Shown one piece after another: positions 1-64,000 of a stretch of DNA of 64,000 bases. The notes under the pieces are model-generated. The model worked only from the letters and a program-made list of their open reading frames with translations, had not been told where the DNA came from and ran no database searches. Location of the stretch: the IMG/VR virus record IMGVR_UViG_3300006921_000009, positions 1 to 64,000 of that record. One strand, written 5' to 3'. Source of the stretch: a virus. The position numbers were made by a program, and so were the translations under genes. Numbering within the stretch: the stretch's first letter is position 1; every line of letters begins with the position of its first letter.

Positions 1-1
1 T

Positions 2-1108
2 CTTAGTGCTAACGGAGTAACACTAGAGCAAGCTAAAGCTGCAATACCTGGTTTAGGCGGTAAGATAAAAGATTGGTTTCAAAGAGGTGTTGACTATTTA
101 GAACCAACACAACAAAGTAGTGAGGTTGAATTAAAATACTCACCTGTAAATATGTCTGGGTATGGAAAATCTTATAAACAGGAAGATATATCTGAAGGAG
201 GTAAAGAAATAATATTTAATCCTTACAAGCAATTATTTAAAATAAATGATGGTGTTTTATCTGCTAATATAGATGATATAGATGGTAAAACTTTTTATCC
301 AATATCTGTAGATCTTAGTAATACTTCTGAATATTTAGATTATAAAGCAAAAAAAGATACACTTGATGCTGAAAGAAAAAGACTAAGAGAAGCAGGGGAA
401 AAAGGTATTGAAGATATGCTTAGGGGAAAGGGAGCATCTATGAGTCTAGCAACAAAACAAATGCTAAACTTATTGGGTAAGGAGCTTGGAAAGAAAAATA
501 GCATTGCCGCATTTAAAGGAGATACTTTATCTCAACCAACACAACAAGCTAGTGAGGTTGCAGCCGGTAATACTTACAAAGGTTTAAAAGTAATTAATAC
601 TACTGATATTGTAAACAAAGAAGGTAAGAAAGGAGCTGCACAATATAATGCATCTACTGGAACTATTAAAGTTAATAGAAGTTTCTTAGAAAAAAAGTTT
701 GAAGAAAAGGCTTGGACTAATCCTAGAGACTTAATAGAAACAATACATGGTGAAAAAATTAAAAATCCAGCTAATGCTTTACCTGCTGATCAGTTTAAGA
801 CTTATCAAGAATGGGAAAACTTTGTAATGGAACATGAAAGACAGCATAGTCTTTTGTCTAGAGCAGAGTTTGATGCTACTGTACCTTTTCAAACACATGT
901 ATCAGATTACGAGAATGAAATTAACCAACGTGCCTTAGCTAGTATAGAAGCAGACAAAACATCTGTAACAGCTAAAGATACTAAGTCAGTTTCAAATACA
1001 ATTGCAATGTTCCAAAAAGGAATTAAAGCAGAAAACAAAAAACAAATAGACGTAAAATACGTGGAAACAGTACTAAATAATGATGAATTTGATAGGAATC
1101 CTTGTTAA
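2..1108 (+). CDS. Zincin-motif protein, 5' end outside the window (partial)
   Basis: The frame is open from the window edge, so the true start lies upstream; the first internal ATG is at 152. The visible part is about 368 codons, lysine-rich and mostly hydrophilic. An HExxH zinc-metallopeptidase motif (HERQH) is encoded at 833-847. A degenerate repeat, PTQQxSEV, occurs once near the window edge (about 107-133) and again near 532-560, hinting at a modular multidomain protein. It lies just upstream of the giant polymerase polypeptide on the same strand, which has two more HExxH motifs. Zincin domains are a known part of the large 'polyvalent' proteins that phages eject with their DNA, so I infer a virion-delivered protein. 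The specific function is unknown; the motif alone does not prove protease activity. Confidence 0.75.
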   Translation, partial: LSANGVTLEQAKAAIPGLGGKIKDWFQRGVDYLEPTQQSSEVELKYSPVNMSGYGKSYKQEDISEGGKEIIFNPYKQLFKINDGVLSANIDDIDGKTFYPISVDLSNTSEYLDYKAKKDTLDAERKRLREAGEKGIEDMLRGKGASMSLATKQMLNLLGKELGKKNSIAAFKGDTLSQPTQQASEVAAGNTYKGLKVINTTDIVNKEGKKGAAQYNASTGTIKVNRSFLEKKFEEKAWTNPRDLIETIHGEKIKNPANALPADQFKTYQEWENFVMEHERQHSLLSRAEFDATVPFQTHVSDYENEINQRALASIEADKTSVTAKDTKSVSNTIAMFQKGIKAENKKQIDVKYVETVLNNDEFDRNPC

Positions 1109-1115
1109 AAATTCG

Positions 1116-1123
1116 TATATTTG
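1116..1123 (+). promoter_or_regulatory. Bacteroidota-type -7 element TATATTTG
   Basis: This matches the TAnnTTTG -7 box used by the primary sigma factor of Bacteroidota. It sits 15 bases upstream of the ATG at 1139, right after the stop of the preceding gene. There is no well-spaced -33 TTG; a TTTG at 1088-1091 is slightly too far away. Confidence 0.6.
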
Positions 1124-1138
1124 TAAAAACTAAAATTC

Positions 1139-4100
1139 ATGAGCAAATTTTGTCCAAATAAAAATACAGCTGATTTTAAATCAATGTCAGCTGCACTAGG
1201 AGATAGCATAGCTACTTCTGTATGGTATGAGAATAGCGGTGAGCCAATCTGGAATAATCCAGATGGTTCGCCTTCTACCTTATGGAATGAGTTAACTAGT
1301 CATCCTGGTGTTAAAGATATGGAGCATGCTACTCAAATAAAGAGTAACATGTATACCAAGTCATTTAAGAATGCGTTCCCTAACAGAACATCTGAGCCTA
1401 CTATGGCAGAGCTAATGAACTTCATTAATAATAAGAATGAAGTAGCTGCTAGATTTGCGCTGTATCAGGAACTTAAACTTACTGACAAAAATGATCCAAC
1501 TAAGCCAATCAAATGGAGTGATACAACTGCTAACTATAAGAAAGTTCTTAAACTAGTACAGAAGATTAATTCAGGAGAAAGAGCTAATGCAAAGATCGTT
1601 AAAGTAGCGTCTGGTAATAAATCTTTTATTACTATCCAACTTACACCTAAGACTGCATTCACAACTGCAGAAGGTGACGTTACAGCATCTTTTGATGCTA
1701 AGACCGGTACTATTACTTTTGGTGAGAAAGGATTAACTGCAGAGACAGTTATCCATGAATTCGCTCATCCATTTGTTGATGCACTGGCTACAAACAATCC
1801 TAAATTATACAAAAACTTATTAGCTTCTATCAAGAAAGATTCTAATGTACCTGAAATTGCTAAGATCTTAGATCACGTAGCAACTAACTACAAAGGAAAC
1901 AAAACGATAGCAGATAAAGAATTACTTGCGTATACTATTTCAGAGTACGGTAAAGGTAACATTGATGTTTCTACAGGGACTAATACTAAAACAGCTATAA
2001 AAAGATTTTATGACTGGTTAAATAGCTTAGCCGCTGATGTAATAAAAGCAATCAAAAAAGATGGTACTATCTATGTTGATAGAATTAATCCTAAGACTCC
2101 TTATAATACAGTAGCTGATATCTTTACAGTATATTCAGAGTTAGGTACAATAGATTTATCTGCTTCGCCAGTTGTAGCTGAGTTAACATCTAAAGCTAAA
2201 ACAGATCCTAAGACTATAGCTCAAGCTAAACCTGTTATGTCTGCATTGCAGAAAAAGATGGCAGAGCGTAAAGCTAAAAGTACAAAAGAAGTTCCACCAG
2301 CTTATAAAATGGTAGAAACTAAAGATGCAGAGTTTGTTGATATTGTAGATGAAGCAAATCACATGTCTTCTTTACTACCTAAAGAAATAGCTACAGAGTT
2401 AACAGACGGATACGTTAAAGTACTCTCTGGAGGACAAGCTGTAGTAGGTATGTTTGAAGATGCTATGATTTCCTTATCTAAACAAGGACCAAAAGGTACA
2501 GCTTACCATGAAGGTTTCCACGCAGTATTTAGAACATTACTTGACGCAGATGCACAAGCAGCTTTGTATACAGAAGCTAAGGCAGAGTATGTAGATCCTA
2601 CAGCAAAAGATATTTTTGATTTACAGTTACAGCATAACATCTCTGCAGCAGAAGCTCAGAAACTTTACTATGAAGAGTTAATGGCAGATGACTTTGCACT
2701 TTTTATGTCAAACCCAGCTGAAGAGTTTTCTCCAGGTATTAGAGGTTTCTTTGAAAAGATAGCTAACTGGATTTCTGAAGTATTTAATAAACCAACAAAG
2801 AAAGATAAATTATTTAAAAATATAAGTTTAGGTAAATACACTAAACAGACTCCTAATATTACTAGAGGTATTGCTTACAAAGTACATCCTTTATTTAGTA
2901 TACAGGACGTTAATACAATTACAAGAGAGTTAGCATCAGTTGCTTTCCAAAATATAAATACAATAGATGACTTAAGAGCTAGTTCAGTTACTTTAAGTAC
3001 TATTGCAGATAGTATTACTGACTCTGCTATTGCTGCAGAAGAAACAGGAAACACGGAATTAATAGAAAGATTAGAATTACTGTTTGATCAGGAGACTGGT
3101 GAAATTGATATGTTCTGGTTAAAAGAAGTAGATGCTTACTTACGTAACTCTTTAGGTCTTGTAACTAAAAGAGCAAAGAAAGAACAAAAGATTACAGAAG
3201 ATTCTCAAGAAGAACTAAGTGATGAAGATTTAGATAAAGGTAATTTCCTTAAGTCTTCTTATGAGATATCAGGTAAAACTAATGCTACTGCTGCAGTTAA
3301 GTTTTTAGTTGCTATGACTCCTAAAATGGAACTAATCAACAAAGCTAAACCAGCTACAATAGAGAACATGACACAAACTCTAAGTCCTTTAACCGGTCTT
3401 CCGGTATTAGTTGACTTTGGTATGTTCTACAATGATGTAGAGAATAGTTTATCTAATATTGTTAGTACAAAGGTTAAAGGTGTTCCTACAGATCCATTGG
3501 CTACTATGTTACTTGAGTTAAAAAAACAATCTAAGTATAAGCCAGAGATGTTAACATTGGCTGCTAAGATTGAAAACGCAAGTGAAGAAGTTAGAACACA
3601 ATTCTTTAAAGCTTTTTCTAAGAACAAAGGTAGTTTTGTACATCACCAAATTTCTAGTAATACATCAGCACAAGAGGTTGATAAAAAAATCTATAGCTCT
3701 AAACTAACTACTTCTAACTTTAGTACTAAGTCTACTATTATTACACAGAATTGGATACAAGGTTTTGCTAAAGCATTTTCTACGAGAGAAAACAACCAGG
3801 ATATATATGATGTAGCTAAGCAAGAAGTATTTGCATTAGAGTCTCAGTTGTTACGTAATGACATTGTACAATTTGTAAAAGAAACTACAGCAGGTGTTAA
3901 ACCAACAGTTAAGCCTTTAGCTACATTTACTAAAGTATTAAATAGCTTAGGTGTTACATTAAATCCTAATACTCTTAATTATATTATAGAAGAGAGATTA
4001 CAAACTGAAGAAGGTGTTTCTTATGAAGAATCTTACTCAGAAGCATTAGAGGATTTGTATTATGATTTTACACAGGCTACTAGAACATTAAAAGATAAGT

Positions 4101-7100
4101 CAGGTGATATATTTAATAACAATCATATTGCTGATGAAGGTAGTTTCTTTACAGGAGTTTTAGCTGAAGCTGAGGCTTACTTTAAACAACTTCCTGGTGA
4201 GAATGCATTTGTTGGACCAGATGGTAACACAATATATTCTTATCAAAATAATGATTCAGTATCTAAAACATTAGGTGCTATTAAGCAAGGTGATTTAACA
4301 CACTTAGAGAACGTAGCAAAGTCTGCTTACGGTAAACACTCTATCTGGACTAAGTCAATGCTAGATTCAGTTAACGGTTCTATTAACATTGAAGAGTTTG
4401 GTGTACATATGTACGGAAACTTGAAATCAGAGGCGACTGCTGGGGATAAAGGAGCTAAGGCTTCTGAGCTTAAACCTATTGATGCTTATATGGATCAAGT
4501 TAATAAACAACTTAGCGGTTATTATATTGGACTTGCAGAAGCAGATAAGTCTAGACAATCTTACTTTAAAGGACCTGAGTTATTAAACTCTGCATTTACT
4601 GTTAATAATGACAATAAATTTGTAATGTCAGTTAAAGGACAAGGTATGAAAGCAATACAGGGTTACTTAGCAGATGAGCTGTCGCGTATGAGCATTGCTC
4701 ATGATGTAGTGTACGGAACAGCCACTGCTGAGTCTCTTCCTGAAGAACAATGGATCTTAAACTACCATTACTACAATGCACCTAAAGATTATACAGGTGT
4801 ACGTATAGGTAAAGATGGCGATAAGATACCAGGTAATGCATTTCACAGTTTCTTATTCCCGGACATAAACTTAGAGAGTTTAGGTCTAAAGAATGCTAAC
4901 GGAACTATGAACGCTCTTAGTGATCAAAACTTTTGGAGTAGTAAACCTATTCAAGAAATGATTAAAACTAAGTTTGGTGCATTAGTACAAGATGAAATGG
5001 AACATGCTGCAAAGATTGGTCTATTAACTAAAAAAGAAGACGGTACATTTGAAAACAATTTAATTAGTGCTAGTATTATAACTAACCCATCTAAAAAATA
5101 TACACAAGGTGGAGCTGTTGACATAACAAGAGTAATGGCTGATTATGTTCTTAACTCTATAGTAGGTAACATTGAACAAACTAAATTGTTTAATATGGAT
5201 CCTGCAGGATATAAGGTTAAAGGTGTTGGTACAAAGAAATGGTCTGAAGTAGATCACTTTGGAGATTTTATGAAAAGAATCCCTGCAGCGTTTGCATCAG
5301 GACTTGATTATAGAATCTTTAACACTAAGGACGGTATACCAGTAGTAAGACCAACATATACATCGGCTACAATAGCTAACATTACTGTTCCTTCTGCATT
5401 TTTTGGAACTACTAATGAAAATGGAGATGTTTCTTTTAATAAAGATAACTTAAAAGAAGTAGCTAAAGTAACAGGTTTATCTATGTCAGAGCTGGAAGAT
5501 TTGTTTGCTCCTTACTTGGAGATTAACCAAACAGATGCCCAGGCTTGGATTACTTTAGATACATATAAAGAAAGATTAAATGGTACAGGACAATGGACTC
5601 CAGCACATGAAACTGCATATCAAGCAGCTATAGCCGGTGAACAATTGGATTCTGTCAATACTAAGTTGTTAGCTCAACCATTAAAGACTGTTCACGCAGA
5701 ACCTTATATGACTGCTAACAATGAGATGATAATGCAATACAACAAGCAATCAGAAGCTGTATTACTTCCGTTTATGAAGAACACGGAGTTAGGACAGTTG
5801 ATGAAAGCAATGGAAACAAAAGGAGTAGATCACGTTATTACTTTAGATGGTAAGAAAGCTGGTGCTTCTGGTATTGTTGATATTACAGATGAGAACAATA
5901 AAATTAAGCCTGCAGGTGACATTAAAATGAACCCTGTTAATCTTAGTTATAACTACTTATTCTTACAACAAGATTTACCAACTAAGCAAGTTAGTGCAAA
6001 GTTAGTAGGTTCTCAGATGAGTAAAAATGTTTTATCTGTTGTTAAATTAGACGGTGAATATTTTAATGACTTAAACGGACAAGAGGTAACTGATTTACAT
6101 CACGCTACTATAGGACGTTTATCTGATGCAGGACTAGTTGAACTTGATAAAAGTTTAGATTACAATCCTGAAACTAAGAGGTTTGGTTTTGAAACAGATC
6201 CTAATGCAACTTCTAAAGTACACAAAACTGTACAGAAAGAATTTGAAGGAGAAATTTCTGAAAACCACCAACAAGCATTAGAAGAAAACATTGCGTTTGA
6301 TGCATTACCAATTAAGACAAAAATAATGAACAAGTTAATGGCTCTTGTAACAAAGAAGACCGTTAAACTTAAACAACAAGGTGCATCTCTAATTCAGTTA
6401 TCTGATTTAGGTTTCTTAGGTTCAGAAGTTAAATTAAATGATAAAGTTAAAGACGGTATTGTTTGGTTTAAAGATCCTACAGAAAGATTGCAACCAATGC
6501 ACATTAAGGAAGGTGAAGTTAAAGCTGCACAAATCTTAATGCCACACAGTAAGATAGTTGATATGCTAGCTGGTTCATCTAAAAAAGCTATAGAAGCTCA
6601 AGATGCATTAGAAAAAGCACACGGAACTAGAAACTTTAAAGAGTTAACACACGAACAACTTAAAGATCTTATTGAAGGAGGAGTTTTAGAAGGATTAAGT
6701 TACCGTATTCCTAATCAGGGTCCATCATCTAATGATGCCTTTGAGATAGTAGGTATATTACCTGCAGAGATGGGAGATACAATGGTAGCCTTTTCTGATG
6801 TAACAACAAAGACTGGATCAGATTTTGATATTGATAAAGCGTTTGTTATGGTTCCTAATTTCTACTTTGATGCAAAAGCTGGTAAAGTTAAGAAAGTAGG
6901 TTATGACTTAAACAACCTAGAAGAGACAAGTAAAGCAGGTCTAGAGAATTTACGTTTAGATTTAGCAAGAGAGATGTTAATGCATCCTTCAGCTTATGCT
7001 TCTGTAATGGCTCCATTAGATGATCCATGGTTAGAGAAAGCAGCTAAGAATCTTTACCCAGAAGTTGGTGCAAAACGAGCTATGGAATTCTTTACAGGTA

Positions 7101-9142
7101 GAGTACAGTTAAATAATAAATCTACATTTGACGGTGCTAAGTCTTTGATTGGTGTAATTGCCAACCACATGACAAGTCACTCTTTATTTATGGTAGAAGA
7201 CATATCGTTTACTGATTACTACTTAGGGGTAGGACAAACAGGAAACGGTGGTAATACTACTTTATCTAATAAGTTTGATGTTAATGGTAAAGAGATTGCT
7301 GGTACACTAGGTGCATATATGAATGCAATTGTGGATGCTGCAAAAGATGCTTACATTAGTAGAGCAAACATTAACCAAACAACTGCAGGTACAGCATTTA
7401 TGTTAGCTAGAGCAGGTGTAGATAGAAACTGGATTAATGCCTTTATGGGTCAACCAGCTATTAAAGATTTAGTTGCAGCACAAGATGCAGCTGAAGGTAG
7501 GTTTGGTTCTCCTGTTTATGATGAAGTTAATCAGAAATATTTATCTGCTGTAGAAACTGTATTACGTAAATATGGTGAAACAGAAATGACAGATTCACAG
7601 TTTAGAGAGTCTAAAGCAGTAAAAGGATTAAGAAGAAGTAAGTCAGAATCTATTAAAGTATCTACTTCTGATTTAGAAACTGCAATATTAAACCCAGAGA
7701 AAAGTAAATTAGATCAGTTAGCTGTTCTTAAACAGTTCTTAGAGTACCAAGGACAGGCAGGACAATTAAATGAGGTAATTAAAGTATCTAAAGCAGATGT
7801 TGAAGGTGCAACTAAGAATATAGTTTCAGCTCACTTAGCTCTTAACTTAATGAAAAAGGTAACAGAAAATGATACTTTTACCGGGGTTAATGATTACTTA
7901 GGTGTAGACATGTCTGAATTGTCACTTACTTTTAAGCAAGGTGCTGAAGGTAAAATGATAGGACGTTACTTTGAGAATTCAGTAATAGGTGCACTAGAGA
8001 GATTTAGTAGATTCTTTATTGCAGGTTCTGCAGCATCTATGGAAACAATAGAAGGTGTAGCTGGTGCAGCTGGATATCAAAGTATGACTACTAATGCTGA
8101 CTTGGAAAGTTTAGCTTTTAGTATTTCTAATGAGGTTTATGCACATGCAGCTAGTAATACTAGAGCATTTAATATGAATCCTGAAGATTTACATACTCTT
8201 CTATACGGTAAAACAGGTCAACTATCTATAGCTGATAGAGTAACAAAGATGCAAAAAGATAGCAGCTTATCTGATAATCTATTACTTACCGGCTTACAAG
8301 TTAGGTCTGGACGTGATGGTGCTCCTGATAAAGTTATGTTACCTAATACAGAAACAGTTAAAGAAACAAAAGAAGGATTATATGCAGCATGGAATGAGCT
8401 TTTAGGTTCTGAAAATGCAGAAGTACGTGAGTTAGGTAGTGACTTAGCTAAGTACGCATTCTTTACTTCTGGTTTTTCTAAGTCAGTAGGTGATTTCTCT
8501 GAGCACATTCCTACGGAGTGGTTAAATGAAAGAGAATTTAATACAGATATACAAACTGCAAGACAAACTATGGATACTGATAGATATTCTTTACGGGAAA
8601 CTGAAGATACAATCTTTAAGAACCTTTACAAGAACAATCAATTAGTACCTGTTCTTAAAAGAGATTCTGCTAAACCAATAGTTTGGAAAGATGGTGGAGA
8701 TTTACAAGTACCTTTAGAAGATGCTTTTATGATTCCACAGTCTGATTCTTTAAATTATGCATTTGGTGAAGGACCTAACGGTAAAATCTTTAAAAGATTT
8801 GTTAAACGTTCGGTTCCTACTTTAAACCAATTTGGAGAGGTAACAGGTAAAGAGTATATGTTATACAAGTTAGCCGGGTACACTCATAACAAAGATGCGG
8901 TTTATGTAAGAACAAATACATTAGGTATATCCGGTAAAGGAAATAACGTTAAAGAGTATATTGGTAACCCAAACACTAGTATATTTGCTAAAAATAACGT
9001 ATCTTTGCCACAGGGGTTACAAAACCTTGTAGATGTATTAGAACAAAGAAGTATGAATCCAGAAAGTACTGAAATCAGTTTAGACGCCCAAGATAAAATG
9101 GGAGAAGTTGAAGACAGAGAGGTATTTTGTTTAATGAGATAA
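1139..9142 (+). CDS. Giant virion-type RNA polymerase polypeptide with N-terminal zincin domains
   Basis: At 2667 aa this is the largest gene in the window. Around residues 1880-1900 there is a segment reading RIPNQGPSS... followed by TGSDFDIDKAF. The aspartates D1895, D1897 and D1899 form the DxDxD metal-binding motif of two-barrel RNA polymerases. The same SDFD[IV]DK signature is characteristic of crAss-like phage polymerases such as gp66 of phi14:2, which is packaged in the virion and transcribes early genes. The N-terminal third has two HExxH motifs, HEFAH at residue 206 and HEGFH at residue 457, typical of zincin metallopeptidases; they could process the polyprotein or act on host targets. 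A coding run without interruption, and a host-type promoter just upstream, support a single large product. The RNA polymerase call is strong from the motif and gene context; the zincin activity is inferred. Confidence 0.85.
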   Translation: MSKFCPNKNTADFKSMSAALGDSIATSVWYENSGEPIWNNPDGSPSTLWNELTSHPGVKDMEHATQIKSNMYTKSFKNAFPNRTSEPTMAELMNFINNKNEVAARFALYQELKLTDKNDPTKPIKWSDTTANYKKVLKLVQKINSGERANAKIVKVASGNKSFITIQLTPKTAFTTAEGDVTASFDAKTGTITFGEKGLTAETVIHEFAHPFVDALATNNPKLYKNLLASIKKDSNVPEIAKILDHVATNYKGNKTIADKELLAYTISEYGKGNIDVSTGTNTKTAIKRFYDWLNSLAADVIKAIKKDGTIYVDRINPKTPYNTVADIFTVYSELGTIDLSASPVVAELTSKAKTDPKTIAQAKPVMSALQKKMAERKAKSTKEVPPAYKMVETKDAEFVDIVDEANHMSSLLPKEIATELTDGYVKVLSGGQAVVGMFEDAMISLSKQGPKGTAYHEGFHAVFRTLLDADAQAALYTEAKAEYVDPTAKDIFDLQLQHNISAAEAQKLYYEELMADDFALFMSNPAEEFSPGIRGFFEKIANWISEVFNKPTKKDKLFKNISLGKYTKQTPNITRGIAYKVHPLFSIQDVNTITRELASVAFQNINTIDDLRASSVTLSTIADSITDSAIAAEETGNTELIERLELLFDQETGEIDMFWLKEVDAYLRNSLGLVTKRAKKEQKITEDSQEELSDEDLDKGNFLKSSYEISGKTNATAAVKFLVAMTPKMELINKAKPATIENMTQTLSPLTGLPVLVDFGMFYNDVENSLSNIVSTKVKGVPTDPLATMLLELKKQSKYKPEMLTLAAKIENASEEVRTQFFKAFSKNKGSFVHHQISSNTSAQEVDKKIYSSKLTTSNFSTKSTIITQNWIQGFAKAFSTRENNQDIYDVAKQEVFALESQLLRNDIVQFVKETTAGVKPTVKPLATFTKVLNSLGVTLNPNTLNYIIEERLQTEEGVSYEESYSEALEDLYYDFTQATRTLKDKSGDIFNNNHIADEGSFFTGVLAEAEAYFKQLPGENAFVGPDGNTIYSYQNNDSVSKTLGAIKQGDLTHLENVAKSAYGKHSIWTKSMLDSVNGSINIEEFGVHMYGNLKSEATAGDKGAKASELKPIDAYMDQVNKQLSGYYIGLAEADKSRQSYFKGPELLNSAFTVNNDNKFVMSVKGQGMKAIQGYLADELSRMSIAHDVVYGTATAESLPEEQWILNYHYYNAPKDYTGVRIGKDGDKIPGNAFHSFLFPDINLESLGLKNANGTMNALSDQNFWSSKPIQEMIKTKFGALVQDEMEHAAKIGLLTKKEDGTFENNLISASIITNPSKKYTQGGAVDITRVMADYVLNSIVGNIEQTKLFNMDPAGYKVKGVGTKKWSEVDHFGDFMKRIPAAFASGLDYRIFNTKDGIPVVRPTYTSATIANITVPSAFFGTTNENGDVSFNKDNLKEVAKVTGLSMSELEDLFAPYLEINQTDAQAWITLDTYKERLNGTGQWTPAHETAYQAAIAGEQLDSVNTKLLAQPLKTVHAEPYMTANNEMIMQYNKQSEAVLLPFMKNTELGQLMKAMETKGVDHVITLDGKKAGASGIVDITDENNKIKPAGDIKMNPVNLSYNYLFLQQDLPTKQVSAKLVGSQMSKNVLSVVKLDGEYFNDLNGQEVTDLHHATIGRLSDAGLVELDKSLDYNPETKRFGFETDPNATSKVHKTVQKEFEGEISENHQQALEENIAFDALPIKTKIMNKLMALVTKKTVKLKQQGASLIQLSDLGFLGSEVKLNDKVKDGIVWFKDPTERLQPMHIKEGEVKAAQILMPHSKIVDMLAGSSKKAIEAQDALEKAHGTRNFKELTHEQLKDLIEGGVLEGLSYRIPNQGPSSNDAFEIVGILPAEMGDTMVAFSDVTTKTGSDFDIDKAFVMVPNFYFDAKAGKVKKVGYDLNNLEETSKAGLENLRLDLAREMLMHPSAYASVMAPLDDPWLEKAAKNLYPEVGAKRAMEFFTGRVQLNNKSTFDGAKSLIGVIANHMTSHSLFMVEDISFTDYYLGVGQTGNGGNTTLSNKFDVNGKEIAGTLGAYMNAIVDAAKDAYISRANINQTTAGTAFMLARAGVDRNWINAFMGQPAIKDLVAAQDAAEGRFGSPVYDEVNQKYLSAVETVLRKYGETEMTDSQFRESKAVKGLRRSKSESIKVSTSDLETAILNPEKSKLDQLAVLKQFLEYQGQAGQLNEVIKVSKADVEGATKNIVSAHLALNLMKKVTENDTFTGVNDYLGVDMSELSLTFKQGAEGKMIGRYFENSVIGALERFSRFFIAGSAASMETIEGVAGAAGYQSMTTNADLESLAFSISNEVYAHAASNTRAFNMNPEDLHTLLYGKTGQLSIADRVTKMQKDSSLSDNLLLTGLQVRSGRDGAPDKVMLPNTETVKETKEGLYAAWNELLGSENAEVRELGSDLAKYAFFTSGFSKSVGDFSEHIPTEWLNEREFNTDIQTARQTMDTDRYSLRETEDTIFKNLYKNNQLVPVLKRDSAKPIVWKDGGDLQVPLEDAFMIPQSDSLNYAFGEGPNGKIFKRFVKRSVPTLNQFGEVTGKEYMLYKLAGYTHNKDAVYVRTNTLGISGKGNNVKEYIGNPNTSIFAKNNVSLPQGLQNLVDVLEQRSMNPESTEISLDAQDKMGEVEDREVFCLMR

Positions 9143-9149
9143 TTGAGAT

Positions 9150-12100
9150 ATGGCAAGAAATGTAGTATGTGTCAAGGCTAGCCAACAGGCTGGCTTTGAT
9201 AAGCTAGTGGAGTTACACAAAGGTAACTCTACTTCTGCCTTTCAGGAGTTTGAAGATAATAATTTTCAAGTACCTGATAGAGCAATGGCGTTAGTCCAGG
9301 AAGATGTGACTAACAATAAGTTTGTATTAGAAGATGAAATAGAAGTTAATCCTGTAGCGATAGAGAAATCTAGAGCACTAGCTAAAGCTAAAGCAGCGAT
9401 GACTTCTAAGATTAAGAAGCTAGAAAATACAAAACACAAAGGTCTTAAAGATGTCCGTAAAGAGATGATGGATATTATGGATGAAATAGATGAGGTAGAG
9501 ACTGAAGAAAGTCTTATAGCCTTTGTACAAACCGCTGAGAACTTGAGTAAGTCTGCTGAAAGGTGGATGTCACAGTTTAAGTCTGGTGAGAAAACACCTA
9601 CTCTAGAGAACCTAAGAAGAATTAAAGAAGCTATTACAGCATTTGATTTATTACAGGATCTAAAAGAAGAGTTATTTGAAGAAGGTAAACGTACAGAATT
9701 ATTTGAATCTGTAGATGCAACTACTACGAGGTATGATAAAGTAAACAAAGATTACTTAACATTATCACGTAAAGTACTAGCTAAATCTTTACAGGGTAAC
9801 TTCCATAAAGTTACTAAATTGTATGAAAAGCAAGCAGAGAAGTTGTTTATACAACACAAGCGTCCACACTTAGATAAGGCAGAAATACCACAAGCACAAG
9901 CAGATTTTATTGCTAAGTATATGATAGCCAATGCAACTGACATTGAATTACGTACTATGCAGTACATTGAGAATATGTTATTGCAGTCTATTGATATACC
10001 AGCTTTAGCCTCTTGGGTAGTTAACCCTAAAGATTTGAATAATGATATTATCGGTATTGCTTTAGAGAGTCTAGAAGAAACAGATATGAAGATCTGGAAC
10101 ACTATGGAGACTATTGTAGATGATGTAGAAGAATTGAATGAAGAGTTTATTAACTATGTTGGTAAGACTAGTGATATGAAAGTTCAGTATGAGTTACTTT
10201 TAGAAAAAGATACTGAAACAGGTGAGGTTCTTCCAACAATGATCAATAGAGGTTCCCCAGGATGGCAACAGTTTAAAGCTAAATATGAGTCTGTACCAGC
10301 TGTTTGGAACTTGTATGAGCAATTAGATAAAATGGTTAACGAAAAAAATAAGATGGTTTACCATAGTGCTAGACTAGATTATACTTTACCTATGATTGAA
10401 CAAACAGGTGTAGAGCGTTTATATGACCAAGGTGTTGTTTCTTTTATTAAAGACGGTGTTGGTGATATTTATAAACTAAGAGCTAAAGATGTTGAGTTAG
10501 GTAATATATCTGACGAGCAACTTAACCAATCTAAACTTGATAATGCTACTGAAGTAGAGGATGTTTATATTACTGAAGCAGGTGAAGAAAGAGCTACTAT
10601 ACCTTTACACTATAGAAACACAACTATAGAAGAAGAAAAACAATCTTTTGATGTAATGAGAGCTATGGTATTAGATTATCATAATTCTTTAAAGTTCCAG
10701 GCTAAGACTGAGAACGCAATATTTTTAGATGTACTTAAAGATGTTGTACATGAATCAGATATAGTTGCTACTACAAACTTTGTACAGAAACTAAAAAGAA
10801 ATAAAGAGACAGGACACTTACATACTGAATCACGTGATAAAGTATCTAATTTAGAAGGTGTACTAGAAGCATTGATTAGACATAGAATATACGGTATTAA
10901 GATTGAAGGAGATCCTAAAACTGCTAAGATGATGCAAAGTTTAGCTAAGTATACTTCTTTCCTTACAATGAGTGTAAATACTATGTCAGGTATATCTAAT
11001 ATGCTACACGGTACTACAATGTCTTGGATTGAATCATTTGCTGGACGTGGAGGATATTTTTCTCCTAAAGACAGAGTAAAAGCTGTAGGACAATATAACA
11101 AAGATGTTATAAACATGTTAGCAGATGTAGGTGAAAGAAGACCAAAAAGTAAAGTTAATCTTTTAAATAGAAAGTTTAACATTATGTCAGAATCACATTT
11201 GTTAAATGGTAAATCTTTTGCCCAGAATAATAAGATTAAACGTATTGCTGAAAGTTCAGCCCTTATGTTTGCTAATGGTGCTGGAGAGCATGCTATGCAA
11301 AGTATAGTTATGTTATCTACAATGAATAATATCAAAGTTAAAGATGTTAACGGTAGTTTTTTAAATAAAGAATTTCAACCAACTACAGACAGAAATGAAG
11401 CAATTGGTATTGAAGAAGCAATGTTGAAAAACGAAGATGGAGCTTTAGAATTTCATCCTAGTGTTAACAGTACTGAGCGTACTAAAGGTGTAGGACAAGA
11501 AGACATCACTAAGATATCTAAATATATTAGACGTATTACACGTGACTTATATGGTAACTACGCTGCTGAAGATAAAGCACGTTTCCAAAGACATGCTGCA
11601 GGAGCAATTACTTCCCAGATGCGTGGTTGGTTGGTCACAGGTGTACAAAAACGTTGGAGAGGTTTAGGTGCTACTCAAGCTGGACGTAAAGGTTTTACTA
11701 AAGTAGGAGAGAAGTTTAACATTGATCTTAGTACTGTAGAAGGTTTGCACCAAGCACAGAAACTAAGTTTTAATAATGAGATAGATGACTTTGAAGAAGG
11801 TCAATATGTAACTACATTGTTATTCTTACAGACTGCAAAAACAGAAATTAAAGCTCTACGTTCTTTAGCAGGTACAACGGAAGCGTGGAATTCTATGGAT
11901 GACCAACAAAAACGTAATGTACGTAAGACTGTTATGGAGTTAGGTTTAATTGTAGGTTTCTTATTATTAGCCAATATGTTTGAAGATGATAAAGAAGACC
12001 CGGATGATATAGCAAATATGTATGCTGCTTATGTAACACGAAGAATGTATTCTGAGCTATTTACTTTTGCTAATCCTAGAGAGGCAATGAGAACATTCAG

Positions 12101-12299
12101 ATCACCAGCAATTGCGTTATCTTCTGTAGAGAATGCTCTTGATGTTACAACACAATTGTTTGACCCAACTGCTACATACAAAGGTGGAAGGCACAACAAA
12201 AAGAACAAACTAATAAGGAAAGTTAAGAAGATGATTCCGGTATTAAAACAAATAGACCGTAATGTTGAAGATTCTTACATGTTCTTAAAAAATAGTTAA
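9150..12299 (+). CDS. Large companion of the giant polymerase, probable virion/ejected protein
   Basis: A 1049-aa protein starting 7 bases after the polymerase polypeptide, so clearly cotranscribed. It is rich in charged helical sequence (for example residues 65-130, EEV/DEIDEV-type heptads) and has one hydrophobic stretch near residue 930 (GLIVGFLLLANMF) followed by an acidic DDKEDPDD cluster. The C-terminus is basic. I recognise no enzyme motif. Crass-like phages usually carry two or three giant proteins next to each other at the end of the tail module, several of which are in the capsid and enter the cell. By position this protein fits that role, perhaps as a polymerase partner or part of an ejection conduit. 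The function is inferred from context only. Confidence 0.7.
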   Translation: MARNVVCVKASQQAGFDKLVELHKGNSTSAFQEFEDNNFQVPDRAMALVQEDVTNNKFVLEDEIEVNPVAIEKSRALAKAKAAMTSKIKKLENTKHKGLKDVRKEMMDIMDEIDEVETEESLIAFVQTAENLSKSAERWMSQFKSGEKTPTLENLRRIKEAITAFDLLQDLKEELFEEGKRTELFESVDATTTRYDKVNKDYLTLSRKVLAKSLQGNFHKVTKLYEKQAEKLFIQHKRPHLDKAEIPQAQADFIAKYMIANATDIELRTMQYIENMLLQSIDIPALASWVVNPKDLNNDIIGIALESLEETDMKIWNTMETIVDDVEELNEEFINYVGKTSDMKVQYELLLEKDTETGEVLPTMINRGSPGWQQFKAKYESVPAVWNLYEQLDKMVNEKNKMVYHSARLDYTLPMIEQTGVERLYDQGVVSFIKDGVGDIYKLRAKDVELGNISDEQLNQSKLDNATEVEDVYITEAGEERATIPLHYRNTTIEEEKQSFDVMRAMVLDYHNSLKFQAKTENAIFLDVLKDVVHESDIVATTNFVQKLKRNKETGHLHTESRDKVSNLEGVLEALIRHRIYGIKIEGDPKTAKMMQSLAKYTSFLTMSVNTMSGISNMLHGTTMSWIESFAGRGGYFSPKDRVKAVGQYNKDVINMLADVGERRPKSKVNLLNRKFNIMSESHLLNGKSFAQNNKIKRIAESSALMFANGAGEHAMQSIVMLSTMNNIKVKDVNGSFLNKEFQPTTDRNEAIGIEEAMLKNEDGALEFHPSVNSTERTKGVGQEDITKISKYIRRITRDLYGNYAAEDKARFQRHAAGAITSQMRGWLVTGVQKRWRGLGATQAGRKGFTKVGEKFNIDLSTVEGLHQAQKLSFNNEIDDFEEGQYVTTLLFLQTAKTEIKALRSLAGTTEAWNSMDDQQKRNVRKTVMELGLIVGFLLLANMFEDDKEDPDDIANMYAAYVTRRMYSELFTFANPREAMRTFRSPAIALSSVENALDVTTQLFDPTATYKGGRHNKKNKLIRKVKKMIPVLKQIDRNVEDSYMFLKNS

Positions 12300-12388
12300 A
12301 ATAAATACTCTAATTTTTCTGAGTCTATAAAGGCTAAATTAAAAGTCAAATTTTTTAAAAGGAGAAAAAGGAGAAAATTAAAAGTCAA

Positions 12389-12424
12389 AAAGGGGAGTAG
12401 TACAATTAAGTATTACTCCCCTTT
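12389..12424. terminator. Bidirectional terminator between convergent modules
   Basis: The 14-base arms at 12389-12402 and 12411-12424 pair almost perfectly (AAAGGGGAGTAGTA with TATTACTCCCCTTT, one G-T). A T-rich tail follows on the plus strand and an A-rich segment lies on the other side, so it can stop transcripts from both directions. It lies between the last plus-strand gene (ends 12299) and the last minus-strand gene (ends 12470). Just upstream the element AAATTAAAAGTCAAA is repeated (about 12334-12348 and 12375-12389). Confidence 0.85.
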
Positions 12425-12469
12425 CTTTGTTTTATTTTACACTTTATTTAGACATCATAAAGTATTGTA

Positions 12470-12751
12470 TTAAGCTTTTTGATCTTGTAAAAACTTTTTA
12501 ATTTTGTGTAGCATACTAAGTGTAATAGCTAAACCTACACCACTTGCTAATGCATTAACGTCTTCTACTTGGTCTTTAAAGCCAAATGTCCACGAAATTA
12601 TTATTAGTCCATCAAAGAATATCATACCGTATACAATAGGTATAAACCATTGTCTGTATTTCTTTAATCCCATTCTTACTATGTTTGTTATTTGGTAAAG
12701 TAAAACTATTACCGCTAATCCTATAAGGAAATCGTTATATTCTCCTAACAT
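12470..12751 (-). CDS. Small membrane protein, holin-like candidate
   Basis: A 93-aa protein with about three hydrophobic segments (residues 8-24, 36-57 and 68-80) and a lysine-rich C-terminus (HKIKKFLQDQKA). Short length, multiple membrane spans and a charged tail are holin-like traits. It is the last gene of the minus-strand module and follows another small membrane protein with no gap (that gene stops where this one starts). The two muralytic enzymes of this phage lie elsewhere on the same strand (20091 and 25673), so the pair at 12470-13057 is the best place to look for the holin. No family is recognised; holin is an inference from size and topology. Confidence 0.65.
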   Translation of the reverse strand: MLGEYNDFLIGLAVIVLLYQITNIVRMGLKKYRQWFIPIVYGMIFFDGLIIISWTFGFKDQVEDVNALASGVGLAITLSMLHKIKKFLQDQKA

Positions 12752-13057
12752 TTAAAATATTGTTTCTGTTAATAAATAAGCTAATTTGTAACCTGCAAAT
12801 GCTCCTAATGATGCTGGTATAGGAAACATAATAAACTTTCCTAAAGATGTCACATATTTTGGACGGTTAATTACTTTACCTACATAAAAGTAATATAGTA
12901 AATAACCTATAAGTACAGCTATATCTACTCCAGTTGCAATAAATACAATTAGTATAGATCCTAGAAAACCATAAATAAAGTTTTCTGCTCCAGCTATTCT
13001 TAGTTCTTTTCCTGTAGACTCTTTAAGTTCTTTTTTAATCTCTTTTAATTGTTTCAT
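12752..13057 (-). CDS. Small membrane protein with basic N-terminus
   Basis: A 101-aa protein. The first 20 residues are lysine/glutamate-rich and cytosolic-looking, followed by at least two strong hydrophobic segments (about residues 27-58 and 72-92). It directly abuts the downstream membrane gene at 12470-12751 and follows the radical SAM gene with no gap. It may be a holin/antiholin partner or an unrelated envelope protein; nothing in the sequence decides this. Confidence 0.65.
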   Translation of the reverse strand: MKQLKEIKKELKESTGKELRIAGAENFIYGFLGSILIVFIATGVDIAVLIGYLLYYFYVGKVINRPKYVTSLGKFIMFPIPASLGAFAGYKLAYLLTETIF

Positions 13058-13891
13058 TTAAAATATGTATCTAATAGTATCTAAGTTCCAAAACTTTTGA
13101 TACTCTGCCTTAAACATTTGTATACCCTTGCTTTTTAAAGGTAAAGGGTAACGCATTACTCCAGACTGGTTCTTAACTTCATTACTGAATTGCATCATTT
13201 CTTGTGCATCAGCTTCAGCCTTAGCCATCTGGTTTGTATGGTTAGTCATAAATATAACCTCACATAAACTATCTCCTGCTACTTCCTTAACTTCTTGGAA
13301 TAAATCATGATATTCTTTAATAAAGTTATGGTACATAATTACCGGTGAATAGTTAATGTGTACTTCCCAACCTAAGTCTTTTAGTCTATTTATATCTGCT
13401 ATCCTAGAGGATATAGACTGCATTTTAGGTTCTAACACATCAGAATAAGTCTGAGGCATTAAACTTACACGTACACGTGGTGGTTTATTAAAATGATTAA
13501 CATCTAACTTAAGTAAACTAGGGTACTTTGTAGCCATCGTAGAGTTAAGTTGAGGGTGATTGTCATATCTTTTAAGATAATCCATTAGAGGCTCTGGCAT
13601 GTGCTTCTGCATCAATACTAAGTCAGTATTACATGCAATGTCTACCATTGTATATTTAGGATCTTGTTGATCTGGAACTTTTGTGTAATGTGTTTCCCAT
13701 TGAACAACAGAATTAAATATATCCTCTATGTTTTCATTGACAAAGACTCTTTGCCCATTGTGTCTTGCCATATAACAGTATGTGTTTACACAGCCACCAA
13801 AGCATCCGTAGATGACATTGGGAGCTATGCAATTTGCACTATTGTTATTGTCTTTTGTGACAAGGGTTTTTGTTTTTTGTTTTTTAATCAT
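13058..13891 (-). CDS. Radical SAM-like protein related to spore photoproduct lyase family
   Basis: A 277-aa protein with an N-terminal cysteine cluster, YGCFGGCVNTYCYMARH (about residues 28-44), preceded by a basic tail. A three-cysteine cluster followed by aromatic residues at this position is the hallmark of radical SAM enzymes, which hold a 4Fe-4S cluster and cleave S-adenosylmethionine. The spacing here is Cx3Cx4C, not the usual Cx3Cx2C. The later segment (PPRVRVSLMPQTYSDVLEP, then GWEVHINYSPVIMYHNF) has the alternating strand pattern of a TIM-barrel and resembles SplB-type DNA repair lyases, which is my best guess. The ATG of this gene overlaps the stop of the upstream zinc-ribbon gene by 4 bases, so they are translationally coupled. 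Substrate unknown. Confidence 0.6.
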   Translation of the reverse strand: MIKKQKTKTLVTKDNNNSANCIAPNVIYGCFGGCVNTYCYMARHNGQRVFVNENIEDIFNSVVQWETHYTKVPDQQDPKYTMVDIACNTDLVLMQKHMPEPLMDYLKRYDNHPQLNSTMATKYPSLLKLDVNHFNKPPRVRVSLMPQTYSDVLEPKMQSISSRIADINRLKDLGWEVHINYSPVIMYHNFIKEYHDLFQEVKEVAGDSLCEVIFMTNHTNQMAKAEADAQEMMQFSNEVKNQSGVMRYPLPLKSKGIQMFKAEYQKFWNLDTIRYIF

Positions 13892-14121
13892 CTTAACGAT
13901 ACTAAGCAGTTAGGACATACAGCAAAATTAGTAGAGTTTAGTTCTACGTCACAGTTAGGACATACTTCTGTGTTTGTATTAACCTTAGTTGTTGTATGAG
14001 ATAAATACACGTCTACTAATTCATAACTACTTGCCTTTGCTAAGTCCAATAAAGCGTCTTTAGAATCAAACTTATTACCGGCTAATTCTAATATCTTATC
14101 AATTATCTCTGTTCTAGTCAT
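13888..14121 (-). CDS. Small zinc-ribbon protein
   Basis: A 77-aa protein whose C-terminal third has two CPNC knuckles (VCPNCDVEL and VCPNCLVSL) about 14 residues apart, a classic four-cysteine zinc ribbon. The N-terminal half (residues 1-45) is helical and acidic. It overlaps the downstream radical SAM gene by 4 bases (ATGA) and the upstream gene by 8 bases, so the three are probably one translational unit. Zinc ribbons of this kind usually mediate protein-protein or nucleic-acid contacts; here a role with the radical SAM protein is possible but unproven. Confidence 0.75.
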   Translation of the reverse strand: MTRTEIIDKILELAGNKFDSKDALLDLAKASSYELVDVYLSHTTTKVNTNTEVCPNCDVELNSTNFAVCPNCLVSLR

Positions 14122-14473
14122 TTGCTCTGTTTTTAATTCTTAATTCCTCTAACATATCTAATGTTTCTTGACAATGTATTAATTCTTCCCCGTAAATATA
14201 AACTAACATATTTACTGTAGATTCTGCGTTATCATACGACCCATTAACTTCACCAAAGTTTTCTTTTTCGTATTCTATACATGTTGATATAGCATCAAAT
14301 GCATCAATATCATGTAACTTCAACCACTGTGATGCCGCATAATAGCCGATAATATAATAATCCTCGTTAAACGCATAGAAATGCCATTCTTCTGCATTTT
14401 CTTCTGTTAGGATACCTTCGTTAATGTAATCCTCTATGTGAGCTAAAAGCTCTTCTCTTATTGAATTTTTCAT
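14114..14473 (-). CDS. Acidic conserved-looking phage protein of unknown function
   Basis: A 119-aa acidic protein, rich in glutamate and aromatic residues, mainly helical by pattern (for example FNEDYYIIGYYAASQWLKLH, residues 35-54). It has no membrane segment or metal motif. It reminds me of a small protein often found in early regions of Bacteroidota phages, but I cannot assign a function. Its start follows an A/T-rich leader that ends in a strong stem-loop (14511-14559), so its translation may be influenced by RNA structure. Confidence 0.7.
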   Translation of the reverse strand: MKNSIREELLAHIEDYINEGILTEENAEEWHFYAFNEDYYIIGYYAASQWLKLHDIDAFDAISTCIEYEKENFGEVNGSYDNAESTVNMLVYIYGEELIHCQETLDMLEELRIKNRAND

Positions 14474-14510
14474 AGTAATTTTAATTTAATTAATAGTTAA
14501 TTTTCTATAG

Positions 14511-14559
14511 GCGTCACACGTAGTATTGCTCTACATAAGACCTACATCTTGTGTGACGC
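14511..14559 (-). ncRNA. Stem-loop in the leader of the 14114-14473 gene
   Basis: The arms GCGTCACAC (14511-14519) and GTGTGACGC (14551-14559) pair perfectly over 9 bases. An inner GTAG/CTAC pairing (about 14520-14523 and 14541-14545) makes a second helix. On the minus strand it lies between the 36-aa gene and the next start, with no U-run after it, so it looks like a leader structure or RNA-processing site, not an intrinsic terminator. Confidence 0.55.
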
Positions 14560-14565
14560 TGTAAC

Positions 14566-14676
14566 TTACTTTTTACCTTGTCCCTTATAAGGGTGCTTGT
14601 ATCCAGTTTGTCCTTTAGAAGCATTCTTAGAATGTACTCCTTTTCTCTTTTTCTTAGCTGTTTCTTTTAATGCCAT
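14566..14676 (-). CDS. 36-aa highly basic small protein
   Basis: A short frame reading MALKETAKKKRKGVHSKNAS and continuing to KGQGKK, with 14 lysine/arginine residues in 36. Composition and the KKKRKGVHSK segment suggest nucleic-acid or ribosome binding. Comparable tiny basic proteins occur in other Bacteroidota phages in my recollection. It is preceded by an A/T-rich leader with AGTTAATT and lies one base from the stop of the upstream lipoprotein gene, consistent with an operon. Function unknown. Confidence 0.65.
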   Translation of the reverse strand: MALKETAKKKRKGVHSKNASKGQTGYKHPYKGQGKK

Positions 14677-14677
14677 C

Positions 14678-15190
14678 TTAGTTAATTTTTTTGAACCAAA
14701 TTTTAGCTCTTGATTTATTTGGAATATCTCTAATCATCTTGATTTTTAGATTAACACCGTCATTTTCTAAAACTACAAACTTAGAATCCATAAAGCCTTG
14801 GGCAATAGGTAAGCCTTCATTAGTCATAAAAAATACGTTAGCCTGGTTACCAGGTTCCATTATACCTTCTCTTGATAATTTCCATGGTCCATTGTTATCA
14901 TGGAATGTACTAAGGTATCTACCATCAAACTCCCACTTCTCTGTGTAAGGTAAATCACACTGAAACTTCTTTGGTCCTACTACTTTACCATCAGGTCCGT
15001 TGTATAGCCATTGAATAGCTACTCTCTCCCATTTCCCGTTTAAAGAATTTCCAGAAGCTCTAGTTGATGCACCTGCATCTGCTTCTAATTCAACCCCACG
15101 TACAGGACTTTCCTCTGAAGGAGTTATATCCGCTTTTTTGCATCCTACTAATGCAACTGTCATTATTAATACTGCTAATACTCTAGTCAT
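14678..15190 (-). CDS. Lipocalin-like lipoprotein (phage-encoded)
   Basis: A 170-aa protein with a lipoprotein signal: short basic start, hydrophobic core, then VALVGC with lipidated Cys17 followed by KKAD, the usual C-K-K style of Bacteroidota lipoproteins. After a serine/threonine-rich linker the domain begins GKWERVAIQWLY (about residue 52), the G-x-W start typical of lipocalin-like beta barrels, and goes on as alternating strands to the end. Two related-looking lipoproteins occur at 41583 and 42235. By analogy with phage lipoproteins such as T5 Llp, superinfection exclusion by blocking a surface receptor is a reasonable hypothesis. The lipoprotein call is firm; the role is inferred. Confidence 0.8.
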   Translation of the reverse strand: MTRVLAVLIMTVALVGCKKADITPSEESPVRGVELEADAGASTRASGNSLNGKWERVAIQWLYNGPDGKVVGPKKFQCDLPYTEKWEFDGRYLSTFHDNNGPWKLSREGIMEPGNQANVFFMTNEGLPIAQGFMDSKFVVLENDGVNLKIKMIRDIPNKSRAKIWFKKIN

Positions 15191-15202
15191 TACTGTTATT
15201 TA

Positions 15203-15619
15203 TTATTGGTTATTTGTTAAATACCTCTCTAAGCCAGCTAACGCCCTCCAGCATACTTTCGCGAGGTGTAACTGACCATCATCATCAATAGGATTTTCAT
15301 TGTGATCTATTAGATGTCTTAAGAGTGCATCATACTCATCTTTACTCTTACTTTTGTCCCAATGTAACGGGGTTCCAGGATGATGTTGATCATTTCCTGC
15401 TTTTGATGTCTTGGCAACTTCCTTAAGAGCGTTAGGAAAATACTTAAGTACACCTGAATAAACGGGCATACCTTTTCTTTCCTTAGCTTTATCTTCTACT
15501 TCATTAGAGGCAGTTGATGAATACAAAGTCTCATTATCATAATTATGTATTTCATAGTGATAACCATACTCCTTTGCTGCTTCATCTATATCTCCAACGT
15601 ATATTGAATCTACGTCCAT
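15203..15619 (-). CDS. DUF5664-type dATP/dGTP diphosphohydrolase-like protein
   Basis: A 138-aa protein whose segment 47-137 has the pattern of DUF5664: KGMPVYSGVLKYFPNALKEV, a G...QHHPGTPLHW motif, then YDALLRHLIDH and HLAKVCWRALAGLE. This domain is annotated as a dATP/dGTP diphosphohydrolase N-terminal domain in phages and is helical with acidic and histidine residues that could bind metal. The neighbours are ribonucleotide reductase and dUTPase, so a role in dNTP pool control fits. No PurZ-like partner for a modified (2-aminoadenine) genome is visible in the window. It shares one base with the upstream gene. The family call is from pattern memory. Confidence 0.6.
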   Translation of the reverse strand: MDVDSIYVGDIDEAAKEYGYHYEIHNYDNETLYSSTASNEVEDKAKERKGMPVYSGVLKYFPNALKEVAKTSKAGNDQHHPGTPLHWDKSKSKDEYDALLRHLIDHNENPIDDDGQLHLAKVCWRALAGLERYLTNNQ

Positions 15620-15879
15620 TAGAAATGAGATTTATATGTTTGTGTAAGCTCATAAATCCACTCAGAATCAGCAGCGTCATCCTCCCATCTAATCTCATCA
15701 GCTCCTGTACCTATCTCTAAATCAGTAAATTCCATTTCTTGATCTATTGCATCTGTATAGACTTCTTCATTGTCAATAAGCCAGTAACCAACTTCGTTAG
15801 GTTGTAACTCATCTGGTACTTCTACTTCTACTTCTACTATTTTGTGATACACTTGACGTGTTGATATTGTTACTTTCAT
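15619..15879 (-). CDS. Acidic small protein of unknown function
   Basis: An 86-aa, strongly acidic protein. It begins with alternating beta-strand-like residues (VTISTRQVYHKIVEVEVEV) and continues with acidic residues around tryptophans (IRWEDDAADSEWIYELTQ). No motif is recognised. It overlaps the DUF5664 gene by one base and follows the reductase gene after a terminator-like hairpin. Small acidic early proteins of phages are often DNA mimics or inhibitors, but nothing here shows that. Confidence 0.65.
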   Translation of the reverse strand: MKVTISTRQVYHKIVEVEVEVPDELQPNEVGYWLIDNEEVYTDAIDQEMEFTDLEIGTGADEIRWEDDAADSEWIYELTQTYKSHF

Positions 15880-15899
15880 CTGTTTTGTCGTTAAATACA

Positions 15900-15919
15900 G
15901 GGGAGATATTTCACTCCCC
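15900..15919 (-). terminator. Hairpin after the reductase gene
   Basis: GGGGAG (15900-15905) and CTCCCC (15914-15919) pair perfectly around an 8-base loop. On the minus strand it follows the reductase stop at 15937; the tail is only weakly U-rich, so termination is probably partial. Confidence 0.5.
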
Positions 15920-15936
15920 TTATATTAATTTATAAA

Positions 15937-17841
15937 TTATTTAACTGGACAAGCTCCGCCTTCACAAGCTGCTGCTTCATCCATTCCGTCAACATTAATG
16001 TTAACAGAGTTAATAGGTCTTGTTCCTACCGTAAGACGAGTATATTCCTCTTTAGAAATAGTCTCATACGGAGCTTGAACAAACCCGTGACCAGTATAAA
16101 GTAAGAAAGATACTGTTTTAACATTAGTTTGGTAGTTAGTTGCTAACCATTCTTTAATGTCATTTAGTTCTTCTTTCTTATAATAAACTGTAACTGATAC
16201 TGAATTGTCAGACCAGTTAGTTTGTAACCACTTAACCAACTCTAGTTGATCAATAGCACTAATGTTTCCACCAATTGGTGTAGTTTCTGGAACACTACAT
16301 GGAAATTCTGCTACCATTGTAGAGTTATCCATAGTTCCATCAAACATCTGCTGTGGTTCTACGTTGTAACCATGTGCTTTACATACTTCAACCAGAGGAG
16401 AATCACTTGCAATACGTATTCTACGTAAATAGTAAGGTCCTGCTGGAGATGGATGACCACCTGGAGTTACACCGGCTAATAAACTTAGCGTACCACTTGG
16501 CTTAACCGTGGTCAACTTAACACTAGGACTAAATCCATGTGCTGCTGAGTACTCTTTGTCATACGCTCTGATATAGTTGTAACCATCTGACAACCAACCA
16601 CGTTGCTCATCAGTTGCTTGGTAAACACCAGTAACGCCAATACCCATTCTCATGTTCTTATGAACAATAGCTTCTGTCTCTTTTAAGTGACATGGTAAAG
16701 CTAAAGAGTGTTTATTAATTCTATAAAGATAAGTCATTACTTTGTAAAACTCTTCTTTAGTTTTGATGTTTGGCAAGAAAATCTCAGCTAAACAACAAGT
16801 TTCCTTGTCTGCTAATGATTGCTCTGCACAAGGGTTGTAACCCTCTACATCTGGATCAGGGTATTGAGTTTCCCCAATACGACCAATCTTTCTTGATAAG
16901 TCTAAGTTAATAAGACCATAAGGTTCTCCTTGCTCATAAGTATCCCAGAAAAGCTGAGGTAACTTAGTAGCATCTGGACAAACAACTGAGTTGTTAGACA
17001 TTGCTCTCCAATTTGGAATAGCACCTAAATCCCAACGCTTTGCTTGTAAGAATTGCTCATCGTCATAATCACCAAGTGCAATTTGTGCAGAACGTCTTAC
17101 GTTACCTGCAACAACTATTTGCCCGATGATATTCATAATATCTAGACAATCAATAGGTTCTAATTTAGTGTTAGCACGTTTATTTAATATATTGTGTATT
17201 TGGTCTAAACCTTCACATAATACTTCTGGTCCACTTGCTGTACCACCAAATCCCTTAATAGGAGCACCTTTACCACGAATTAAGATAGTACTATAAGTAA
17301 ATCCTTTACCACTATAAAAGTGAGCTTTAAGTATTTTACCCAGTAACTGAATCCATCCTTCTCTAGTATCTGGTAAGATAAAATCTGCATCATTAGTATC
17401 TTGTCTAACAATTTCTATCTCTCCTTTTAGTTTAGGTAGTTGATATACATTCTTCTTTTGAATATTGTAACCTACACCTGAACCTAACATTAACGCATCC
17501 ATAGCCCAAGTAAATGGTCTAACTGGCTCATCAACGTTTGTAAAAGCACAATTCTGTAAACTTAGTAAACCTAATTTATCTACAGTTTTTGTACCTAATT
17601 GCCACCAAAATCTACCTGCTACTGAACCTTTAAGGTTTAATAGGATGTCTGTAAGTTCTGATTGCTCTGTAGCACTAAAGTTACATCCAAGTTGATCATT
17701 AGCTGCGTTAACAACTCTTGATACTGTATCTGGAAATTCCTCTGTTGCTGAATTTACATCACTCTCATCTAAACGACGTGAGTATGTACGCTTGTAAGTT
17801 AAATAACCTACTTCTCCCCAAGGGGTTTTTGTTTCTGACAT
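15937..17841 (-). CDS. nrdJ: Class II (adenosylcobalamin-dependent) ribonucleotide reductase
   Basis: A 634-aa enzyme that reduces ribonucleotides to deoxyribonucleotides for phage DNA synthesis. Diagnostic segments are LGSGVGYNIQ near the N-terminus, the active-site NPCAEQ motif (Cys338), the VKPSGTLSLLAGVTPG loop, and a C-terminal pair of cysteines (Cys626 and Cys631 in CEGGACPVK) that re-reduces the active site. A single polypeptide without a radical-generating NrdB or NrdG neighbour and the GSGVGYN motif point to the monomeric B12-dependent class, best known from Lactobacillus (739 aa). I chose the ATG at 17841 (MSETKTPWGEV), 7 bases after the dUTPase stop, over an upstream in-frame ATG at 17895 that lies inside the dUTPase gene. 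Activity would depend on host or environmental cobalamin. Confidence 0.9.
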   Translation of the reverse strand: MSETKTPWGEVGYLTYKRTYSRRLDESDVNSATEEFPDTVSRVVNAANDQLGCNFSATEQSELTDILLNLKGSVAGRFWWQLGTKTVDKLGLLSLQNCAFTNVDEPVRPFTWAMDALMLGSGVGYNIQKKNVYQLPKLKGEIEIVRQDTNDADFILPDTREGWIQLLGKILKAHFYSGKGFTYSTILIRGKGAPIKGFGGTASGPEVLCEGLDQIHNILNKRANTKLEPIDCLDIMNIIGQIVVAGNVRRSAQIALGDYDDEQFLQAKRWDLGAIPNWRAMSNNSVVCPDATKLPQLFWDTYEQGEPYGLINLDLSRKIGRIGETQYPDPDVEGYNPCAEQSLADKETCCLAEIFLPNIKTKEEFYKVMTYLYRINKHSLALPCHLKETEAIVHKNMRMGIGVTGVYQATDEQRGWLSDGYNYIRAYDKEYSAAHGFSPSVKLTTVKPSGTLSLLAGVTPGGHPSPAGPYYLRRIRIASDSPLVEVCKAHGYNVEPQQMFDGTMDNSTMVAEFPCSVPETTPIGGNISAIDQLELVKWLQTNWSDNSVSVTVYYKKEELNDIKEWLATNYQTNVKTVSFLLYTGHGFVQAPYETISKEEYTRLTVGTRPINSVNINVDGMDEAAACEGGACPVK

Positions 17842-17848
17842 GTTTAGT

Positions 17849-18334
17849 TTATTTACCTGTACTACCAAAGCCACCTTCTCCTCTCTCTGTATCACCTAAT
17901 GATTTTACAGGCTTAAAAGAAAATTCATTGACTTTTTCAACCCACATTTGAGCAACTCTATCTCCTACTTTATAAGGAAATGCTGCGTATATTAAACGTG
18001 GTTGTTTTAGTTCTTGTGCTCCGTAGCCAGTCTGTGTTAATACTTTTGTTGGTATGCCTCTGAACTTCAACATCCATTCTCCTCTGTAATCAGAGTCAAT
18101 TTGTGCTGGTGAGTTCTGCATTACCCAGTAAGCCTTAGTAAAAGAACTTCTAGGTGCAAGACATGCTTTGTATCCTTTAGGAATTGCTGTAGCAAAACCT
18201 AATTTAACAACTGCTTCATTACCTCCAGGTGTATACTCTATTTCTGTAGCTATTACATCTACACAAGCTGCTCCAGGAGTAGCTAATGTAGGTAATACTG
18301 CTGCATCGTGCAGTCTTTTAATTTCTACTTCCAT
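17849..18334 (-). CDS. dut: dUTP pyrophosphatase (trimeric dUTPase)
   Basis: A 161-aa protein with all five trimeric dUTPase motifs in order: PGAACVDV (motif 1), APRSSF (2), QIDSDYRGEW (3, with the catalytic aspartate region), GDRVAQM (4) and the glycine-rich RGEGGFGSTG (5) at the C-terminus. It hydrolyses dUTP to dUMP and pyrophosphate, keeping uracil out of DNA and feeding thymidylate synthesis. It sits directly upstream of ribonucleotide reductase (7 bases), forming a dNTP supply pair. Length is normal for the family. Confidence 0.95.
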   Translation of the reverse strand: MEVEIKRLHDAAVLPTLATPGAACVDVIATEIEYTPGGNEAVVKLGFATAIPKGYKACLAPRSSFTKAYWVMQNSPAQIDSDYRGEWMLKFRGIPTKVLTQTGYGAQELKQPRLIYAAFPYKVGDRVAQMWVEKVNEFSFKPVKSLGDTERGEGGFGSTGK

Positions 18335-18336
18335 AA

Positions 18337-18567
18337 TTAACCTCTGAAAGGTACGTATGATTCATCTTCTACATCTTCAAGCTTTTGCTCAACTATGTAG
18401 TACTCATAACCTTTACTCTTCATGTACTTGTCTACCTCCTCTAAAAGAGAGTGATCAAACATACCTGTTGCTTTAGTAGCCCATTGGTAAAAACCTGCTA
18501 CCATTTTTGTAACTTTAATACGAGGTTCCCCGTTATACAAAGTCACTGTTTCTTGTACTGCATCCAT
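18337..18567 (-). CDS. Small protein of unknown function between dUTPase and the 18533 gene
   Basis: A 76-aa protein starting MDAVQETVTLYNGEPRIK. I preferred this ATG at 18567 to one at 18618 because the longer form would overlap the upstream gene by 86 bases instead of 35. The middle holds a basic aromatic stretch (KMVAGFYQWATKATG) and the C-terminus is acidic. It ends 2 bases before the dUTPase start, so it is translationally coupled. No motif is recognised. Confidence 0.65.
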   Translation of the reverse strand: MDAVQETVTLYNGEPRIKVTKMVAGFYQWATKATGMFDHSLLEEVDKYMKSKGYEYYIVEQKLEDVEDESYVPFRG

Positions 18568-19345
18568 CTTCTGATTCAATTTTAAATTGGTTTTTGTAAA
18601 TTTCTTGGTCAAGTACATAAGTATCTAATAACTCAGCATCATCTGATAGTTTAGCACCTAAATCTGACTCAATTTTTGCCTTTCTCTCTGCACTTTTATA
18701 GAGGATCTGCCCGATTGCTTTAGTTCTGTTGCTATTATGAAATTCCATAATCCTAACCTTTGCTTGGTTAGATATTTGTGAGTATTTACCCTCCATAATC
18801 AAAGCAACATCTTCTGCATACTTTTCTGGTATTGTAAATTTGTACATTGAATGGTACTTATCTGGTTCTGTAGACCCTATAAAGTCCCTTCTGTTCTCTA
18901 TTGTCATTTCAAAATCAGCAAAACTTTTAGCACCAGAAAACCTGTATAATAAATACAATTCTGTGCCATCATGTTTAGCTTCATCTCCTATAAAGGCATT
19001 AGTAAATTCTACTGACCAACGCCAATAGTTTCTATTATTGCCCAAAAAAGGCATTAAAAATGTACCTGTTGTTGTTATTTTACGAAAAGTGTATAGTTCG
19101 TATCCTGTAGTGGTTCTACTGCTTTTCTTTACTTCGCTTATTTTATATTTCTGCTTGCCAACTGTTATGACATCGCCTTTACTTATTCTGTAGTCCCCAT
19201 CATAATCAAGACCAACGAGTTTCCCCTTTTCATCTAACACTTCGTATTTAGCAGCTACTGGATGTATAGAAATTAATCTAGTACTCAATGCTTCCATACG
19301 GATGTCTACACCATTTGGTAGTGTAGTAGATGTGATTTTTCTCAT
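18533..19345 (-). CDS. Unknown protein with N-terminal beta-rich region
   Basis: A 270-aa protein. Residues 20-95 alternate in a beta-strand pattern with short glycine turns (YEVLDEKGKLVGLDYDGDY, then VITVGKQKYKISEV), suggesting a small barrel. The second half (about 150-250) is charged and helical with arginine/lysine clusters (NRTKAIGQILYKSAERKAK). It starts exactly where the flap-endonuclease gene ends (one-base overlap) and overlaps the next gene by 35 bases, so it belongs to a tightly packed DNA-metabolism operon. I recognise no family. Confidence 0.7.
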   Translation of the reverse strand: MRKITSTTLPNGVDIRMEALSTRLISIHPVAAKYEVLDEKGKLVGLDYDGDYRISKGDVITVGKQKYKISEVKKSSRTTTGYELYTFRKITTTGTFLMPFLGNNRNYWRWSVEFTNAFIGDEAKHDGTELYLLYRFSGAKSFADFEMTIENRRDFIGSTEPDKYHSMYKFTIPEKYAEDVALIMEGKYSQISNQAKVRIMEFHNSNRTKAIGQILYKSAERKAKIESDLGAKLSDDAELLDTYVLDQEIYKNQFKIESEDGCSTRNSDFV

Positions 19346-20091
19346 TATGTAATTATTTTAATTGGGTCTTTTAATTCAGGTATGTATCCTACAGCACCTA
19401 AAAAGTCTTCATCTGTTCTTAACATATAAACTTGTCTGAAGTTCTTTTGGTACTCATATAGGGCAATACCTGGTTGTTTAAAGTGCTCTAAGTAAGCTTT
19501 ATAGGCAGCAAGTGGATATAATTCCGGTCTTACCTCATCTATAATCTTCTTAGCTTTAGCTTCTCCTTTACCTGGGATTCCTTTAATATTGTCGCCACTA
19601 TCTCCCATAATAGATTGTACGTGAAGAAACTTATTAGCTTCTTCTTTAGTTGTAATAGAGTACTCATCTTTACGGTAGTTATACATACTACCTTCAACTT
19701 GCTTTATTACGTCCTTATCTATAGCACATACAAAGCTCTTAGAAATGTCAGGGAATTTACCATCTAGAAACTGTTGCTGTATATATGCAACTGCGTCATC
19801 TGCTTCTACTCCTGCCCAATCTTCTGCTTGATACTGTTCTCTTAAATAAGCCTTTAATGTTCTAAGATATAGTAAAGGACTACTCTTAGATCTTGTTCCT
19901 TTGTAGTCTTCATTTATGTTATGTCTAAAGTACTTACCTTTAGATAACAACAGATAGTAATCAGTACTACCTGTTGTTTCTAAAATTTTAGCTATTAAAC
20001 TATCTATTTTCTCAACACTTTCTTGTATAGTGTCTTTTGAACATAAATAACATAAAGAATCCCCATCAATAATTGCGAGTGTTCTTTCCAT
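19345..20091 (-). CDS. 5'-3' exonuclease / flap endonuclease (FEN family)
   Basis: A 248-aa structure-specific nuclease resembling T5 D15 and the PolA 5' nuclease domain. The conserved acidic residues are visible: IIDGDSL at the N-terminus, GVEADDAVAYI in the middle, AIDKDV, and GDSGDNIKGIPGKG, the helix-hairpin-helix DNA-binding and metal region. It removes RNA primers or flaps during replication, and fits with the separate phage DNA polymerase at 32652, which lacks this domain. The ATG overlaps the amidase stop (TAATG), implying coupled translation. Confidence 0.9.
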   Translation of the reverse strand: MERTLAIIDGDSLCYLCSKDTIQESVEKIDSLIAKILETTGSTDYYLLLSKGKYFRHNINEDYKGTRSKSSPLLYLRTLKAYLREQYQAEDWAGVEADDAVAYIQQQFLDGKFPDISKSFVCAIDKDVIKQVEGSMYNYRKDEYSITTKEEANKFLHVQSIMGDSGDNIKGIPGKGEAKAKKIIDEVRPELYPLAAYKAYLEHFKQPGIALYEYQKNFRQVYMLRTDEDFLGAVGYIPELKDPIKIIT

Positions 20092-20864
20092 TATGATTTC
20101 ATTAATATTAAATACTCTTCATACTTATCACCTAGTTTAGCGTAAGCATTTTTAATAAATGAGTTATCATGAGAACCAGTTAAATCTAGATCAACGCTTT
20201 GTGCATAACCTAAATGATAATGGTGTACCCATTGTCTAAACTGATTTCCCTCTAGCCTATTAACAAATATAGAATCAGGTTTAATAGTAGGTACAGTAAT
20301 TAACTGAATACCATCAAAGATAGCATTAGCTATTCTGTCCTGCTCTGTCATTAGAATTTTACATTCTCTCTCATTTGTCATAAAAGCACATTCTATAAGT
20401 ACAGCTGGACAATTAGTCCGTGTAACCATAGCAAATCCTGCTTCTTTAAGCCCACGCATTCTAAACTCCGTCATTTCTTTTAAGTACTCATCGGCTAATA
20501 TCTTTGCAATTGCATCAGATTTAGTTTCCCCTCTAGAAGTATAAATAGAAAATCCGTTAGCTGACTCCTTATTGAATGCATCAGCATGTACAGATATAAG
20601 AATAGCATCTGGATTGTTTTTGTATAGTGAATTAGCCCTACGACACCTTTCTGATAGTGAGATATCTTCCCACTCTGGTACAATAAGTTCACAAACTATC
20701 CCTGCATCATCACATAACTCTTTAATTCTAGAAGTGATTTCTCTATTAAATACGCCTTCAAATAACTGCGTACCATCACTCCATACTGGTGATCTTTTAC
20801 CAGGTGTCACATAAACCCCAGTTTCAGGGTTTAGTGCACCATGACCATTATCTAATATAATCAT
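20091..20864 (-). CDS. N-acetylmuramoyl-L-alanine amidase (Amidase_3), endolysin
   Basis: A 257-aa zinc amidase that cuts the bond between muramic acid and the stem peptide. The metal/catalytic set of the Amidase_3 fold is visible: DNGHG (His8), Glu36, SVHADA (His93) and LIECAFMTN (Glu158). The C-terminal 70 residues (about 188-257) form an extra domain with no clear match that may bind the wall. There is no signal peptide, so export would need a holin. A second muralytic enzyme, a membrane-anchored lysozyme, lies at 25673. Both are on the replication strand, not in the late module, which is unusual for lysis genes. Confidence 0.9.
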   Translation of the reverse strand: MIILDNGHGALNPETGVYVTPGKRSPVWSDGTQLFEGVFNREITSRIKELCDDAGIVCELIVPEWEDISLSERCRRANSLYKNNPDAILISVHADAFNKESANGFSIYTSRGETKSDAIAKILADEYLKEMTEFRMRGLKEAGFAMVTRTNCPAVLIECAFMTNERECKILMTEQDRIANAIFDGIQLITVPTIKPDSIFVNRLEGNQFRQWVHHYHLGYAQSVDLDLTGSHDNSFIKNAYAKLGDKYEEYLILMKS

Positions 20865-20874
20865 TATTTAGGTT

Positions 20875-21963
20875 TTAGTGAATAATTACTATTTGTTTGT
20901 CTTCCAACGTTTTTTGTGCAGTTAAACTTTCTAACATATTTCTTTGTAAATCGTCATTGTAGTCAACGCTTTCTATAGCATTAAGCTCTGGTTCTCCTCC
21001 TTTGATACCATCTGCAAATACCTCGTTATAGAAACTATTACCGTTGATTCTTTCTACTTTAACATCAGATAACACATCTACCATACCTTTTCGTATTAGT
21101 CTTACTAATTCTTTACTATAAATAGAATCTTCTTTATCAAAGTCCTTATCTAAAGTAATAGTAAAAATAGATTTATTTATATCCAATGTATCTTCAGATT
21201 TTTTTGCTCCTGTAGTTAATTTTAATAGATAATAATCTACATAATCAGGATTTAAAGTTAACATAGCAATAACTTTTCTGTTATTATGATCTACAAGAGA
21301 AAAATGATTTGCCTCTAGACCAAAATCCCGGAACTGAAAATACTCCCCTCTACTACTATTCTTAGACTTAAACCATCCAAATAAATCTTGGTATCTTGCT
21401 GCTCCAGCTCTAAGGCTAAGAAGCCTATCAAATCTATTAGGTAATCTTAAACTAGCATCTAATAAGTCAGAAAATACTTTTTCTAATTGATCCGCTGGTT
21501 TATTAACTAAGTTAGGGTTAAGTATTACTGGAGAAATAGAATTAATCTTATGAAGATCTCTACGATTATCTATACTTAATCTAACGTAAGTGTCTAGTTT
21601 CTCGCTTTCATCACGTTGGTAAGTATCAACACTTACATAATTTGATCTATTTGTACGTAGTCTACCACTTGCTCTGCCGTAAGTACTATAACGTGTACTA
21701 TTCATTAATCCTTCAGTAGCTATATTTTGTCTTCCTCCTAATAAATAAAATGGAATTCTACTTAAATTTTCAGTATAGACTGTATAACTTCTTGTATTAG
21801 CCATATACCTACCTTTTAGCCAACGGTTAAATAACTCTTGTGTATTCTCCATATCAGAATAGGACTCGTTGAATCTAGCACGACTTCTGTGAATATGATG
21901 TGATAAGAAATCACTAACTGTATCTTTTAATACTTCTTCGCTTACTTTTATGTGTCTTCCCAT
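20875..21963 (-). CDS. Unknown 362-aa protein beside the ubiquitin-like cassette
   Basis: No family recognised. The first 130 residues are rich in arginine, serine and tyrosine (HHIHRSRARFNESYSDM; later RLRTNRSNYVSVDTYQRDE); the centre is helical with RLPNRFDRLLSLRAGAARYQ and the C-terminus is acidic. It starts 49 bases after the E1-like gene and ends 10 bases before the amidase, in the same orientation, so it is probably cotranscribed with the conjugation cassette. It could be a target, an adaptor or unrelated. Confidence 0.7.
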   Translation of the reverse strand: MGRHIKVSEEVLKDTVSDFLSHHIHRSRARFNESYSDMENTQELFNRWLKGRYMANTRSYTVYTENLSRIPFYLLGGRQNIATEGLMNSTRYSTYGRASGRLRTNRSNYVSVDTYQRDESEKLDTYVRLSIDNRRDLHKINSISPVILNPNLVNKPADQLEKVFSDLLDASLRLPNRFDRLLSLRAGAARYQDLFGWFKSKNSSRGEYFQFRDFGLEANHFSLVDHNNRKVIAMLTLNPDYVDYYLLKLTTGAKKSEDTLDINKSIFTITLDKDFDKEDSIYSKELVRLIRKGMVDVLSDVKVERINGNSFYNEVFADGIKGGEPELNAIESVDYNDDLQRNMLESLTAQKTLEDKQIVIIH

Positions 21964-22012
21964 AATTTTAATTTATTAAGAGGACTACACTTAGTATAGC
22001 CCTCAATAATGT

Positions 22013-22693
22013 TTATAATTCTTCTCCTGCAACGTACATCATAGGCAAAGCAAAATCTGTCTTAAATGGAATCACACGGTCATTATTACCACTAGCTTTA
22101 TTGGCTATGTAATTGTTTAGACCTGATACCATCAAAGAGCCGATAAGTGCTCCGCAATGACTAGTAGATTTAAAAGAGCAAGGTGCTTCTGCAACTTCAC
22201 TATCTTCAAACAGATGTTTTCTGTATTCTTCTTCCTGTCCTTTTTGAACAAGAAAAACCATACCAACTTCTGCTAACATTCTACCATCTACAAATAACTC
22301 ACGCTTTTCATAGGTTGCCCATTTCTCAAACATAGCTTTACGAGCTGACATATTGTCAAAACAGCTAAATGTTACAGGAGCAACCATACCGTCTTCTGTT
22401 GTCCACCTATCATAAGTGTTAACAGTAGCGTCTGATCCACAGAAGTTTTTAATATTTGCTTCTGCTGCGTGTGTTTTAAATAATCCTATTTGATTTGTAC
22501 TAAATAATTGACCTCCCATATTGGTTTCATCAATTTCATCCATATCATATAGATATAATTTGTGTCCTATTCTACCTAAGAATAGTGTTGCCCAGCTACC
22601 TATACCGCCAACCCCTCCCACAACTATGTGTAGGAGAGATTTAGCCCAAGGTGCGTCTGAAAATCTAACTTTTTTGTTATCTACTTCGCTCAT
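22013..22693 (-). CDS. E1-like (ThiF/MoeB/UBA) activating enzyme of the ubiquitin-like cassette
   Basis: A 226-aa Rossmann-fold adenylating enzyme. Visible are the nucleotide loop GGVGGIG (residues 26-32), acidic YDMDEIDETN (Asp50, Asp52, Asn58), Gln62 and Lys73 as expected for ATP binding, and the CFDNMSAR motif with Asp113. Cys172 and Cys180 (EAPCSFKSTSHC) are candidates for the catalytic thioester cysteine. The usual N-x-x-R-Q arginine of E1/ThiF is replaced (TNMGGQ), which is odd. Size and partners match the ThiF protein of PRTRC-type operons. I chose the ATG at 22693, 17 bases after the JAB stop, over one at 22735 inside that gene. It would adenylate the C-terminus of the small Ubl at 25419 and pass it to the E2-like protein. 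Confidence 0.85.
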   Translation of the reverse strand: MSEVDNKKVRFSDAPWAKSLLHIVVGGVGGIGSWATLFLGRIGHKLYLYDMDEIDETNMGGQLFSTNQIGLFKTHAAEANIKNFCGSDATVNTYDRWTTEDGMVAPVTFSCFDNMSARKAMFEKWATYEKRELFVDGRMLAEVGMVFLVQKGQEEEYRKHLFEDSEVAEAPCSFKSTSHCGALIGSLMVSGLNNYIANKASGNNDRVIPFKTDFALPMMYVAGEEL

Positions 22694-22710
22694 TTTTTTA
22701 GTCTTTGTTT

Positions 22711-24015
22711 TTATTTTAGTTCTCTTTCTAAGCAATATTGCTCAGATACTGGTACTCCAGTTAATCTCTTTACTTCTTCTGCATCAAATTCATCTTCAAA
22801 TAATAAATACTCATCTATTATTGTAGTTAATGAATCATAACAAGTCAAGCTTGTATATGGCTCAAGAATTGCATACATAGATACTGCTATTGCGTGTAAA
22901 TCAAGTTGCGTTAAATTACGACCAAAGTATAGCTCACAGTTTTCTGCAAAGTCTGCTTCTACTGTTTCCATAAATTTAGCAATCTCAACAATATCTGTTT
23001 CTTCTTCAATAGACATAATAACTTCGTGTATGTTTAAATACATTTCATTAGTTTGACCTAAAATTTGACCCAATAACGGTTCACATAAAGTTGAATAGAA
23101 TTCTCCATCTAAAGCTTTTTCTTCTTCTAAATGTGCTGCTTCTATTCTATCAGCTATACCGTAACTAAAAGCATCAAAATGTCCATTCCAATCATCATCA
23201 AAATCTGTACCAGCATCACTATATACTACAGTAGATGGTTTTACAGGTGTTTGTTGAGAAAATAAAGAAGGCTGGTTCCAAGACTGCCATTTATTACTAT
23301 TATAACTAGTATAAGTTGCCTTAGCTGCTTTTTCTTTCTTTTTTGCTGTAATACTATCAATTCTTTCTTGTAGTCCTTCAGGAGCTTTTGTATCTGATGC
23401 TAAACTAAGTTTACAATCCATTAGATATAACATTTCCTCTGTTTGCGTTAAATCTTGTTTGTCTACTTGTGTGATAGGTCCTTTTGCACCTACCCAAGTC
23501 TTAGTTGTTTCTTTTTTACCTACAGTAGTCTCTGTACCGCATACTGCAACTTTAGCACACCAATCTTCAACGTTCTTATAGTTTACAATTAAACTTAAAT
23601 AGTAGTTGTGTTGAGGTGCATTATCATGTAATTCTGCTGTATCTGTACCAGAAAAGTAACAAGCCATATTATGATGTGTATGCAAGTGACCTATCTTACC
23701 TCCAGCTTCTAGATGATCCATCCATTGCTCTGTAGCGTAATCGTCCCCAGCTTCCATATCATATTCTGTATATGCACTTGTTCCTATATCCATAAGAATA
23801 CAATCATCTACTGATATAACCCATTTATTAGGGTCAGTATCAATAGATCCTTCTTTAGTAGAGTACAATAAAATTGCACTCCACTCTGTGTTTTGTTTAA
23901 CCTGCTTATGTAAAAAGTTAACTTTATTTACAAAGTTATCTGATAACACTACGCTAGGTGTGTATTTTGTCTTTACTTCCGTTCTTTTTGCTTTTACTTT
24001 GCTTAATTTTTCCAT
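22711..24015 (-). CDS. JAB/JAMM metalloprotease of the ubiquitin-like cassette
   Basis: A 434-aa protein with a complete JAMM active site: Glu44 (NTEWSAILLYS), then HTH at residues 112-114, seven residues, Ser122 and Asp125 (E...HxHx7SxxD). JAMM enzymes of this kind cleave ubiquitin-like proteins from conjugates or trim their C-terminal tails. The domain covers about residues 20-175. A lysine-rich helical region follows (about 215-235), then a long acidic helical C-terminus (about 285-434) not present in the minimal family, perhaps for substrate or partner binding. It lies between the E2-like and E1-like genes, 9 and 17 bases from each, so the three form one operon. Confidence 0.9.
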   Translation of the reverse strand: MEKLSKVKAKRTEVKTKYTPSVVLSDNFVNKVNFLHKQVKQNTEWSAILLYSTKEGSIDTDPNKWVISVDDCILMDIGTSAYTEYDMEAGDDYATEQWMDHLEAGGKIGHLHTHHNMACYFSGTDTAELHDNAPQHNYYLSLIVNYKNVEDWCAKVAVCGTETTVGKKETTKTWVGAKGPITQVDKQDLTQTEEMLYLMDCKLSLASDTKAPEGLQERIDSITAKKKEKAAKATYTSYNSNKWQSWNQPSLFSQQTPVKPSTVVYSDAGTDFDDDWNGHFDAFSYGIADRIEAAHLEEEKALDGEFYSTLCEPLLGQILGQTNEMYLNIHEVIMSIEEETDIVEIAKFMETVEADFAENCELYFGRNLTQLDLHAIAVSMYAILEPYTSLTCYDSLTTIIDEYLLFEDEFDAEEVKRLTGVPVSEQYCLERELK

Positions 24016-24024
24016 AATCTTTGT

Positions 24025-25230
24025 TTATAAAGTTTGGTGTCTGTAATTTCTATTAAATTCATACACAGTATCTAAATAGAGATTAGTTACTGCTAAAATA
24101 CTTGTATTATCTATATCTATAGTTTCCCAATTGATATTTGGAGCTACTTCTTCACTATCTAGATTAGCTATAACATTATCTAAAGTAATTTCAAAATGGA
24201 CAGGTTGTCCTCCCCATGTTAAAACCCTATCAGCTTGTTCTGAACCATTAAATGCTTCTGCTTGTGTTATTTTGGCTAAATACCTAGATATAGGGTGGCT
24301 AAATCCTTCTGAATTATTACTTAAAGGGATAAAATTATAATTAACTTTGTTACCTAGTATAGATGTTAAAAGTCTTCTTTCTACTATTGCATCATCTAAT
24401 TCCCATTGTTCTTTTAGTACTAACCTAAGTGCCGGTACTATAGAATTATTAACATTAGATATTGCTACTGGGTCTCTTCTTGTTGCTCTATTTAAATCAA
24501 TTCTACTATTTATATCTCCTACTATCTCAGGTTGTAGTTCAGGATTTTCTGATAATACCTTTAGTAAACTATTTTTAATACGTTTTTTTACTCTATATTC
24601 TTCAAGTAGCTCCGAACAGCTACCATTATCGTTGTCTTTTTCATGTACTACATTTCTTATATGGTAATAAGGTCCACCACCTATTGATTCCCATACTGCA
24701 TAAGTACGTAGCAACAATAAAGTTTCTGTTAAAAGTGATTCTGTAATACCTTCTACTGCCATATGTGTTGTAGCAAAAGCTAATTCGGTACCACCACCTA
24801 AACACATAGTACGCCATGTAAAATACTCAGTTATATCTCCTCTAGTGCCGCTTCTATTATTGTGTGGATGTGCAAAGCCTAGCATTGCTTCTAATGTAGT
24901 AGCACTTGTTCTTAGTGCTTTTAATTCTGGAGTAACTAACTTTGAAAAATCATCACTAATAGGTAAAGCTATATGATAATTTGTTATAGTATGGCTATCT
25001 CCTCTTCTGTTTGTAATTGTTCCTTCTGGAATCCTAACAACTAAACGCCAGGTAGGACGTACGTCACTATTATACCTCCAGGCTTCTGTTAAGTTATCTT
25101 CACATAGCGACAAGTCCCAATCTCCTGGGAATATTGCTTCCGCTACACTTGTTATTAAGTCAATTTTTAGTTGACGTGGATCCTTTTCTTCGCTTACTAC
25201 TTCTATTTCTTCGTTTACTTGTTCTGTCAT
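24025..25230 (-). CDS. E2-like conjugating protein of the ubiquitin-like cassette
   Basis: A 401-aa protein. The N-terminal half has the layout of divergent prokaryotic UBC/E2 domains: strands WRLVVRIPEG and YHIALPIS, then FAHPHN (His121-Pro-His123) and about 20 residues later TMCLGGGTEL, where Cys143 is the likely thioester cysteine. The HPHx...CLG signature is what I know from E2-like proteins in bacterial Ubl operons (for example PRTRC protein B and related phage/plasmid sets). The C-terminal half (about 200-401) is larger than in those relatives and ends with a helical acidic tail. It would accept the Ubl from the E1-like enzyme. A terminator-like hairpin lies just before its start. Confidence 0.75.
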   Translation of the reverse strand: MTEQVNEEIEVVSEEKDPRQLKIDLITSVAEAIFPGDWDLSLCEDNLTEAWRYNSDVRPTWRLVVRIPEGTITNRRGDSHTITNYHIALPISDDFSKLVTPELKALRTSATTLEAMLGFAHPHNNRSGTRGDITEYFTWRTMCLGGGTELAFATTHMAVEGITESLLTETLLLLRTYAVWESIGGGPYYHIRNVVHEKDNDNGSCSELLEEYRVKKRIKNSLLKVLSENPELQPEIVGDINSRIDLNRATRRDPVAISNVNNSIVPALRLVLKEQWELDDAIVERRLLTSILGNKVNYNFIPLSNNSEGFSHPISRYLAKITQAEAFNGSEQADRVLTWGGQPVHFEITLDNVIANLDSEEVAPNINWETIDIDNTSILAVTNLYLDTVYEFNRNYRHQTL

Positions 25231-25245
25231 AATTAACTTATTAAA

Positions 25246-25272
25246 AAGAGGAGAGCATTATACCCTCCTCTT
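25246..25272 (-). terminator. Intrinsic terminator/attenuator inside the ubiquitin-like cassette
   Basis: AAGAGGAG (25246-25253) and CTCCTCTT (25265-25272) pair perfectly over 8 bases and on the minus strand are followed by five U residues. It lies after the Ubl and 40-aa genes and before the E2-like start at 25230. Partial read-through would give more Ubl than enzymes, a sensible stoichiometry for a modifier. Confidence 0.75.
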
Positions 25273-25294
25273 ATATTATTGGTTTAAATCTTCG

Positions 25295-25417
25295 TTAAGG
25301 AGTATCCTCAGTTTCTGAAATAATTGCAGGTATTACTACCTTTTTATGCCACTTTAAAATGACATTTTTTAATCTTTTTACCTCAGAGTCAATTTTCTTT
25401 TGATCTTCAGCTGTCAT
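25295..25417 (-). CDS. 40-aa charged protein between Ubl and E2-like genes
   Basis: A short frame encoding MTAEDQKKIDSEVKRLKNVI, then a basic KWHKKVV segment and an acidic end (SETEDTP). It reads as one amphipathic helix. The ATG comes one base after the Ubl stop, so it is translated with the Ubl. It may be a small cofactor or an adaptor of the cassette, or merely a filler gene; no homologue is known to me. Confidence 0.6.
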   Translation of the reverse strand: MTAEDQKKIDSEVKRLKNVILKWHKKVVIPAIISETEDTP

Positions 25418-25418
25418 C

Positions 25419-25658
25419 TTACTTACCAGATTTAATTTTACTTGGTGTTAAGAATACAGAAAACGCTCCTACAGGAAGTACACTGCTGTCAGATGTTAAT
25501 CCTTCACGTACACCTCTAATCATTGCTGATGAGTCATTTGCATTAAAAGAACCTTCTGCATTAATTTCTGCTTTAAGCTCTCCCCATACTGTTGCTGCAG
25601 ATGTTAATTCTACTCTTACGTCTCCTTGTGGGCTGATAATTGTGATAATTCTGTTCAT
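25419..25658 (-). CDS. Ubiquitin-like modifier (PRTRC protein C-type)
   Basis: A 79-aa protein with a beta-grasp-like pattern: two N-terminal strands (NRIITIISPQGDVRVELT), a helix (TVWGELKAEINAEG), and later strands ending VGAFSVFLTPSKIKSGK. Length, single-domain form and a C-terminal tail rich in K/S/G are those of the small Ubl proteins of bacterial conjugation operons. It ends in Ser-Gly-Lys, not Gly-Gly, so removal of the last residue by the JAB enzyme would expose glycine; this is an inference. It is the first cassette gene, 14 bases after the lysozyme stop. The call rests heavily on the E1, E2 and JAB neighbours; the sequence alone would be weak. Confidence 0.75.
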   Translation of the reverse strand: MNRIITIISPQGDVRVELTSAATVWGELKAEINAEGSFNANDSSAMIRGVREGLTSDSSVLPVGAFSVFLTPSKIKSGK

Positions 25659-25672
25659 AGTCTTTGTTTTTT

Positions 25673-26251
25673 TTAAGATAAAAGAGCAAATTCATATTTG
25701 CGTCTCATTAATAATTTGTTTGAAGTATGCACTTTTGCAATACCGTTTTCGTCATATGTTTTATAATGACAATATAATAATATTTTTTTAGGGTTTTTTA
25801 GTAAACCTTTGCTCATAGCTGTAGCTAATCTACCTAATCCGCAATTGTAACTAAATAATCCTAAAGCTAAGAGAGTATCTCCTTTAACGTCATACTTAGC
25901 CTGTGTAGCATCAAGATAACTTTGAAAGTCTTTCTTTAATATTACATCGGCTACACTATCAGTTATGTTCTGATACGTCTCTCCTTTGAGCAAATGATGC
26001 CCATATCCTATTGTTGGCGAACCGTCATTATCTAAATAGATATTGCTCCTAAAACCTTCAAAAGATTTTATGTGTTCTATTGCATCTAGAAATGCACTAT
26101 CTACAACAGTATTCTCTGTTGGCATAAGTGTATCTTCTATTAGTGATGGCGTGTGTATAGGTACACACTTAGTTTTATTCTCATAAGATACTCCTATAAG
26201 AAGAAAACTTAAAAAGGTTATTGTAATAACCCTTAGTTTAAATTTAACCAT
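25673..26251 (-). CDS. Lysozyme-like endolysin with N-terminal signal-anchor
   Basis: A 192-aa glycosidase of the T4 lysozyme/GH24 type. The catalytic pattern E-x8-D-x5-T is complete: Glu65, Asp74 and Thr80 (FEGFRSNIYLDNDGSPTIGYG). The N-terminus has a basic start and one hydrophobic segment (residues 8-21, ITITFLSFLLIG), so the enzyme is exported or tethered, as in signal-anchor-release endolysins, which act without a large holin hole. It overlaps the RusA gene by 8 bases and is followed after 14 bases by the Ubl gene. It cuts the glycan backbone of peptidoglycan, complementing the amidase at 20091. Confidence 0.9.
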   Translation of the reverse strand: MVKFKLRVITITFLSFLLIGVSYENKTKCVPIHTPSLIEDTLMPTENTVVDSAFLDAIEHIKSFEGFRSNIYLDNDGSPTIGYGHHLLKGETYQNITDSVADVILKKDFQSYLDATQAKYDVKGDTLLALGLFSYNCGLGRLATAMSKGLLKNPKKILLYCHYKTYDENGIAKVHTSNKLLMRRKYEFALLS

Positions 26252-26831
26252 TTATTAGGTCTATAGTAAATACTAATTTCCGCTGTTCTGCTGTCTCAAC
26301 GAAATGGTATCTTTTCCTCCCTGACTCTATTACGAAGTCTGGGCTGTCATCTGGAATTATACCACATTCCTGGAGCGCATCCTCAAAGAACTTTTCTAAT
26401 AACCACATATTACTTGCGTCAGGCATGTTACCACGCTTAATTTCATATATATCACAACTGATACTAAAGAATTTTCCTTCAGGTAGTGTGATTGGTGTTA
26501 ATTGTTCTTTAATAAACGTACTAAAATACTCATGGTAATACTTTGCAATTGTCTTGCGTAAACGCCAATTTAAAGTTGCATTGTATAAATCTTGACCATT
26601 GAGTATCCATCTATTCTCTGTGCCTACTTTTTTTGTGTTCTTAACGAACCTGTTCCCCTCTACATCAGCACAATAAGCCTTAGCTCCTCTAGTGAGAGGC
26701 TTAGGGCTTAACTGTGTTGCATATTTTTTAGGGAGTTTTTCCCGGTCCTTCCAAAGCCAGTATTTAGCTCTAGTGTTCTCAGATTTCAAATAACTAGCTT
26801 CCCAATTGGGAATTGTAACTGTATTTTTCAT
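26244..26831 (-). CDS. RusA-family Holliday junction resolvase
   Basis: A 195-aa protein whose C-terminal half has the RusA signature: basic start to the domain, the strand ISCDIYEIKRG, then PDASNMWLLEKFFEDALQE, CGIIPDDSPDFV with paired aspartates, and a final strand. RusA nucleases resolve four-way junctions, typically during recombination-linked replication and before packaging. The N-terminal half is basic with tryptophans. Its start overlaps the primase end by 38 bases and the stop overlaps the lysozyme start by 8, so it sits in one operon with them. Confidence 0.75.
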   Translation of the reverse strand: MKNTVTIPNWEASYLKSENTRAKYWLWKDREKLPKKYATQLSPKPLTRGAKAYCADVEGNRFVKNTKKVGTENRWILNGQDLYNATLNWRLRKTIAKYYHEYFSTFIKEQLTPITLPEGKFFSISCDIYEIKRGNMPDASNMWLLEKFFEDALQECGIIPDDSPDFVIESGRKRYHFVETAEQRKLVFTIDLING

Positions 26832-27807
26832 AAATCTCCGTTAAATAATCATTTAATTCTTCTAAACCATACAATTCTGCATAATCTGATGCATCTTTAG
26901 TACCTTCTGGCATAAAGAATACAGGTAAACTATGTTGTCCTGCTAACTTAGCAGCTGCAACTTTACCTGGTTCATCGTTATCATACAGTAACATCACGCT
27001 CTCAAACCGCTCTCTAAGATTGGTTACTAAGTTTGGTGATATTGTGTTTGATTCTGCTTGTGGTGCTACAGCAGGGATTTCTAATTGCGATAATACCGCA
27101 ACATCCTTTAATGACTTAGTAATAATTACTAAATCTCCATTTGCTTGTAGTTGTGACCAACCCTGTATAATATTTTCAGGGCAATTACTTCTCCATTTCA
27201 ACTTTTTGTCTGCGTATGGTTGATAAATCTTCCATGCTTCTCTTTTGTCAGGTAATAATCCATTAAAATAGCCATACACATTACTACCACAGGCAGTATA
27301 TACGCTATTAATGAAAAAACCAGACAGAGGATAAATATTAAATTTCTCTAAAGTTGCTGAATGTAAACCATATTTGTCATACCAGTATTCCTTATCGTTT
27401 TGGTTAAACTTACGTGTACAAACACGTATATCTACTACTTGTTCTGGAATATCTGTAATATTAAAATTTGATTTACTAACGGCTACCCTATCATTTGATA
27501 AGGTAACCGTAGACAATAAATTTAGATTAAAATCTCTGTTTACCATTTCTAAAGCCTGTATAAACGTAACTCCGTACTTTGTCTGAATATAATCAAAACA
27601 ATCTCTTGTTTCTTGTTCAGAAAAATCTTTGTAAATTAGTTTATCCCCTGCTTTACATATACTGCAAGTAGGGTTTTTATCATTCCTTATTTCACTTCTA
27701 AAAGTTGCATAAAGTTTATTAAATGGACTACAGTAACTGTTAAATATGTCAAACTGATTGACTTTTTCCAATACATTAGCTTTGGTTAAGGGTTTCCTTA
27801 CATCCAT
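26794..27807 (-). CDS. DnaG-type primase
   Basis: A 337-aa primase. The N-terminus has a reduced zinc-binding segment (PTCSICKAGDKL, about residue 45-55) and the KDFSEQETRDCFDYIQ region typical of CHC2 primase domains. A Toprim core follows: DLVIITKSLKDV (the acidic/lysine strand), then the metal aspartates in MLLYDNDEPGKVAAAKL and FMPEGTKDASDYAEL. It makes RNA primers for the phage polymerase and works with the DnaB-like helicase at 29780. It is shorter than bacterial DnaG (about 580 aa) and lacks the helicase-interacting C-terminal domain. Confidence 0.85.
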   Translation of the reverse strand: MDVRKPLTKANVLEKVNQFDIFNSYCSPFNKLYATFRSEIRNDKNPTCSICKAGDKLIYKDFSEQETRDCFDYIQTKYGVTFIQALEMVNRDFNLNLLSTVTLSNDRVAVSKSNFNITDIPEQVVDIRVCTRKFNQNDKEYWYDKYGLHSATLEKFNIYPLSGFFINSVYTACGSNVYGYFNGLLPDKREAWKIYQPYADKKLKWRSNCPENIIQGWSQLQANGDLVIITKSLKDVAVLSQLEIPAVAPQAESNTISPNLVTNLRERFESVMLLYDNDEPGKVAAAKLAGQHSLPVFFMPEGTKDASDYAELYGLEELNDYLTEIYEKYSYNSQLGS

Positions 27808-27832
27808 TGCTGTGCTTGTTTAACTAGTTATA

Positions 27833-28426
27833 TTAAAATACTATCTCTGCAGGTGTTGAACCATCAAAAGTTGTTGGTGTTGACTCCATAGTAGTTGGTG
27901 TAGGCATAACATACACATCGTACTTAGGGTTTGTAGAAAAAGTTGAAGGTGTTGTACCATCTAATTCAATAAAGTTTGGAAACTTAGGGAAGTTAGGGTA
28001 CCATTTACCGTTTGACTTGTTCTCTTTGTAGATAATTTTCATTGTGAAAGTTTTATCTGCTGCTTTAGGCAAAATGTGAGTTGCAACTGCAGAAATAAAT
28101 CCTACAAATGTTCCATCTCCATGTGCTTCTAAAATAGAGTAATACTCATCTTCAGAAACAATTTTAGTACAAATGTGAAGCATCTCACGGTTTACTTGTA
28201 CAATAGCCCATTCTTCTGTTGAATCCCAGAAAGAGTGAGTGAATTTTGCACCATTGCGTTGTCCTATAGTTAAGGTTGCTCTGTTTCCAACTGGGTTACC
28301 ATTTTGATCTTTAGCCATTTCTAAAGAAACTAATTTGTTACCTACTACTTGTTCTCCTACTAAGATAGGACTTGATCCGTTAGCACTAATTGCTACGCCT
28401 TCATTGTTTGTTCTTGATCCGTACAT
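27833..28426 (-). CDS. Unknown protein in recombination/replication block
   Basis: A 197-aa protein with mostly beta-like composition (VGEQVVGNKLVSLEMAKDQN, RATLTIGQRNGAKFTHSFWD) and a Thr/Pro-rich linker before a short C-terminal tip ending EIVF. It lies between primase and the Sak4 block. A beta-rich core plus flexible linker plus a hydrophobic C-terminal tip is the layout of single-strand DNA-binding proteins, which would be expected in this region, but the tip is not acidic and the fold is not confirmed, so I leave the name open. Confidence 0.7.
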   Translation of the reverse strand: MYGSRTNNEGVAISANGSSPILVGEQVVGNKLVSLEMAKDQNGNPVGNRATLTIGQRNGAKFTHSFWDSTEEWAIVQVNREMLHICTKIVSEDEYYSILEAHGDGTFVGFISAVATHILPKAADKTFTMKIIYKENKSNGKWYPNFPKFPNFIELDGTTPSTFSTNPKYDVYVMPTPTTMESTPTTFDGSTPAEIVF

Positions 28427-28523
28427 AAAATACTTGTTTAATTAATTAATAATGTGGAATTGTTTTAGATAGTTTACTATCTACTTCTCGGATCTTCGCT
28501 TTCTTTACTTTTATTACTTTCCA

Positions 28524-28913
28524 TTAAAATATAGGACTTACAGAAGCTGTTGGAGCTGCTGTTGGAAGTTCATCTGCAAATGCGTCATCTAACGCAGTTG
28601 GATAGTCTGTAGGTTCTGTTCCTGATACATCATCTTGTGTTTCCTCTACGTTCTCTGCAGGCATATCTTCCATAATCACTATACGTGTTGGTTTAGGGAT
28701 TACTACTTTAAGTCCTTTAAGTCTTGAATCTTGGAATAAAAGCGTTGTTTCTGCTTTTGTCATTCCGTACATTTCTTGAACTGAACCTAAGTCTGCATTA
28801 TAGCTAGGATCTCCTACTCTACGAGTAATACCTTTCTTTAATGCTAGTTTAATTTCTGCAATAGATACGTAAACTTTCTCACTTCTCTCTAAACCTTCAT
28901 TTTCTTCGCTCAT
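28524..28913 (-). CDS. Acidic unknown protein upstream of the Sak4 gene product's neighbour
   Basis: A 129-aa protein. The N-terminal half is basic/helical (VSIAEIKLALKKGITRRVGD), the C-terminal half is a low-complexity acidic and alanine/threonine-rich tail (EETQDDVSGTEPTDYPTALD). It is 18 bases from the Sak4-like gene. No family assigned. The tail composition is common in proteins that bind SSB-coated or single-stranded DNA machinery, but this is only a guess. Confidence 0.65.
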   Translation of the reverse strand: MSEENEGLERSEKVYVSIAEIKLALKKGITRRVGDPSYNADLGSVQEMYGMTKAETTLLFQDSRLKGLKVVIPKPTRIVIMEDMPAENVEETQDDVSGTEPTDYPTALDDAFADELPTAAPTASVSPIF

Positions 28914-28931
28914 CTTATTTGTTTTTAATAG

Positions 28932-29744
28932 TTACTTTTTAATTTTGTCTGGAAATACTAAGCTCCAGTCAATATTTGCTAATTCATTTGTTTCTTCGCT
29001 GTAATCTGCTACTTTGATTACTTGACCACGTAAATGATCACATCTAGAACCACATAGAATTTGGTCAGAGCTTTTAAAGTTAACTAAAACTTCACTGTCT
29101 TTACCTCTATGTAAGTATCCAATAGCATCAGCATCAGCACAAAGAATCTGCTTTAATTTACCAGTAAGATCTAAATCTTTGGCATCTACTTCTTTACCTG
29201 CTTTTTCAATAACAGAATCTTTTAAGTGACCTATAAGAATTACATTGTCAGCCAATTTCTTGATTTTTTCAATTAATTCCATAAAAGCCAATCTAAGATA
29301 AAGATAACCACTACCTTTAGGTAGTATTCTTACGTCATCTCCTGTAAAACCTTTCCCCATAGGAGTAGCTCTATACTTTTCTGCTGCTAAAGATAGACAC
29401 ATATCTTCCATTCTTGTTACAGTATCTACAGTAATAAAATCATAAGGTCTACCGGCTAGCATAATTGCTTTACCTGCTTCCATTAAGTAATACTGAGGTA
29501 CTTCTAATGCCATACGAGCATCAAAGGATTCTTGTGTCTCATTAGCTGGTGCATTAATACCAATAATATGCATACTTAAAGAATCTAGGAACTGAGTCCC
29601 TCCCTCTAAGTCTAATATCATATTGCCTGGTAAAGTACTTACTAATGTAGTCTTACCCATCTTAGGACTAGAATATAGGATAGTTACCCTAGGATCTCGT
29701 CTAGATGGCTTGCTCTTAACTGGTAGTTTAATTTCTCTACTCAT
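28932..29744 (-). CDS. Sak4-like RecA-fold ATPase (recombination)
   Basis: A 270-aa P-loop ATPase. Walker A is VTILYSSPKMGKTTLV near residue 20, followed by the strand NMILDLEGGTQFL and Walker B-like FITVDTVTRM. The overall pattern (short RecA core, DLEGG motif) matches the AAA_24/Sak4 group of phage ATPases that support single-strand annealing recombination. Its neighbours are primase, RusA and helicases. I take the ATG at 29744 (MSREIKLPVK); an in-frame ATG three codons earlier at 29753 is also possible. Confidence 0.8.
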   Translation of the reverse strand: MSREIKLPVKSKPSRRDPRVTILYSSPKMGKTTLVSTLPGNMILDLEGGTQFLDSLSMHIIGINAPANETQESFDARMALEVPQYYLMEAGKAIMLAGRPYDFITVDTVTRMEDMCLSLAAEKYRATPMGKGFTGDDVRILPKGSGYLYLRLAFMELIEKIKKLADNVILIGHLKDSVIEKAGKEVDAKDLDLTGKLKQILCADADAIGYLHRGKDSEVLVNFKSSDQILCGSRCDHLRGQVIKVADYSEETNELANIDWSLVFPDKIKK

Positions 29745-29779
29745 TTGTTGCAATTTTTGTGTTAATAATAAAATGTTGA

Positions 29780-30925
29780 TTATAGATCAGGATTCTGTAC
29801 CCATATGCCATTTATGTCTTGAACATATTTTGCTCTCTTGTTGGTCATGGTTGATGCCATTGTTTCTATATCTTCATTCATGTCTTTTTGTCTAGGTAAT
29901 TCTCTGAATGTACCTGCTGGACCTATAAAATTCAAACCTAAATTAATATTAGGCTCTCCATCACGATTTTCTAGTATTTCTAAGTTACGATAAGTGTTAC
30001 CTAACGTATTCATATTGTACCCTTGAAATCTCTCAATGTTGTGTCTATACGGGCTAAATAACGTCATAATAACGTTCGCATCCCTTGTTGTATATTTACT
30101 ATCACCGAAATCTTTTAGTGTTGGTGTAAGCCTATTACTTTTATGTCTTTCATCACTCTCAGAGTCAAATGCCATCTGCTGAATTACAACAGGTGACGCT
30201 CCGTAGTTATTACGTAGTTGTACAAGATACTGACTCATTTTGTCAATATTTTGTTTTGTACTAAATCCACGTTCTTCTAACATTAAAGCGATATGGTCAA
30301 TAAAAATTAACCAATACCTTTTAGGATTGTGAGGTTTATAACTGTCAAATCTCATAATAGGAGCTTGATCAGTATTTTTATTAATGTTCTTCATCTTAAC
30401 TTCGCCAAATGATTTAGCTTTGTTAAGTAAATACTTATTAATACCAGTAGGATTGTCAGGCATATCATGCACTGTGACTACATCCTCCATTTCATCAAAG
30501 TATGCTTTGTACTTCAATACTAGCTCATATAATTCATCACTACAATGATTCTCTCCACGTGATAGTATAGTATTAGCATCAGCTACGATACCGTAGTCAT
30601 GCCATATCTTTCTACTAATACCTTTAAGAATCTTTGTTTTTTTATCTATCTCATAAGAGAAATAATCTATATCTAACTCAAAGCCATTAAGTTCGCCTGC
30701 GTCTTTAAGATTTTTGTAATAATCATATGCGCCATAATAAAATACATCATCTGCAAATGAAGTTTTACCTACCTTAGTACCAGCACCTATTAAATAATAA
30801 GTACTTTGTTGTATATTAGGTAAGTATTTCTTCAGTCTTTGAAATGGAATAGGAATACCTTTGTTTTCACCAGCTCTACCACCATCAATGGTATCTCTAG
30901 CTTCATCAAATCCTGTTTTTATCAT
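29780..30925 (-). CDS. DnaB-like replicative helicase
   Basis: A 381-aa RecA-fold helicase. Walker A is LIGAGTKVGKTSFADDV (about residues 45-61), the Walker B-like strand is RYWLIFIDHIALM, and a conserved PVVIQQMAFDSESDERHK segment (helicase motif H3-like) follows at about 245-262. The arginine-rich segment SPYRHNIERFQGYN could hold the arginine finger. It unwinds the fork together with the primase and PolA. It lacks the N-terminal DnaB domain, being shorter than bacterial DnaB (about 470 aa), as in several phage helicases. Confidence 0.8.
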   Translation of the reverse strand: MIKTGFDEARDTIDGGRAGENKGIPIPFQRLKKYLPNIQQSTYYLIGAGTKVGKTSFADDVFYYGAYDYYKNLKDAGELNGFELDIDYFSYEIDKKTKILKGISRKIWHDYGIVADANTILSRGENHCSDELYELVLKYKAYFDEMEDVVTVHDMPDNPTGINKYLLNKAKSFGEVKMKNINKNTDQAPIMRFDSYKPHNPKRYWLIFIDHIALMLEERGFSTKQNIDKMSQYLVQLRNNYGASPVVIQQMAFDSESDERHKSNRLTPTLKDFGDSKYTTRDANVIMTLFSPYRHNIERFQGYNMNTLGNTYRNLEILENRDGEPNINLGLNFIGPAGTFRELPRQKDMNEDIETMASTMTNKRAKYVQDINGIWVQNPDL

Positions 30926-30931
30926 AGTATA

Positions 30932-31510
30932 TTATATTTCTTTGTGCCAAGAACTTCCACCACCACTCTCTGTGTTGGCTAATGAACTTCCCCTATCTGC
31001 AACATCTTCTATCATAGCACCTAACATAGAGCTATTGTTTTTGTTGATAAAATAGTCAGCACATATCATGAATTTATAAGAGTTTAAGCTACACTCATAG
31101 ACATATTGTCTAGTTGCAGCTATAATTTGCTCTTTAGTAATAGACGGGTTAAGTCTAACAAATGTACGTAACTTTTTAGCTACGCCTTGTTTATCTCCTC
31201 TAACTGGTCTACCACCTGATTTTACACCTTTAGGAAATAATCCACGCCATTCTTCTATCCAGTCCTCTTGTACCTTTACAGGTTTTTTAGTGACTATGTT
31301 AAAGATTGCGCTTGTTTTTCCTTTTAATGCCACCTCTCCGTCTCTAAGACGTACGTAACCAAGTTCTTCTAACTTGACATTCATATGTCCTTTTAACTTA
31401 TTAGAGGCATTAGGGTAAGGTTGCTCAAAATACAATGATGCTAAATAACAATACAATGATGGCGTTAAATTTAATTTCTCTAAATCATTAAGGTTTAGTA
31501 AAATTTCCAT
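30932..31510 (-). CDS. Unknown replisome-linked protein
   Basis: A 192-aa protein placed between the SF2 and DnaB-like helicase genes (11 and 6 bases away). The N-terminal 70 residues look like a winged-helix (LNDLEKLNLTPSLYCYLASL; a strand-turn-strand at LGYVRLRDGEVALKG), followed by a basic linker (GGRPVRGDKQGVAKKLR) and a tail rich in Gly/Ser. Helicase loaders and replisome organisers have this DNA-binding N-terminus plus linker plus C-terminal helix, so such a role is plausible, but I cannot assign a family. Confidence 0.65.
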   Translation of the reverse strand: MEILLNLNDLEKLNLTPSLYCYLASLYFEQPYPNASNKLKGHMNVKLEELGYVRLRDGEVALKGKTSAIFNIVTKKPVKVQEDWIEEWRGLFPKGVKSGGRPVRGDKQGVAKKLRTFVRLNPSITKEQIIAATRQYVYECSLNSYKFMICADYFINKNNSSMLGAMIEDVADRGSSLANTESGGGSSWHKEI

Positions 31511-31521
31511 ACTTGTTTGTT

Positions 31522-32652
31522 TTACGATTGCCCGTCATTCTTAATACGATTTATAGTAGCAACTAGTGCTTCAAAATCATCTACATTAATAACGTTAAAT
31601 CCTTCTTGTGATGTTCTTACCCACTTTTCTTCTACAGAATCCCTCACGTATGTCCTAATGGCTATACTGTGCTTTCCATCCATATCCTTACGTAACAATC
31701 TACCTAAAGTTTGTATTTGTTGTCTTTCTTTGGCGTATCTAGCCAATAAAATACCAAATACTAATCTCGGTAACGTTACTCCCTCATCAAATATCTTAGG
31801 TACAGACATAGTCCGTACATTAGTATCTGAGTCAGAGAAAAGTGCCAGGCGTTTTGCCCGTTGTTTTGCTGAGTGACCACTATGTATTGCTACACAGTCA
31901 TCTCCTAGTTTAGCTGCAACATCTTCAGAGAATTTCTTGTTTAATGAAAATATGATACCATACTCATTAGGAAATAATCCTACGATGTCTTCTGCTGCTT
32001 GTAACTTTTGTTCAGCTGAATATATTAGCCTGGAACGTTGTCCTATCTTCTTCCAAGATTGTTTTTGAAACTGTTGCCACGAGTAATCAATTTGTTCTGT
32101 TAGTTCTTTATACTTAGCTCTTTCAGCCGGTGTAAGATAAACAGGATAATTGATGATTGTGAAATCAGCTATAAAACCCTCCTCCTGAACATCTTCCATA
32201 TTAAGCTCATCTACTACAGGAATGTAATAACTAAGCATACGTATTTGTTCTGGTGTTAAGGAAGCAGACAAACCAAGGATTCCTTTGGCTGTTACTTTTG
32301 TAAAAAATGGCATTTTGTTGTCAGTAGTTACGTGATGAACCTCATCAAGTACAACTGCGCTGTAGGAATTGCCATCCTGTTTTCTAATAGATGCGTAGCA
32401 AATGAATTTGCATTGCTTTAATAGATGTTCTTTGTTAAATTTAGTAAACTCTTCTTTAAAGTTAACTATAACAGCATCTGTAGGGCATACTATTAACACT
32501 TCTTCTTCAGGATATGCTTTTACAAACTGTTCTATTACTAGAAGTCCTGCAAAAGTTTTACCTGTCCCTGTAACGTACTTAAGGATACCACGGCATTGAT
32601 TGCCTACCCATTTACGTAGTCCGTTACGGATCAGTTCTTCTCTCCTATTCAT
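31522..32652 (-). CDS. Superfamily 2 DEAD/DEAH-type helicase
   Basis: A 376-aa ATPase with Walker A TGTGKTFAGL (Lys32), Walker B VVLDEVHHV (DEVH box), motif III-like GLSASLTP, and a second RecA domain with QTLGRLLRKD (motif VI with the arginine finger). It resembles the UvsW/RecG-like or type III restriction-like helicases used by phages for fork remodelling and recombination. Its ATG overlaps the PolA stop by one base. Confidence 0.9.
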   Translation of the reverse strand: MNRREELIRNGLRKWVGNQCRGILKYVTGTGKTFAGLLVIEQFVKAYPEEEVLIVCPTDAVIVNFKEEFTKFNKEHLLKQCKFICYASIRKQDGNSYSAVVLDEVHHVTTDNKMPFFTKVTAKGILGLSASLTPEQIRMLSYYIPVVDELNMEDVQEEGFIADFTIINYPVYLTPAERAKYKELTEQIDYSWQQFQKQSWKKIGQRSRLIYSAEQKLQAAEDIVGLFPNEYGIIFSLNKKFSEDVAAKLGDDCVAIHSGHSAKQRAKRLALFSDSDTNVRTMSVPKIFDEGVTLPRLVFGILLARYAKERQQIQTLGRLLRKDMDGKHSIAIRTYVRDSVEEKWVRTSQEGFNVINVDDFEALVATINRIKNDGQS

Positions 32653-34643
32653 TAGTGTGTCCAGTATTTCTCAATACACGCTTCTGCTTTTAATGGTACT
32701 CTTCTACACCATACATCACCTGCTGATTCCATATTCCTTTGCAACATTTCTGCTGCATAAGTTTGATGTTTCTCTGTACTTTCTAAGATAATCTCATCGT
32801 GTACAGTAGCTACAATCTTAATTTCATCTAGCAAACCTTTAGCTGTAAGCTCGTCTTGTATTAAAACTAGAGCAAACTTAGTGATACTTCCTGCTTCTCC
32901 TTGAATAATATAATTCATAGCAGCACGTTCCATAGCACCCTTTAGTTTATTGACAGTCTTTTTATCTCCACGATAATCAGCAGCTCTAAGAGCTTTAATA
33001 TCTTTGTAATAAAACTTACGTTTAGAAATTGTATCTATCAATATATAACCTTGGTTTAATGACTTAGCTTTACTACGCTCAAAGAACTCTAAGAGTCCAG
33101 GGAAAGCACTAAAGTAATCATTAAATACAGCTTCGCCTCTCTCTGCAGAAAGACCTAAGTTTTTAGCAATAGTGTGTCCATTACCACCATAAGCTAACGC
33201 AAAACCAGCACCCTTAGCAATCTGACGTAAATCAGGTCTCTGCTTTTTAATGTTATCTAAATCAATACCCTCTAGTTCTTCAGGGAATAGTTTAGACGCA
33301 ATATAAGAGTGCATATCATTAAAATCTCCATCATAAAATGCTAGTAAATCCTTGTCCATAGACTTGTTTACTAATATAATACTTTCTTGACCAGAATAAT
33401 CTGCGTTAATCATACTACAACCATCAGGTGCATCAAATGCATACCTAAATTGGTCTTGTCTAGGGTCTCCATGCTCATAATCCATATCTAAAGTAGACGG
33501 AATATTTTGCTGATTAGGTGAACTAGAACTCATCCTACCTGTATTAACAAGTTGATTGTAGTTAGAGTGTATCCTTTTTGTCAAAGGATTAATGTGTTTT
33601 AAGAAATTCTCGCCAAATGTTGTGACAGCTTGTCTGTATTCCATTGTATTTAAGTACAATTTGACAAAATCTCTCACTTTATCTGACAAATCAGCAGTAA
33701 CCAATAAGGCTTCTACTTCTTTTGCCTCTACTGTGTAGCTCATCTTTTTGGTAGCTTTAGATTTTGCAACTGGGCAACAACCTAAGTACTTAAAGAACTC
33801 TACAACTTGTTTAGACGATGACCATTGTATAGCACACGTAAAACCGGGGTTAAACATATCTAATTGTCTATCTACGAATGGTGAATCAGGATAATTTTCC
33901 ATAACGTGGGCATCTAATTGCCTTGTCTGGTCTTTAAACTTTATTAGATTCTTTTGATATGTATTTAACCATTTCTCAGAGTTAAAGTTCATACCATTAA
34001 ATTCCATCTCGCCTAATACAGCTGTTACTCTAAATTCTAGTCTACATACATTGGCTAAATCTTTTTTCTCAAGTTCTACCAATTGCATATCTCTAATCTT
34101 TAGAGGTAACTCTATATCTTCTGCACCATATTTAATCTCCTCTGTTGTAAAAGGTCTATCTCCTATGGTAAGAAAACTAAGTCTAATAGCTTTATCTACT
34201 TCTATGTCTAAATAACGTAGAATTAGAGCTTTTAGCCCGTACTCTAAATGATAACCATTGTGTAATAGCTTTTCTGCTATCATTGTATCATATAGAGCAT
34301 TAATACGAACACCATACTTAGATAGTATGTGCTTGTACTCAAATTTAATGTTATGACCAACCAGAGTAATGTCTGGGTTAGTAAGAACAGGTAATAATAA
34401 GGTAATGTCTACGTTTCTTGTATCAATTATGTACTGTACATCAACATCACCTATTTGCAACATAACTATATCAGAAGTGTGTGGGTCTAAGCCCTCTATG
34501 TGAAACCACTTGTTGTATTTTCTCGTTGTTTCAATATCCAATCCGAGCAGGGTTCTAGTGTTACAATAGGTCACACATTCTTCTATAGTCGCTAATTCAT
34601 AAGGCGTATCTATGCTAGTTTGGTTTGTTACCAATTTAATCAT
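32652..34643 (-). CDS. DNA polymerase, family A with 3'-5' exonuclease
   Basis: A 663-aa replicative polymerase. The N-terminal proofreading domain has Exo I LGLDIET (Asp36, Glu38), Exo II LVGHNIKFEY and Exo III YGAEDIELP. The polymerase domain has motif A INADYSGQE, motif B RQIAKGAGFALAYGG and motif C ATVHDEIIL. There is no 5' nuclease domain; that is supplied by the separate gene at 19345. It is the central replication enzyme, with helicase, primase and Sak4 genes downstream in the same direction. Confidence 0.95.
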   Translation of the reverse strand: MIKLVTNQTSIDTPYELATIEECVTYCNTRTLLGLDIETTRKYNKWFHIEGLDPHTSDIVMLQIGDVDVQYIIDTRNVDITLLLPVLTNPDITLVGHNIKFEYKHILSKYGVRINALYDTMIAEKLLHNGYHLEYGLKALILRYLDIEVDKAIRLSFLTIGDRPFTTEEIKYGAEDIELPLKIRDMQLVELEKKDLANVCRLEFRVTAVLGEMEFNGMNFNSEKWLNTYQKNLIKFKDQTRQLDAHVMENYPDSPFVDRQLDMFNPGFTCAIQWSSSKQVVEFFKYLGCCPVAKSKATKKMSYTVEAKEVEALLVTADLSDKVRDFVKLYLNTMEYRQAVTTFGENFLKHINPLTKRIHSNYNQLVNTGRMSSSSPNQQNIPSTLDMDYEHGDPRQDQFRYAFDAPDGCSMINADYSGQESIILVNKSMDKDLLAFYDGDFNDMHSYIASKLFPEELEGIDLDNIKKQRPDLRQIAKGAGFALAYGGNGHTIAKNLGLSAERGEAVFNDYFSAFPGLLEFFERSKAKSLNQGYILIDTISKRKFYYKDIKALRAADYRGDKKTVNKLKGAMERAAMNYIIQGEAGSITKFALVLIQDELTAKGLLDEIKIVATVHDEIILESTEKHQTYAAEMLQRNMESAGDVWCRRVPLKAEACIEKYWTH

Positions 34644-34664
34644 AATTATACGCTTTACTTATTA

Positions 34665-34901
34665 TTAAATGCATTCTACATCATACAATGCCAGGATAGG
34701 GTTAGGCATGTCTTCTGTTTCTGCGTTAGTACTGAATACTTCGTTTAAGTTATAAACATAAGTACACTCAGTAATGAATTGTATCATTTCTTTTTCTGTG
34801 GTAAATTCTATAATACCTGAATCTTTGCATTCTGACATAAAAGCTGTGTGATCATCATTGTCATCACACGCATAATGTACAGTAAATTTTTCTTCGTTCA
34901 T
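34665..34901 (-). CDS. Acidic 78-aa protein upstream of DNA polymerase
   Basis: A small acidic protein (DDNDDHTAFMSECKD, later TECTYVYNLNEVF). It lies 21 bases before the polymerase start, so it is cotranscribed. No motif is seen. Its location and charge would suit a small regulator of replication, but nothing supports a specific role. Confidence 0.6.
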   Translation of the reverse strand: MNEEKFTVHYACDDNDDHTAFMSECKDSGIIEFTTEKEMIQFITECTYVYNLNEVFSTNAETEDMPNPILALYDVECI

Positions 34902-34931
34902 TTTTGTTAGTTTATGATATTAATAAAATAA

Positions 34932-34957
34932 TGCCCAGAGTCATCACTCTCCGGGCA
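34932..34957 (-). terminator. Hairpin terminator after the 35084 gene
   Basis: TGCCC (34932-34936) and AGAGT (34937-34941) pair with ACTCT (34946-34950) and GGGCA (34953-34957), with a two-base bulge. On the minus strand a U-rich tail (TTATTTTATT) follows. It ends the transcript from the 35084-36272 block before the polymerase operon. Confidence 0.65.
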
Positions 34958-35080
34958 TCTTTAACCTTAAGGTTTTTTATTTAATGTAAGTTAACCTAAA
35001 ACTTACTTGTGATCCCCTACAAGGTTGCGACCCTTGATAAATCCGCTTGAATAGGGGAAATAGCCGAAGCTATTATGGTA
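34958..35080 (-). ncRNA. Cluster of perfect stem-loops upstream of the polymerase operon
   Basis: About 120 bases without a gene are nearly all paired: AACCTTAAGGTT, GTAAGTT with AACTTAC, TCCCCTA with TAGGGGA (7 bases, enclosing CAAGG/CCTTG), and AATAGC with GCTATT, which on the minus strand forms a helix closed by a UUCG tetraloop. This looks like a structured RNA or leader on the minus strand. No known RNA family is recognised. Confidence 0.5.
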
Positions 35081-35083
35081 TTC

Positions 35084-35521
35084 TTATGCTTCCTCTGATA
35101 TAGTATCAAGACGAGCAATACGTTCGTTAATTTGAGCTGTTTCTTCTGCAAGAGACTCCTCATATGCTGTAACAATAGTAGCACGTTTTTCTACAAGAGT
35201 TTGAACATTAGCCTTTGCTAATTCAATTCCTCTCCAGTAAGAAGGTACTAATAAATCAATGTCAGCGTTAGACGCTACATCTGCTACATTAACGTTTAAG
35301 AACGCGGCATCAACTGCATCCTGTGCATCTGCTTCTGCTTCTGTTAAATCTTCTATAGAACGGTTATAGTTAAATTCTAATAACTCTACTCTTTTGTTAA
35401 GAGTTTCTATCTCACGTGCAAGGTTTTTACGTACTTTCGCAAAGAAAGTTTCTAATTTACCTGCATCTCCAAGCTCATTGTGAGCTACAATTTTGTTAAT
35501 TAAATTAAATTCTGAATTCAT
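35084..35521 (-). CDS. Coiled-coil protein of unknown function
   Basis: A 145-aa, strongly helical and acidic protein with heptad-like leucine/valine spacing (LAREIETLNKRVELLEFNYN, later EESLAEETAQINERIARLDT) separated by an alanine/aspartate-rich loop. The pattern indicates a coiled-coil hairpin that would form oligomers. No known family. It is 19 bases from the next upstream gene and is the last gene of that transcription unit. Confidence 0.7.
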   Translation of the reverse strand: MNSEFNLINKIVAHNELGDAGKLETFFAKVRKNLAREIETLNKRVELLEFNYNRSIEDLTEAEADAQDAVDAAFLNVNVADVASNADIDLLVPSYWRGIELAKANVQTLVEKRATIVTAYEESLAEETAQINERIARLDTISEEA

Positions 35522-35540
35522 GTTGTTTGTTTTTGTTTTA

Positions 35541-36272
35541 TTAATAAATCGTTAACTTCTCTATTTTTAAGCTATCTAAATCTGTACTGTTATATAGCAT
35601 TTCTTTTGGTGATAAGTTTTTATTGACAACTACGTTATCCCCGTGTCTAGCATCTATTGTAATTACACTATTACGTCGTACAGCGCATTCTCTCTTTAAT
35701 AGATTAATTAGAGCATCAGTACTTTCTCCGTACTCATCATTTTCTAAATAATAACCTTGATAATCTTCTGTTATATGCATAACTACTGCTTCAGGTGTAT
35801 TACTTTCTACAAAAGAATCTATATCTACAGGTGCTATACCTAAAAGATCATAAATATAATCCCAACACTCTAATGTTGCAGATTCAGGTATTATCATCCC
35901 ATCAGTAACCTTGTAGTTAATAGAAGCCTCATCTGTTACAAAACTTACGTAGCTACCTACTTTGTAGATTCTATCGTACTCTTCTTCCTCTTCTTCTTCA
36001 GGATATGCTATACTCATATACTCATTAGCAGCTTCCTGCGCCTCCTCAAGTGTAGTAAACAAAGCTATACTATCGTCATCTTCTTTATAACCTATCTCAA
36101 AAAACAGCTCATAGTCTTCATCTAAATACAAGACGTTAGTCTCAGTGTTATAGTCATATACATAATAGATCTCTCCTACTAAAAAATGTTGATTGTTTCC
36201 TCTTGTAAACACAAGATAGTTATTTAATGCTAAATCTATATCATGTTCTAAACTGGTAAATTCTACTCTCAT
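35541..36272 (-). CDS. Acidic unknown protein with glutamate run
   Basis: A 243-aa, very acidic protein. It contains a run of seven glutamates near residue 97 (YPEEEEEEEYDRIYKVG), many tyrosines and short strand-like segments. No enzyme motif is visible. Composition resembles acidic phage proteins that mimic DNA or bind basic host proteins, but I see nothing to identify the target. Confidence 0.7.
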   Translation of the reverse strand: MRVEFTSLEHDIDLALNNYLVFTRGNNQHFLVGEIYYVYDYNTETNVLYLDEDYELFFEIGYKEDDDSIALFTTLEEAQEAANEYMSIAYPEEEEEEEYDRIYKVGSYVSFVTDEASINYKVTDGMIIPESATLECWDYIYDLLGIAPVDIDSFVESNTPEAVVMHITEDYQGYYLENDEYGESTDALINLLKRECAVRRNSVITIDARHGDNVVVNKNLSPKEMLYNSTDLDSLKIEKLTIY

Positions 36273-36382
36273 TTTCTTGTTTAATTTGGTTTAATTAATG
36301 CAAATAAAATTACAAAGCGCAGTAGTCTACTGATTCCCTAAAGGAACAAACTATTTAATTTATCGCTGGTAATTTTAATGTT

Positions 36383-36658
36383 TTAGAATTGAGATACTAA
36401 GTACAATGTACCTAATAGAGCAAGAACAGCACCTACACTAGCCATAACGTTACGTTTTGCTGGTGTTTTACGTTCTGCACAACAATCTTTTGCTTCCTCA
36501 CGATTTAACTCTTGTCTGGCAATAAAGTCAGCCATTTCATCACAAGCGTAATGTACAGCTGTTGTGTTGTTACTCTTACGTCCCATTGCAGTTAATCTAT
36601 CTTTGATAATCTCCAAAGACTCCTGTGACGGTGTGTAAATTCTTCTTTTGTTTTGCAT
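36383..36658 (-). CDS. C-terminally membrane-anchored small protein
   Basis: A 91-aa protein with a basic helical N-terminus (IIKDRLTAMGRKSNN), a CC pair in KDCCAERKTP, and one C-terminal hydrophobic segment (VMASVGAVLALLGTLYLVSQF), the topology of a tail-anchored cytosolic protein. The N-terminal part resembles small DNA- or RNA-binding helical bundles. No family. Precedes the exported protein at 36677 in the genome but is downstream in transcription. Confidence 0.65.
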   Translation of the reverse strand: MQNKRRIYTPSQESLEIIKDRLTAMGRKSNNTTAVHYACDEMADFIARQELNREEAKDCCAERKTPAKRNVMASVGAVLALLGTLYLVSQF

Positions 36659-36676
36659 TCTATATTTATTTGTGGA

Positions 36677-37150
36677 TTACTGTTTAATTAGGTACATTAA
36701 ATTACCTGTAAGTTGTGTGAACGTATCTGCTGTAAAATTTGTTACTGTTATACAGGCAGGTCCACCGTACCAGAATATGAACTCTATTTCACAATCTGTG
36801 TCTAAACTATAAGTATTAAATTGGTACCCTACTACTTCTCCTATTTTATTAACTACAGGCTTACTGTAGCTTACTAAATAAAAAAGATGGTTTACACATT
36901 TATAGTCTTTATTAAAGTCCATTTGCATAATGTAGGATATACCTTTATCTTCTACTATAGAAAAAGTAGTTGGTCCCTCTACGAGGACATCTAATAGCAA
37001 ATTCTCTGCTATTCTATGATCTAAATTTTCTGATTCTGTAATTTGATACTGTGTAAATTGTACTTGTCCATACAAATTGTTGTTTGCACAAAGCATTAGT
37101 ATAAAACTTCCCGCAAGGAAAAGTAATAATTTAAATGTTGATTCTTTCAT
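36677..37150 (-). CDS. Exported protein of unknown function
   Basis: A 157-aa protein with a clear signal peptide (basic start, FKLLLFLAGSFILMLC, cleavage probably after YGQ near residue 29). The mature part is beta-like with aromatic residues and three cysteines (YKCVNH, LDTDCEIEF, PACITV), consistent with a small exported domain possibly stabilised by a disulfide. One of a group of exported proteins encoded on this strand. Role unknown. Confidence 0.75.
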   Translation of the reverse strand: MKESTFKLLLFLAGSFILMLCANNNLYGQVQFTQYQITESENLDHRIAENLLLDVLVEGPTTFSIVEDKGISYIMQMDFNKDYKCVNHLFYLVSYSKPVVNKIGEVVGYQFNTYSLDTDCEIEFIFWYGGPACITVTNFTADTFTQLTGNLMYLIKQ

Positions 37151-37195
37151 AATCTTTCTTTTAATGATTAATAATTAATTGATGATATAATAGCC

Positions 37196-37372
37196 TTGAG
37201 AGTTACTGATTAGCTAGAAATTTCAATGTTATAGCGAGTATGGGTCTGATCCTATCCTACAAACACTAAAGCTGGGCAAGCCCATCTGCAGTTCTACTTT
37301 AGCATAAGAGTTTAGCGATACTCCGATCACTGACTTCTCCATTCTACCGTTACTAGTAATAGTAACTCTCAA
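37196..37372 (-). ncRNA. Large closed RNA-like structure with 12-base outer stem
   Basis: TTGAGAGTTACT (37196-37207) pairs perfectly with AGTAACTCTCAA (37361-37372). Nested inside are GAGTAT/ATACTC, CTAAAG/CTTTAG, TGGG/CCCA, and GTTACT/AGTAAC near one end. A 12-base perfect match over 150 bases is unlikely by chance in this composition. Transcribed on the minus strand it would form a multi-branched RNA. It could also be a recombination or replication site. Confidence 0.5.
37229..37342 (-). CDS. Possible 37-aa protein inside the structured element
   Basis: A frame reading MEKSVIGVSLNSYAKVELQM and continuing GLPSFSVCRIGSDPYSL. Composition is protein-like. It lies entirely inside the inverted repeat, so the region may be both coding and structured, or only one of them. 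Weak evidence. Confidence 0.3.
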   Translation of the reverse strand: MEKSVIGVSLNSYAKVELQMGLPSFSVCRIGSDPYSL

Positions 37373-37500
37373 TATTTTAATTCTAAGGTTTAATAAAAAT
37401 AGAGTATATAATAGTAATCTGCCCTTTCTAGGATAGATTAAAAATTACTGTGTCCTGTTCAACTCCACTGTAGAAATTGAATCAGTTATCCTCTATACGA

Positions 37501-37530
37501 ACTCTTGGGTTAGTGCACTAACTCTTGGGT
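37501..37530. repeat. Palindrome flanked by direct repeats (operator-like)
   Basis: ACTCTTGGGT occurs at 37501-37510 and again at 37521-37530. Between them GTTAGTGCACTAAC (37509-37522) is a perfect 14-base palindrome. This arrangement looks like a binding site for a dimeric DNA-binding protein or an RNA hairpin. It lies downstream of the 37560 gene on the minus strand. Confidence 0.5.
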
Positions 37531-37559
37531 CCTCACATGCAGTGTTTTAGCCGGTGATA

Positions 37560-37781
37560 CTAAAGGAGATCTTTGTTATCCTTTATTCCTTTGGCTGAGG
37601 TCATATGTTTAACCTGGTCTTTTAATTCTTTACCAATTACATTTCTCCAGTATCCTTCTCCAAATAGAGATTGCTTACCTGATTCTGTAACGGCTTTAAT
37701 TTGGTCTTCTAATACTTCTACGTGGGCATCAATTGCATCTATTAAAAATGCAAGTTCAAACCCGTTAAATTTACTCCTCAT
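37560..37781 (-). CDS. Small helical protein of unknown function
   Basis: A 73-aa helical protein (FELAFLIDAIDAHVEVLEDQ, then GKELKDQVKHMTSAKG). The start overlaps the upstream gene by 11 bases. No motif recognised. Confidence 0.6.
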   Translation of the reverse strand: MRSKFNGFELAFLIDAIDAHVEVLEDQIKAVTESGKQSLFGEGYWRNVIGKELKDQVKHMTSAKGIKDNKDLL

Positions 37782-38070
37782 TTCCTAAAGTTTTAAATAA
37801 TTCATTCATAAGGTCGTCTGCGTGTATTGCATAACTTTCTCCTATAAAATCTACTTCGTGTTCTAAATACTCATATTTACTATGCTCGTTAGATTGTTTT
37901 TCTACTAATTTAATTAGTACCTCTATTAGTACGTCTTTATTAGTATACATAACCATATCCATACTCGCATTTTCTATTACAAATACTTGTCCACCTTTTG
38001 GTTTCCAATATGGTGTATCTGTATCTGAGTAGTTTTCATAATACTGTGCTGTTATTCTAATATCTGCCAT
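37771..38070 (-). CDS. Small unknown protein
   Basis: A 99-aa protein beginning MADIRITAQYYENYSDTDTP, with a beta-strand-rich first half (GGQVFVIENASMDMVMYT) and an acidic helical second half. Resembles small early proteins seen in diverse phages but I cannot give a family. Overlaps the next gene by 11 bases. Confidence 0.65.
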   Translation of the reverse strand: MADIRITAQYYENYSDTDTPYWKPKGGQVFVIENASMDMVMYTNKDVLIEVLIKLVEKQSNEHSKYEYLEHEVDFIGESYAIHADDLMNELFKTLGNEE

Positions 38071-38147
38071 ATGTTTTAAATTAAACCCCCAGGATAAAAC
38101 ATCCCAGGGCTAATATGAATAATATGACTTGGATAGTATCTAATACT

Positions 38148-38309
38148 CTACTCCACGTCATCTAGTAAACTTTGTATTGTTTCTATGTTAGCCATAGAAC
38201 ATCTGATACTATCAGTGTCTGGCTCCCATATCTGTTTCTCTAATAGGTTAAAGTCTTCGTGTAATTGACTCAACCTAAAAAGAATCTCGTCTTTTACTGC
38301 TTCTTCCAT
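38148..38309 (-). CDS. 53-aa acidic helical protein
   Basis: A short frame (MEEAVKDEILFRLSQLHEDF onward to SLLDDVE), acidic and helical. Preceded by a TTTAACAACAAA-type leader. Between its stop and the next gene start lies a direct repeat of CCTGGG/CCTGGGG (about 38088-38108). Function unknown. Confidence 0.55.
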   Translation of the reverse strand: MEEAVKDEILFRLSQLHEDFNLLEKQIWEPDTDSIRCSMANIETIQSLLDDVE

Positions 38310-38628
38310 TTTGTTGTTAAATTTTAGTTAATTATTTGTTTATTAGCACCATTGAGTTGCCAATGGTCACGATATAATCCAATATCTTGCTGTAAACTCC
38401 TAAGTGTATTCCTCCAACATATTACAATACAGTTGGTACACTTGATAGATTTAATTTATTTATATTCTATCTTTATTGTGCAAATACAAGCTAACTAACA
38501 ACTAAGTTGCGTTAGGATGTAAAATACAAGGACAGAGGTTTATCCTATATTACGAAGGCTTTGTTTATTAATGCACTTAAGCACTCTGGAATAATTTAAA
38601 CGGGTTTCCAGATTTAATTCCGTACCTA
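38310..38628. other. 319-base gap without a gene
   Basis: No frame of credible length on either strand. It holds a 6-base stem CCATTG/CAATGG (about 38350-38367) and A/T-rich sequence. I see no promoter of the host type on the minus strand. Possibly a leader or a structured RNA. Confidence 0.45.
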
Positions 38629-38790
38629 TTACGTTATTTTTATAGTTACACAGAATATTAGAAATTTCAAATGAAACATCTTATAAGTATTAGCATTTAA
38701 CTTTACACTATGCCATACTATACTAGGAGTTAAATGTATTAATTTAACTTTAGTTTTAGGTTTATATGTTACGTTAAATTTTATAGTCAT
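38629..38790 (-). CDS. 53-aa basic protein
   Basis: Starts MTIKFNVTYKPKTKVKLIHL, preceded by GAAAGGAAATT, one of the few good ribosome-binding sites here; that is why I chose this ATG over one at 38853, which would overlap the upstream gene by 46 bases. Basic, beta-rich, with a hydrophobic end. Function unknown. Confidence 0.55.
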   Translation of the reverse strand: MTIKFNVTYKPKTKVKLIHLTPSIVWHSVKLNANTYKMFHLKFLIFCVTIKIT

Positions 38791-38807
38791 AATTTCCTTT
38801 CTATAGT

Positions 38808-39164
38808 TTATAATTCTGCGGTAAATGAACAGTATCCTGTTTCTCGAAGACAATCTAAGATTTTCTTACCTAAGTTATAATCAGCGTAATCACTCATATC
38901 CTTCGCAGTTATACCTGCTTCTTCTGCGTCTTCATTTTTATAAGTAGCTTTTCCTAAAGAATTAAAAAATGAGTCTACTTTATCATAAGATTCTTTGATA
39001 GTAGCAAGTTCTGATTCTATACCTTCAGCGTGCTCTTCCTCATCAAAATAATATTCAACAAGTTCTGGTACGTGACCTTCAGCTCCAAATCTATCTGCTG
39101 CTGTGCTACTTTGTACTGCGAACATAAACTTTCCTTCTATGTCTCCATTATAATATCTTCCCAT
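38808..39164 (-). CDS. Unknown acidic phage protein starting MGRYYNGDIEGKF
   Basis: A 118-aa acidic protein. The N-terminal segment GRYYNGDIEGKFMFAVQSS resembles a start I associate with a widespread small phage protein, but I cannot name it. The remainder is helical (EEEHAEGIESELATIKESYD). No motif for activity. Confidence 0.65.
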   Translation of the reverse strand: MGRYYNGDIEGKFMFAVQSSTAADRFGAEGHVPELVEYYFDEEEHAEGIESELATIKESYDKVDSFFNSLGKATYKNEDAEEAGITAKDMSDYADYNLGKKILDCLRETGYCSFTAEL

Positions 39165-39182
39165 CTTTTTCTTTGTTTTAAG

Positions 39183-39473
39183 TTAATAATTACTTTCTTG
39201 TTGTATTAGAATGTACTCTTTAATATATTCTACTACTGCTTTATGTGTATCTCTTATAGACCTTGTAAACAAAGCTTTTTCAATACTTTCTACAGGTTCA
39301 AATTGTATGTGGTCAATATCTTCTATTACGGGCATCAACCAATCCCACGATTGGTGGAATTTTAGTTCATCAAAAGTATTGTCATTTAGACCTAACACTC
39401 CTTTATTGTCGTACCAACCAATATCAGTTAGTTGCATATCCATAAACTCCGCTATTAATTTGTTTTCTTCCAT
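39183..39473 (-). CDS. Tandem paralogue A of a small phage protein
   Basis: A 96-aa protein starting MEENKLIAEFMDMQ, with a central SWDWLMPVIEDI motif and an acidic helical tail ending EYIKEYILIQQ. The same start (MESNKLIADFME) and central SWAWLMPVV motif occur in the gene just upstream (39424-39774), so the two arose by duplication. They overlap by 50 bases. Small proteins with this W-x-W-L-M-P pattern are common in phages of this host group; function unknown. Confidence 0.7.
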   Translation of the reverse strand: MEENKLIAEFMDMQLTDIGWYDNKGVLGLNDNTFDELKFHQSWDWLMPVIEDIDHIQFEPVESIEKALFTRSIRDTHKAVVEYIKEYILIQQESNY

Positions 39474-39774
39474 CTGTTCTATTGTTGTATTCTTTTATAA
39501 ATTCTACTATTGCTTGGTATATTACATCTATAGGCACGACGTTTTGTATGCTATAAAAATCCTTAATCATCTCACTATCATTAGAAATGTCAAGGCATTT
39601 TTGTACTACGGGCATCAACCAAGCCCAAGAATATTTATATTGCATATCACTAGGAGTAGTTGGAGTAGCTACTTTTGGATGTTTATACCCTTCAGTAAAA
39701 TATCCATATGCTGCAATACTGCAAGGTACTTTTGGTAACTCCATAAAGTCTGCTATTAATTTGTTACTTTCCAT
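39424..39774 (-). CDS. Tandem paralogue B of a small phage protein
   Basis: A 116-aa protein, longer than its paralogue because of an insertion (GYFTEGYKHPKVATPTT, residues 24-40) and a C-terminal extension (NRTDGRKQINSGVYGYATN) that runs over the start of the next gene. The shared NKLIADFM and SWAWLMPVV motifs identify the pair. The extension may be a read-through product of the duplication. Confidence 0.7.
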   Translation of the reverse strand: MESNKLIADFMELPKVPCSIAAYGYFTEGYKHPKVATPTTPSDMQYKYSWAWLMPVVQKCLDISNDSEMIKDFYSIQNVVPIDVIYQAIVEFIKEYNNRTDGRKQINSGVYGYATN

Positions 39775-39807
39775 CTGCGTATACAGTTTGTTTGGTTTAA
39801 TTTAAAA

Positions 39808-39838
39808 AGGGTAGTGAGAGGTTTTCTGTCACTACCCT
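39808..39838 (-). terminator. Strong terminator after the T9SS-sorted protein gene
   Basis: AGGGTAGTGA (39808-39817) pairs perfectly with TCACTACCCT (39829-39838) over 10 bases with an 11-base loop; on the minus strand U5 follows. It isolates the T9SS gene from the small genes downstream. Confidence 0.8.
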
Positions 39839-39846
39839 AATATTAA

Positions 39847-41202
39847 TTATTTTACAACTACAAACTTCTCTGATACACCATTAGCGTATACTTTAATAAG
39901 CATAACGTTTTTTGGTAAATTATCAGTTGGAATCAATTGTCCCATTGTATTGTAAACTTTGAATGGTCCTTGACCTATAGTAATTTCCTCTTCTTCAATA
40001 CCTGCACAATCTTGTACATCTATGTAGACTGTCAAAAACTCTGTACATCCATTAGTCATAGCTAATTCCAAAACGAATTGCGTATCTTCAGTATATGTAG
40101 AGTCTCCAAAGACTACTTCAAAACAATCAGTAACAGATTCTTGAGTGTAAACATTATCATTAATTGTTAAATCTAACGTTACAATAGAATCACATCCTGC
40201 TGCATTTGTTGTAGTATAAGTTGTAGTGTCATTGGATGCTGTATAAGTAATTCCATCAATCCAAGTATATTCTCCACAAGCCGTAACTACATCTATTGAT
40301 GTTGTTGAATTGTTGATAGTTAAATCCAAAAGGATTATTGAATCACAACCCGCAGCATTTGTAGTTGTCCATTCTACTTGGTCAGTTGAAGCAGTATAAG
40401 TGTTTCCATCTACCCAAGTAAAAGAATCACAAGCTTCCTGTACATCTATAGAATAAGTATTCGTACACGGTTCAGCACAAGTTAAAGAGATAGCAAAGTC
40501 TCCTTGAGCAATACCATATCCACCAACTGAAATCTTATATTCAGCACCAGCTGTAGTAGGCATTGTAAGTTGAGAACTACTTGTCCCACAGGCAGTAAAG
40601 TTATCATCATTAGCTGCAACTTGATTTCCCGCACAAGCATCATATACTCTTAAATAAGTATCAAAAGATGACCCGCATAAAGAAACAGTAGCTTCAGTAC
40701 CAGTTCCTATGAAAGAGTACCAAACGTCTTCCCCGGAGTTAGTACTAGAACCCCCAAAACCAGAAGCAGTAGCATTGAATGTAGTTCCTGTTTCAGAATC
40801 TCCACATTCAAGAAGAATAGCATCTGTACAGTTATCATTTGCAGGTGCAGGAGTTCCTATACATCCGTAACCGAATGTGTTTGAGTTATCTGCTCCTGAA
40901 GTTAATTCAGTACCGTCACTTGCTAATGCAATAGACCAAGAATTCTCATAAGAATAAGACCCAGCAGTATAAATTACATCTATACATCCTGACAAATCAA
41001 AACATAAGTCATAAGTAACACTTTCTGTGCCATTTCCTGGGACCCAAAGACCAATTCCGTCGTAATCTACACCATCTATTGTTAAAGAACCTCCGTTCCA
41101 CGTATCTCCGTATGAATCAGTTAAAGTTAGGGTTACATCAGTACATTGGCTGTAAGATGCAGAGCTCAGCATTAGAGCTATTGCTATAATTGTTGTTTTC
41201 AT
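39847..41202 (-). CDS. Secreted multidomain protein with Type IX secretion sorting domain
   Basis: A 451-aa protein with a signal peptide (MKTTIIAIALMLSSASYS) and a C-terminal domain of about 40 residues with the T9SS type A pattern: FKVYNTMGQLIPTDNLPKN, then VMLIKVYANGVSEKFVVVK. Between them: a beta-rich region (20-115), a pre-peptidase-C-like domain (about 120-245, with SGEDVWYSF and GSSFDTYLRVYDAC), and two tandem repeats (about 250-345) sharing TYTAS and TTTNAAGCDSI blocks, with regular cysteines. In Bacteroidota such a tail sends proteins through the Type IX system to the cell surface or medium. A phage gene with this tail is remarkable: the host would export it. Role could be adhesion, receptor masking or population-level signalling. 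Followed by a strong terminator. Confidence 0.85.
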   Translation of the reverse strand: MKTTIIAIALMLSSASYSQCTDVTLTLTDSYGDTWNGGSLTIDGVDYDGIGLWVPGNGTESVTYDLCFDLSGCIDVIYTAGSYSYENSWSIALASDGTELTSGADNSNTFGYGCIGTPAPANDNCTDAILLECGDSETGTTFNATASGFGGSSTNSGEDVWYSFIGTGTEATVSLCGSSFDTYLRVYDACAGNQVAANDDNFTACGTSSSQLTMPTTAGAEYKISVGGYGIAQGDFAISLTCAEPCTNTYSIDVQEACDSFTWVDGNTYTASTDQVEWTTTNAAGCDSIILLDLTINNSTTSIDVVTACGEYTWIDGITYTASNDTTTYTTTNAAGCDSIVTLDLTINDNVYTQESVTDCFEVVFGDSTYTEDTQFVLELAMTNGCTEFLTVYIDVQDCAGIEEEEITIGQGPFKVYNTMGQLIPTDNLPKNVMLIKVYANGVSEKFVVVK

Positions 41203-41223
41203 ATTTATTTGTGTTTATTGGTT

Positions 41224-41318
41224 ACAAATTAAAAAGCATCCATCCGGTGTCACTTGGTTAAGATTCTCTATGCAAATCTGTGGGCGGTTTTATTCCCATC
41301 TTTAGGATGCTTATTTGT
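41224..41318 (-). ncRNA. Cloverleaf-like leader structure before the T9SS gene
   Basis: AAGCATCC (41234-41241) pairs perfectly with GGATGCTT (41305-41312); an outer ACAAAT/ATTTGT pair (41224-41229 with 41313-41318) extends it. Inside are AGATT/AATCT (41261-41279) and TGGG/CCCA (41281-41298). It occupies the leader between the 41333 and T9SS genes. No tRNA identity: no T-loop consensus. Possible regulatory RNA. Confidence 0.5.
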
Positions 41319-41332
41319 GAGTGTTAGGTATA

Positions 41333-41572
41333 TTACCTTACTTTGATTCTGTAAACTTTCAGGCACTTGCTTTTTCTAACACCGTGCTTTCTGTTGAATC
41401 TTCGTCTTCTTCTTTTGTGTTTATCTTGGTTAATCTCAGTAGCCAGTGTGCTATTCTGTAGATCAACGTCCGATACTTCCGTTGTAGATGCATTAACATT
41501 ACAACAGTAAAAGATAGTAAATAGTATTACCATCATTATGAGCCTTACAGCTCCCATATTTCTTATAATCAT
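41333..41572 (-). CDS. Small secreted basic protein
   Basis: I chose the ATG at 41572 (MIIRNMGAVRLIMMVILFTI), giving 79 aa, because the upstream ATG at 41614 lies inside the preceding lipoprotein gene. A hydrophobic signal segment ends near CCNVNAS. The mature part is acidic then highly basic (KHKRRRRRFNRKHGVRKSK), with a Cys. A cationic exported peptide could bind LPS, nucleic acid or phage neighbours; unproven. It may be proteolysed or a bacteriocin-like product. Confidence 0.6.
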   Translation of the reverse strand: MIIRNMGAVRLIMMVILFTIFYCCNVNASTTEVSDVDLQNSTLATEINQDKHKRRRRRFNRKHGVRKSKCLKVYRIKVR

Positions 41573-41582
41573 AATACTTAGT

Positions 41583-41921
41583 TTATTTAGTAAATAGTAA
41601 TTCGCTTTCTCCATTCATAATTAATGTATTACCATTATTAGCTAAATAAAATCCATAAGCGTCCGAATTGTTTAGTAGAGCAGTATTATTAGTAGTCCAC
41701 GTTATCTCTGAATACACACCATTGTTGGTAAGTTTGTTATCAGATATATTGTACTGCAAGCTGCTCCAACTTGGTACATTTCCGTCTACTGTATTTAACA
41801 CCCAATCTCCATCAAATGTAGTAACATTTAACTGGACAGGTGCTGTTGGTTTAATATCTTCCTTTCTACAAGATGTAGCAAGTACGATAAGCATCATTGA
41901 TGCAATTAAAGTTTTAGTCAT
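41583..41921 (-). CDS. Lipocalin-like lipoprotein with surface-export signal
   Basis: A 112-aa lipoprotein: MTKTLIASMMLIVLATS then Cys18, followed by RKED. C-R-K-E-D fits the X-K-(D/E)2 lipoprotein export signal reported for surface-exposed lipoproteins of Capnocytophaga, so it may reach the outer face of the host outer membrane. The mature domain begins GDWVLNTVDGNV (about residue 40), the G-x-W lipocalin start, and ends in strands. Related to lipoproteins at 14678 and 42235. A receptor-blocking or superinfection-exclusion role is inferred. Confidence 0.8.
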   Translation of the reverse strand: MTKTLIASMMLIVLATSCRKEDIKPTAPVQLNVTTFDGDWVLNTVDGNVPSWSSLQYNISDNKLTNNGVYSEITWTTNNTALLNNSDAYGFYLANNGNTLIMNGESELLFTK

Positions 41922-41946
41922 TGTGATGAATTTAAAGGTTAAAGTA

Positions 41947-41969
41947 AGGGGAAGAACTATTCCTCCCCT
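41947..41969 (-). terminator. Weak terminator-like hairpin upstream of the 41583 lipoprotein
   Basis: AGGGG (41947-41951) pairs with CCCCT (41965-41969), with additional GAA/TTC pairing inside. No U-run follows on the minus strand. It lies in the gap between the 42034 gene stop and the lipoprotein start. Confidence 0.4.
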
Positions 41970-42033
41970 ATAATGTTACTCTGTACACATACCTATTAGG
42001 CATATACATAAAGCTGTAATTGTAATAATCATT

Positions 42034-42213
42034 CTATTTAGTTTCTACCTTATCTAATGATAATACAGGTAATTTGTAGACACGAACCTTACGAGTATAT
42101 CCTGGGTTACGTTGTCCAAATTGGTCTATAGCTTTGTCTGATGACTCTGCTAATACTCTGTCTCTCACGAATTGACCTCTGTCATTCGTTGCTATTACTT
42201 TGTATACTGGCAT
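42034..42213 (-). CDS. 59-aa small protein with basic/beta pattern
   Basis: Frame reading MPVYKVIATNDRGQFVRDRV then helical and ending KVRVYKLPVLSLDKVETK. It is a plausible small folded protein with beta-helix-beta layout, between the two lipoprotein genes. Function unknown. Confidence 0.6.
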   Translation of the reverse strand: MPVYKVIATNDRGQFVRDRVLAESSDKAIDQFGQRNPGYTRKVRVYKLPVLSLDKVETK

Positions 42214-42234
42214 CTCTTCAGTTTTAAATTAATA

Positions 42235-42624
42235 CTATTGTCTTTCTAATAGTAAAACTAAGTAATCAGTTGAGCCAGGGTTTGTTGACCAAATTCTCAT
42301 CTGATTATTACTACCTTCCTCAAAAGTCCAAGTAAACCCATCAACAATTGCTTCTGTTTCTGAGTTCCATACACAAGGATAAGTAGTACCAAGCATTGTT
42401 ATTGTTGTAGACCCATAAGTTAACTCAACTACACCTTGTAATGTAGTAAAGGGTAAAGTAGTACCATTTTCTACACCATCATATCCTAATAGATTCCAAG
42501 TACCATTTACGAATGGTTCTGTAATAACTACTGGTAAAGGTGTAGGTTCATTTGGTTGAATGTTCTCTTTCTTGCACGACGTAAACGATACGATTACTGT
42601 CAGCATAATAATTAATTGTTTCAT
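42235..42624 (-). CDS. Lipocalin-like lipoprotein
   Basis: A 129-aa lipoprotein: MKQLIIMLTVIVSFTS then Cys17 and KKEN. The mature domain begins GTWNLLGYDGVENG (about residue 42), again the G-x-W lipocalin-type start, and ends in alternating strands with aromatic residues. It forms a small family with the lipoproteins at 41583 and 14678, differing mainly in linker length. Probable role at the cell envelope; see findings. Confidence 0.8.
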   Translation of the reverse strand: MKQLIIMLTVIVSFTSCKKENIQPNEPTPLPVVITEPFVNGTWNLLGYDGVENGTTLPFTTLQGVVELTYGSTTITMLGTTYPCVWNSETEAIVDGFTWTFEEGSNNQMRIWSTNPGSTDYLVLLLERQ

Positions 42625-42711
42625 TTGTAAGTTTTTGTTTTAAAGTTAAAGTTAAAAAATAAGCACAACATTGTTTACCTGTAATTGTGCTGCGCTCGTT
42701 TATGTTTGTTG

Positions 42712-42822
42712 TTATGTCATACTTGTTAATGCTACTGCTGTTAGTCCTAATCCAAGTCCCAACACAATAGTTACTCCATAGGCTATAAGCTCTATGATAA
42801 ATCTTTTGTTAATCTCTCTCAT
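42712..42822 (-). CDS. 36-aa single-span membrane protein
   Basis: Short frame reading MREINKRFIIELIAYGVTIV then VLGLGLGLTAVALTSMT: a basic start and one long glycine/alanine/leucine membrane segment. Overlaps the upstream gene's end by 14 bases. It is the kind of micro-protein that often modulates membrane complexes. Unrecognised. Confidence 0.5.
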   Translation of the reverse strand: MREINKRFIIELIAYGVTIVLGLGLGLTAVALTSMT

Positions 42823-43012
42823 TTGTTTCTTCTTTAAGTTCTAAAATCGCTTTTAGTTCATTTACATTAAGTTTAGAATAAATCTCAGAAAGCTTAAATC
42901 TAAATTGTTTAGGCTCTTTTTGATACTTACCACTCTCCACAAAACTATTTCTTCTATACAGTTTAGTATCTAACAGGGTAAGCTTAGTAATGAGTTTTCT
43001 CTTCTCTTCCAT
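42809..43012 (-). CDS. 67-aa basic helical protein
   Basis: Starts MEEKRKLITKLTLLDTKLYR; basic and helical, with an acidic tail ending ELKEETNERD. Preceded by a long gap (43013-43302) containing a 15-base direct repeat. No motif recognised. Confidence 0.6.
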   Translation of the reverse strand: MEEKRKLITKLTLLDTKLYRRNSFVESGKYQKEPKQFRFKLSEIYSKLNVNELKAILELKEETNERD

Positions 43013-43047
43013 TAGTCTTCGTATTAAAGTTTAGTTATATTAGTGTC

Positions 43048-43134
43048 TCTGTGCCATTTCTTGTGCGGCAGAAAGAAAAAACAAAAACTCTCCATTCTAA
43101 TAGGTCAAGTTTAAGTTTTTCTGTGCCATTTCTT
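43048..43134. repeat. 15-base direct repeat in the leader of the 42809 gene
   Basis: TCTGTGCCATTTCTT occurs at 43048-43062 and 43120-43134 (72 bases apart). It lies in the gene-free gap 43013-43302 on the side where the 42809 gene's transcript would begin. It could be a duplicated protein- or RNA-binding site. A plus-strand open frame spans it, but it is antisense in a minus-strand operon and I do not call it a gene. Confidence 0.5.
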
Positions 43135-43294
43135 ATGGTGCGTCAAAAAAGAATGCAATACCACAATGGTACTACATTATTTTGTTACGAGTTTGGGTTG
43201 GAACACATTTCAGATGTGGTTACGCAACCGTTAATTTCTATAAACATTGTGATGATATTTAAAGGTTAATAAATAATTTAATAAGTAAAAAAAG

Positions 43295-43314
43295 AAGAGA
43301 ACCTAAGCTCTCTT
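43295..43314 (-). terminator. Terminator at the end of the 43303 gene
   Basis: AAGAGA (43295-43300) and TCTCTT (43309-43314) pair perfectly; seven U residues follow on the minus strand (43287-43293). The stop codon of the 43303 gene is in the loop. Confidence 0.7.
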
Positions 43315-43623
43315 AAAAATATCATACCAACCTTGTAATACCCAAGGTTCTCTACATATTACAAAAGCATTTTCATACTTCCAGTATCTTTTGTTGATAT
43401 GAATACAGTCTAAGTCTTTAACCATATCAGCTAGGACATCTTTATCAATGTCAAACTTTGATGGTAAATTGAACCCATAGATATACTCTGACTTTTCCCA
43501 GCTTGGCTGGTTTACTTCAACTGTATCTAAAAAGTTTAACTTTATTTCAGTTTGAAGATGTAATGTAATTCGGGAAACAAGTTTACTAACCTGTTCTTCC
43601 CATTGATAACCATAATAATGCAT
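43303..43623 (-). CDS. Unknown 106-aa protein with tryptophan-rich tail
   Basis: Starts MHYYGYQWEEQVSKLVSR. Helical N-terminal part then alternating strands with many Trp/Tyr (NQPSWEKSEYIYGFNLPS; REPWVLQGWYDIFKRA). No motif. It is the second transcribed gene after the 43686 gene and ends in a terminator. Confidence 0.65.
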   Translation of the reverse strand: MHYYGYQWEEQVSKLVSRITLHLQTEIKLNFLDTVEVNQPSWEKSEYIYGFNLPSKFDIDKDVLADMVKDLDCIHINKRYWKYENAFVICREPWVLQGWYDIFKRA

Positions 43624-43653
43624 AATAAATAAAGTTTAACAAGTTAATAAAGA

Positions 43654-43678
43654 AGGGGACAACACGAAGTCATCCCCT
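43654..43678 (-). terminator. Terminator-like hairpin after the 43686 gene
   Basis: AGGGGA (43654-43659) pairs with TCCCCT (43673-43678); the minus-strand tail is TTCTTTATT. Likely partial termination after the first large minus-strand gene. Confidence 0.5.
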
Positions 43679-43685
43679 AATAATA

Positions 43686-44138
43686 CTAGTCTAATTGCTC
43701 TTCAGCCTCAGCAACTACCTCAGATGCCTCTTCTAAGAAAGAAGAAAAATCACATTTAGTAGATACAGAAGTAGCTTGAATAGGTGTAAGACCTACAACC
43801 ATAAGTGCTTGCTCTCCTGACTTAGTAGTCACGTAATCAACATCAATGTGAACACGCTCTTTCTTAGCTGGACGGTAATCAGTATCTCTAATAGATAAAG
43901 ACATACCTTGGTTAAGAGCACCATTAATATCTCCTGCAGTCAAAGCTTTCTTAGCTTCGTTCATTTGATAAGGTGTCATAACATTGAAGTTAGCAATAGC
44001 AACAACTGAACCTCCGTTTGCAAGAGCTCTGTTAAAATCTCCACAGTTAGTAACTAATGCTACGTATTTTCCTGGAGCTGAAATTGGTGAGCGAGAACTT
44101 AAAATGTTAATCGCATCTGTTTTTGTTAAGTTTGACAT
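43686..44138 (-). CDS. First abundant-type early gene, unknown (possible ssDNA/nucleic-acid binder)
   Basis: A 150-aa protein starting MSNLTKTDAINILSSRSPIS. I prefer the ATG at 44138 to one at 44171. Beta-rich and basic in the middle (YRPAKKERVHIDVDYVTTKS), with an acidic C-terminal tail (EEASEVVAEAEEQLD), a layout shared by single-strand DNA-binding proteins and other abundant early proteins. It is the first gene of good size on the minus strand, behind a leader with two strong stems. Function inferred only weakly. Confidence 0.65.
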   Translation of the reverse strand: MSNLTKTDAINILSSRSPISAPGKYVALVTNCGDFNRALANGGSVVAIANFNVMTPYQMNEAKKALTAGDINGALNQGMSLSIRDTDYRPAKKERVHIDVDYVTTKSGEQALMVVGLTPIQATSVSTKCDFSSFLEEASEVVAEAEEQLD

Positions 44139-44232
44139 AATGTCTAAAAGTATTGTGTGATGTCTAATCACGTATTGTATAAAATAAAACTATGACACTC
44201 TCGTAGTCACACACGTATTTTTAATGGTTTAT

Positions 44233-44353
44233 GGTAGCGACCTTACGCCTCCTCATCGGAATTAATGTAAGGGATTTACGCTACCAAATATCTTGAACTA
44301 TCTAGAGCAACAACACGGTATAAGATTATCCTGTGTTACTAAAGTAATAGTTC
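44233..44353 (-). ncRNA. Two stem-loop structures in the leader of the 43686 gene
   Basis: First: GGTAGCG (44233-44239) with CGCTACC (44279-44285), enclosing CCTTAC/GTAAGG (44241-44246 with 44267-44272). Second: GAACTA (44295-44300) with TAGTTC (44348-44353), enclosing AACAC/GTGTT. Perfect arms in a non-coding leader argue for selected RNA structure, possibly translational control or RNA stability. Confidence 0.55.
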
Positions 44354-44365
44354 TAATGTCTAATG

Positions 44366-44470
44366 TTAATCTATTTTTCCAAAGCATTTAAGTAGTGTTA
44401 AACATACTAATCCTGAACCACACAGGACTAGCATATTAATTGCACCACTTGTTAAAGTTAGTAGTACCAT
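44366..44470 (-). CDS. 34-aa small membrane protein
   Basis: Short frame reading MVLLTLTSGAINMLVLCGSG then a second hydrophobic half with a Lys/Cys tail. It starts 4 bases after the stop of the next upstream small membrane gene (44475-44651), so the two are coupled. Membrane micro-protein of unknown role. Confidence 0.5.
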   Translation of the reverse strand: MVLLTLTSGAINMLVLCGSGLVCLTLLKCFGKID

Positions 44471-44474
44471 AATG

Positions 44475-44651
44475 TTATGAATTAGTTGAACAAAATGGTA
44501 ACAGCCCTGTCATAAGTATTGTACATACTGCAGACCCGCCAGCTGGAATAAGATTACCATCAATATGGAATAATATGAATGTTAATGATAAGAATACCAT
44601 AGCAAACACAAAACAAAGAAACATTGATGATTTAAAGAATGAACTTCTCAT
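44475..44651 (-). CDS. 58-aa two-span membrane protein
   Basis: Short frame starting MRSSFFKSSMFLCFVFAMVF; two hydrophobic segments separated by FHIDGNLIPAGGS. It appears to be the first gene of the minus-strand module. Too short for the usual gene finders; supported by clean coding composition and coupling with the downstream gene. Function unknown. Confidence 0.55.
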   Translation of the reverse strand: MRSSFFKSSMFLCFVFAMVFLSLTFILFHIDGNLIPAGGSAVCTILMTGLLPFCSTNS

Positions 44652-44899
44652 AATTGAAATTAGTTATAATAATTAAATAGTGATGAATAAAACATACGGT
44701 TAATTGTATGAGTAATAGGGTGTGGGTTATAGAGACACAGTCTCACTATCTCAAAGAATAGTAATTTGTCCTAAATAATTCCACAAATGTCTAGTAGGTT
44801 TGGGGTTAGGTACTACTTAAGGACTTATTGTTGTGCCTACCTATTGCAACTCGTATTAACTACTCCGTAAGTTGCCTACGGACAGATGGAAATCTGCAA

Positions 44900-44964
44900 T
44901 ATTACCAATAGATATCACGTCTGTAACGTACCGTCAGGAGAACAGAGGTGATATTAAGGTAATA
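44900..44964. repeat. Long nested inverted repeat
   Basis: TATTACC (44900-44906) and ATATCAC (44912-44918) pair with GTGATAT (44948-44954) and GGTAATA (44958-44964), giving a 65-base hairpin or cruciform with a 29-base loop. The best single structure in the divergent region, so a candidate origin or protein-binding site. Confidence 0.6.
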
Positions 44965-45486
44965 GATATGTTTGTATGTATAAGGTGTTACGGGCTAGCA
45001 ATCCCGCTCTGCTGACCACACGTCAACACTACATCATCATCCCCAGCCATAGGCGTAGACAACGAAGTTAATTGTAATTGCTTACAACATAACACAATTA
45101 TAGTTTGCATCCAAGGAATATTAAGGACAATGCCCCCTCAGTAACCTACAAACTATGAATTTGTAAAATTTAATTTACAAAGACGGGGTACATCCCCATA
45201 ATTATGAAGGGGTGGGAGTTGATTATAATTATAACACGCTTACATTTTCTCAGAAAAAATTTAAAAAATCCCAAAAAAAATTCCAAAAAAAATTTTACCA
45301 CTTTATGATCTACTATTAACTTTAGTTATGTAAGTGTCCACCATGAATTTTAATTAACCGGTAAAACATCTTAGAAAATTACACTATAAAACCAGGAAAT
45401 AATAATCCCCAGGTAAAGTATGCTCGTCATTTACCCCCTTTTATTCATTGAGTATGTGATCAAAGTAGAAATCAAAACTAAATGAT

Positions 45487-45494
45487 TATCTTTG
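45487..45494 (+). promoter_or_regulatory. Host-type promoter -7 element TATCTTTG (first late gene)
   Basis: TATCTTTG fits TAnnTTTG. It lies 62 bases before the 45557 start, at the beginning of the plus-strand late module. No -33 TTG at the right distance. Confidence 0.6.
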
Positions 45495-45556
45495 TGGGTG
45501 GTATAAACTACTAACTTACCCCACCTACTAAATACAAAACTTAAACACTAAACACT

Positions 45557-45757
45557 ATGGAACACATTTATTATGCAGACTACTGCTATGGACAACCTGT
45601 TTATCTACGGACAGATCCTGAACAACTACCTAGAATAGTAACTAGACATGTAATCTCCAATACGGAAGTACAGTATGAGGTCACATGTGGCACACAAGTA
45701 CTACTTGTCCAGGGTATAGAACTATCGGAAGACAAGAATTTAGTATTGCATTTGTAA
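45557..45757 (+). CDS. 66-aa first protein of the plus-strand module
   Basis: Starts MEHIYYADYCYGQPVYLRTD. Beta-rich, Cys-containing (YCYGQ; YEVTCGTQVLL), with a clean TATG-leader. It is the first gene transcribed on the plus strand from the 45487 promoter. Its compact beta pattern suggests a small regulatory or adapter domain; the family is unknown. Confidence 0.65.
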   Translation: MEHIYYADYCYGQPVYLRTDPEQLPRIVTRHVISNTEVQYEVTCGTQVLLVQGIELSEDKNLVLHL

Positions 45758-45774
45758 TTTTTTTTAGAAAAAGC

Positions 45775-45805
45775 TTGTGAGAACAGTTTAAATTTAGTAT
45801 CTTTG
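45775..45805 (+). promoter_or_regulatory. Complete host-type promoter TTG-N20-TATCTTTG
   Basis: TTG at 45775-45777 and TATCTTTG at 45798-45805, 20 bases apart, match the Bacteroidota primary-sigma consensus very well. The downstream transcript has no clear protein start. Confidence 0.75.
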
Positions 45806-46174
45806 TAATGTAGCACTAATCTACGCACTTATAACACCTAACAAAAGGCGGACGTTATTTGGATCAGGTAAATACCCTTTTAAGGGTGCAGAACAAAAGA
45901 AACTTGTTAAGAAGGTTTAGGTACAAGTCTCTCTGGTGATGACAATGTCAGCAGTTCTTTATAGGTAGATTTCCAACAAACTTAGGGAGAGAAGGTTTGT
46001 TATACTATCTTTTAGTACACAGGCTACAAAACAATACTACTTCTTACTCTAATAGCCTGTACACAACTCTATTATAGGTGTAGAAAATTCCCCCAAACTA
46101 ATATTCTCTATTATAATCTACATTACTTAATGCATTTTTTTGTCAAATTATTTTTTATAATGGAAAAGATTACG

Positions 46175-46182
46175 TATATTTG
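46175..46182 (+). promoter_or_regulatory. Host-type -7 element TATATTTG
   Basis: Fits TAnnTTTG, 29 bases before the 46211 gene; the -33 position holds T-rich sequence. Confidence 0.65.
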
Positions 46183-46210
46183 TAATAATTATTAACTAAA
46201 CATACAAGAT

Positions 46211-46306
46211 ATGGGATTTTTTACAGGATTGTTTCTAGGTGCACTATTAGGTGTGATTGGAGTTAAGTTGTTTCCAGCTGTTATCAAGTTGGTATACAAG
46301 AAATAA
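46211..46306 (+). CDS. 31-aa single-span membrane protein
   Basis: Short frame reading MGFFTGLFLGALLGVIGVKL then FPAVIKLVYKK: one glycine/leucine-rich membrane segment and a basic end. A perfect promoter just upstream supports it. Unrecognised. Confidence 0.6.
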   Translation: MGFFTGLFLGALLGVIGVKLFPAVIKLVYKK

Positions 46307-46390
46307 TAATACATTGACTAGGTATCAGCTAAATAATGCTAATATCTAGTCTTTTTTTGTTTATTTTATGGAAATAATAATAACAATTAC

Positions 46391-46421
46391 TTGTTAAAAC
46401 GAAATCAATTATGTATCTTTG
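46391..46421 (+). promoter_or_regulatory. Complete host-type promoter TTG-N20-TATCTTTG before the HTH gene
   Basis: TTG at 46391-46393 and TATCTTTG at 46414-46421, spacer 20 bases. Drives the block from the HTH gene through the chaperonin and terminase genes. Confidence 0.8.
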
Positions 46422-46453
46422 TATTAAGTAAACAAATAATGAACTAAAACATA

Positions 46454-46819
46454 ATGAAAAAGGAATTTAAAATTAACAAAAGTGAAAGGGAAGTCTTCCG
46501 CATGTATGTGGAATTGATTAGACCGTTCCTGAAGGGCTTACGTCCAAGGGAAGCTGATGTTTTTGCTGAGGTTCTTTATCGTTATTATAAGAAACGTGAT
46601 GTAGCTAATCAACGAGATAGAGTAGCATTAGTTTTAAATAGTGACAGTAGAGAGCAAATTGCTGACCAATTAGATATGAGTCAAGCAATATTAAGAAACG
46701 CAATCAGCTCGTTAAGAAAGAAAGGTATTCTAAAAGAAGGGAACATGATTCCTGAAGTATACCAATTAGATCTTAATAAAGGTAAACTAGACTTATCTTT
46801 TATATTTACAGTAGTTTAA
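46454..46819 (+). CDS. Helix-turn-helix DNA-binding protein
   Basis: A 121-aa protein. Residues 62-90 (SDSREQIADQLDMSQAILRN, then AISSLRKKGIL) form a clear winged/HTH unit; the N-terminal half is basic and helical. First gene after a consensus promoter in the late module, so it may regulate late transcription or act in terminase recognition. No specific family named. Confidence 0.75.
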   Translation: MKKEFKINKSEREVFRMYVELIRPFLKGLRPREADVFAEVLYRYYKKRDVANQRDRVALVLNSDSREQIADQLDMSQAILRNAISSLRKKGILKEGNMIPEVYQLDLNKGKLDLSFIFTVV

Positions 46820-46846
46820 CTACTTAACTTTAACCGATGAGCAGAC

Positions 46847-46960
46847 ATGACAGCACAAGAAGAATATGACTTAATTGAATTGGGCTTCACTGAAGAGGAG
46901 ATCAAGGAAATCAAAGAGGCAGAAAAATCAGCTAAGAAAGACATCAAGGCTGGAAAATAA
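46847..46960 (+). CDS. 37-aa charged helical protein
   Basis: Short frame MTAQEEYDLIELGFTEEEIK then a lysine-rich second half. One amphipathic helix. Lies between the HTH and the 46968 genes (7-base gap). Function unknown; composition resembles small adaptor peptides. Confidence 0.55.
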   Translation: MTAQEEYDLIELGFTEEEIKEIKEAEKSAKKDIKAGK

Positions 46961-46967
46961 TTAAAAG

Positions 46968-47210
46968 ATGCAAAAGAGAGTAGAAAATATCATTAAGAAA
47001 GTAGCTAAGGAGTCCAACATTCCAGAGTATGTAGCTAAGGCTATAGTGGAATCCCAGTTCCAATGCGCTAGGGAAGCGATGAAGAAAGGAGAATCTGGAA
47101 ATCCGGCTACTTTTCTTAATGTGAGACTACGCCACATAGGCTTACTGGTAGCTAAACCAGGTAAAATCAATAAATTACACGCAGTGAGGGCTGCTAAACA
47201 AAAAAAGTAA
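46968..47210 (+). CDS. Small basic protein, possible DNA-binding (HU-like?)
   Basis: An 80-aa basic protein: VENIIKKVAKESNIPEYVAK, then a central helix and a strand-like RLRHIGLLVAKPGK, basic end. Its pattern (helix, helix, GxxTFLN, strand, K-P) resembles a small conserved protein near the terminase genes of crAss-like and other phages. Architecture fits a DNA-bending or packaging cofactor, but I am not certain. Confidence 0.55.
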   Translation: MQKRVENIIKKVAKESNIPEYVAKAIVESQFQCAREAMKKGESGNPATFLNVRLRHIGLLVAKPGKINKLHAVRAAKQKK

Positions 47211-47212
47211 AC

Positions 47213-47530
47213 ATGACTGAGATTAAAACAGGATACCCAACAGTATTCGGAGGAGACGTAGTAATTGCTAACCCAGCAACAAAAGAGAAAGGTGCTAAAA
47301 TAGATGAGGAAGCATCTAAGTTACCTAACAAAGAGAAAGAGGCATTTCTAGCTACAGTATTGGCTAAAATGTGGGGAGAGATTGAAATCATTGCAGTTGC
47401 AGCTGATTGTGCACGTTTTGTTGCAGGTGATATCGCTTTAGGTACACCTGAATCAATGAAGGGAGCAACAGTTACACCAGATGGTCAATATCTTATTGTA
47501 AACGAAAGAACATTTAAAGGTAAATGGTAG
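47213..47530 (+). CDS. GroES-like co-chaperonin (candidate)
   Basis: A 105-aa protein directly before a GroEL-like gene, overlapping it by 7 bases. The C-terminal half, WGEIEIIAVAADCARFVAGD followed by a strand and NERTFKGKW, resembles the GroES strand order; residues 12-48 could be the mobile loop. Phage co-chaperonins (T4 gp31, RB49 CocO) are highly diverged, so low similarity is expected. The call rests mainly on position. Confidence 0.55.
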   Translation: MTEIKTGYPTVFGGDVVIANPATKEKGAKIDEEASKLPNKEKEAFLATVLAKMWGEIEIIAVAADCARFVAGDIALGTPESMKGATVTPDGQYLIVNERTFKGKW

Positions 47531-49029
47531 GAGATTTTGTAACCATCTTAAAAGGAGAGGAGGTTCGTGCCAAATTATTAGAAGGTAGTACGGAGGCAGC
47601 TGATGCTGTCTCTACTACTTTTGGACCTTATGGTAAAAACGTGGCAATCACTATGAAGTACAATGTACCTGTAGTGACAAAGGATGGTGCAACAGTAGCA
47701 GGGTATATTAAGTTAAGAGACCAGGCTAAGAATGTAGCAGCACAATTAATTAACCAAGCAGCAAATGAGACTGCTAAGATTGCAGGTGACGGTACTACTA
47801 GTACTACAGTATTAACTAAAGGTCTTGTTGAGAGAGCTTTTAAATTAATTTCTACTGGTGTTCAGCCTATGCAACTAAAAAGAGATCTACTAGCTGTACA
47901 ACCTATAGTGTTAAGTGAGTTAGCTAAGATGAGTTCTCCAGTAGGACCAACCAGTATTAAATCAATTGCTCTTGTAGCCTGTAATGGTGATGACGCAATG
48001 GCTGAATTAGTTACTGAAGCTTTTTCTGTAGTAGGAGAAGGAGGTCACGTTACTGTAGCAGACTCACGTAGCTATGAAACTACACTAGATGCAACAGACG
48101 GTATTAAATTAGATCGTTCACATATCTTGCCTTCATTAGCAGGTGGTAGAACAAACATAAGACATAAAGACTGTAAGATTGCAGTACTAGATATGGATAT
48201 TACAACTGCAGAAGATGCATTGACTATCTTAGGTGTCCAGGAAGAACTTGGTAATCCTTTATTAGTTATTTGTAATGACCTAACGGGTGCAGCAGCAGAA
48301 GTTATAGCATTTAATAAAGAGAAGCATAAAATTGCCCTTGAGGTGATACGTGCTCCTTTCATTGCGGAAGCAAGAAAAGAGGCGTGCATTGATCTGGCAT
48401 GCGTTGCTGGCGCAACGCTTTTGAGTAAGCAAGCAGGTTGGGAAGTATCTGACTTTCAAGCTACACACTGTGGTAGTTCTGAAAGCGTTGAGATGACTTT
48501 AAAGGAAACGAACATTATTGGAAGACTCGGTAATGAGGAAGAGATCGCAAAGAGAGTATCGTTTTACGAAGATAAGATAGCAGAGGACAAAGAAGGACTA
48601 GGAGATAACTATAAGAAAAGGTTAGCTTTCTTTACTTCAGGTGCAGCTGTTATTTATGTAGGAGGATCAAATGAAACAGAAGTTGGAGAAAAGAAGACTA
48701 GAATTGATGATACAATCCGTGCAGTACGTAGTGCTATGGAAGAAGGATTCGTTACCGGTGGTGGATTGACTTATGGTCGCCTGGCAATCGGAGACCTAGC
48801 GAAGAAGTCTACGGAAGGAGCAGCAATACTATCAGAAGCTTTAGCTGACATTGTAAATGTTATTCTAAGTAACTCTGGTATTGTTACACCGGCTCAGCAT
48901 AAAGAAAGTGTAGAGACGTTAAACATTATAGATCCAACGTTAGTAATTAAATCAACAATCACGAATGCAATTGGCGCAGCCACTATGATATTCACAACAG
49001 ATTGTATAGTAATTAGAGAGGAAGATTAA
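47524..49029 (+). CDS. Phage-encoded GroEL-like chaperonin
   Basis: A 501-aa chaperonin. Signatures: TFGPYGKNVAI at the N-terminus, VVTKDGATVAGYI (Asp54), AGDGTTSTTVL (Asp89, ATP-binding), and near residue 390-415 IDDTIRAVRSAMEEGFVTGG, all in GroEL order. It is about 45 residues shorter than E. coli GroEL and ends without a GGM tail. Phage chaperonins are rare; this one is cotranscribed with a GroES-like gene and with terminase and capsid genes, so it probably folds an abundant or difficult structural protein (for example the capsid protein). Confidence 0.9.
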   Translation: MVGDFVTILKGEEVRAKLLEGSTEAADAVSTTFGPYGKNVAITMKYNVPVVTKDGATVAGYIKLRDQAKNVAAQLINQAANETAKIAGDGTTSTTVLTKGLVERAFKLISTGVQPMQLKRDLLAVQPIVLSELAKMSSPVGPTSIKSIALVACNGDDAMAELVTEAFSVVGEGGHVTVADSRSYETTLDATDGIKLDRSHILPSLAGGRTNIRHKDCKIAVLDMDITTAEDALTILGVQEELGNPLLVICNDLTGAAAEVIAFNKEKHKIALEVIRAPFIAEARKEACIDLACVAGATLLSKQAGWEVSDFQATHCGSSESVEMTLKETNIIGRLGNEEEIAKRVSFYEDKIAEDKEGLGDNYKKRLAFFTSGAAVIYVGGSNETEVGEKKTRIDDTIRAVRSAMEEGFVTGGGLTYGRLAIGDLAKKSTEGAAILSEALADIVNVILSNSGIVTPAQHKESVETLNIIDPTLVIKSTITNAIGAATMIFTTDCIVIREED

Positions 49030-49030
49030 T

Positions 49031-49318
49031 ATGGAAAAAAAGGAAGAGTTCATAACTGAGCTAGAGAATTTCTTAACTGTAGTAAAAGACAATGGTATTT
49101 CTGCCATTGCCTTTTGCTCAGATGAGGAAGAGAGGATGAGGTTGTTAGGATTTATGCAAAGCATAACGAGACAAGAGATTAAATTAAAACAATTATTCAA
49201 AGCTTATGACGATGAGATGAATCTAGAGATTATAGCAGATGGGGATGAATTAGACCTAGAAACTATTGCAAAAGGTGATTCTATGTTACAAGCTGTAAAA
49301 ATAGACGGAAATGGTTAG
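49031..49318 (+). CDS. 95-aa acidic protein before the terminase block
   Basis: Starts MEKKEEFITELENFLTVVKD; helical, acidic, with a pair of near repeats (LEIIADGDELD and LETIAKGDSML). Between the chaperonin and the TerL-upstream gene. Unrecognised; might assist the terminase. Confidence 0.65.
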   Translation: MEKKEEFITELENFLTVVKDNGISAIAFCSDEEERMRLLGFMQSITRQEIKLKQLFKAYDDEMNLEIIADGDELDLETIAKGDSMLQAVKIDGNG

Positions 49319-49886
49319 TATGGTTAAAACCTGGCTTATCAATGAAAATTACTGGACTCTTCACCCTATGGTGCAAGAGTTTAGTGCGTTTAAGAAGTTA
49401 CATAGTAAAGATAAATCTAAAGGCAAAAAAGAATCCTCTAAGTTAATGTGGGGAATAGCAATGCTTATAGATCCACATGAAGATAACAAGCTACGTACTC
49501 AACCACATGAGACACGTATCAAAATTATTAATGAGGATTGGTTTGATCCTAAATTTAATTGGAATCATCCAGAGATAGTAGAGCTTATAGAGACCTATAA
49601 AGATTTTTGTTTGACTGTGTCAGAGAAAGAGTTAGTTAGGTATGAGAAGAAGTTAGCTCAAAGAGGTGACTTTATTGATAGAACTAATTACTCGCTAGAC
49701 GCTTATGATGAAGACTCAGGTAAAGTAATTAAAGGAACAGCAGCACAACTAGATAAAATGATGGTAGACTCAGGCAAGATATTTGATGAGTTAGAGAAAA
49801 TCAAAGAGAAGATCGGTAAAGAGGATATAGACGGACAACTGAAAGGTGGAGCTATAGAATCAGCTGCTGATAAAGGAGAAATATAA
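49311..49886 (+). CDS. Probable small terminase-linked protein upstream of TerL
   Basis: A 191-aa helical protein, mostly charged, overlapping the next gene's start and the previous gene's end. Position immediately before the large terminase and length fit a small terminase subunit, as in other tailed phages; N-terminal part WLINENYWTLHPMVQEFSAF followed by GKKESSKLMWGIAMLID is compatible with DNA binding, but I see no clear HTH. An alternative start is the ATG at 49320. Confidence 0.5.
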   Translation: MVSMVKTWLINENYWTLHPMVQEFSAFKKLHSKDKSKGKKESSKLMWGIAMLIDPHEDNKLRTQPHETRIKIINEDWFDPKFNWNHPEIVELIETYKDFCLTVSEKELVRYEKKLAQRGDFIDRTNYSLDAYDEDSGKVIKGTAAQLDKMMVDSGKIFDELEKIKEKIGKEDIDGQLKGGAIESAADKGEI

Positions 49887-52189
49887 TGGGAGATATAGTA
49901 GATCACTTTATAAAGATTAAGAACCGTAATAATTTCTTAATTTCAGAAGTGCCTAAGTTGCATCCGCAGTCATTAGGTTACTTAAAATATTGGAAGAGAC
50001 ACAAGAAACGTATCATTGAAGGTTTCTGGTCACAAGATAATGCAAACATATCAGTTAACGTAGATGAAGATCTAAGTAAAGATGTATTAAATAGTAAAGG
50101 AGCCTGGCGATTTATGCCAGGTAACCTTTATTTTTATGTTAACTTTGGTATTATATTGCATAGACCAGAAGACGCACCAAAGTCAGCACCTAAAAGTAAG
50201 ATACGTCCTTTGCTCAGAGATATAGACTGGGAGCTATTCTATAATCTCTTAGAGGCTAGAGGGTTTTCAGGGTTTGCGGATGATGAACAATACTCTTCTA
50301 ACAAAGAGTTAATTAAAAAAGATTTTAAGGGTAAACATGATAAAACATGCTTTAACTCTAAAGGAGAACTAAAAGAATACATAGATCCTAGGGAGTATTT
50401 GCGTAAGCTACATACTAAACCACTAGGGATGCCATTGTATGAGAATATGGCACAAGATTTTTTCTGGTTTGCCTGTCGTGGTATTGGAAAGTCTTTTAGT
50501 ATCGGTGTAGGAACTATTCTACATGAGCTAATAACAGACGGAGCTAAAGCCTATACAGAACAGTCAAGAAAGAATCCATCTAAAGTAGAGTTGTTCGTAG
50601 GAGCAGCATTATCTTCTAAGTCATCAGACTTATTAGCTAAAACAAAACAAGGAATGGAAAATCTTCCTGGAGATTGGGAAGAAGGAGAGTTCTACACACC
50701 ATCACCATTAGCTAAGACTATGGGCGGTGGACTAGGACCAAATAATATGAAGAAACCATGGGCTAACCTTTATGAAAAGAAAGTTGGTGGTACATGGAAG
50801 TCATACGGATCAGGTTCTAATATCAAACACGGTATTTATACTTCTGAGAATCCAGAGGCAGCAGCCGGTGGTCGTTATGCATTAGCAGTAGTAGAGGAGT
50901 GGGGTCTTTTAGGGAACTCATTAACTGTACACGGTTCTAATACAGCCACAATGATGGATTACCCTTGGAAATTTGGTACAGGTGTGTGGATAGGAACCGG
51001 TGGTAACGTTGAGAAGATACAAGAAGGTGAGATTATGTTTAGAAACCCTAAAGGTTTTGAGGCACTATCTTTTCCAGACTTATGGGAGTCATCCGGAGAT
51101 ATTGGTTGGTTTGTACCGGCTTACTACGGGATGAATGACTTTAAAGACAAGAACGGTAATACTGATGTTGCTGCAGCAATGGAATTTATTGAGGATAGAC
51201 GTGCAGAGAAGCGTAGATCAAAAGATTCATCTGCATTATCATTAGAAATGATGAATTACCCTATTGTACCATCTGAAATGTTTTTGAATGCTAAAGGAGC
51301 TATGTTCCCACAAGCAGAATTAAAAGTTCAGTTAGCCAATGTTACATCTAGACCACAAGAGTTTGAGAATGCTCACTACCATGGTGACCTAGTATGGGAC
51401 GATAAAGGAAAATTAAAATGGCAAAGGACCTCAGCACAAAAGCTAGAGAGACAATACCCAATTGATAACAATAAAGATCGCCCTGGTGTAATAGAGATTA
51501 TAGAGATGCCTAAGAAAGATAACAATGGTAATGTAATTACTAATCGTTATATTCAAGGGACGGATACATATGATGATGATGAATCTAAAACAACATCATT
51601 AGGATCTACATTTATAATGGACACCTGGACAGAAAGAATTGTAGCTGAGTATACGGGACGTAGAGGAACTAAAGATTTCTATGAGATATGTAGGAAACTT
51701 AACATCTTCTATAAGTCTATACACAACTATGAGCAGAATAAGAAAGGTTTATACACATACTACGACCAAAAGAACAGTACACATTTATTATGTGATACTC
51801 CAGAGTCTTTAAGAGATGTCGCAGATATTACTATATCTAAGATAGGTAACAAAAGAAAAGGTACGTATGCTTCTAAACCAATTAACGCTTACGGATTAAG
51901 GCTAATACTTGACTGGCTTACATCTCCTGCATACGGAGAAGATGAAGATAGTGAGATCTTAAATTTACACAAGTTACGTAATGAAGGTCTAATCAGAGAG
52001 TTAATGAACTTTAACACAGAGGGCAACTTTGATAGGGTGTCAGCTATGATTATGGTAATGATAATAAAAGAAGAGAGGATTAAGTTTGTAGAAAGAAAAC
52101 AGCGTCAAAAAGTAGCTACATTGCTAGATGATGAGTTTTTTACTAGGAATTTTGAGCAGAGAATCCAGAAAGGGTTTGGAAATGGTTAA
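49886..52189 (+). CDS. terL: Terminase large subunit (TerL)
   Basis: A 767-aa packaging motor ATPase/nuclease. Walker A is ACRGIGKSFSIG (Lys202), Walker B is ALAVVEEWG with Glu337 and Glu338, and the C-terminal nuclease has GTDTYDDDES (Asp560) with other acidic residues. Length matches crAss-like TerL proteins. It cuts concatemers and pumps DNA into proheads through the portal encoded next. Confidence 0.95.
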   Translation: MGDIVDHFIKIKNRNNFLISEVPKLHPQSLGYLKYWKRHKKRIIEGFWSQDNANISVNVDEDLSKDVLNSKGAWRFMPGNLYFYVNFGIILHRPEDAPKSAPKSKIRPLLRDIDWELFYNLLEARGFSGFADDEQYSSNKELIKKDFKGKHDKTCFNSKGELKEYIDPREYLRKLHTKPLGMPLYENMAQDFFWFACRGIGKSFSIGVGTILHELITDGAKAYTEQSRKNPSKVELFVGAALSSKSSDLLAKTKQGMENLPGDWEEGEFYTPSPLAKTMGGGLGPNNMKKPWANLYEKKVGGTWKSYGSGSNIKHGIYTSENPEAAAGGRYALAVVEEWGLLGNSLTVHGSNTATMMDYPWKFGTGVWIGTGGNVEKIQEGEIMFRNPKGFEALSFPDLWESSGDIGWFVPAYYGMNDFKDKNGNTDVAAAMEFIEDRRAEKRRSKDSSALSLEMMNYPIVPSEMFLNAKGAMFPQAELKVQLANVTSRPQEFENAHYHGDLVWDDKGKLKWQRTSAQKLERQYPIDNNKDRPGVIEIIEMPKKDNNGNVITNRYIQGTDTYDDDESKTTSLGSTFIMDTWTERIVAEYTGRRGTKDFYEICRKLNIFYKSIHNYEQNKKGLYTYYDQKNSTHLLCDTPESLRDVADITISKIGNKRKGTYASKPINAYGLRLILDWLTSPAYGEDEDSEILNLHKLRNEGLIRELMNFNTEGNFDRVSAMIMVMIIKEERIKFVERKQRQKVATLLDDEFFTRNFEQRIQKGFGNG

Positions 52190-52206
52190 ATAAATAAGTA
52201 TCTTTG
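52175..52206 (+). promoter_or_regulatory. Complete host-type promoter TTTG-N20-TATCTTTG before the portal gene
   Basis: TTTG at 52175-52178 and TATCTTTG at 52199-52206, spacer 20 bases. It drives the portal gene at 52236 separately from the terminase. Confidence 0.8.
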
Positions 52207-52235
52207 TAAAACAATCTTAAACAACTAATTAAGAA

Positions 52236-54656
52236 ATGAGTATATATACAGACGCAGAGTTTCCTTCTCAGAAGAGAAGTAAAGCTCAAAAGAATAAGGC
52301 TTGGCGTAAAAGTTGTGTAAATGGAGCTGAACAATTAGCTCTATTTGCTGACGAAGGTGTCAGGTCTTCTTACAGAAACAAGAGAATTAATTATGATCTC
52401 TATTCTGACATTCTAGATCCAGCAGATGTGGAGAAAATTTGTAATCCTATGATGACGCCAGGTTTGGCTGCACCAGCAAAGATGCAAAACTATCCTATTT
52501 GTAATCCTAAGATTGACCTATTAGTAGGTGAGTCTATTAGTAGGAAGTTTGATTGGAAAGTAAGAGTATTGAATGATGATGCTATCTCTGAGAAAGAATC
52601 AGAATTACTTGAGAAGTTCACAGGCTTAATGACAGCTCACATATCTAACAAAGATATTACTGAGGAGCAAATGAAAGCAGAACTTAACAAGTTCCAGCAA
52701 TGGGCTGATTACGAGTACCAAGATTTACGTGAACGTACAGCAACGCAAATATTAGAGTACCTTTATAAAGACCTTAGATTACACCATGTGTTTTCACAAG
52801 GATTTAAAGATGCTTTAATCTCAGCAGAAGAATGCTACCAAGCAGATATTATTGCTGGTGAGCCTGTACTAAGAAAAAGAAACCCTAAGAATGTACACAC
52901 GGTACGTTCAGGAGAATCTAACAAGATTGAGGATTCTGATATTATAGCTTTAGTAGGTTATAATTCTCCAGGACAAATTGTTGATGAGTTTCATGAATAC
53001 CTAACTGATATAGAGGTAGCTAGAATAGAAGGTGGTTTAACATCTGCAGAGTCTAGTCCAGGTAAAGGTGGAATTGACATTGGTAAGAAAGGTGATTTAC
53101 CTTTAGCTTCTAATGACGGTATCCTGATGAGTTCATTGGCTAATGACGTAGGATACGGATCACAATTTGATGATAGTGGAAACATTAGAGTAACACAAGT
53201 ATACTGGAAGTCTTTACGTAAGGTAAAGAAAGTAAAGTATTATGATGAAGAAGGTGAAGAACAACACGACATCTTTGATGAGTCATATAAAATAAATAAA
53301 GAAGCAGGTGAAGAAGAAACTATTCTTTGGATATCTGAATGGTGGGAAGGAACTAAAATTGGTGGTAACATCGGTGAAGGTAGTGACTCAGCAATATACG
53401 TTAAGATGCAACCTAGACCTATACAGTTTAGATCAATGGAGAACCCAAGTAAATGTCATCCTGGTATTGTAGGAACAGTTTACAACACTAATGATAACAA
53501 AGGTGTTTCTCTTATGGACCGTATGAAGCCTTACCAATATCTATACAATGTATTAGCTTATAATACAGAAGTATCTATTGCTAAGAACTACGGTAAGATT
53601 ATGCGTATTGATATGGCTAGTATCCCTGAGAATTGGAAGGTTGATAAATGGTTAAGTTTTGCACAAGGTATGAACGTAGCTTTTTATGATTCTTTTAAAG
53701 AGGGTAACAAAGGTGCATCACAAGGTAAGATAGCAGGAACAATGAATCAAAATGCTCCTGTAATTGACTTAGAGATGGGTAACACTATACAGCTCTATAT
53801 GAACATGATGGCATTTATCAAGCAAGAGCTTGGTGAGATTGCTGGAGTATCATCTGCTAGACAAGGACAAATACACAGTAGACAATCTGTAGGTAACACA
53901 CAGACAGAGATGACACAATCATCACACATTACTGAGTACTGGTTTCTTGAGCATGAAGAGACTAAATTAAGAGCAATGAACATTTTGTTAGAGACAGCAA
54001 AACACGCTTGGAGAGATAAGTCTAACAAAAAAGTACAACACGTACTAGATGATGGTTCTACTACAATGTTTGATGTAGATACAGAACAATTTAGAGAATC
54101 AGAATTTGGTTTACAAATAACTAACGGTAATAACTCACACGAGATACTACAAACAATGAAAGGATTAGCTCACGCAGGTATACAAACTGGAGCAGTTAAC
54201 TTTACACAGTTGTTAGATATTTACTCTACAGCATCTACAGGTTCTATACGTAGAAAACTTGAAAGAGCAGAACGTGAGAAACTGGAGCGTGAAGATAAGA
54301 ATGCAGAACGTCAACAAGAAATGCAACGTGAACAAGCTGCTGCGATGGCTAAAGAAGCCGAGAAAGCAAGAGATTTCCAACGTGAAGAGTGGGACAGAAA
54401 GTCAATGATCAATGATGATAACAATGACACTAAGCTTGAGATAGAACGTATGCGTAAGGATAATGAAGATTCAAGATATTATGAAGAATCTAAATTAAAC
54501 AAAAACGATGACGGAGGACATATGCATGCAATGCATGAGTTAAAGGTTGAGGCAGATAAGATTAAACGTGATTATGAGCTTAAAAATAAAGAACTTGCTG
54601 AGAAGATAAGATCTAATAAAGCTAACGAAAAAATCAAAGCTAAGGCTAAGAAATAA
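52236..54656 (+). CDS. Portal protein
   Basis: An 806-aa protein directly after TerL, of the length typical of crAss-like portals. Helical core with charged C-terminal coiled coil of about 130 residues (LERAEREKLEREDKNAERQQ onward), often seen in such portals. It forms the 12-fold ring through which DNA enters and leaves the head. Assignment is by position, length and architecture. Confidence 0.85.
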   Translation: MSIYTDAEFPSQKRSKAQKNKAWRKSCVNGAEQLALFADEGVRSSYRNKRINYDLYSDILDPADVEKICNPMMTPGLAAPAKMQNYPICNPKIDLLVGESISRKFDWKVRVLNDDAISEKESELLEKFTGLMTAHISNKDITEEQMKAELNKFQQWADYEYQDLRERTATQILEYLYKDLRLHHVFSQGFKDALISAEECYQADIIAGEPVLRKRNPKNVHTVRSGESNKIEDSDIIALVGYNSPGQIVDEFHEYLTDIEVARIEGGLTSAESSPGKGGIDIGKKGDLPLASNDGILMSSLANDVGYGSQFDDSGNIRVTQVYWKSLRKVKKVKYYDEEGEEQHDIFDESYKINKEAGEEETILWISEWWEGTKIGGNIGEGSDSAIYVKMQPRPIQFRSMENPSKCHPGIVGTVYNTNDNKGVSLMDRMKPYQYLYNVLAYNTEVSIAKNYGKIMRIDMASIPENWKVDKWLSFAQGMNVAFYDSFKEGNKGASQGKIAGTMNQNAPVIDLEMGNTIQLYMNMMAFIKQELGEIAGVSSARQGQIHSRQSVGNTQTEMTQSSHITEYWFLEHEETKLRAMNILLETAKHAWRDKSNKKVQHVLDDGSTTMFDVDTEQFRESEFGLQITNGNNSHEILQTMKGLAHAGIQTGAVNFTQLLDIYSTASTGSIRRKLERAEREKLEREDKNAERQQEMQREQAAAMAKEAEKARDFQREEWDRKSMINDDNNDTKLEIERMRKDNEDSRYYEESKLNKNDDGGHMHAMHELKVEADKIKRDYELKNKELAEKIRSNKANEKIKAKAKK

Positions 54657-54669
54657 AAGAAGTTACAGG

Positions 54670-54695
54670 AGTGATAGTTAATTTTAGCTATCACT
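54670..54695 (+). terminator. Terminator after the portal gene
   Basis: AGTGATAG (54670-54677) pairs with CTATCACT (54688-54695) perfectly, followed by a U-rich tail (TTTGTAATTTTT). Confidence 0.75.
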
Positions 54696-54753
54696 TTTGT
54701 AATTTTTATTATTATGGAACGTAATTTATAGTAGATAATTAAAATAATATATC

Positions 54754-54761
54754 TATATTTG
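54754..54761 (+). promoter_or_regulatory. Host-type -7 element TATATTTG before the scaffold-like gene
   Basis: Fits TAnnTTTG, 26 bases before the 54787 start; starts a separate transcript after the portal terminator. Confidence 0.65.
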
Positions 54762-54786
54762 TAATAAGTAAACAAAAACAGAGAGA

Positions 54787-55950
54787 ATGGAATTTGATGG
54801 CATAGACTTGGAAGACCTAGCTAATTCAGAATCAGCAGTAGTAGAAGGACTTTCTACAGAGAGCGATGAATCAGTAGGCAATGAAGAAACAACTAATAGC
54901 GACTCAGAAGAGTCTGAATCAGCACTAGAAGGCTTAGAGCCAATAGATGGTATTGATTTAGATGACTTAGCTGAGATCAGCGAAGAATTACCGGGAAGTG
55001 AAGATACCGTAGAGAACGTAGGAGAAAAAGATATTAAGGATTCAGCTAACGACACAGCTACTTCCTCTTCTCAGAATACGTTTACTTCCCTAGCCTCAGC
55101 TTTGAAGGAGGCTGGATCCTTTATTGATTTGACTGATGAAGACTTAGCGTCTGTTACAGATGCTGATTCTTTGTTAGTAATGATGGAGAAGCAAATGAAG
55201 AACAATGAGTTTGCTAACCTAAATGATAATCAAAAACAGTATTTAGAAGCGTTAGAACTAGGTATACCGCATGAACAATATGCAACTGCAAAGACTAACA
55301 GCGACCAGTATGAGAAAGTTTCAGATGAAGATATATTTGAAAGACCAGAACTGGCACAAGAATTAATTAAACGTAGTTTCCTTATTAAAGGATTTGATAA
55401 TGATAAAGCATCTAAGTATGCTGCATTAGCTACAAAAGGAGATTCCTTTCAAGAGGATGCTGTGGACGCAAGAGACGCCCTAGTTGCATACGAAAACAAC
55501 AGACTTGAGAAAGAAATAAATACCAGAAAGCAATCACTCCTTGACGATGAGACTAAAGCTCAAGAAGCTTTATCTAAATTAAAGTCAACAGTGAATGAAA
55601 CTTCTGAGGTTATACCAGGCATGAAAGTAAACTCAAGACAACGAGAGCAGATTTTTGCATCTATGACTACGCCAACAAAAGTCAAAGGTGATACTCCTCT
55701 TAATGCTGTCATGGAGAAATACGAAAATGACCAAGAGTATAAGATGAGATTACACGCACTTGATGTTATGACCAAAGGCTTCACTGATTTTTCAAAGTTT
55801 AAGAAAACTGCGACAACTAGTGCTGCAAAGAAACTTGAGAAGCAATTAGCTCAACAAGGAATTATGTCTGGAAATAGCATGAAAGATGGCGGAGTAGTTA
55901 GTACATCGCAACTTGATATGAAAAACGCTTTAGATAACCTAAAGCTATAA
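54787..55950 (+). CDS. Scaffold-like/pre-capsid protein
   Basis: A 387-aa protein between portal and major capsid genes, the usual place for scaffolding or a protease-scaffold. The first 80 residues are a run of acidic/Ser repeats (EFDGIDLEDLANSESAVVEG; ...SDSEESESALEGLEP), then helical to coiled-coil (LDDETKAQEALSKLKSTVNE). No protease motif. Composition suits a soluble scaffold removed from mature heads. Confidence 0.65.
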   Translation: MEFDGIDLEDLANSESAVVEGLSTESDESVGNEETTNSDSEESESALEGLEPIDGIDLDDLAEISEELPGSEDTVENVGEKDIKDSANDTATSSSQNTFTSLASALKEAGSFIDLTDEDLASVTDADSLLVMMEKQMKNNEFANLNDNQKQYLEALELGIPHEQYATAKTNSDQYEKVSDEDIFERPELAQELIKRSFLIKGFDNDKASKYAALATKGDSFQEDAVDARDALVAYENNRLEKEINTRKQSLLDDETKAQEALSKLKSTVNETSEVIPGMKVNSRQREQIFASMTTPTKVKGDTPLNAVMEKYENDQEYKMRLHALDVMTKGFTDFSKFKKTATTSAAKKLEKQLAQQGIMSGNSMKDGGVVSTSQLDMKNALDNLKL

Positions 55951-55977
55951 ACAAACAATTTTTAAAAAAAACAAATA

Positions 55978-57456
55978 ATGGCACAAAAATTATCTCCATT
56001 ACAAATGACAGATGCGACGTCATGGAAAGGTTTGACTACTGAGAATCACTTAGGTGCAATCTGGTCTACGTCTCCACAAAAAGTATCTGACATGATTATG
56101 ACAGTACAACAAAATTATTTTGGAAACAACATTGATAGTGTTCTTTCTTCTTTCCCAACTTTAGAGTTTGATTCTGATGATGACTTTACATGGGAGCTTC
56201 AATCTCAAGGACTTGACAACTGTGAATTAGTTGAATGTCGTATTGATGGTACTCCTATTACAGCTGCTGATGAGCCAGGAAAGAACGGAACTTACTTTGA
56301 ATTAGTATTTCCAAAGAACTGGTTTTCTGATACAGAGCGTATCGTAGGTGAGCTTAACGAAGTTTACCCAGTATTAATTACTGAAGAGCCAGTACGTGAA
56401 GGAATGAACTGGGTTTATACTTGTCGTATGGATTCAGGTGATCCAACTATGTCTCTTCCTTATGAAGAAGCTGTAGCTGGTAAGAAGTTCTCAGGTGAAT
56501 TTAGCCCAGTAGAGCGAACAATGTCTAGAAAAGGACGTGAGATCAAATTTAAGTCTCATATTTCTATGCGTAACTCTTTCTCTCAAATCCGTATCCAAAA
56601 GAAGACTCCAGGTAACTTAAGTAACCGTAAAATGGGATCTTACTTCAAAGGTGAAGATGGGAAAGTTGTTAAATTCTGGCAACACTATGAGTCTTTCATG
56701 TTTGACAATGCGTTCCGTGAAGATATCAACAAATTGCACATGTTTGGTACATCTAACAAGACTGCAGAAGGAAATTACTCTATTTCTGGTAAGTCTGGTT
56801 ACAAGATTACTGAAGGTGCTGGTATCCGTCAACAAATGGAAGCAGCTAACAGTTCTTTTTACAATGTATTCTCTATTGAAGCATTAGCATCTAGATTGTT
56901 AGATCTTTCTGAAGGAAAACTTAAGACTGACCAACGTGGTTTTGTTCTTAGAACAGGTGAGCGTGGTGCTTATGAGTTCCACAAATCATTAGAGAAATTC
57001 TCTCAATTGTTTACACCTCTATTGAATACTGATAGAATGTACAAAGCTAAATCTGGTATTTCTAAAATGGAATTAGGATATGGTGGACAATTCGTTGAAT
57101 TCCGTGGACCAAATAACACTCAAGTTAATTTGTCAGTGGATTCTATGTACGATGATAGAAACCGTAACAAAATGTTACATCCAAATGGTGGTGTTGTTGA
57201 ATCTTACAGATATGATATCCTTGACATAGGAACATCTGAAGGAGCTCCAAACATCCAAAAAGTTGGTGTTAAAGGACAACCAATCATCCACAAATACATC
57301 GCAGGTTTGAGAAACCCTTTCTCTCCAGATGGTGCAGTTTCTGCTATAGGAACAGCTGAGGATGCGTGGGAAGAGCACAAGTACTACTGTGGAGCAGCGA
57401 TTGTTCGTGATCCATCTAGAACTGCAAGCTTTATCCATAACATGCAAGCAGTATAA
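55978..57456 (+). CDS. Major capsid protein
   Basis: A 492-aa protein after the scaffold-like gene. Length and place match crAss-like capsid proteins. Codons are biased (GGT, GTT, CGT, AAC, TTC-type pyrimidine endings) compared with neighbours, as in highly expressed genes. Followed by a strong terminator and new promoter, consistent with its own abundant transcript. Conserved core: DDDFTWELQSQGLDNC near residue 62, and later a glycine-rich loop. Confidence 0.8.
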   Translation: MAQKLSPLQMTDATSWKGLTTENHLGAIWSTSPQKVSDMIMTVQQNYFGNNIDSVLSSFPTLEFDSDDDFTWELQSQGLDNCELVECRIDGTPITAADEPGKNGTYFELVFPKNWFSDTERIVGELNEVYPVLITEEPVREGMNWVYTCRMDSGDPTMSLPYEEAVAGKKFSGEFSPVERTMSRKGREIKFKSHISMRNSFSQIRIQKKTPGNLSNRKMGSYFKGEDGKVVKFWQHYESFMFDNAFREDINKLHMFGTSNKTAEGNYSISGKSGYKITEGAGIRQQMEAANSSFYNVFSIEALASRLLDLSEGKLKTDQRGFVLRTGERGAYEFHKSLEKFSQLFTPLLNTDRMYKAKSGISKMELGYGGQFVEFRGPNNTQVNLSVDSMYDDRNRNKMLHPNGGVVESYRYDILDIGTSEGAPNIQKVGVKGQPIIHKYIAGLRNPFSPDGAVSAIGTAEDAWEEHKYYCGAAIVRDPSRTASFIHNMQAV

Positions 57457-57496
57457 TTAAGATAATTAAATTATTTTAATAAAATATGAAAAGAAT

Positions 57497-57528
57497 AGAG
57501 CCATCATTAGGTTGGTGGCTCTATTTTT
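57497..57528 (+). terminator. Terminator after the capsid gene
   Basis: AGAGCCA (57497-57503) pairs with TGGCTCT (57516-57522), followed by ATTTTT. The promoter for the next gene begins three bases later. Confidence 0.8.
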
Positions 57529-57530
57529 CG

Positions 57531-57538
57531 TATATTTG
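57531..57538 (+). promoter_or_regulatory. Host-type -7 element TATATTTG immediately after the capsid terminator
   Basis: Fits TAnnTTTG; 17 bases before the next start (57556). A TTG at 57512 is 16 bases upstream, slightly short for the -33 box and inside the terminator stem. Confidence 0.65.
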
Positions 57539-57555
57539 TAGAACATAAATAAATA

Positions 57556-58416
57556 ATGAGAATGAAGGAAGGAAACAAATGGGTAACACCATCAGGGAAA
57601 GTTCGCATTAAATTAATTGCTAAAGGTGTAAATTCATTAATTACGGATCCATCACATGAGGCATATAATTTATTTGGAACATCTACTAGAGATTATTTAA
57701 TCCCAGTAGACAGACAGGGTAATCTACATAACCCTTTTGAATGTAGAGAAGAAAGAGATTGGTTAGAGTCTGAATTAGACTTAGATTTGAATCACCATAA
57801 AGATGAGAAAAACTACTGGCATACAGCAAGTGTATCTTTAGGTAAGACAGATAAGAGATTAGATTTAGCTAACCCAAAGCATTACCTAGAGTATATTATT
57901 ATACGAGCAAACAAACAGTTCGTAGCCTCTAGTCTTGCAACGGCTAAGAAAAAAGCAACATACAAGTATGTAATAGTAGGAGAAAATGCTGAGATTAAAG
58001 CAACTGCTTCTAAAGCTAACTTACGTATTGAAGCTTATAAGTTCTTAGGTAAGATAGAAGATGACAAACAAGCAATGTTAGACTTCTTAAAAGTATACGG
58101 AAAGAAAGTATCTTCTGTATCTAAAATTGAATTTTTAGTTGGTGAAATGGAAAAGATCATTACTGATGACTTAGACGGTTTCATTACAACATCAAAAGAT
58201 AAAGGTAGTTACGAAATTAAATTATTAATAGCATCTGCAGTTGAATGTGGAGCCATTACTAAAGAAAAGCGTAAATACTACTTACCAGGTGGAGATGCAT
58301 TATGTGGTGAAGGAGATATTCCTACAATAGATAACGCTATTATCTACTTAAGTAACAAAGCTAACCAAGACGTTTTAACTACTCTTAAAGCTAGAGTAAA
58401 GAACGCTAAGGATTAA
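57556..58416 (+). CDS. Conserved-position structural protein after the capsid gene
   Basis: A 286-aa protein: N-terminal MRMKEGNKWVTPSGKVRIKL, helical and basic middle with lysine runs, and a C-terminal glycine loop (PGGDALCGEGDIPTIDNAI). It follows the capsid gene as crAss-like phages do with a conserved protein of unknown head role. I cannot name it further. Confidence 0.65.
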   Translation: MRMKEGNKWVTPSGKVRIKLIAKGVNSLITDPSHEAYNLFGTSTRDYLIPVDRQGNLHNPFECREERDWLESELDLDLNHHKDEKNYWHTASVSLGKTDKRLDLANPKHYLEYIIIRANKQFVASSLATAKKKATYKYVIVGENAEIKATASKANLRIEAYKFLGKIEDDKQAMLDFLKVYGKKVSSVSKIEFLVGEMEKIITDDLDGFITTSKDKGSYEIKLLIASAVECGAITKEKRKYYLPGGDALCGEGDIPTIDNAIIYLSNKANQDVLTTLKARVKNAKD

Positions 58417-58431
58417 TAAAAACAAAACAAA

Positions 58432-59142
58432 ATGACAGGAACGGAAATGGAACAAGAGTTCCTAATACTTTATGATAAAGTTACAAGCTTTGACGCTCCT
58501 GGGTATACACCACTAGAAATAAGTGTCTTTTTAACTAAAGCACAAGAAAGAGTAGTTTTACGTAACATTCGCAGCCTAGGCAATAAGTACCAAGAGGGGT
58601 TTGAAGAATCTGAAATAAGACGAAAAGAACTAAATGAATTAGTAAGAGGGGTAACAATAGTTACTCCTTCTACTACTCAAACTGGTGTAGTACCTAACGG
58701 TGAATTCTTTGATTTGCCAGCAGATTTTATGATAGCGATATCAGAAGAGATTACAACGGCTAGTGATAGCTCTTGTAGTAATGGAAAAAGGCTTATGGTT
58801 AAGCCAGTCACACATGATGAGATTGCACTAAACCGTAATAATCCATTTAAAAAGCCTAGCATACTTCGGTATGTGTGGAGATTAGATAACTCAGGAGATA
58901 AGCATGAGCTTGTTACTGACGGTTCTTTCTCTGTAGCAGAGTATCATTTGAGATACTTGAAGACTTTGACACCAATTGTTATTGGAACGGATGTAGTTGA
59001 TGGCGCAACAGGTCCTTTAGATTGTGAACTTAATAGTATTATGCATAAGCAGATTATTGATGAAGCAGTTAAAATAGCAACAGGGGTCACTGATCCTGAA
59101 AAGTATCAGATTAAAACAATAGAGCAACAAGCGGGCAATTAA
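58432..59142 (+). CDS. Head-tail connector/adaptor candidate
   Basis: A 236-aa protein starting MTGTEMEQEFLILYDKVTSF. N-terminal helical segment then strands; length and position fit a neck or adaptor protein beneath the portal. No motif decides this. Confidence 0.55.
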   Translation: MTGTEMEQEFLILYDKVTSFDAPGYTPLEISVFLTKAQERVVLRNIRSLGNKYQEGFEESEIRRKELNELVRGVTIVTPSTTQTGVVPNGEFFDLPADFMIAISEEITTASDSSCSNGKRLMVKPVTHDEIALNRNNPFKKPSILRYVWRLDNSGDKHELVTDGSFSVAEYHLRYLKTLTPIVIGTDVVDGATGPLDCELNSIMHKQIIDEAVKIATGVTDPEKYQIKTIEQQAGN

Positions 59143-59175
59143 TTATTTTATTAAAACAAAACAAAAACAAAAACA

Positions 59176-60402
59176 ATGAGTACATTTTCACAAAAAGATC
59201 TACAGTTGTTATTCGTAGGTGGAGCAGCAACTGCAACAACAGGTGCTATTGACGCAATGAATGACGGTGAGATTGGTATTTTTACTCCAGCAGGAACACG
59301 TATTACTGAAGCTACTGCAGCAACTGCAACTAAATTCATTATCGTTAAGAAAACTGCTAACGGAGGAGTTCCTTTAGTATCTCCAGTTTTAAACAAAGCT
59401 GATTTAACTTTAGCTAAAAGAACTATATTTGCAGCAGCTACTGAACAAGTAACTACTGTTGGTTATGATGGAACTACTGGTTCTATTGAAGCTATCAATG
59501 ATAATGAGTACCACCTACGTATTTCTTTACGTCAAGGTTATACTTCTAATCATGGTGGTCTTTACCTTAAGCACGCTTTCTACAAGTCAGATGTTAACGC
59601 AACTGAATTAGAGATTGCTTCTGCTATCGTTAAAGATGCTACAGCTAACTTATCTAAAGATGCTGAAGCTATCGCTATCGTTTCTTTACTATGTAACAAT
59701 GCTGGTACATCAACTACTGGTACTGTTGACGTTGTTAAAGGATCTTACAAAGCTGTTGCTTCTGTACCTGGTGACTTTGAAGTAGGTGGTGTTCTTAGAT
59801 TAGGAACTGCTACTACATCTCCAGTTTACAAGATAGTTTCTATCGCTGGTGATGTTCTTACTTTAGATACTAAAGTAAACGAAGCATCTGCACAATACGC
59901 TATCGCTGCTGCTGAAGCTGTATCTGCTGCTGATTCTATCGCTGCATCTTACGGTGTTAAACTTACAGGAGTTGCTTCTAAGCACGTTGTAGGAAAACTT
60001 CACGGTGATTTAATGCCTAACGCATTTGACGTTACTTTAGAGAACTTTGGTTCAACTGCTGCTGTAGTTGCTACTGCTGCTTCTGCTGGTAACGGTACTG
60101 AGAAGCAAGTTGCTGAATTAGAGTGGTTCTGTCAAGGTAACGAAGGTGATTTCCATAGAATGGGTGAGCCTAACGTAATCGCACGTAGAACTGAAGTTTC
60201 TGGTAACTACGATCTTATTGATCTACGTTCAGTTGAACTTTACACAGATTCTATTACTGTTGGACCGGTATCTAAAGAAATTACTTTAGCTATACCTGCA
60301 ACAGCTCCTAACTATGCAATTGCTGGTACTAGTGATGATATCACTGACGTATTAGAGGTTCTTGCATTTGGATCTGCAACAGGAGCATTGGCTGTATCAT
60401 AA
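59176..60402 (+). CDS. Abundant structural protein, Ala/Thr-rich
   Basis: A 408-aa protein of beta-rich pattern, rich in Ala, Thr, Val. It has the strongest codon bias in the window (GCT/ATC/GTT, many GCTATCGCT runs in the second half), indicating high expression. Ends at a strong terminator. Could be a major head-decoration, tail-tube-like or neck-sheath protein; position after the connector candidates is compatible with all. Confidence 0.65.
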   Translation: MSTFSQKDLQLLFVGGAATATTGAIDAMNDGEIGIFTPAGTRITEATAATATKFIIVKKTANGGVPLVSPVLNKADLTLAKRTIFAAATEQVTTVGYDGTTGSIEAINDNEYHLRISLRQGYTSNHGGLYLKHAFYKSDVNATELEIASAIVKDATANLSKDAEAIAIVSLLCNNAGTSTTGTVDVVKGSYKAVASVPGDFEVGGVLRLGTATTSPVYKIVSIAGDVLTLDTKVNEASAQYAIAAAEAVSAADSIAASYGVKLTGVASKHVVGKLHGDLMPNAFDVTLENFGSTAAVVATAASAGNGTEKQVAELEWFCQGNEGDFHRMGEPNVIARRTEVSGNYDLIDLRSVELYTDSITVGPVSKEITLAIPATAPNYAIAGTSDDITDVLEVLAFGSATGALAVS

Positions 60403-60424
60403 GTCAAGCTTTTTAAATAACCCT

Positions 60425-60460
60425 AAAGGGAGGATTGAATTTTCTTTCCTCCCTTTTTTT
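60425..60460 (+). terminator. Strong terminator after the abundant structural gene
   Basis: AAAGGGAGGA (60425-60434) pairs perfectly with TCCTCCCTTT (60447-60456), followed by more T residues. Confidence 0.85.
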
Positions 60461-60482
60461 ATACCCAAGAAATCAAGAAATT

Positions 60483-61064
60483 ATGGCAATAGCAACATTA
60501 ACCTCTAACATTAGGGCTTGCTTTGATACTGGCTGTACGACATTAAATATTTATGACACTACAGGCGTAGAATCAACAGCAAACTCAGGTGGATGGGGAG
60601 CAACAAACATTAATACTGCAGATGTTACAGGCGCAATTATAACTTACACTACTCCAGGAGGGTCTCCAGTAGAGGTAGATGTAACAAGCGCAATTACTTC
60701 ACAAACAACTGTAGGATGTGAATTCCTTTTAGCTAGTATTGAATTACCGGCTTTAGATGGAGACTACGACTTTTCTTACGCAGTTACTGCGGCAAGTGGG
60801 ACAAAAACTAAAACAATCAGCATACTATCATTATGTGTAGTAAGATGCTGTATAGATAAATTATGGGCAAAAGCTGCTCTAGGCTTAATGGAAGAAGACT
60901 GTAACTGTGTAGATGATAAAACATCTTATACAAACCGTGCTCTAGTAGCAGAGGCAACTTACAGAGCTATTCTAAGTGGAACATCTTGTAACAATACAAA
61001 TGCAAGAGCTGCTCTACTAGCTAAGCTACAAAGAATATGTAAATTAGAAAATTGTAATTGTTAA
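60483..61064 (+). CDS. Cysteine-containing structural/fibre-linked protein A
   Basis: A 193-aa protein; I use the ATG at 60483 (MAIATLTSNIRACFDTGCTT) since the longer frame starts inside the terminator. Beta-rich N-terminal half; C-terminal third helical with many Cys and the terminal CKLENCNC. Same C-terminal CNC occurs in the 61764 gene, so the two may interact or be paralogous at that end. Confidence 0.65.
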   Translation: MAIATLTSNIRACFDTGCTTLNIYDTTGVESTANSGGWGATNINTADVTGAIITYTTPGGSPVEVDVTSAITSQTTVGCEFLLASIELPALDGDYDFSYAVTAASGTKTKTISILSLCVVRCCIDKLWAKAALGLMEEDCNCVDDKTSYTNRALVAEATYRAILSGTSCNNTNARAALLAKLQRICKLENCNC

Positions 61065-61067
61065 GAT

Positions 61068-61757
61068 ATGGCATGTAATGATAACGGATGTTTAGATACA
61101 TCAACGATAGTAATACCTACAGGTGCTGACGGAGCTCAGGGACCACAAGGTATTCAAGGAGCTACTGGACCTACAGGACCTACCGGTCCAACTGGACCTA
61201 CAGGAGCACAAGGACCAGCAGGAACTAATGGTACTGATGGTACTAACTCTACAGTTGCAACAGTAATACAAGATGGTTTAATACAAAACTCTGTAACTGG
61301 AGCTGCTGATGTTGGATCTATGAGTAGTTTTGCAGGTTATTCTGAAACTATACCTACAATAGCTGTAGGTGACAAATTAACTATAGAAGCTTATTACTCA
61401 AGACTAGTAGCACCTGCTTCTGGTGGATCAAATTTTTACTTTAAGTTTGGTACTGCAGGATATGTTCCTGCAAATGGTAACGTAGGGAGTGAATCTTACG
61501 GAAGTGATTTACCTTACTCTAATAAAGATATCCTACAGACTCAAATTAAAATGACTATAACAAGACTAAATAGTACTACAGTATTTTATGAGTACAATCA
61601 ATTTCTATTAGAAGGATTTGGTGTAGGTCAAAATGTAGGTAGTTTCTTTGGGACAGCTGCAATAAACTTAGATAGTGTTACTGCAATTACTCCAGAGGCA
61701 TTTGTATCTCCAGGAGGACAAACACAATTATCTTATTTTAGAGTAATTAAAAACTAA
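61068..61757 (+). CDS. Collagen-like fibre/decoration protein
   Basis: A 229-aa protein. Residues about 19-58 are Gly-X-Y repeats (GADGAQGPQGIQGATG, followed by four GPT units) that form a collagen-like triple helix; the C-terminal 150 residues are a beta-sandwich-like domain. Phages use such proteins as head or tail fibres binding cell surfaces. Confidence 0.85.
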   Translation: MACNDNGCLDTSTIVIPTGADGAQGPQGIQGATGPTGPTGPTGPTGAQGPAGTNGTDGTNSTVATVIQDGLIQNSVTGAADVGSMSSFAGYSETIPTIAVGDKLTIEAYYSRLVAPASGGSNFYFKFGTAGYVPANGNVGSESYGSDLPYSNKDILQTQIKMTITRLNSTTVFYEYNQFLLEGFGVGQNVGSFFGTAAINLDSVTAITPEAFVSPGGQTQLSYFRVIKN

Positions 61758-61763
61758 TCAACT

Positions 61764-62018
61764 ATGACAAACGCAGATAAACAACTAATAATCCAAGACC
61801 TTCAATGTAAGCACGGAGATTGGTTAATTAAATATGATAAAAACTTATCATATGGAATCTGTACACAAGCATGGATGGAACGCAATTTAATGATAAGCAA
61901 CTTAATAGAAGTACTTTACAGGTATAATCCTAGGAGTACTTCTAATTGCTTAGAGCTAACAGATATTAATAACATTGTATGTTCATTAAGAGAATTGTTA
62001 GTAGACTGTAATTGCTAG
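61764..62018 (+). CDS. Cysteine-containing structural/fibre-linked protein B
   Basis: An 84-aa protein (MTNADKQLIIQDLQCKHGDW) ending LRELLVDCNC. The terminal CNC matches the end of the 60483 product. It follows the collagen-like gene by 6 bases. Perhaps a chaperone or attachment piece of the fibre; unproven. Confidence 0.6.
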   Translation: MTNADKQLIIQDLQCKHGDWLIKYDKNLSYGICTQAWMERNLMISNLIEVLYRYNPRSTSNCLELTDINNIVCSLRELLVDCNC

Positions 62019-62038
62019 TGTACACAAAATAATATAGT

Positions 62039-62620
62039 ATGGAAATAAAATTAAACAAAACATTAATAATTATTTGTATCATACTTCTTTTTATTGTATC
62101 TTTAACGACATGCAATAACAGGCGTGGCAGCGGAGATGTTACAACTGTAGAGACAACTTATGACACTACACACGTAACTCTCACTGACACAATACCTTTC
62201 TATAATATTATAGACTCAATACGGGTAATAAACTTACCGATTGTTTCAGAAACCTCAAACTCAGATAGCTCTGAGTTTTCTTATTTAACAGAAGTTAGTG
62301 ACTCTTTACTAGATGGTAGGATTTCTACTGTAGTAAAAAGTGACGGTACTCTAGTTAATCAAAATTTTACTTATTTACCAAAGTTTCCTAAATACATTAA
62401 TAGAGTAGATTCTATTTTTGTTACCAAAGAGATTAAGACAACAACCGTTAGAAATACATGGAGTATTTATGGTGGAGTAACATTAGTCCCTGTTCAAACA
62501 CCGGCTATAATAGGTTCACTAGGTTTTAAAAGTAGAAAAGGTCATATGTATGAACTGGGATACAATCCCTTTAACCGTGACATCTTTGTAGGTGTTAAAT
62601 TTCAACTTTTTAAAAAATAA
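62039..62620 (+). CDS. Membrane-anchored or lipoprotein-like beta protein, spanin-like candidate
   Basis: A 193-aa protein: MEIKLNKTLIIICIILLFIV then SLTTC with Cys25, a hydrophobic anchor that might be a divergent lipobox. The long periplasmic part is threonine- and serine-rich with strands and ends in an amphipathic strand (RDIFVGVKFQLFKK) like that of outer-membrane beta structures. An inner-to-outer-membrane link, such as a spanin, would be consistent, but no proof. Confidence 0.55.
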   Translation: MEIKLNKTLIIICIILLFIVSLTTCNNRRGSGDVTTVETTYDTTHVTLTDTIPFYNIIDSIRVINLPIVSETSNSDSSEFSYLTEVSDSLLDGRISTVVKSDGTLVNQNFTYLPKFPKYINRVDSIFVTKEIKTTTVRNTWSIYGGVTLVPVQTPAIIGSLGFKSRKGHMYELGYNPFNRDIFVGVKFQLFKK

Positions 62621-62624
62621 TTAA

Positions 62625-63320
62625 ATGGCAAGAAAACAACCAACCAACTTTCCTATATTAACTCGTCCAGAGGATTTAGAGTTTTTAACAGGGCAGTACA
62701 AGGGGAAGGACTTCAAGGTGGAAGCAGGGAAGTTTTTAGAAGGGGCAGCAGAATACATTGAAGCTCCAACAGCAGATGCAATGGCAGCCTTTACGCAAGG
62801 TTATTTTGCAGTAGAGACTGGTTACCATCACGGTGGCGTAGCCACAGATACAGTTATAAGTCTTTCCGCAGTAGATACTTGGGTAGACATAAATTTTACT
62901 ACAGATGCTTCAGGTTTATTTGATGAGCGACCAACAACTATGGTTACAGCTAATGCAATAGCATTTGATGATTCTACAGGATTATTTAAACTAGAAGGAT
63001 TATCTACAGAAGCATTTGCTACATTTAGATCATCTTTTTCTTTTGATCCAGATGAAGATAATGGAGAGTTATCAGTAAGATTACTATTTAATCATCACTC
63101 AGGTGTTACACCTACTACATCTACTATTGAAACAATAGCCGGTAGTTTTGCGCAAGGAGCTGATGAAGATTATGTACTAGAGCCACTACTTACATTTAAA
63201 GTCGGTGCAGATATAGATACTAATAGTACAGGTGATGCTGGTACATGTAAGTTACAAATCAATTCAACAGTACCAGGTACACTTTCAATGAGAGGTCTTA
63301 CTTGGTTTTTATACAAATAA
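62625..63320 (+). CDS. Structural protein of unknown function
   Basis: A 231-aa protein, MARKQPTNFPILTRPEDLEF; N-terminal helical part, then beta-rich (DTVISLSAVDTWVDINFTTD) with a compact jelly-roll-like pattern. Likely a fibre or decoration domain in the tail region. Separated from the next gene by 3 bases. Confidence 0.65.
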   Translation: MARKQPTNFPILTRPEDLEFLTGQYKGKDFKVEAGKFLEGAAEYIEAPTADAMAAFTQGYFAVETGYHHGGVATDTVISLSAVDTWVDINFTTDASGLFDERPTTMVTANAIAFDDSTGLFKLEGLSTEAFATFRSSFSFDPDEDNGELSVRLLFNHHSGVTPTTSTIETIAGSFAQGADEDYVLEPLLTFKVGADIDTNSTGDAGTCKLQINSTVPGTLSMRGLTWFLYK

Positions 63321-63323
63321 GAT

Positions 63324-64000
63324 ATGGCAAAGATAAAAATTTATTCAGACCTAGCGTCAAATACTATTTTCTTTGAAGGAGCTAAACTAACTAACAAAGC
63401 AGTTGGTGAGGTAGAAGCATTAGCCCACCCAACAGAGGAGGATAGAGTTATAGTTAAAAGTACCCGATTATTCAAGAAAGGTTCTACTACAGAATATAGA
63501 GTATTTTTAAAGAGGTTAAATATTAGTAGAATACGAAATAAAGATGGACAAGACTTAACAGCTGCTCCTTTTAATTTAGATAGAGATGGTATTATAACTT
63601 ATCTTAACGAGCAGTTTAAAAAACCAACTATTACTGAGTACTTTGAGTATGACGCTACTAAAGATAGACTTGTAGCAAAGAAGGATGTAGAAGTTGCAAA
63701 GAATGGTTTTTTCTTAGGTGAAAAACACAAGATGGCTTCAGGTAACTCTAATATTTATTTTGAAGATTTAGGTAACAAAACAAACTCTTACCCAATCTTT
63801 GGAGAAATACTAGATCAATCAATACCGGCTAACCAAGCTGCAGGTGCAGGGTTTAATAAACCTAAGAGTAGAATCTTTACTGATTTTCAGTCTACTCCTT
63901 TAGGCGGTACTCCTGTTAATGATACTGCTATACCTTACGATGGTGATAACTTTTTCCCATTCAATATTAGTGGTGTTGGTATTACAACAAGAGCAGCGGA
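63324..64000 (+). CDS. Structural/tail protein, 3' end outside the window (partial)
   Basis: Frame from ATG at 63324 (MAKIKIYSDLASNTIFFEGA) is open to the end of the window (about 226 codons). Beta-rich with many Asn and Gly, no motif identified; part of the tail or fibre block. Confidence 0.7.
   Translation, partial: MAKIKIYSDLASNTIFFEGAKLTNKAVGEVEALAHPTEEDRVIVKSTRLFKKGSTTEYRVFLKRLNISRIRNKDGQDLTAAPFNLDRDGIITYLNEQFKKPTITEYFEYDATKDRLVAKKDVEVAKNGFFLGEKHKMASGNSNIYFEDLGNKTNSYPIFGEILDQSIPANQAAGAGFNKPKSRIFTDFQSTPLGGTPVNDTAIPYDGDNFFPFNISGVGITTRAA

What the first reader, a model, noticed from the sequence alone, without database searches (positions are those of the whole stretch)
1139..9142. Single 2667-aa polypeptide joining two zincin motifs and a DxDxD RNA polymerase
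The DFDID motif at 1895-1899 marks a virion RNA polymerase; two HExxH motifs precede it, and a third occurs in the truncated upstream gene. This may be a self-processing polyprotein or an ejected weapon with the polymerase. Zincin plus polymerase in one chain is worth dissecting.
Basis: partly seen in the sequence, partly recalled or inferred. Interest (0 to 1): 0.62.

Follow-up and report, generated by a model that had tools for sequence, protein, structure and literature searches.

The report
Cysteine-tipped crAss-phage virion RNA polymerase
[quoted passage not shown] the zincin-plus-polymerase fusion is common in that group, but its almost cysteine-free giant proteins carry exactly one cysteine at each end that faces a neighbouring protein and none where the genes are fused, which suggests the virus bolts separate proteins into one string before injecting them.

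Summary
In detail: a 2667-aa ORF (1139-9142, +) with HExxH at 206 and 457, DFDID at 1895 and a third HExxH in the upstream gene. It is a crAss-like (Crassvirales) virion RNA polymerase, homologous to phi14:2 gp66 (PDB 6vr4, E=5e-116). The second zincin-like domain is ancestral: it shares an ORF with the DxDxD motif in 90 of 101 relatives, so zincin plus polymerase is not special. Nothing supports self-cleavage; published crAss001 gels show bands near full length.

The new result came from the termini. The three-gene block (1792+2667+1049 aa) has four cysteines, all at the two ORF junctions. In about 90 non-redundant standard-code loci, 187 of 188 junction-facing ends carry a Cys within 12 residues, against 1 of 110 other ends. 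Where two of the three genes are fused, that junction's Cys pair is gone; four of five proteins with all three fused (4.9-5.5k aa) have no cysteine. Split/fused states changed at least 10 and 9 times on a tree; independent contrasts agree 8/8 and 7/7.

Best explanation: the ejected chains are joined head-to-tail by disulfides between terminal cysteines, doing what gene fusion does elsewhere. The pattern is shown; the bond is inferred.

The parts
2..1108 (+). C-terminal part of the upstream giant protein U (gp47-like; 1792 aa in all, the rest lies at the far end of the 87,304-base contig)
   Evidence: homologue in L002 (1932 aa)
833..847 (+). third HExxH (HERQH) in U; homologues only in L002 and L152
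1103..1105 (+). the only Cys of U (C1792, last residue): junction cysteine
1139..9142 (+). virion RNA polymerase protein R, 2667 aa
1151..1153 (+). C5 of R, N-terminal junction cysteine
1658..1951 (+). zincin-like domain 1 (MPT1) core, residues about 174-271: HEFAH 206-210, E261; the same N-terminal module mostly sits on the downstream protein in relatives
2324..3052 (+). zincin-like domain 2 (MPT2), residues about 396-638: HEGFH 457-461, E513; conserved across crAss-like phages
3185..8959 (+). region homologous to phi14:2 gp66 (6vr4), residues 683-2607
6821..6835 (+). DFDID, metal-binding DxDxD motif of the polymerase
9128..9130 (+). C2664 of R, C-terminal junction cysteine
9150..12299 (+). 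downstream giant protein D (phi14:2 gp65-like RNAP-associated), 1049 aa
9168..9170 (+). the only Cys of D (C7): junction cysteine

Best explanation
The ORF is the catalytic virion RNA polymerase (R) of a crAss-like phage, packaged in the head with U and D and ejected with the DNA to transcribe early genes. Its two HExxH domains are zincin-like modules of the polyvalent-protein type. U, R and D do not act as loose proteins: the single Cys at the C-terminus of U pairs with the Cys near the N-terminus of R, and the C-terminal Cys of R pairs with the N-terminal Cys of D, giving one head-to-tail disulfide-joined string of about 5,500 residues. The string would be packaged and threaded through the tail in fixed order and 1:1:1 ratio; the bonds would be reduced, or simply stay, in the new cell. 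Gene fusion does the same job in relatives and makes the cysteines dispensable. Shown: homology, domain content, the terminal-cysteine rule and its disappearance on fusion. Inferred: that the bond is a disulfide, that it forms in the virion, and that it serves ordered ejection.
For: Homology to 6vr4 and crAss gene context. The window block has 4 Cys in 5,508 aa, all at the two junctions; the rest of the genome mostly runs near 1%. Across non-redundant standard-code loci: U C-term 27/28, R N-term 28/28, R C-term 66/66, D N-term 66/66; non-junction ends R N-term 0/37, R C-term 0/14, D C-term 1/59; chance about 0.7% per end. Other ORFs in the same loci: 11.5% (first 12 aa) and 17.6% (last 12 aa). 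Exactly one Cys per junction end (185/186); interior 75 Cys in 448,792 aa. U+R-fused, R+D-fused and fully fused proteins lose the matching Cys pairs; four of five fully fused ones with both ends in view have none in 4.9-5.5k aa. Tree of 110: at least 10 and 9 state changes; independent contrasts 8/8 and 7/7. The named phages phi14:2, crAss001, cr3_1, jaberico and Fpv3 obey it. In crAss001 U is on the opposite strand from R and D, yet the cysteines are there, which excludes a stop/start-context effect. crAss001 virions do contain disulfides in the tail (PMC10172136).
Against: No biochemical evidence of the bond. Published crAss001 gels were reducing, so they say nothing either way. Host cytoplasm is reducing and the gut anaerobic, so when the bond would form is unclear. 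Exceptions: L043 (U Cys 31 residues from the end), L029 (a Cys near the D C-terminus), L135 (fully fused, three interior Cys). TAG-recoded lineages carry many interior Cys, though their junction ends mostly keep one. cr131_1 could not be evaluated. The tree-based sign tests rest on few pairs (p=0.008 and 0.016).
Confidence: 0.74

Rival explanations
1. Self-processing polyprotein: the zincin domains cut the 2667-aa chain (and U) into mature fragments in the head or after ejection.
For: HExxH plus Glu is complete in the window and in L002; phage P1 DdrB, another polyvalent protein with an MPTase, is processed (PMC5512222).
Against: About 30% of MPT2 and 40% of MPT1 rows lack a metal His. phi14:2 gp67 and gp66 have no HExxH. 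crAss001 gives bands near full length. N4 vRNAP with an MPTase is packaged unprocessed (PMC5512222). Separate genes already exist, and relatives fuse them rather than cut them.
Confidence: 0.1
2. The terminal cysteines bind a shared metal ion or cofactor, giving a non-covalent clamp between successive chains.
For: It would give the same pairing logic and the same loss on gene fusion.
Against: One Cys per side only; no conserved His, Asp or second Cys near it, so two-ligand sites would be weak.
Confidence: 0.12
3. No linkage: ejected proteins avoid Cys, and the terminal ones are left over from some unrelated terminal signal (packaging or translation start).
For: Ejected proteins are Cys-poor in general: N4 vRNAP has 0 Cys in 3,500 aa; ejection-protein neighbours 0 in 10,884 aa.
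Against: A packaging or start signal would also be expected at the N-terminus of U or U+R and at the C-terminus of D, where Cys occurs in 0/37 and 1/59. It follows junctions, on both strands, through repeated fusions.
Confidence: 0.08
4. The zincin domains are injected effectors that cleave host proteins (polyvalent weapon); the polymerase is their carrier.
For: Domain kind and context fit polyvalent proteins; the domain make-up of U varies between relatives.
Against: No target known; the metal site is degenerate in many relatives. Not exclusive with the linkage model.
Confidence: 0.3

Closest known systems
phi14:2 gp66 virion RNA polymerase (PDB 6vr4) and crAss001 gp47/gp49/gp50
   Same: Homologous polymerase over residues 683-2607, DFDID motif, three-giant-protein block; in phi14:2 the genes also lie in the same order. 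Both keep the junction cysteines.
   Different: In the window the U|R gene boundary lies further upstream, so MPT2 sits on R instead of at the end of U, and an MPT1 module is added at the R N-terminus.
Fused giant transcription proteins of Suoliviridae (e.g. cr118_1, 4,946 aa)
   Same: Zincin-like MPT2 about 1,500 residues before DFDID in one chain.
   Different: U and R are one gene there; only the R|D junction keeps its cysteine pair.
N4 vRNAP and other polyvalent proteins with a zincin-like MPTase (Iyer et al. 2017, PMC5512222)
   Same: Ejected multidomain protein with RNA polymerase and HExxH domain; cysteine-free.
   Different: The N4 polymerase is T7-like, not a DxDxD double-psi-barrel enzyme; single chain, so no junctions.
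Disulfide-stabilised crAss001 tail (PMC10172136)
   Same: Virion proteins of the same phage order joined by disulfides.
   Different: Those are structural tail contacts; here the cysteines are terminal and on ejected cargo.

Membership tests
crAss-like virion RNA polymerase (phi14:2 gp66 kind) | Sequence homology across the polymerase | tested here: met
   6vr4, E=4.9e-116, residues 683-2607
crAss-like virion RNA polymerase (phi14:2 gp66 kind) | DxDxD catalytic motif in the conserved context | tested here: met
   DFDID 1895; D1895, F1896, D1897, D1899 and K1900 are among the invariant columns of A2
crAss-like virion RNA polymerase (phi14:2 gp66 kind) | Two double-psi beta-barrels; packaged in the virion; early transcription | not testable with these tools
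   No virion or structure of this phage
crAss-like virion RNA polymerase (phi14:2 gp66 kind) | Neighbouring gp47-like and gp65/gp49-like giant proteins | tested here: met
   D matches phi14:2 gp65, E=2e-59; U by position, and by homology to L002
Polyvalent-protein zincin-like MPTase | HExxH helix plus downstream Glu helix, three-stranded sheet before them | tested here: met
   MPT1 H206/E207/H210/E261, MPT2 H457/E458/H461/E513; element order in models
Polyvalent-protein zincin-like MPTase | Fold match to a solved metallopeptidase | tested here: inconclusive
   MPT2: no PDB match with E<=0.001. MPT1: best weak match is the zincin anthrax lethal factor, prob 0.54, E 0.38
Polyvalent-protein zincin-like MPTase | Proteolytic activity | not testable with these tools
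   Needs assay
Self-processing polyprotein | Mature fragments or cleavage sites | tested here: inconclusive
   None seen here; crAss001 homologues run near full length
Cysteine-joined split chain (proposed) | Cys pair at every ORF junction, none at outer ends, none where fused | tested here: met
   187/188 versus 1/110 ends; tree contrasts 8/8 and 7/7
Cysteine-joined split chain (proposed) | Actual inter-chain disulfide in virions | not testable with these tools
   Needs non-reducing gel or cross-link mass spectrometry

The most novel reading that the evidence does not exclude
Crass-like phages keep their transcription apparatus as one covalent string of about 5,500 residues whatever the number of genes: where the string is split, terminal cysteines join successive chains head to tail, so disulfide and gene fusion are evolutionarily interchangeable. 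This would be a new way to build an ejected multi-protein machine.
Probability: 0.68. Interest if true: 0.9.

Novelty: new variant of a known kind. Interest (0 to 1): 0.82.

Why it matters
It explains why the gene boundaries of the crAss transcription block vary so much (noted in PMC7886860) and offers a reason why giant cargo proteins could leave a narrow tail in order and in equal numbers. The prediction is cheap to test: virions of cultured phages on non-reducing against reducing gels. The rule also helps annotation: it points to the true start of crAss002 gp33. If confirmed, terminal cysteines replacing gene fusion would be a natural design for joining large proteins.

Tried and rejected
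Zincin plus polymerase as a novelty: rejected, it is the usual architecture. PHROGs and Pfam gave no significant family for U, R or D. PDB fold search of MPT2 gave nothing significant; the BFVD matches at E<=0.001 that carry a name are crAss-like giant proteins, so they add homology but not function. L038 looked like a junction inside the polymerase, but it is a frameshifted assembly. L054 and L079 (polymerase ORF interrupted), L072 (contig end) and L016 (same contig as L002) were left out of the counts; L023 was left out of the D counts. TAG- and TGA-read loci were kept out of the main statistics because the code was my choice. Native chemical ligation considered and rejected: the N-terminal Cys is at position 2-7, mostly 3-5. 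Literature searches found no mention of terminal cysteines or linked polymerase subunits, but the phi14:2 structure paper (Drobysheva 2021) is not held, so an earlier mention there cannot be excluded. p-crAssphage was not in the collection under the accession tried.

Full report
Observation. The ORF and motifs are as described. The two HExxH motifs are unlikely by chance (2 of 5000 shuffles have two) and are conserved with the rest of the chain in a 62%-identical relative, L002. The upstream gene is not truncated biologically: it runs in frame across the contig's ends to 1792 aa.

What it is. The chain matches the phi14:2 virion RNA polymerase gp66 (6vr4) over residues 683-2607. The next gene matches phi14:2 gp65. 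tblastn hits at E<=1e-5 lie in 129 phage records, those named mostly crAss-like phages of Bacteroides, Cellulophaga and Flavobacterium.

The zincin domains. MPT2 (residues about 396-638) has homologues in 101 ORFs; 90 also hold the DxDxD motif, a median of 1,512 residues downstream. In crAss001 and relatives the domain ends the gp47-like protein; in Suoliviridae it sits inside a fused chain of 4.3-4.9k aa. MPT1 (residues 1-330) is a module that usually begins the downstream protein (81 of 121 hits are at the start of an ORF without DxDxD). Both have the zincin metal triad in the window (H206/H210/E261; H457/H461/E513), with the catalytic Glu invariant among relatives but a metal His replaced in many. 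The AlphaFold models show the zincin order of elements at high local confidence around the active helices. Against the PDB, MPT2 had no significant match and MPT1 only weak ones, headed by a zincin.

The termini. Counting residues gave the unexpected result: U has one Cys (its last residue), R has two (5 and 2664), D has one (7). The same holds for phi14:2, and for crAss001 apart from one interior Cys in gp50. In crAss001 U is encoded on the other strand, so the cysteines cannot reflect stop/start context. I then fetched relatives from IMG/VR, called ORFs mechanically, removed redundancy at 90% core identity (113 loci) and classified junctions by ORF adjacency and size, without reference to Cys. 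Junction-facing ends: 187 of 188 have a Cys in the terminal 12 residues. Other ends: 1 of 110. Chance from total Cys content: 0.7% per end. Each junction end has exactly one (185 of 186), while the interior has 75 in 448,792 residues. Other ORFs in these loci carry Cys in 11.5% and 17.6% of their ends, at 1.27% content.

The natural experiment. Four gene arrangements occur. With three genes there are two Cys pairs. With U+R fused only the R|D pair remains. With R+D fused only the U|R pair remains; this holds for jaberico and cr3_1 too, and for crAss002 if its annotated start is moved to an internal MSC. With all three fused, four of five proteins with both ends in view have no cysteine. The two-gene cases fix the pairing as C-terminus of one chain with N-terminus of the next. 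On a tree of 110 polymerase cores the split/fused states change at least 10 (U|R) and 9 (R|D) times, and all independent contrasts go the same way as the cysteines, 8/8 and 7/7.

Mechanism. A covalent Cys-Cys joint that replaces a peptide bond fits every part of this. Ejected cargo must be at least partly unfolded to pass constrictions under 50 A in the crAss001 tail (PMC10172136), so a string would keep order and ratio. Avoidance of interior Cys, also seen in N4 vRNAP (0 in 3,500 aa), would keep the joints specific. Disulfides are known in crAss001 tails. What is not shown is the bond itself. The one virion gel described was reducing (PMC6235969); it shows bands near the predicted full lengths, which speaks against self-processing before packaging in that relative but is silent on disulfides.

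Limits. Homology classes rest on ORF calls in metagenomic contigs. Recoded lineages have more interior Cys and were kept out of the main counts. The one structure paper on this enzyme was not available to me, so novelty of the cysteine rule is judged from the papers held.

Noticed in passing
window 2-1108 with L004 15035-19305: The upstream gene runs in frame across the contig ends, so the 87,304-base record is probably a circularly permuted complete genome although it may be classed as linear.
   Followed up: partly
window 47524-49029: A phage-encoded chaperonin of the TCP-1/cpn60 family (Pfam E=4e-42).
   Followed up: no
window 13058-13891: Protein related to spore photoproduct lyase (Pfam E=3e-14), just past the transcription block.
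   Followed up: no
L002 771-6569, residues about 1500-1700 of the protein: The U protein of the relative seems, by eye, to carry a PD-(D/E)XK nuclease-like stretch where the window's U has unrelated sequence: the insides of U look exchangeable.
   Followed up: no
L005 5060-10453 (phi14:2 gp67 C-terminus): By eye a GNAT acetyltransferase-like stretch where crAss001 has the zincin domain.
   Followed up: no
L005 119-1900 (phi14:2 g070): Annotated tail protein with two HExxH motifs of its own.
   Followed up: no
L177 9957 (crAss002 gp33): Annotated start is probably 32 codons too early; an internal MSC start would restore the junction cysteine.
   Followed up: yes
L176 9524-20026 and 20127-22524: N4 vRNAP (3,500 aa) and the two proteins encoded next to it, gp51 and gp52, contain no cysteine at all.
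   Followed up: partly
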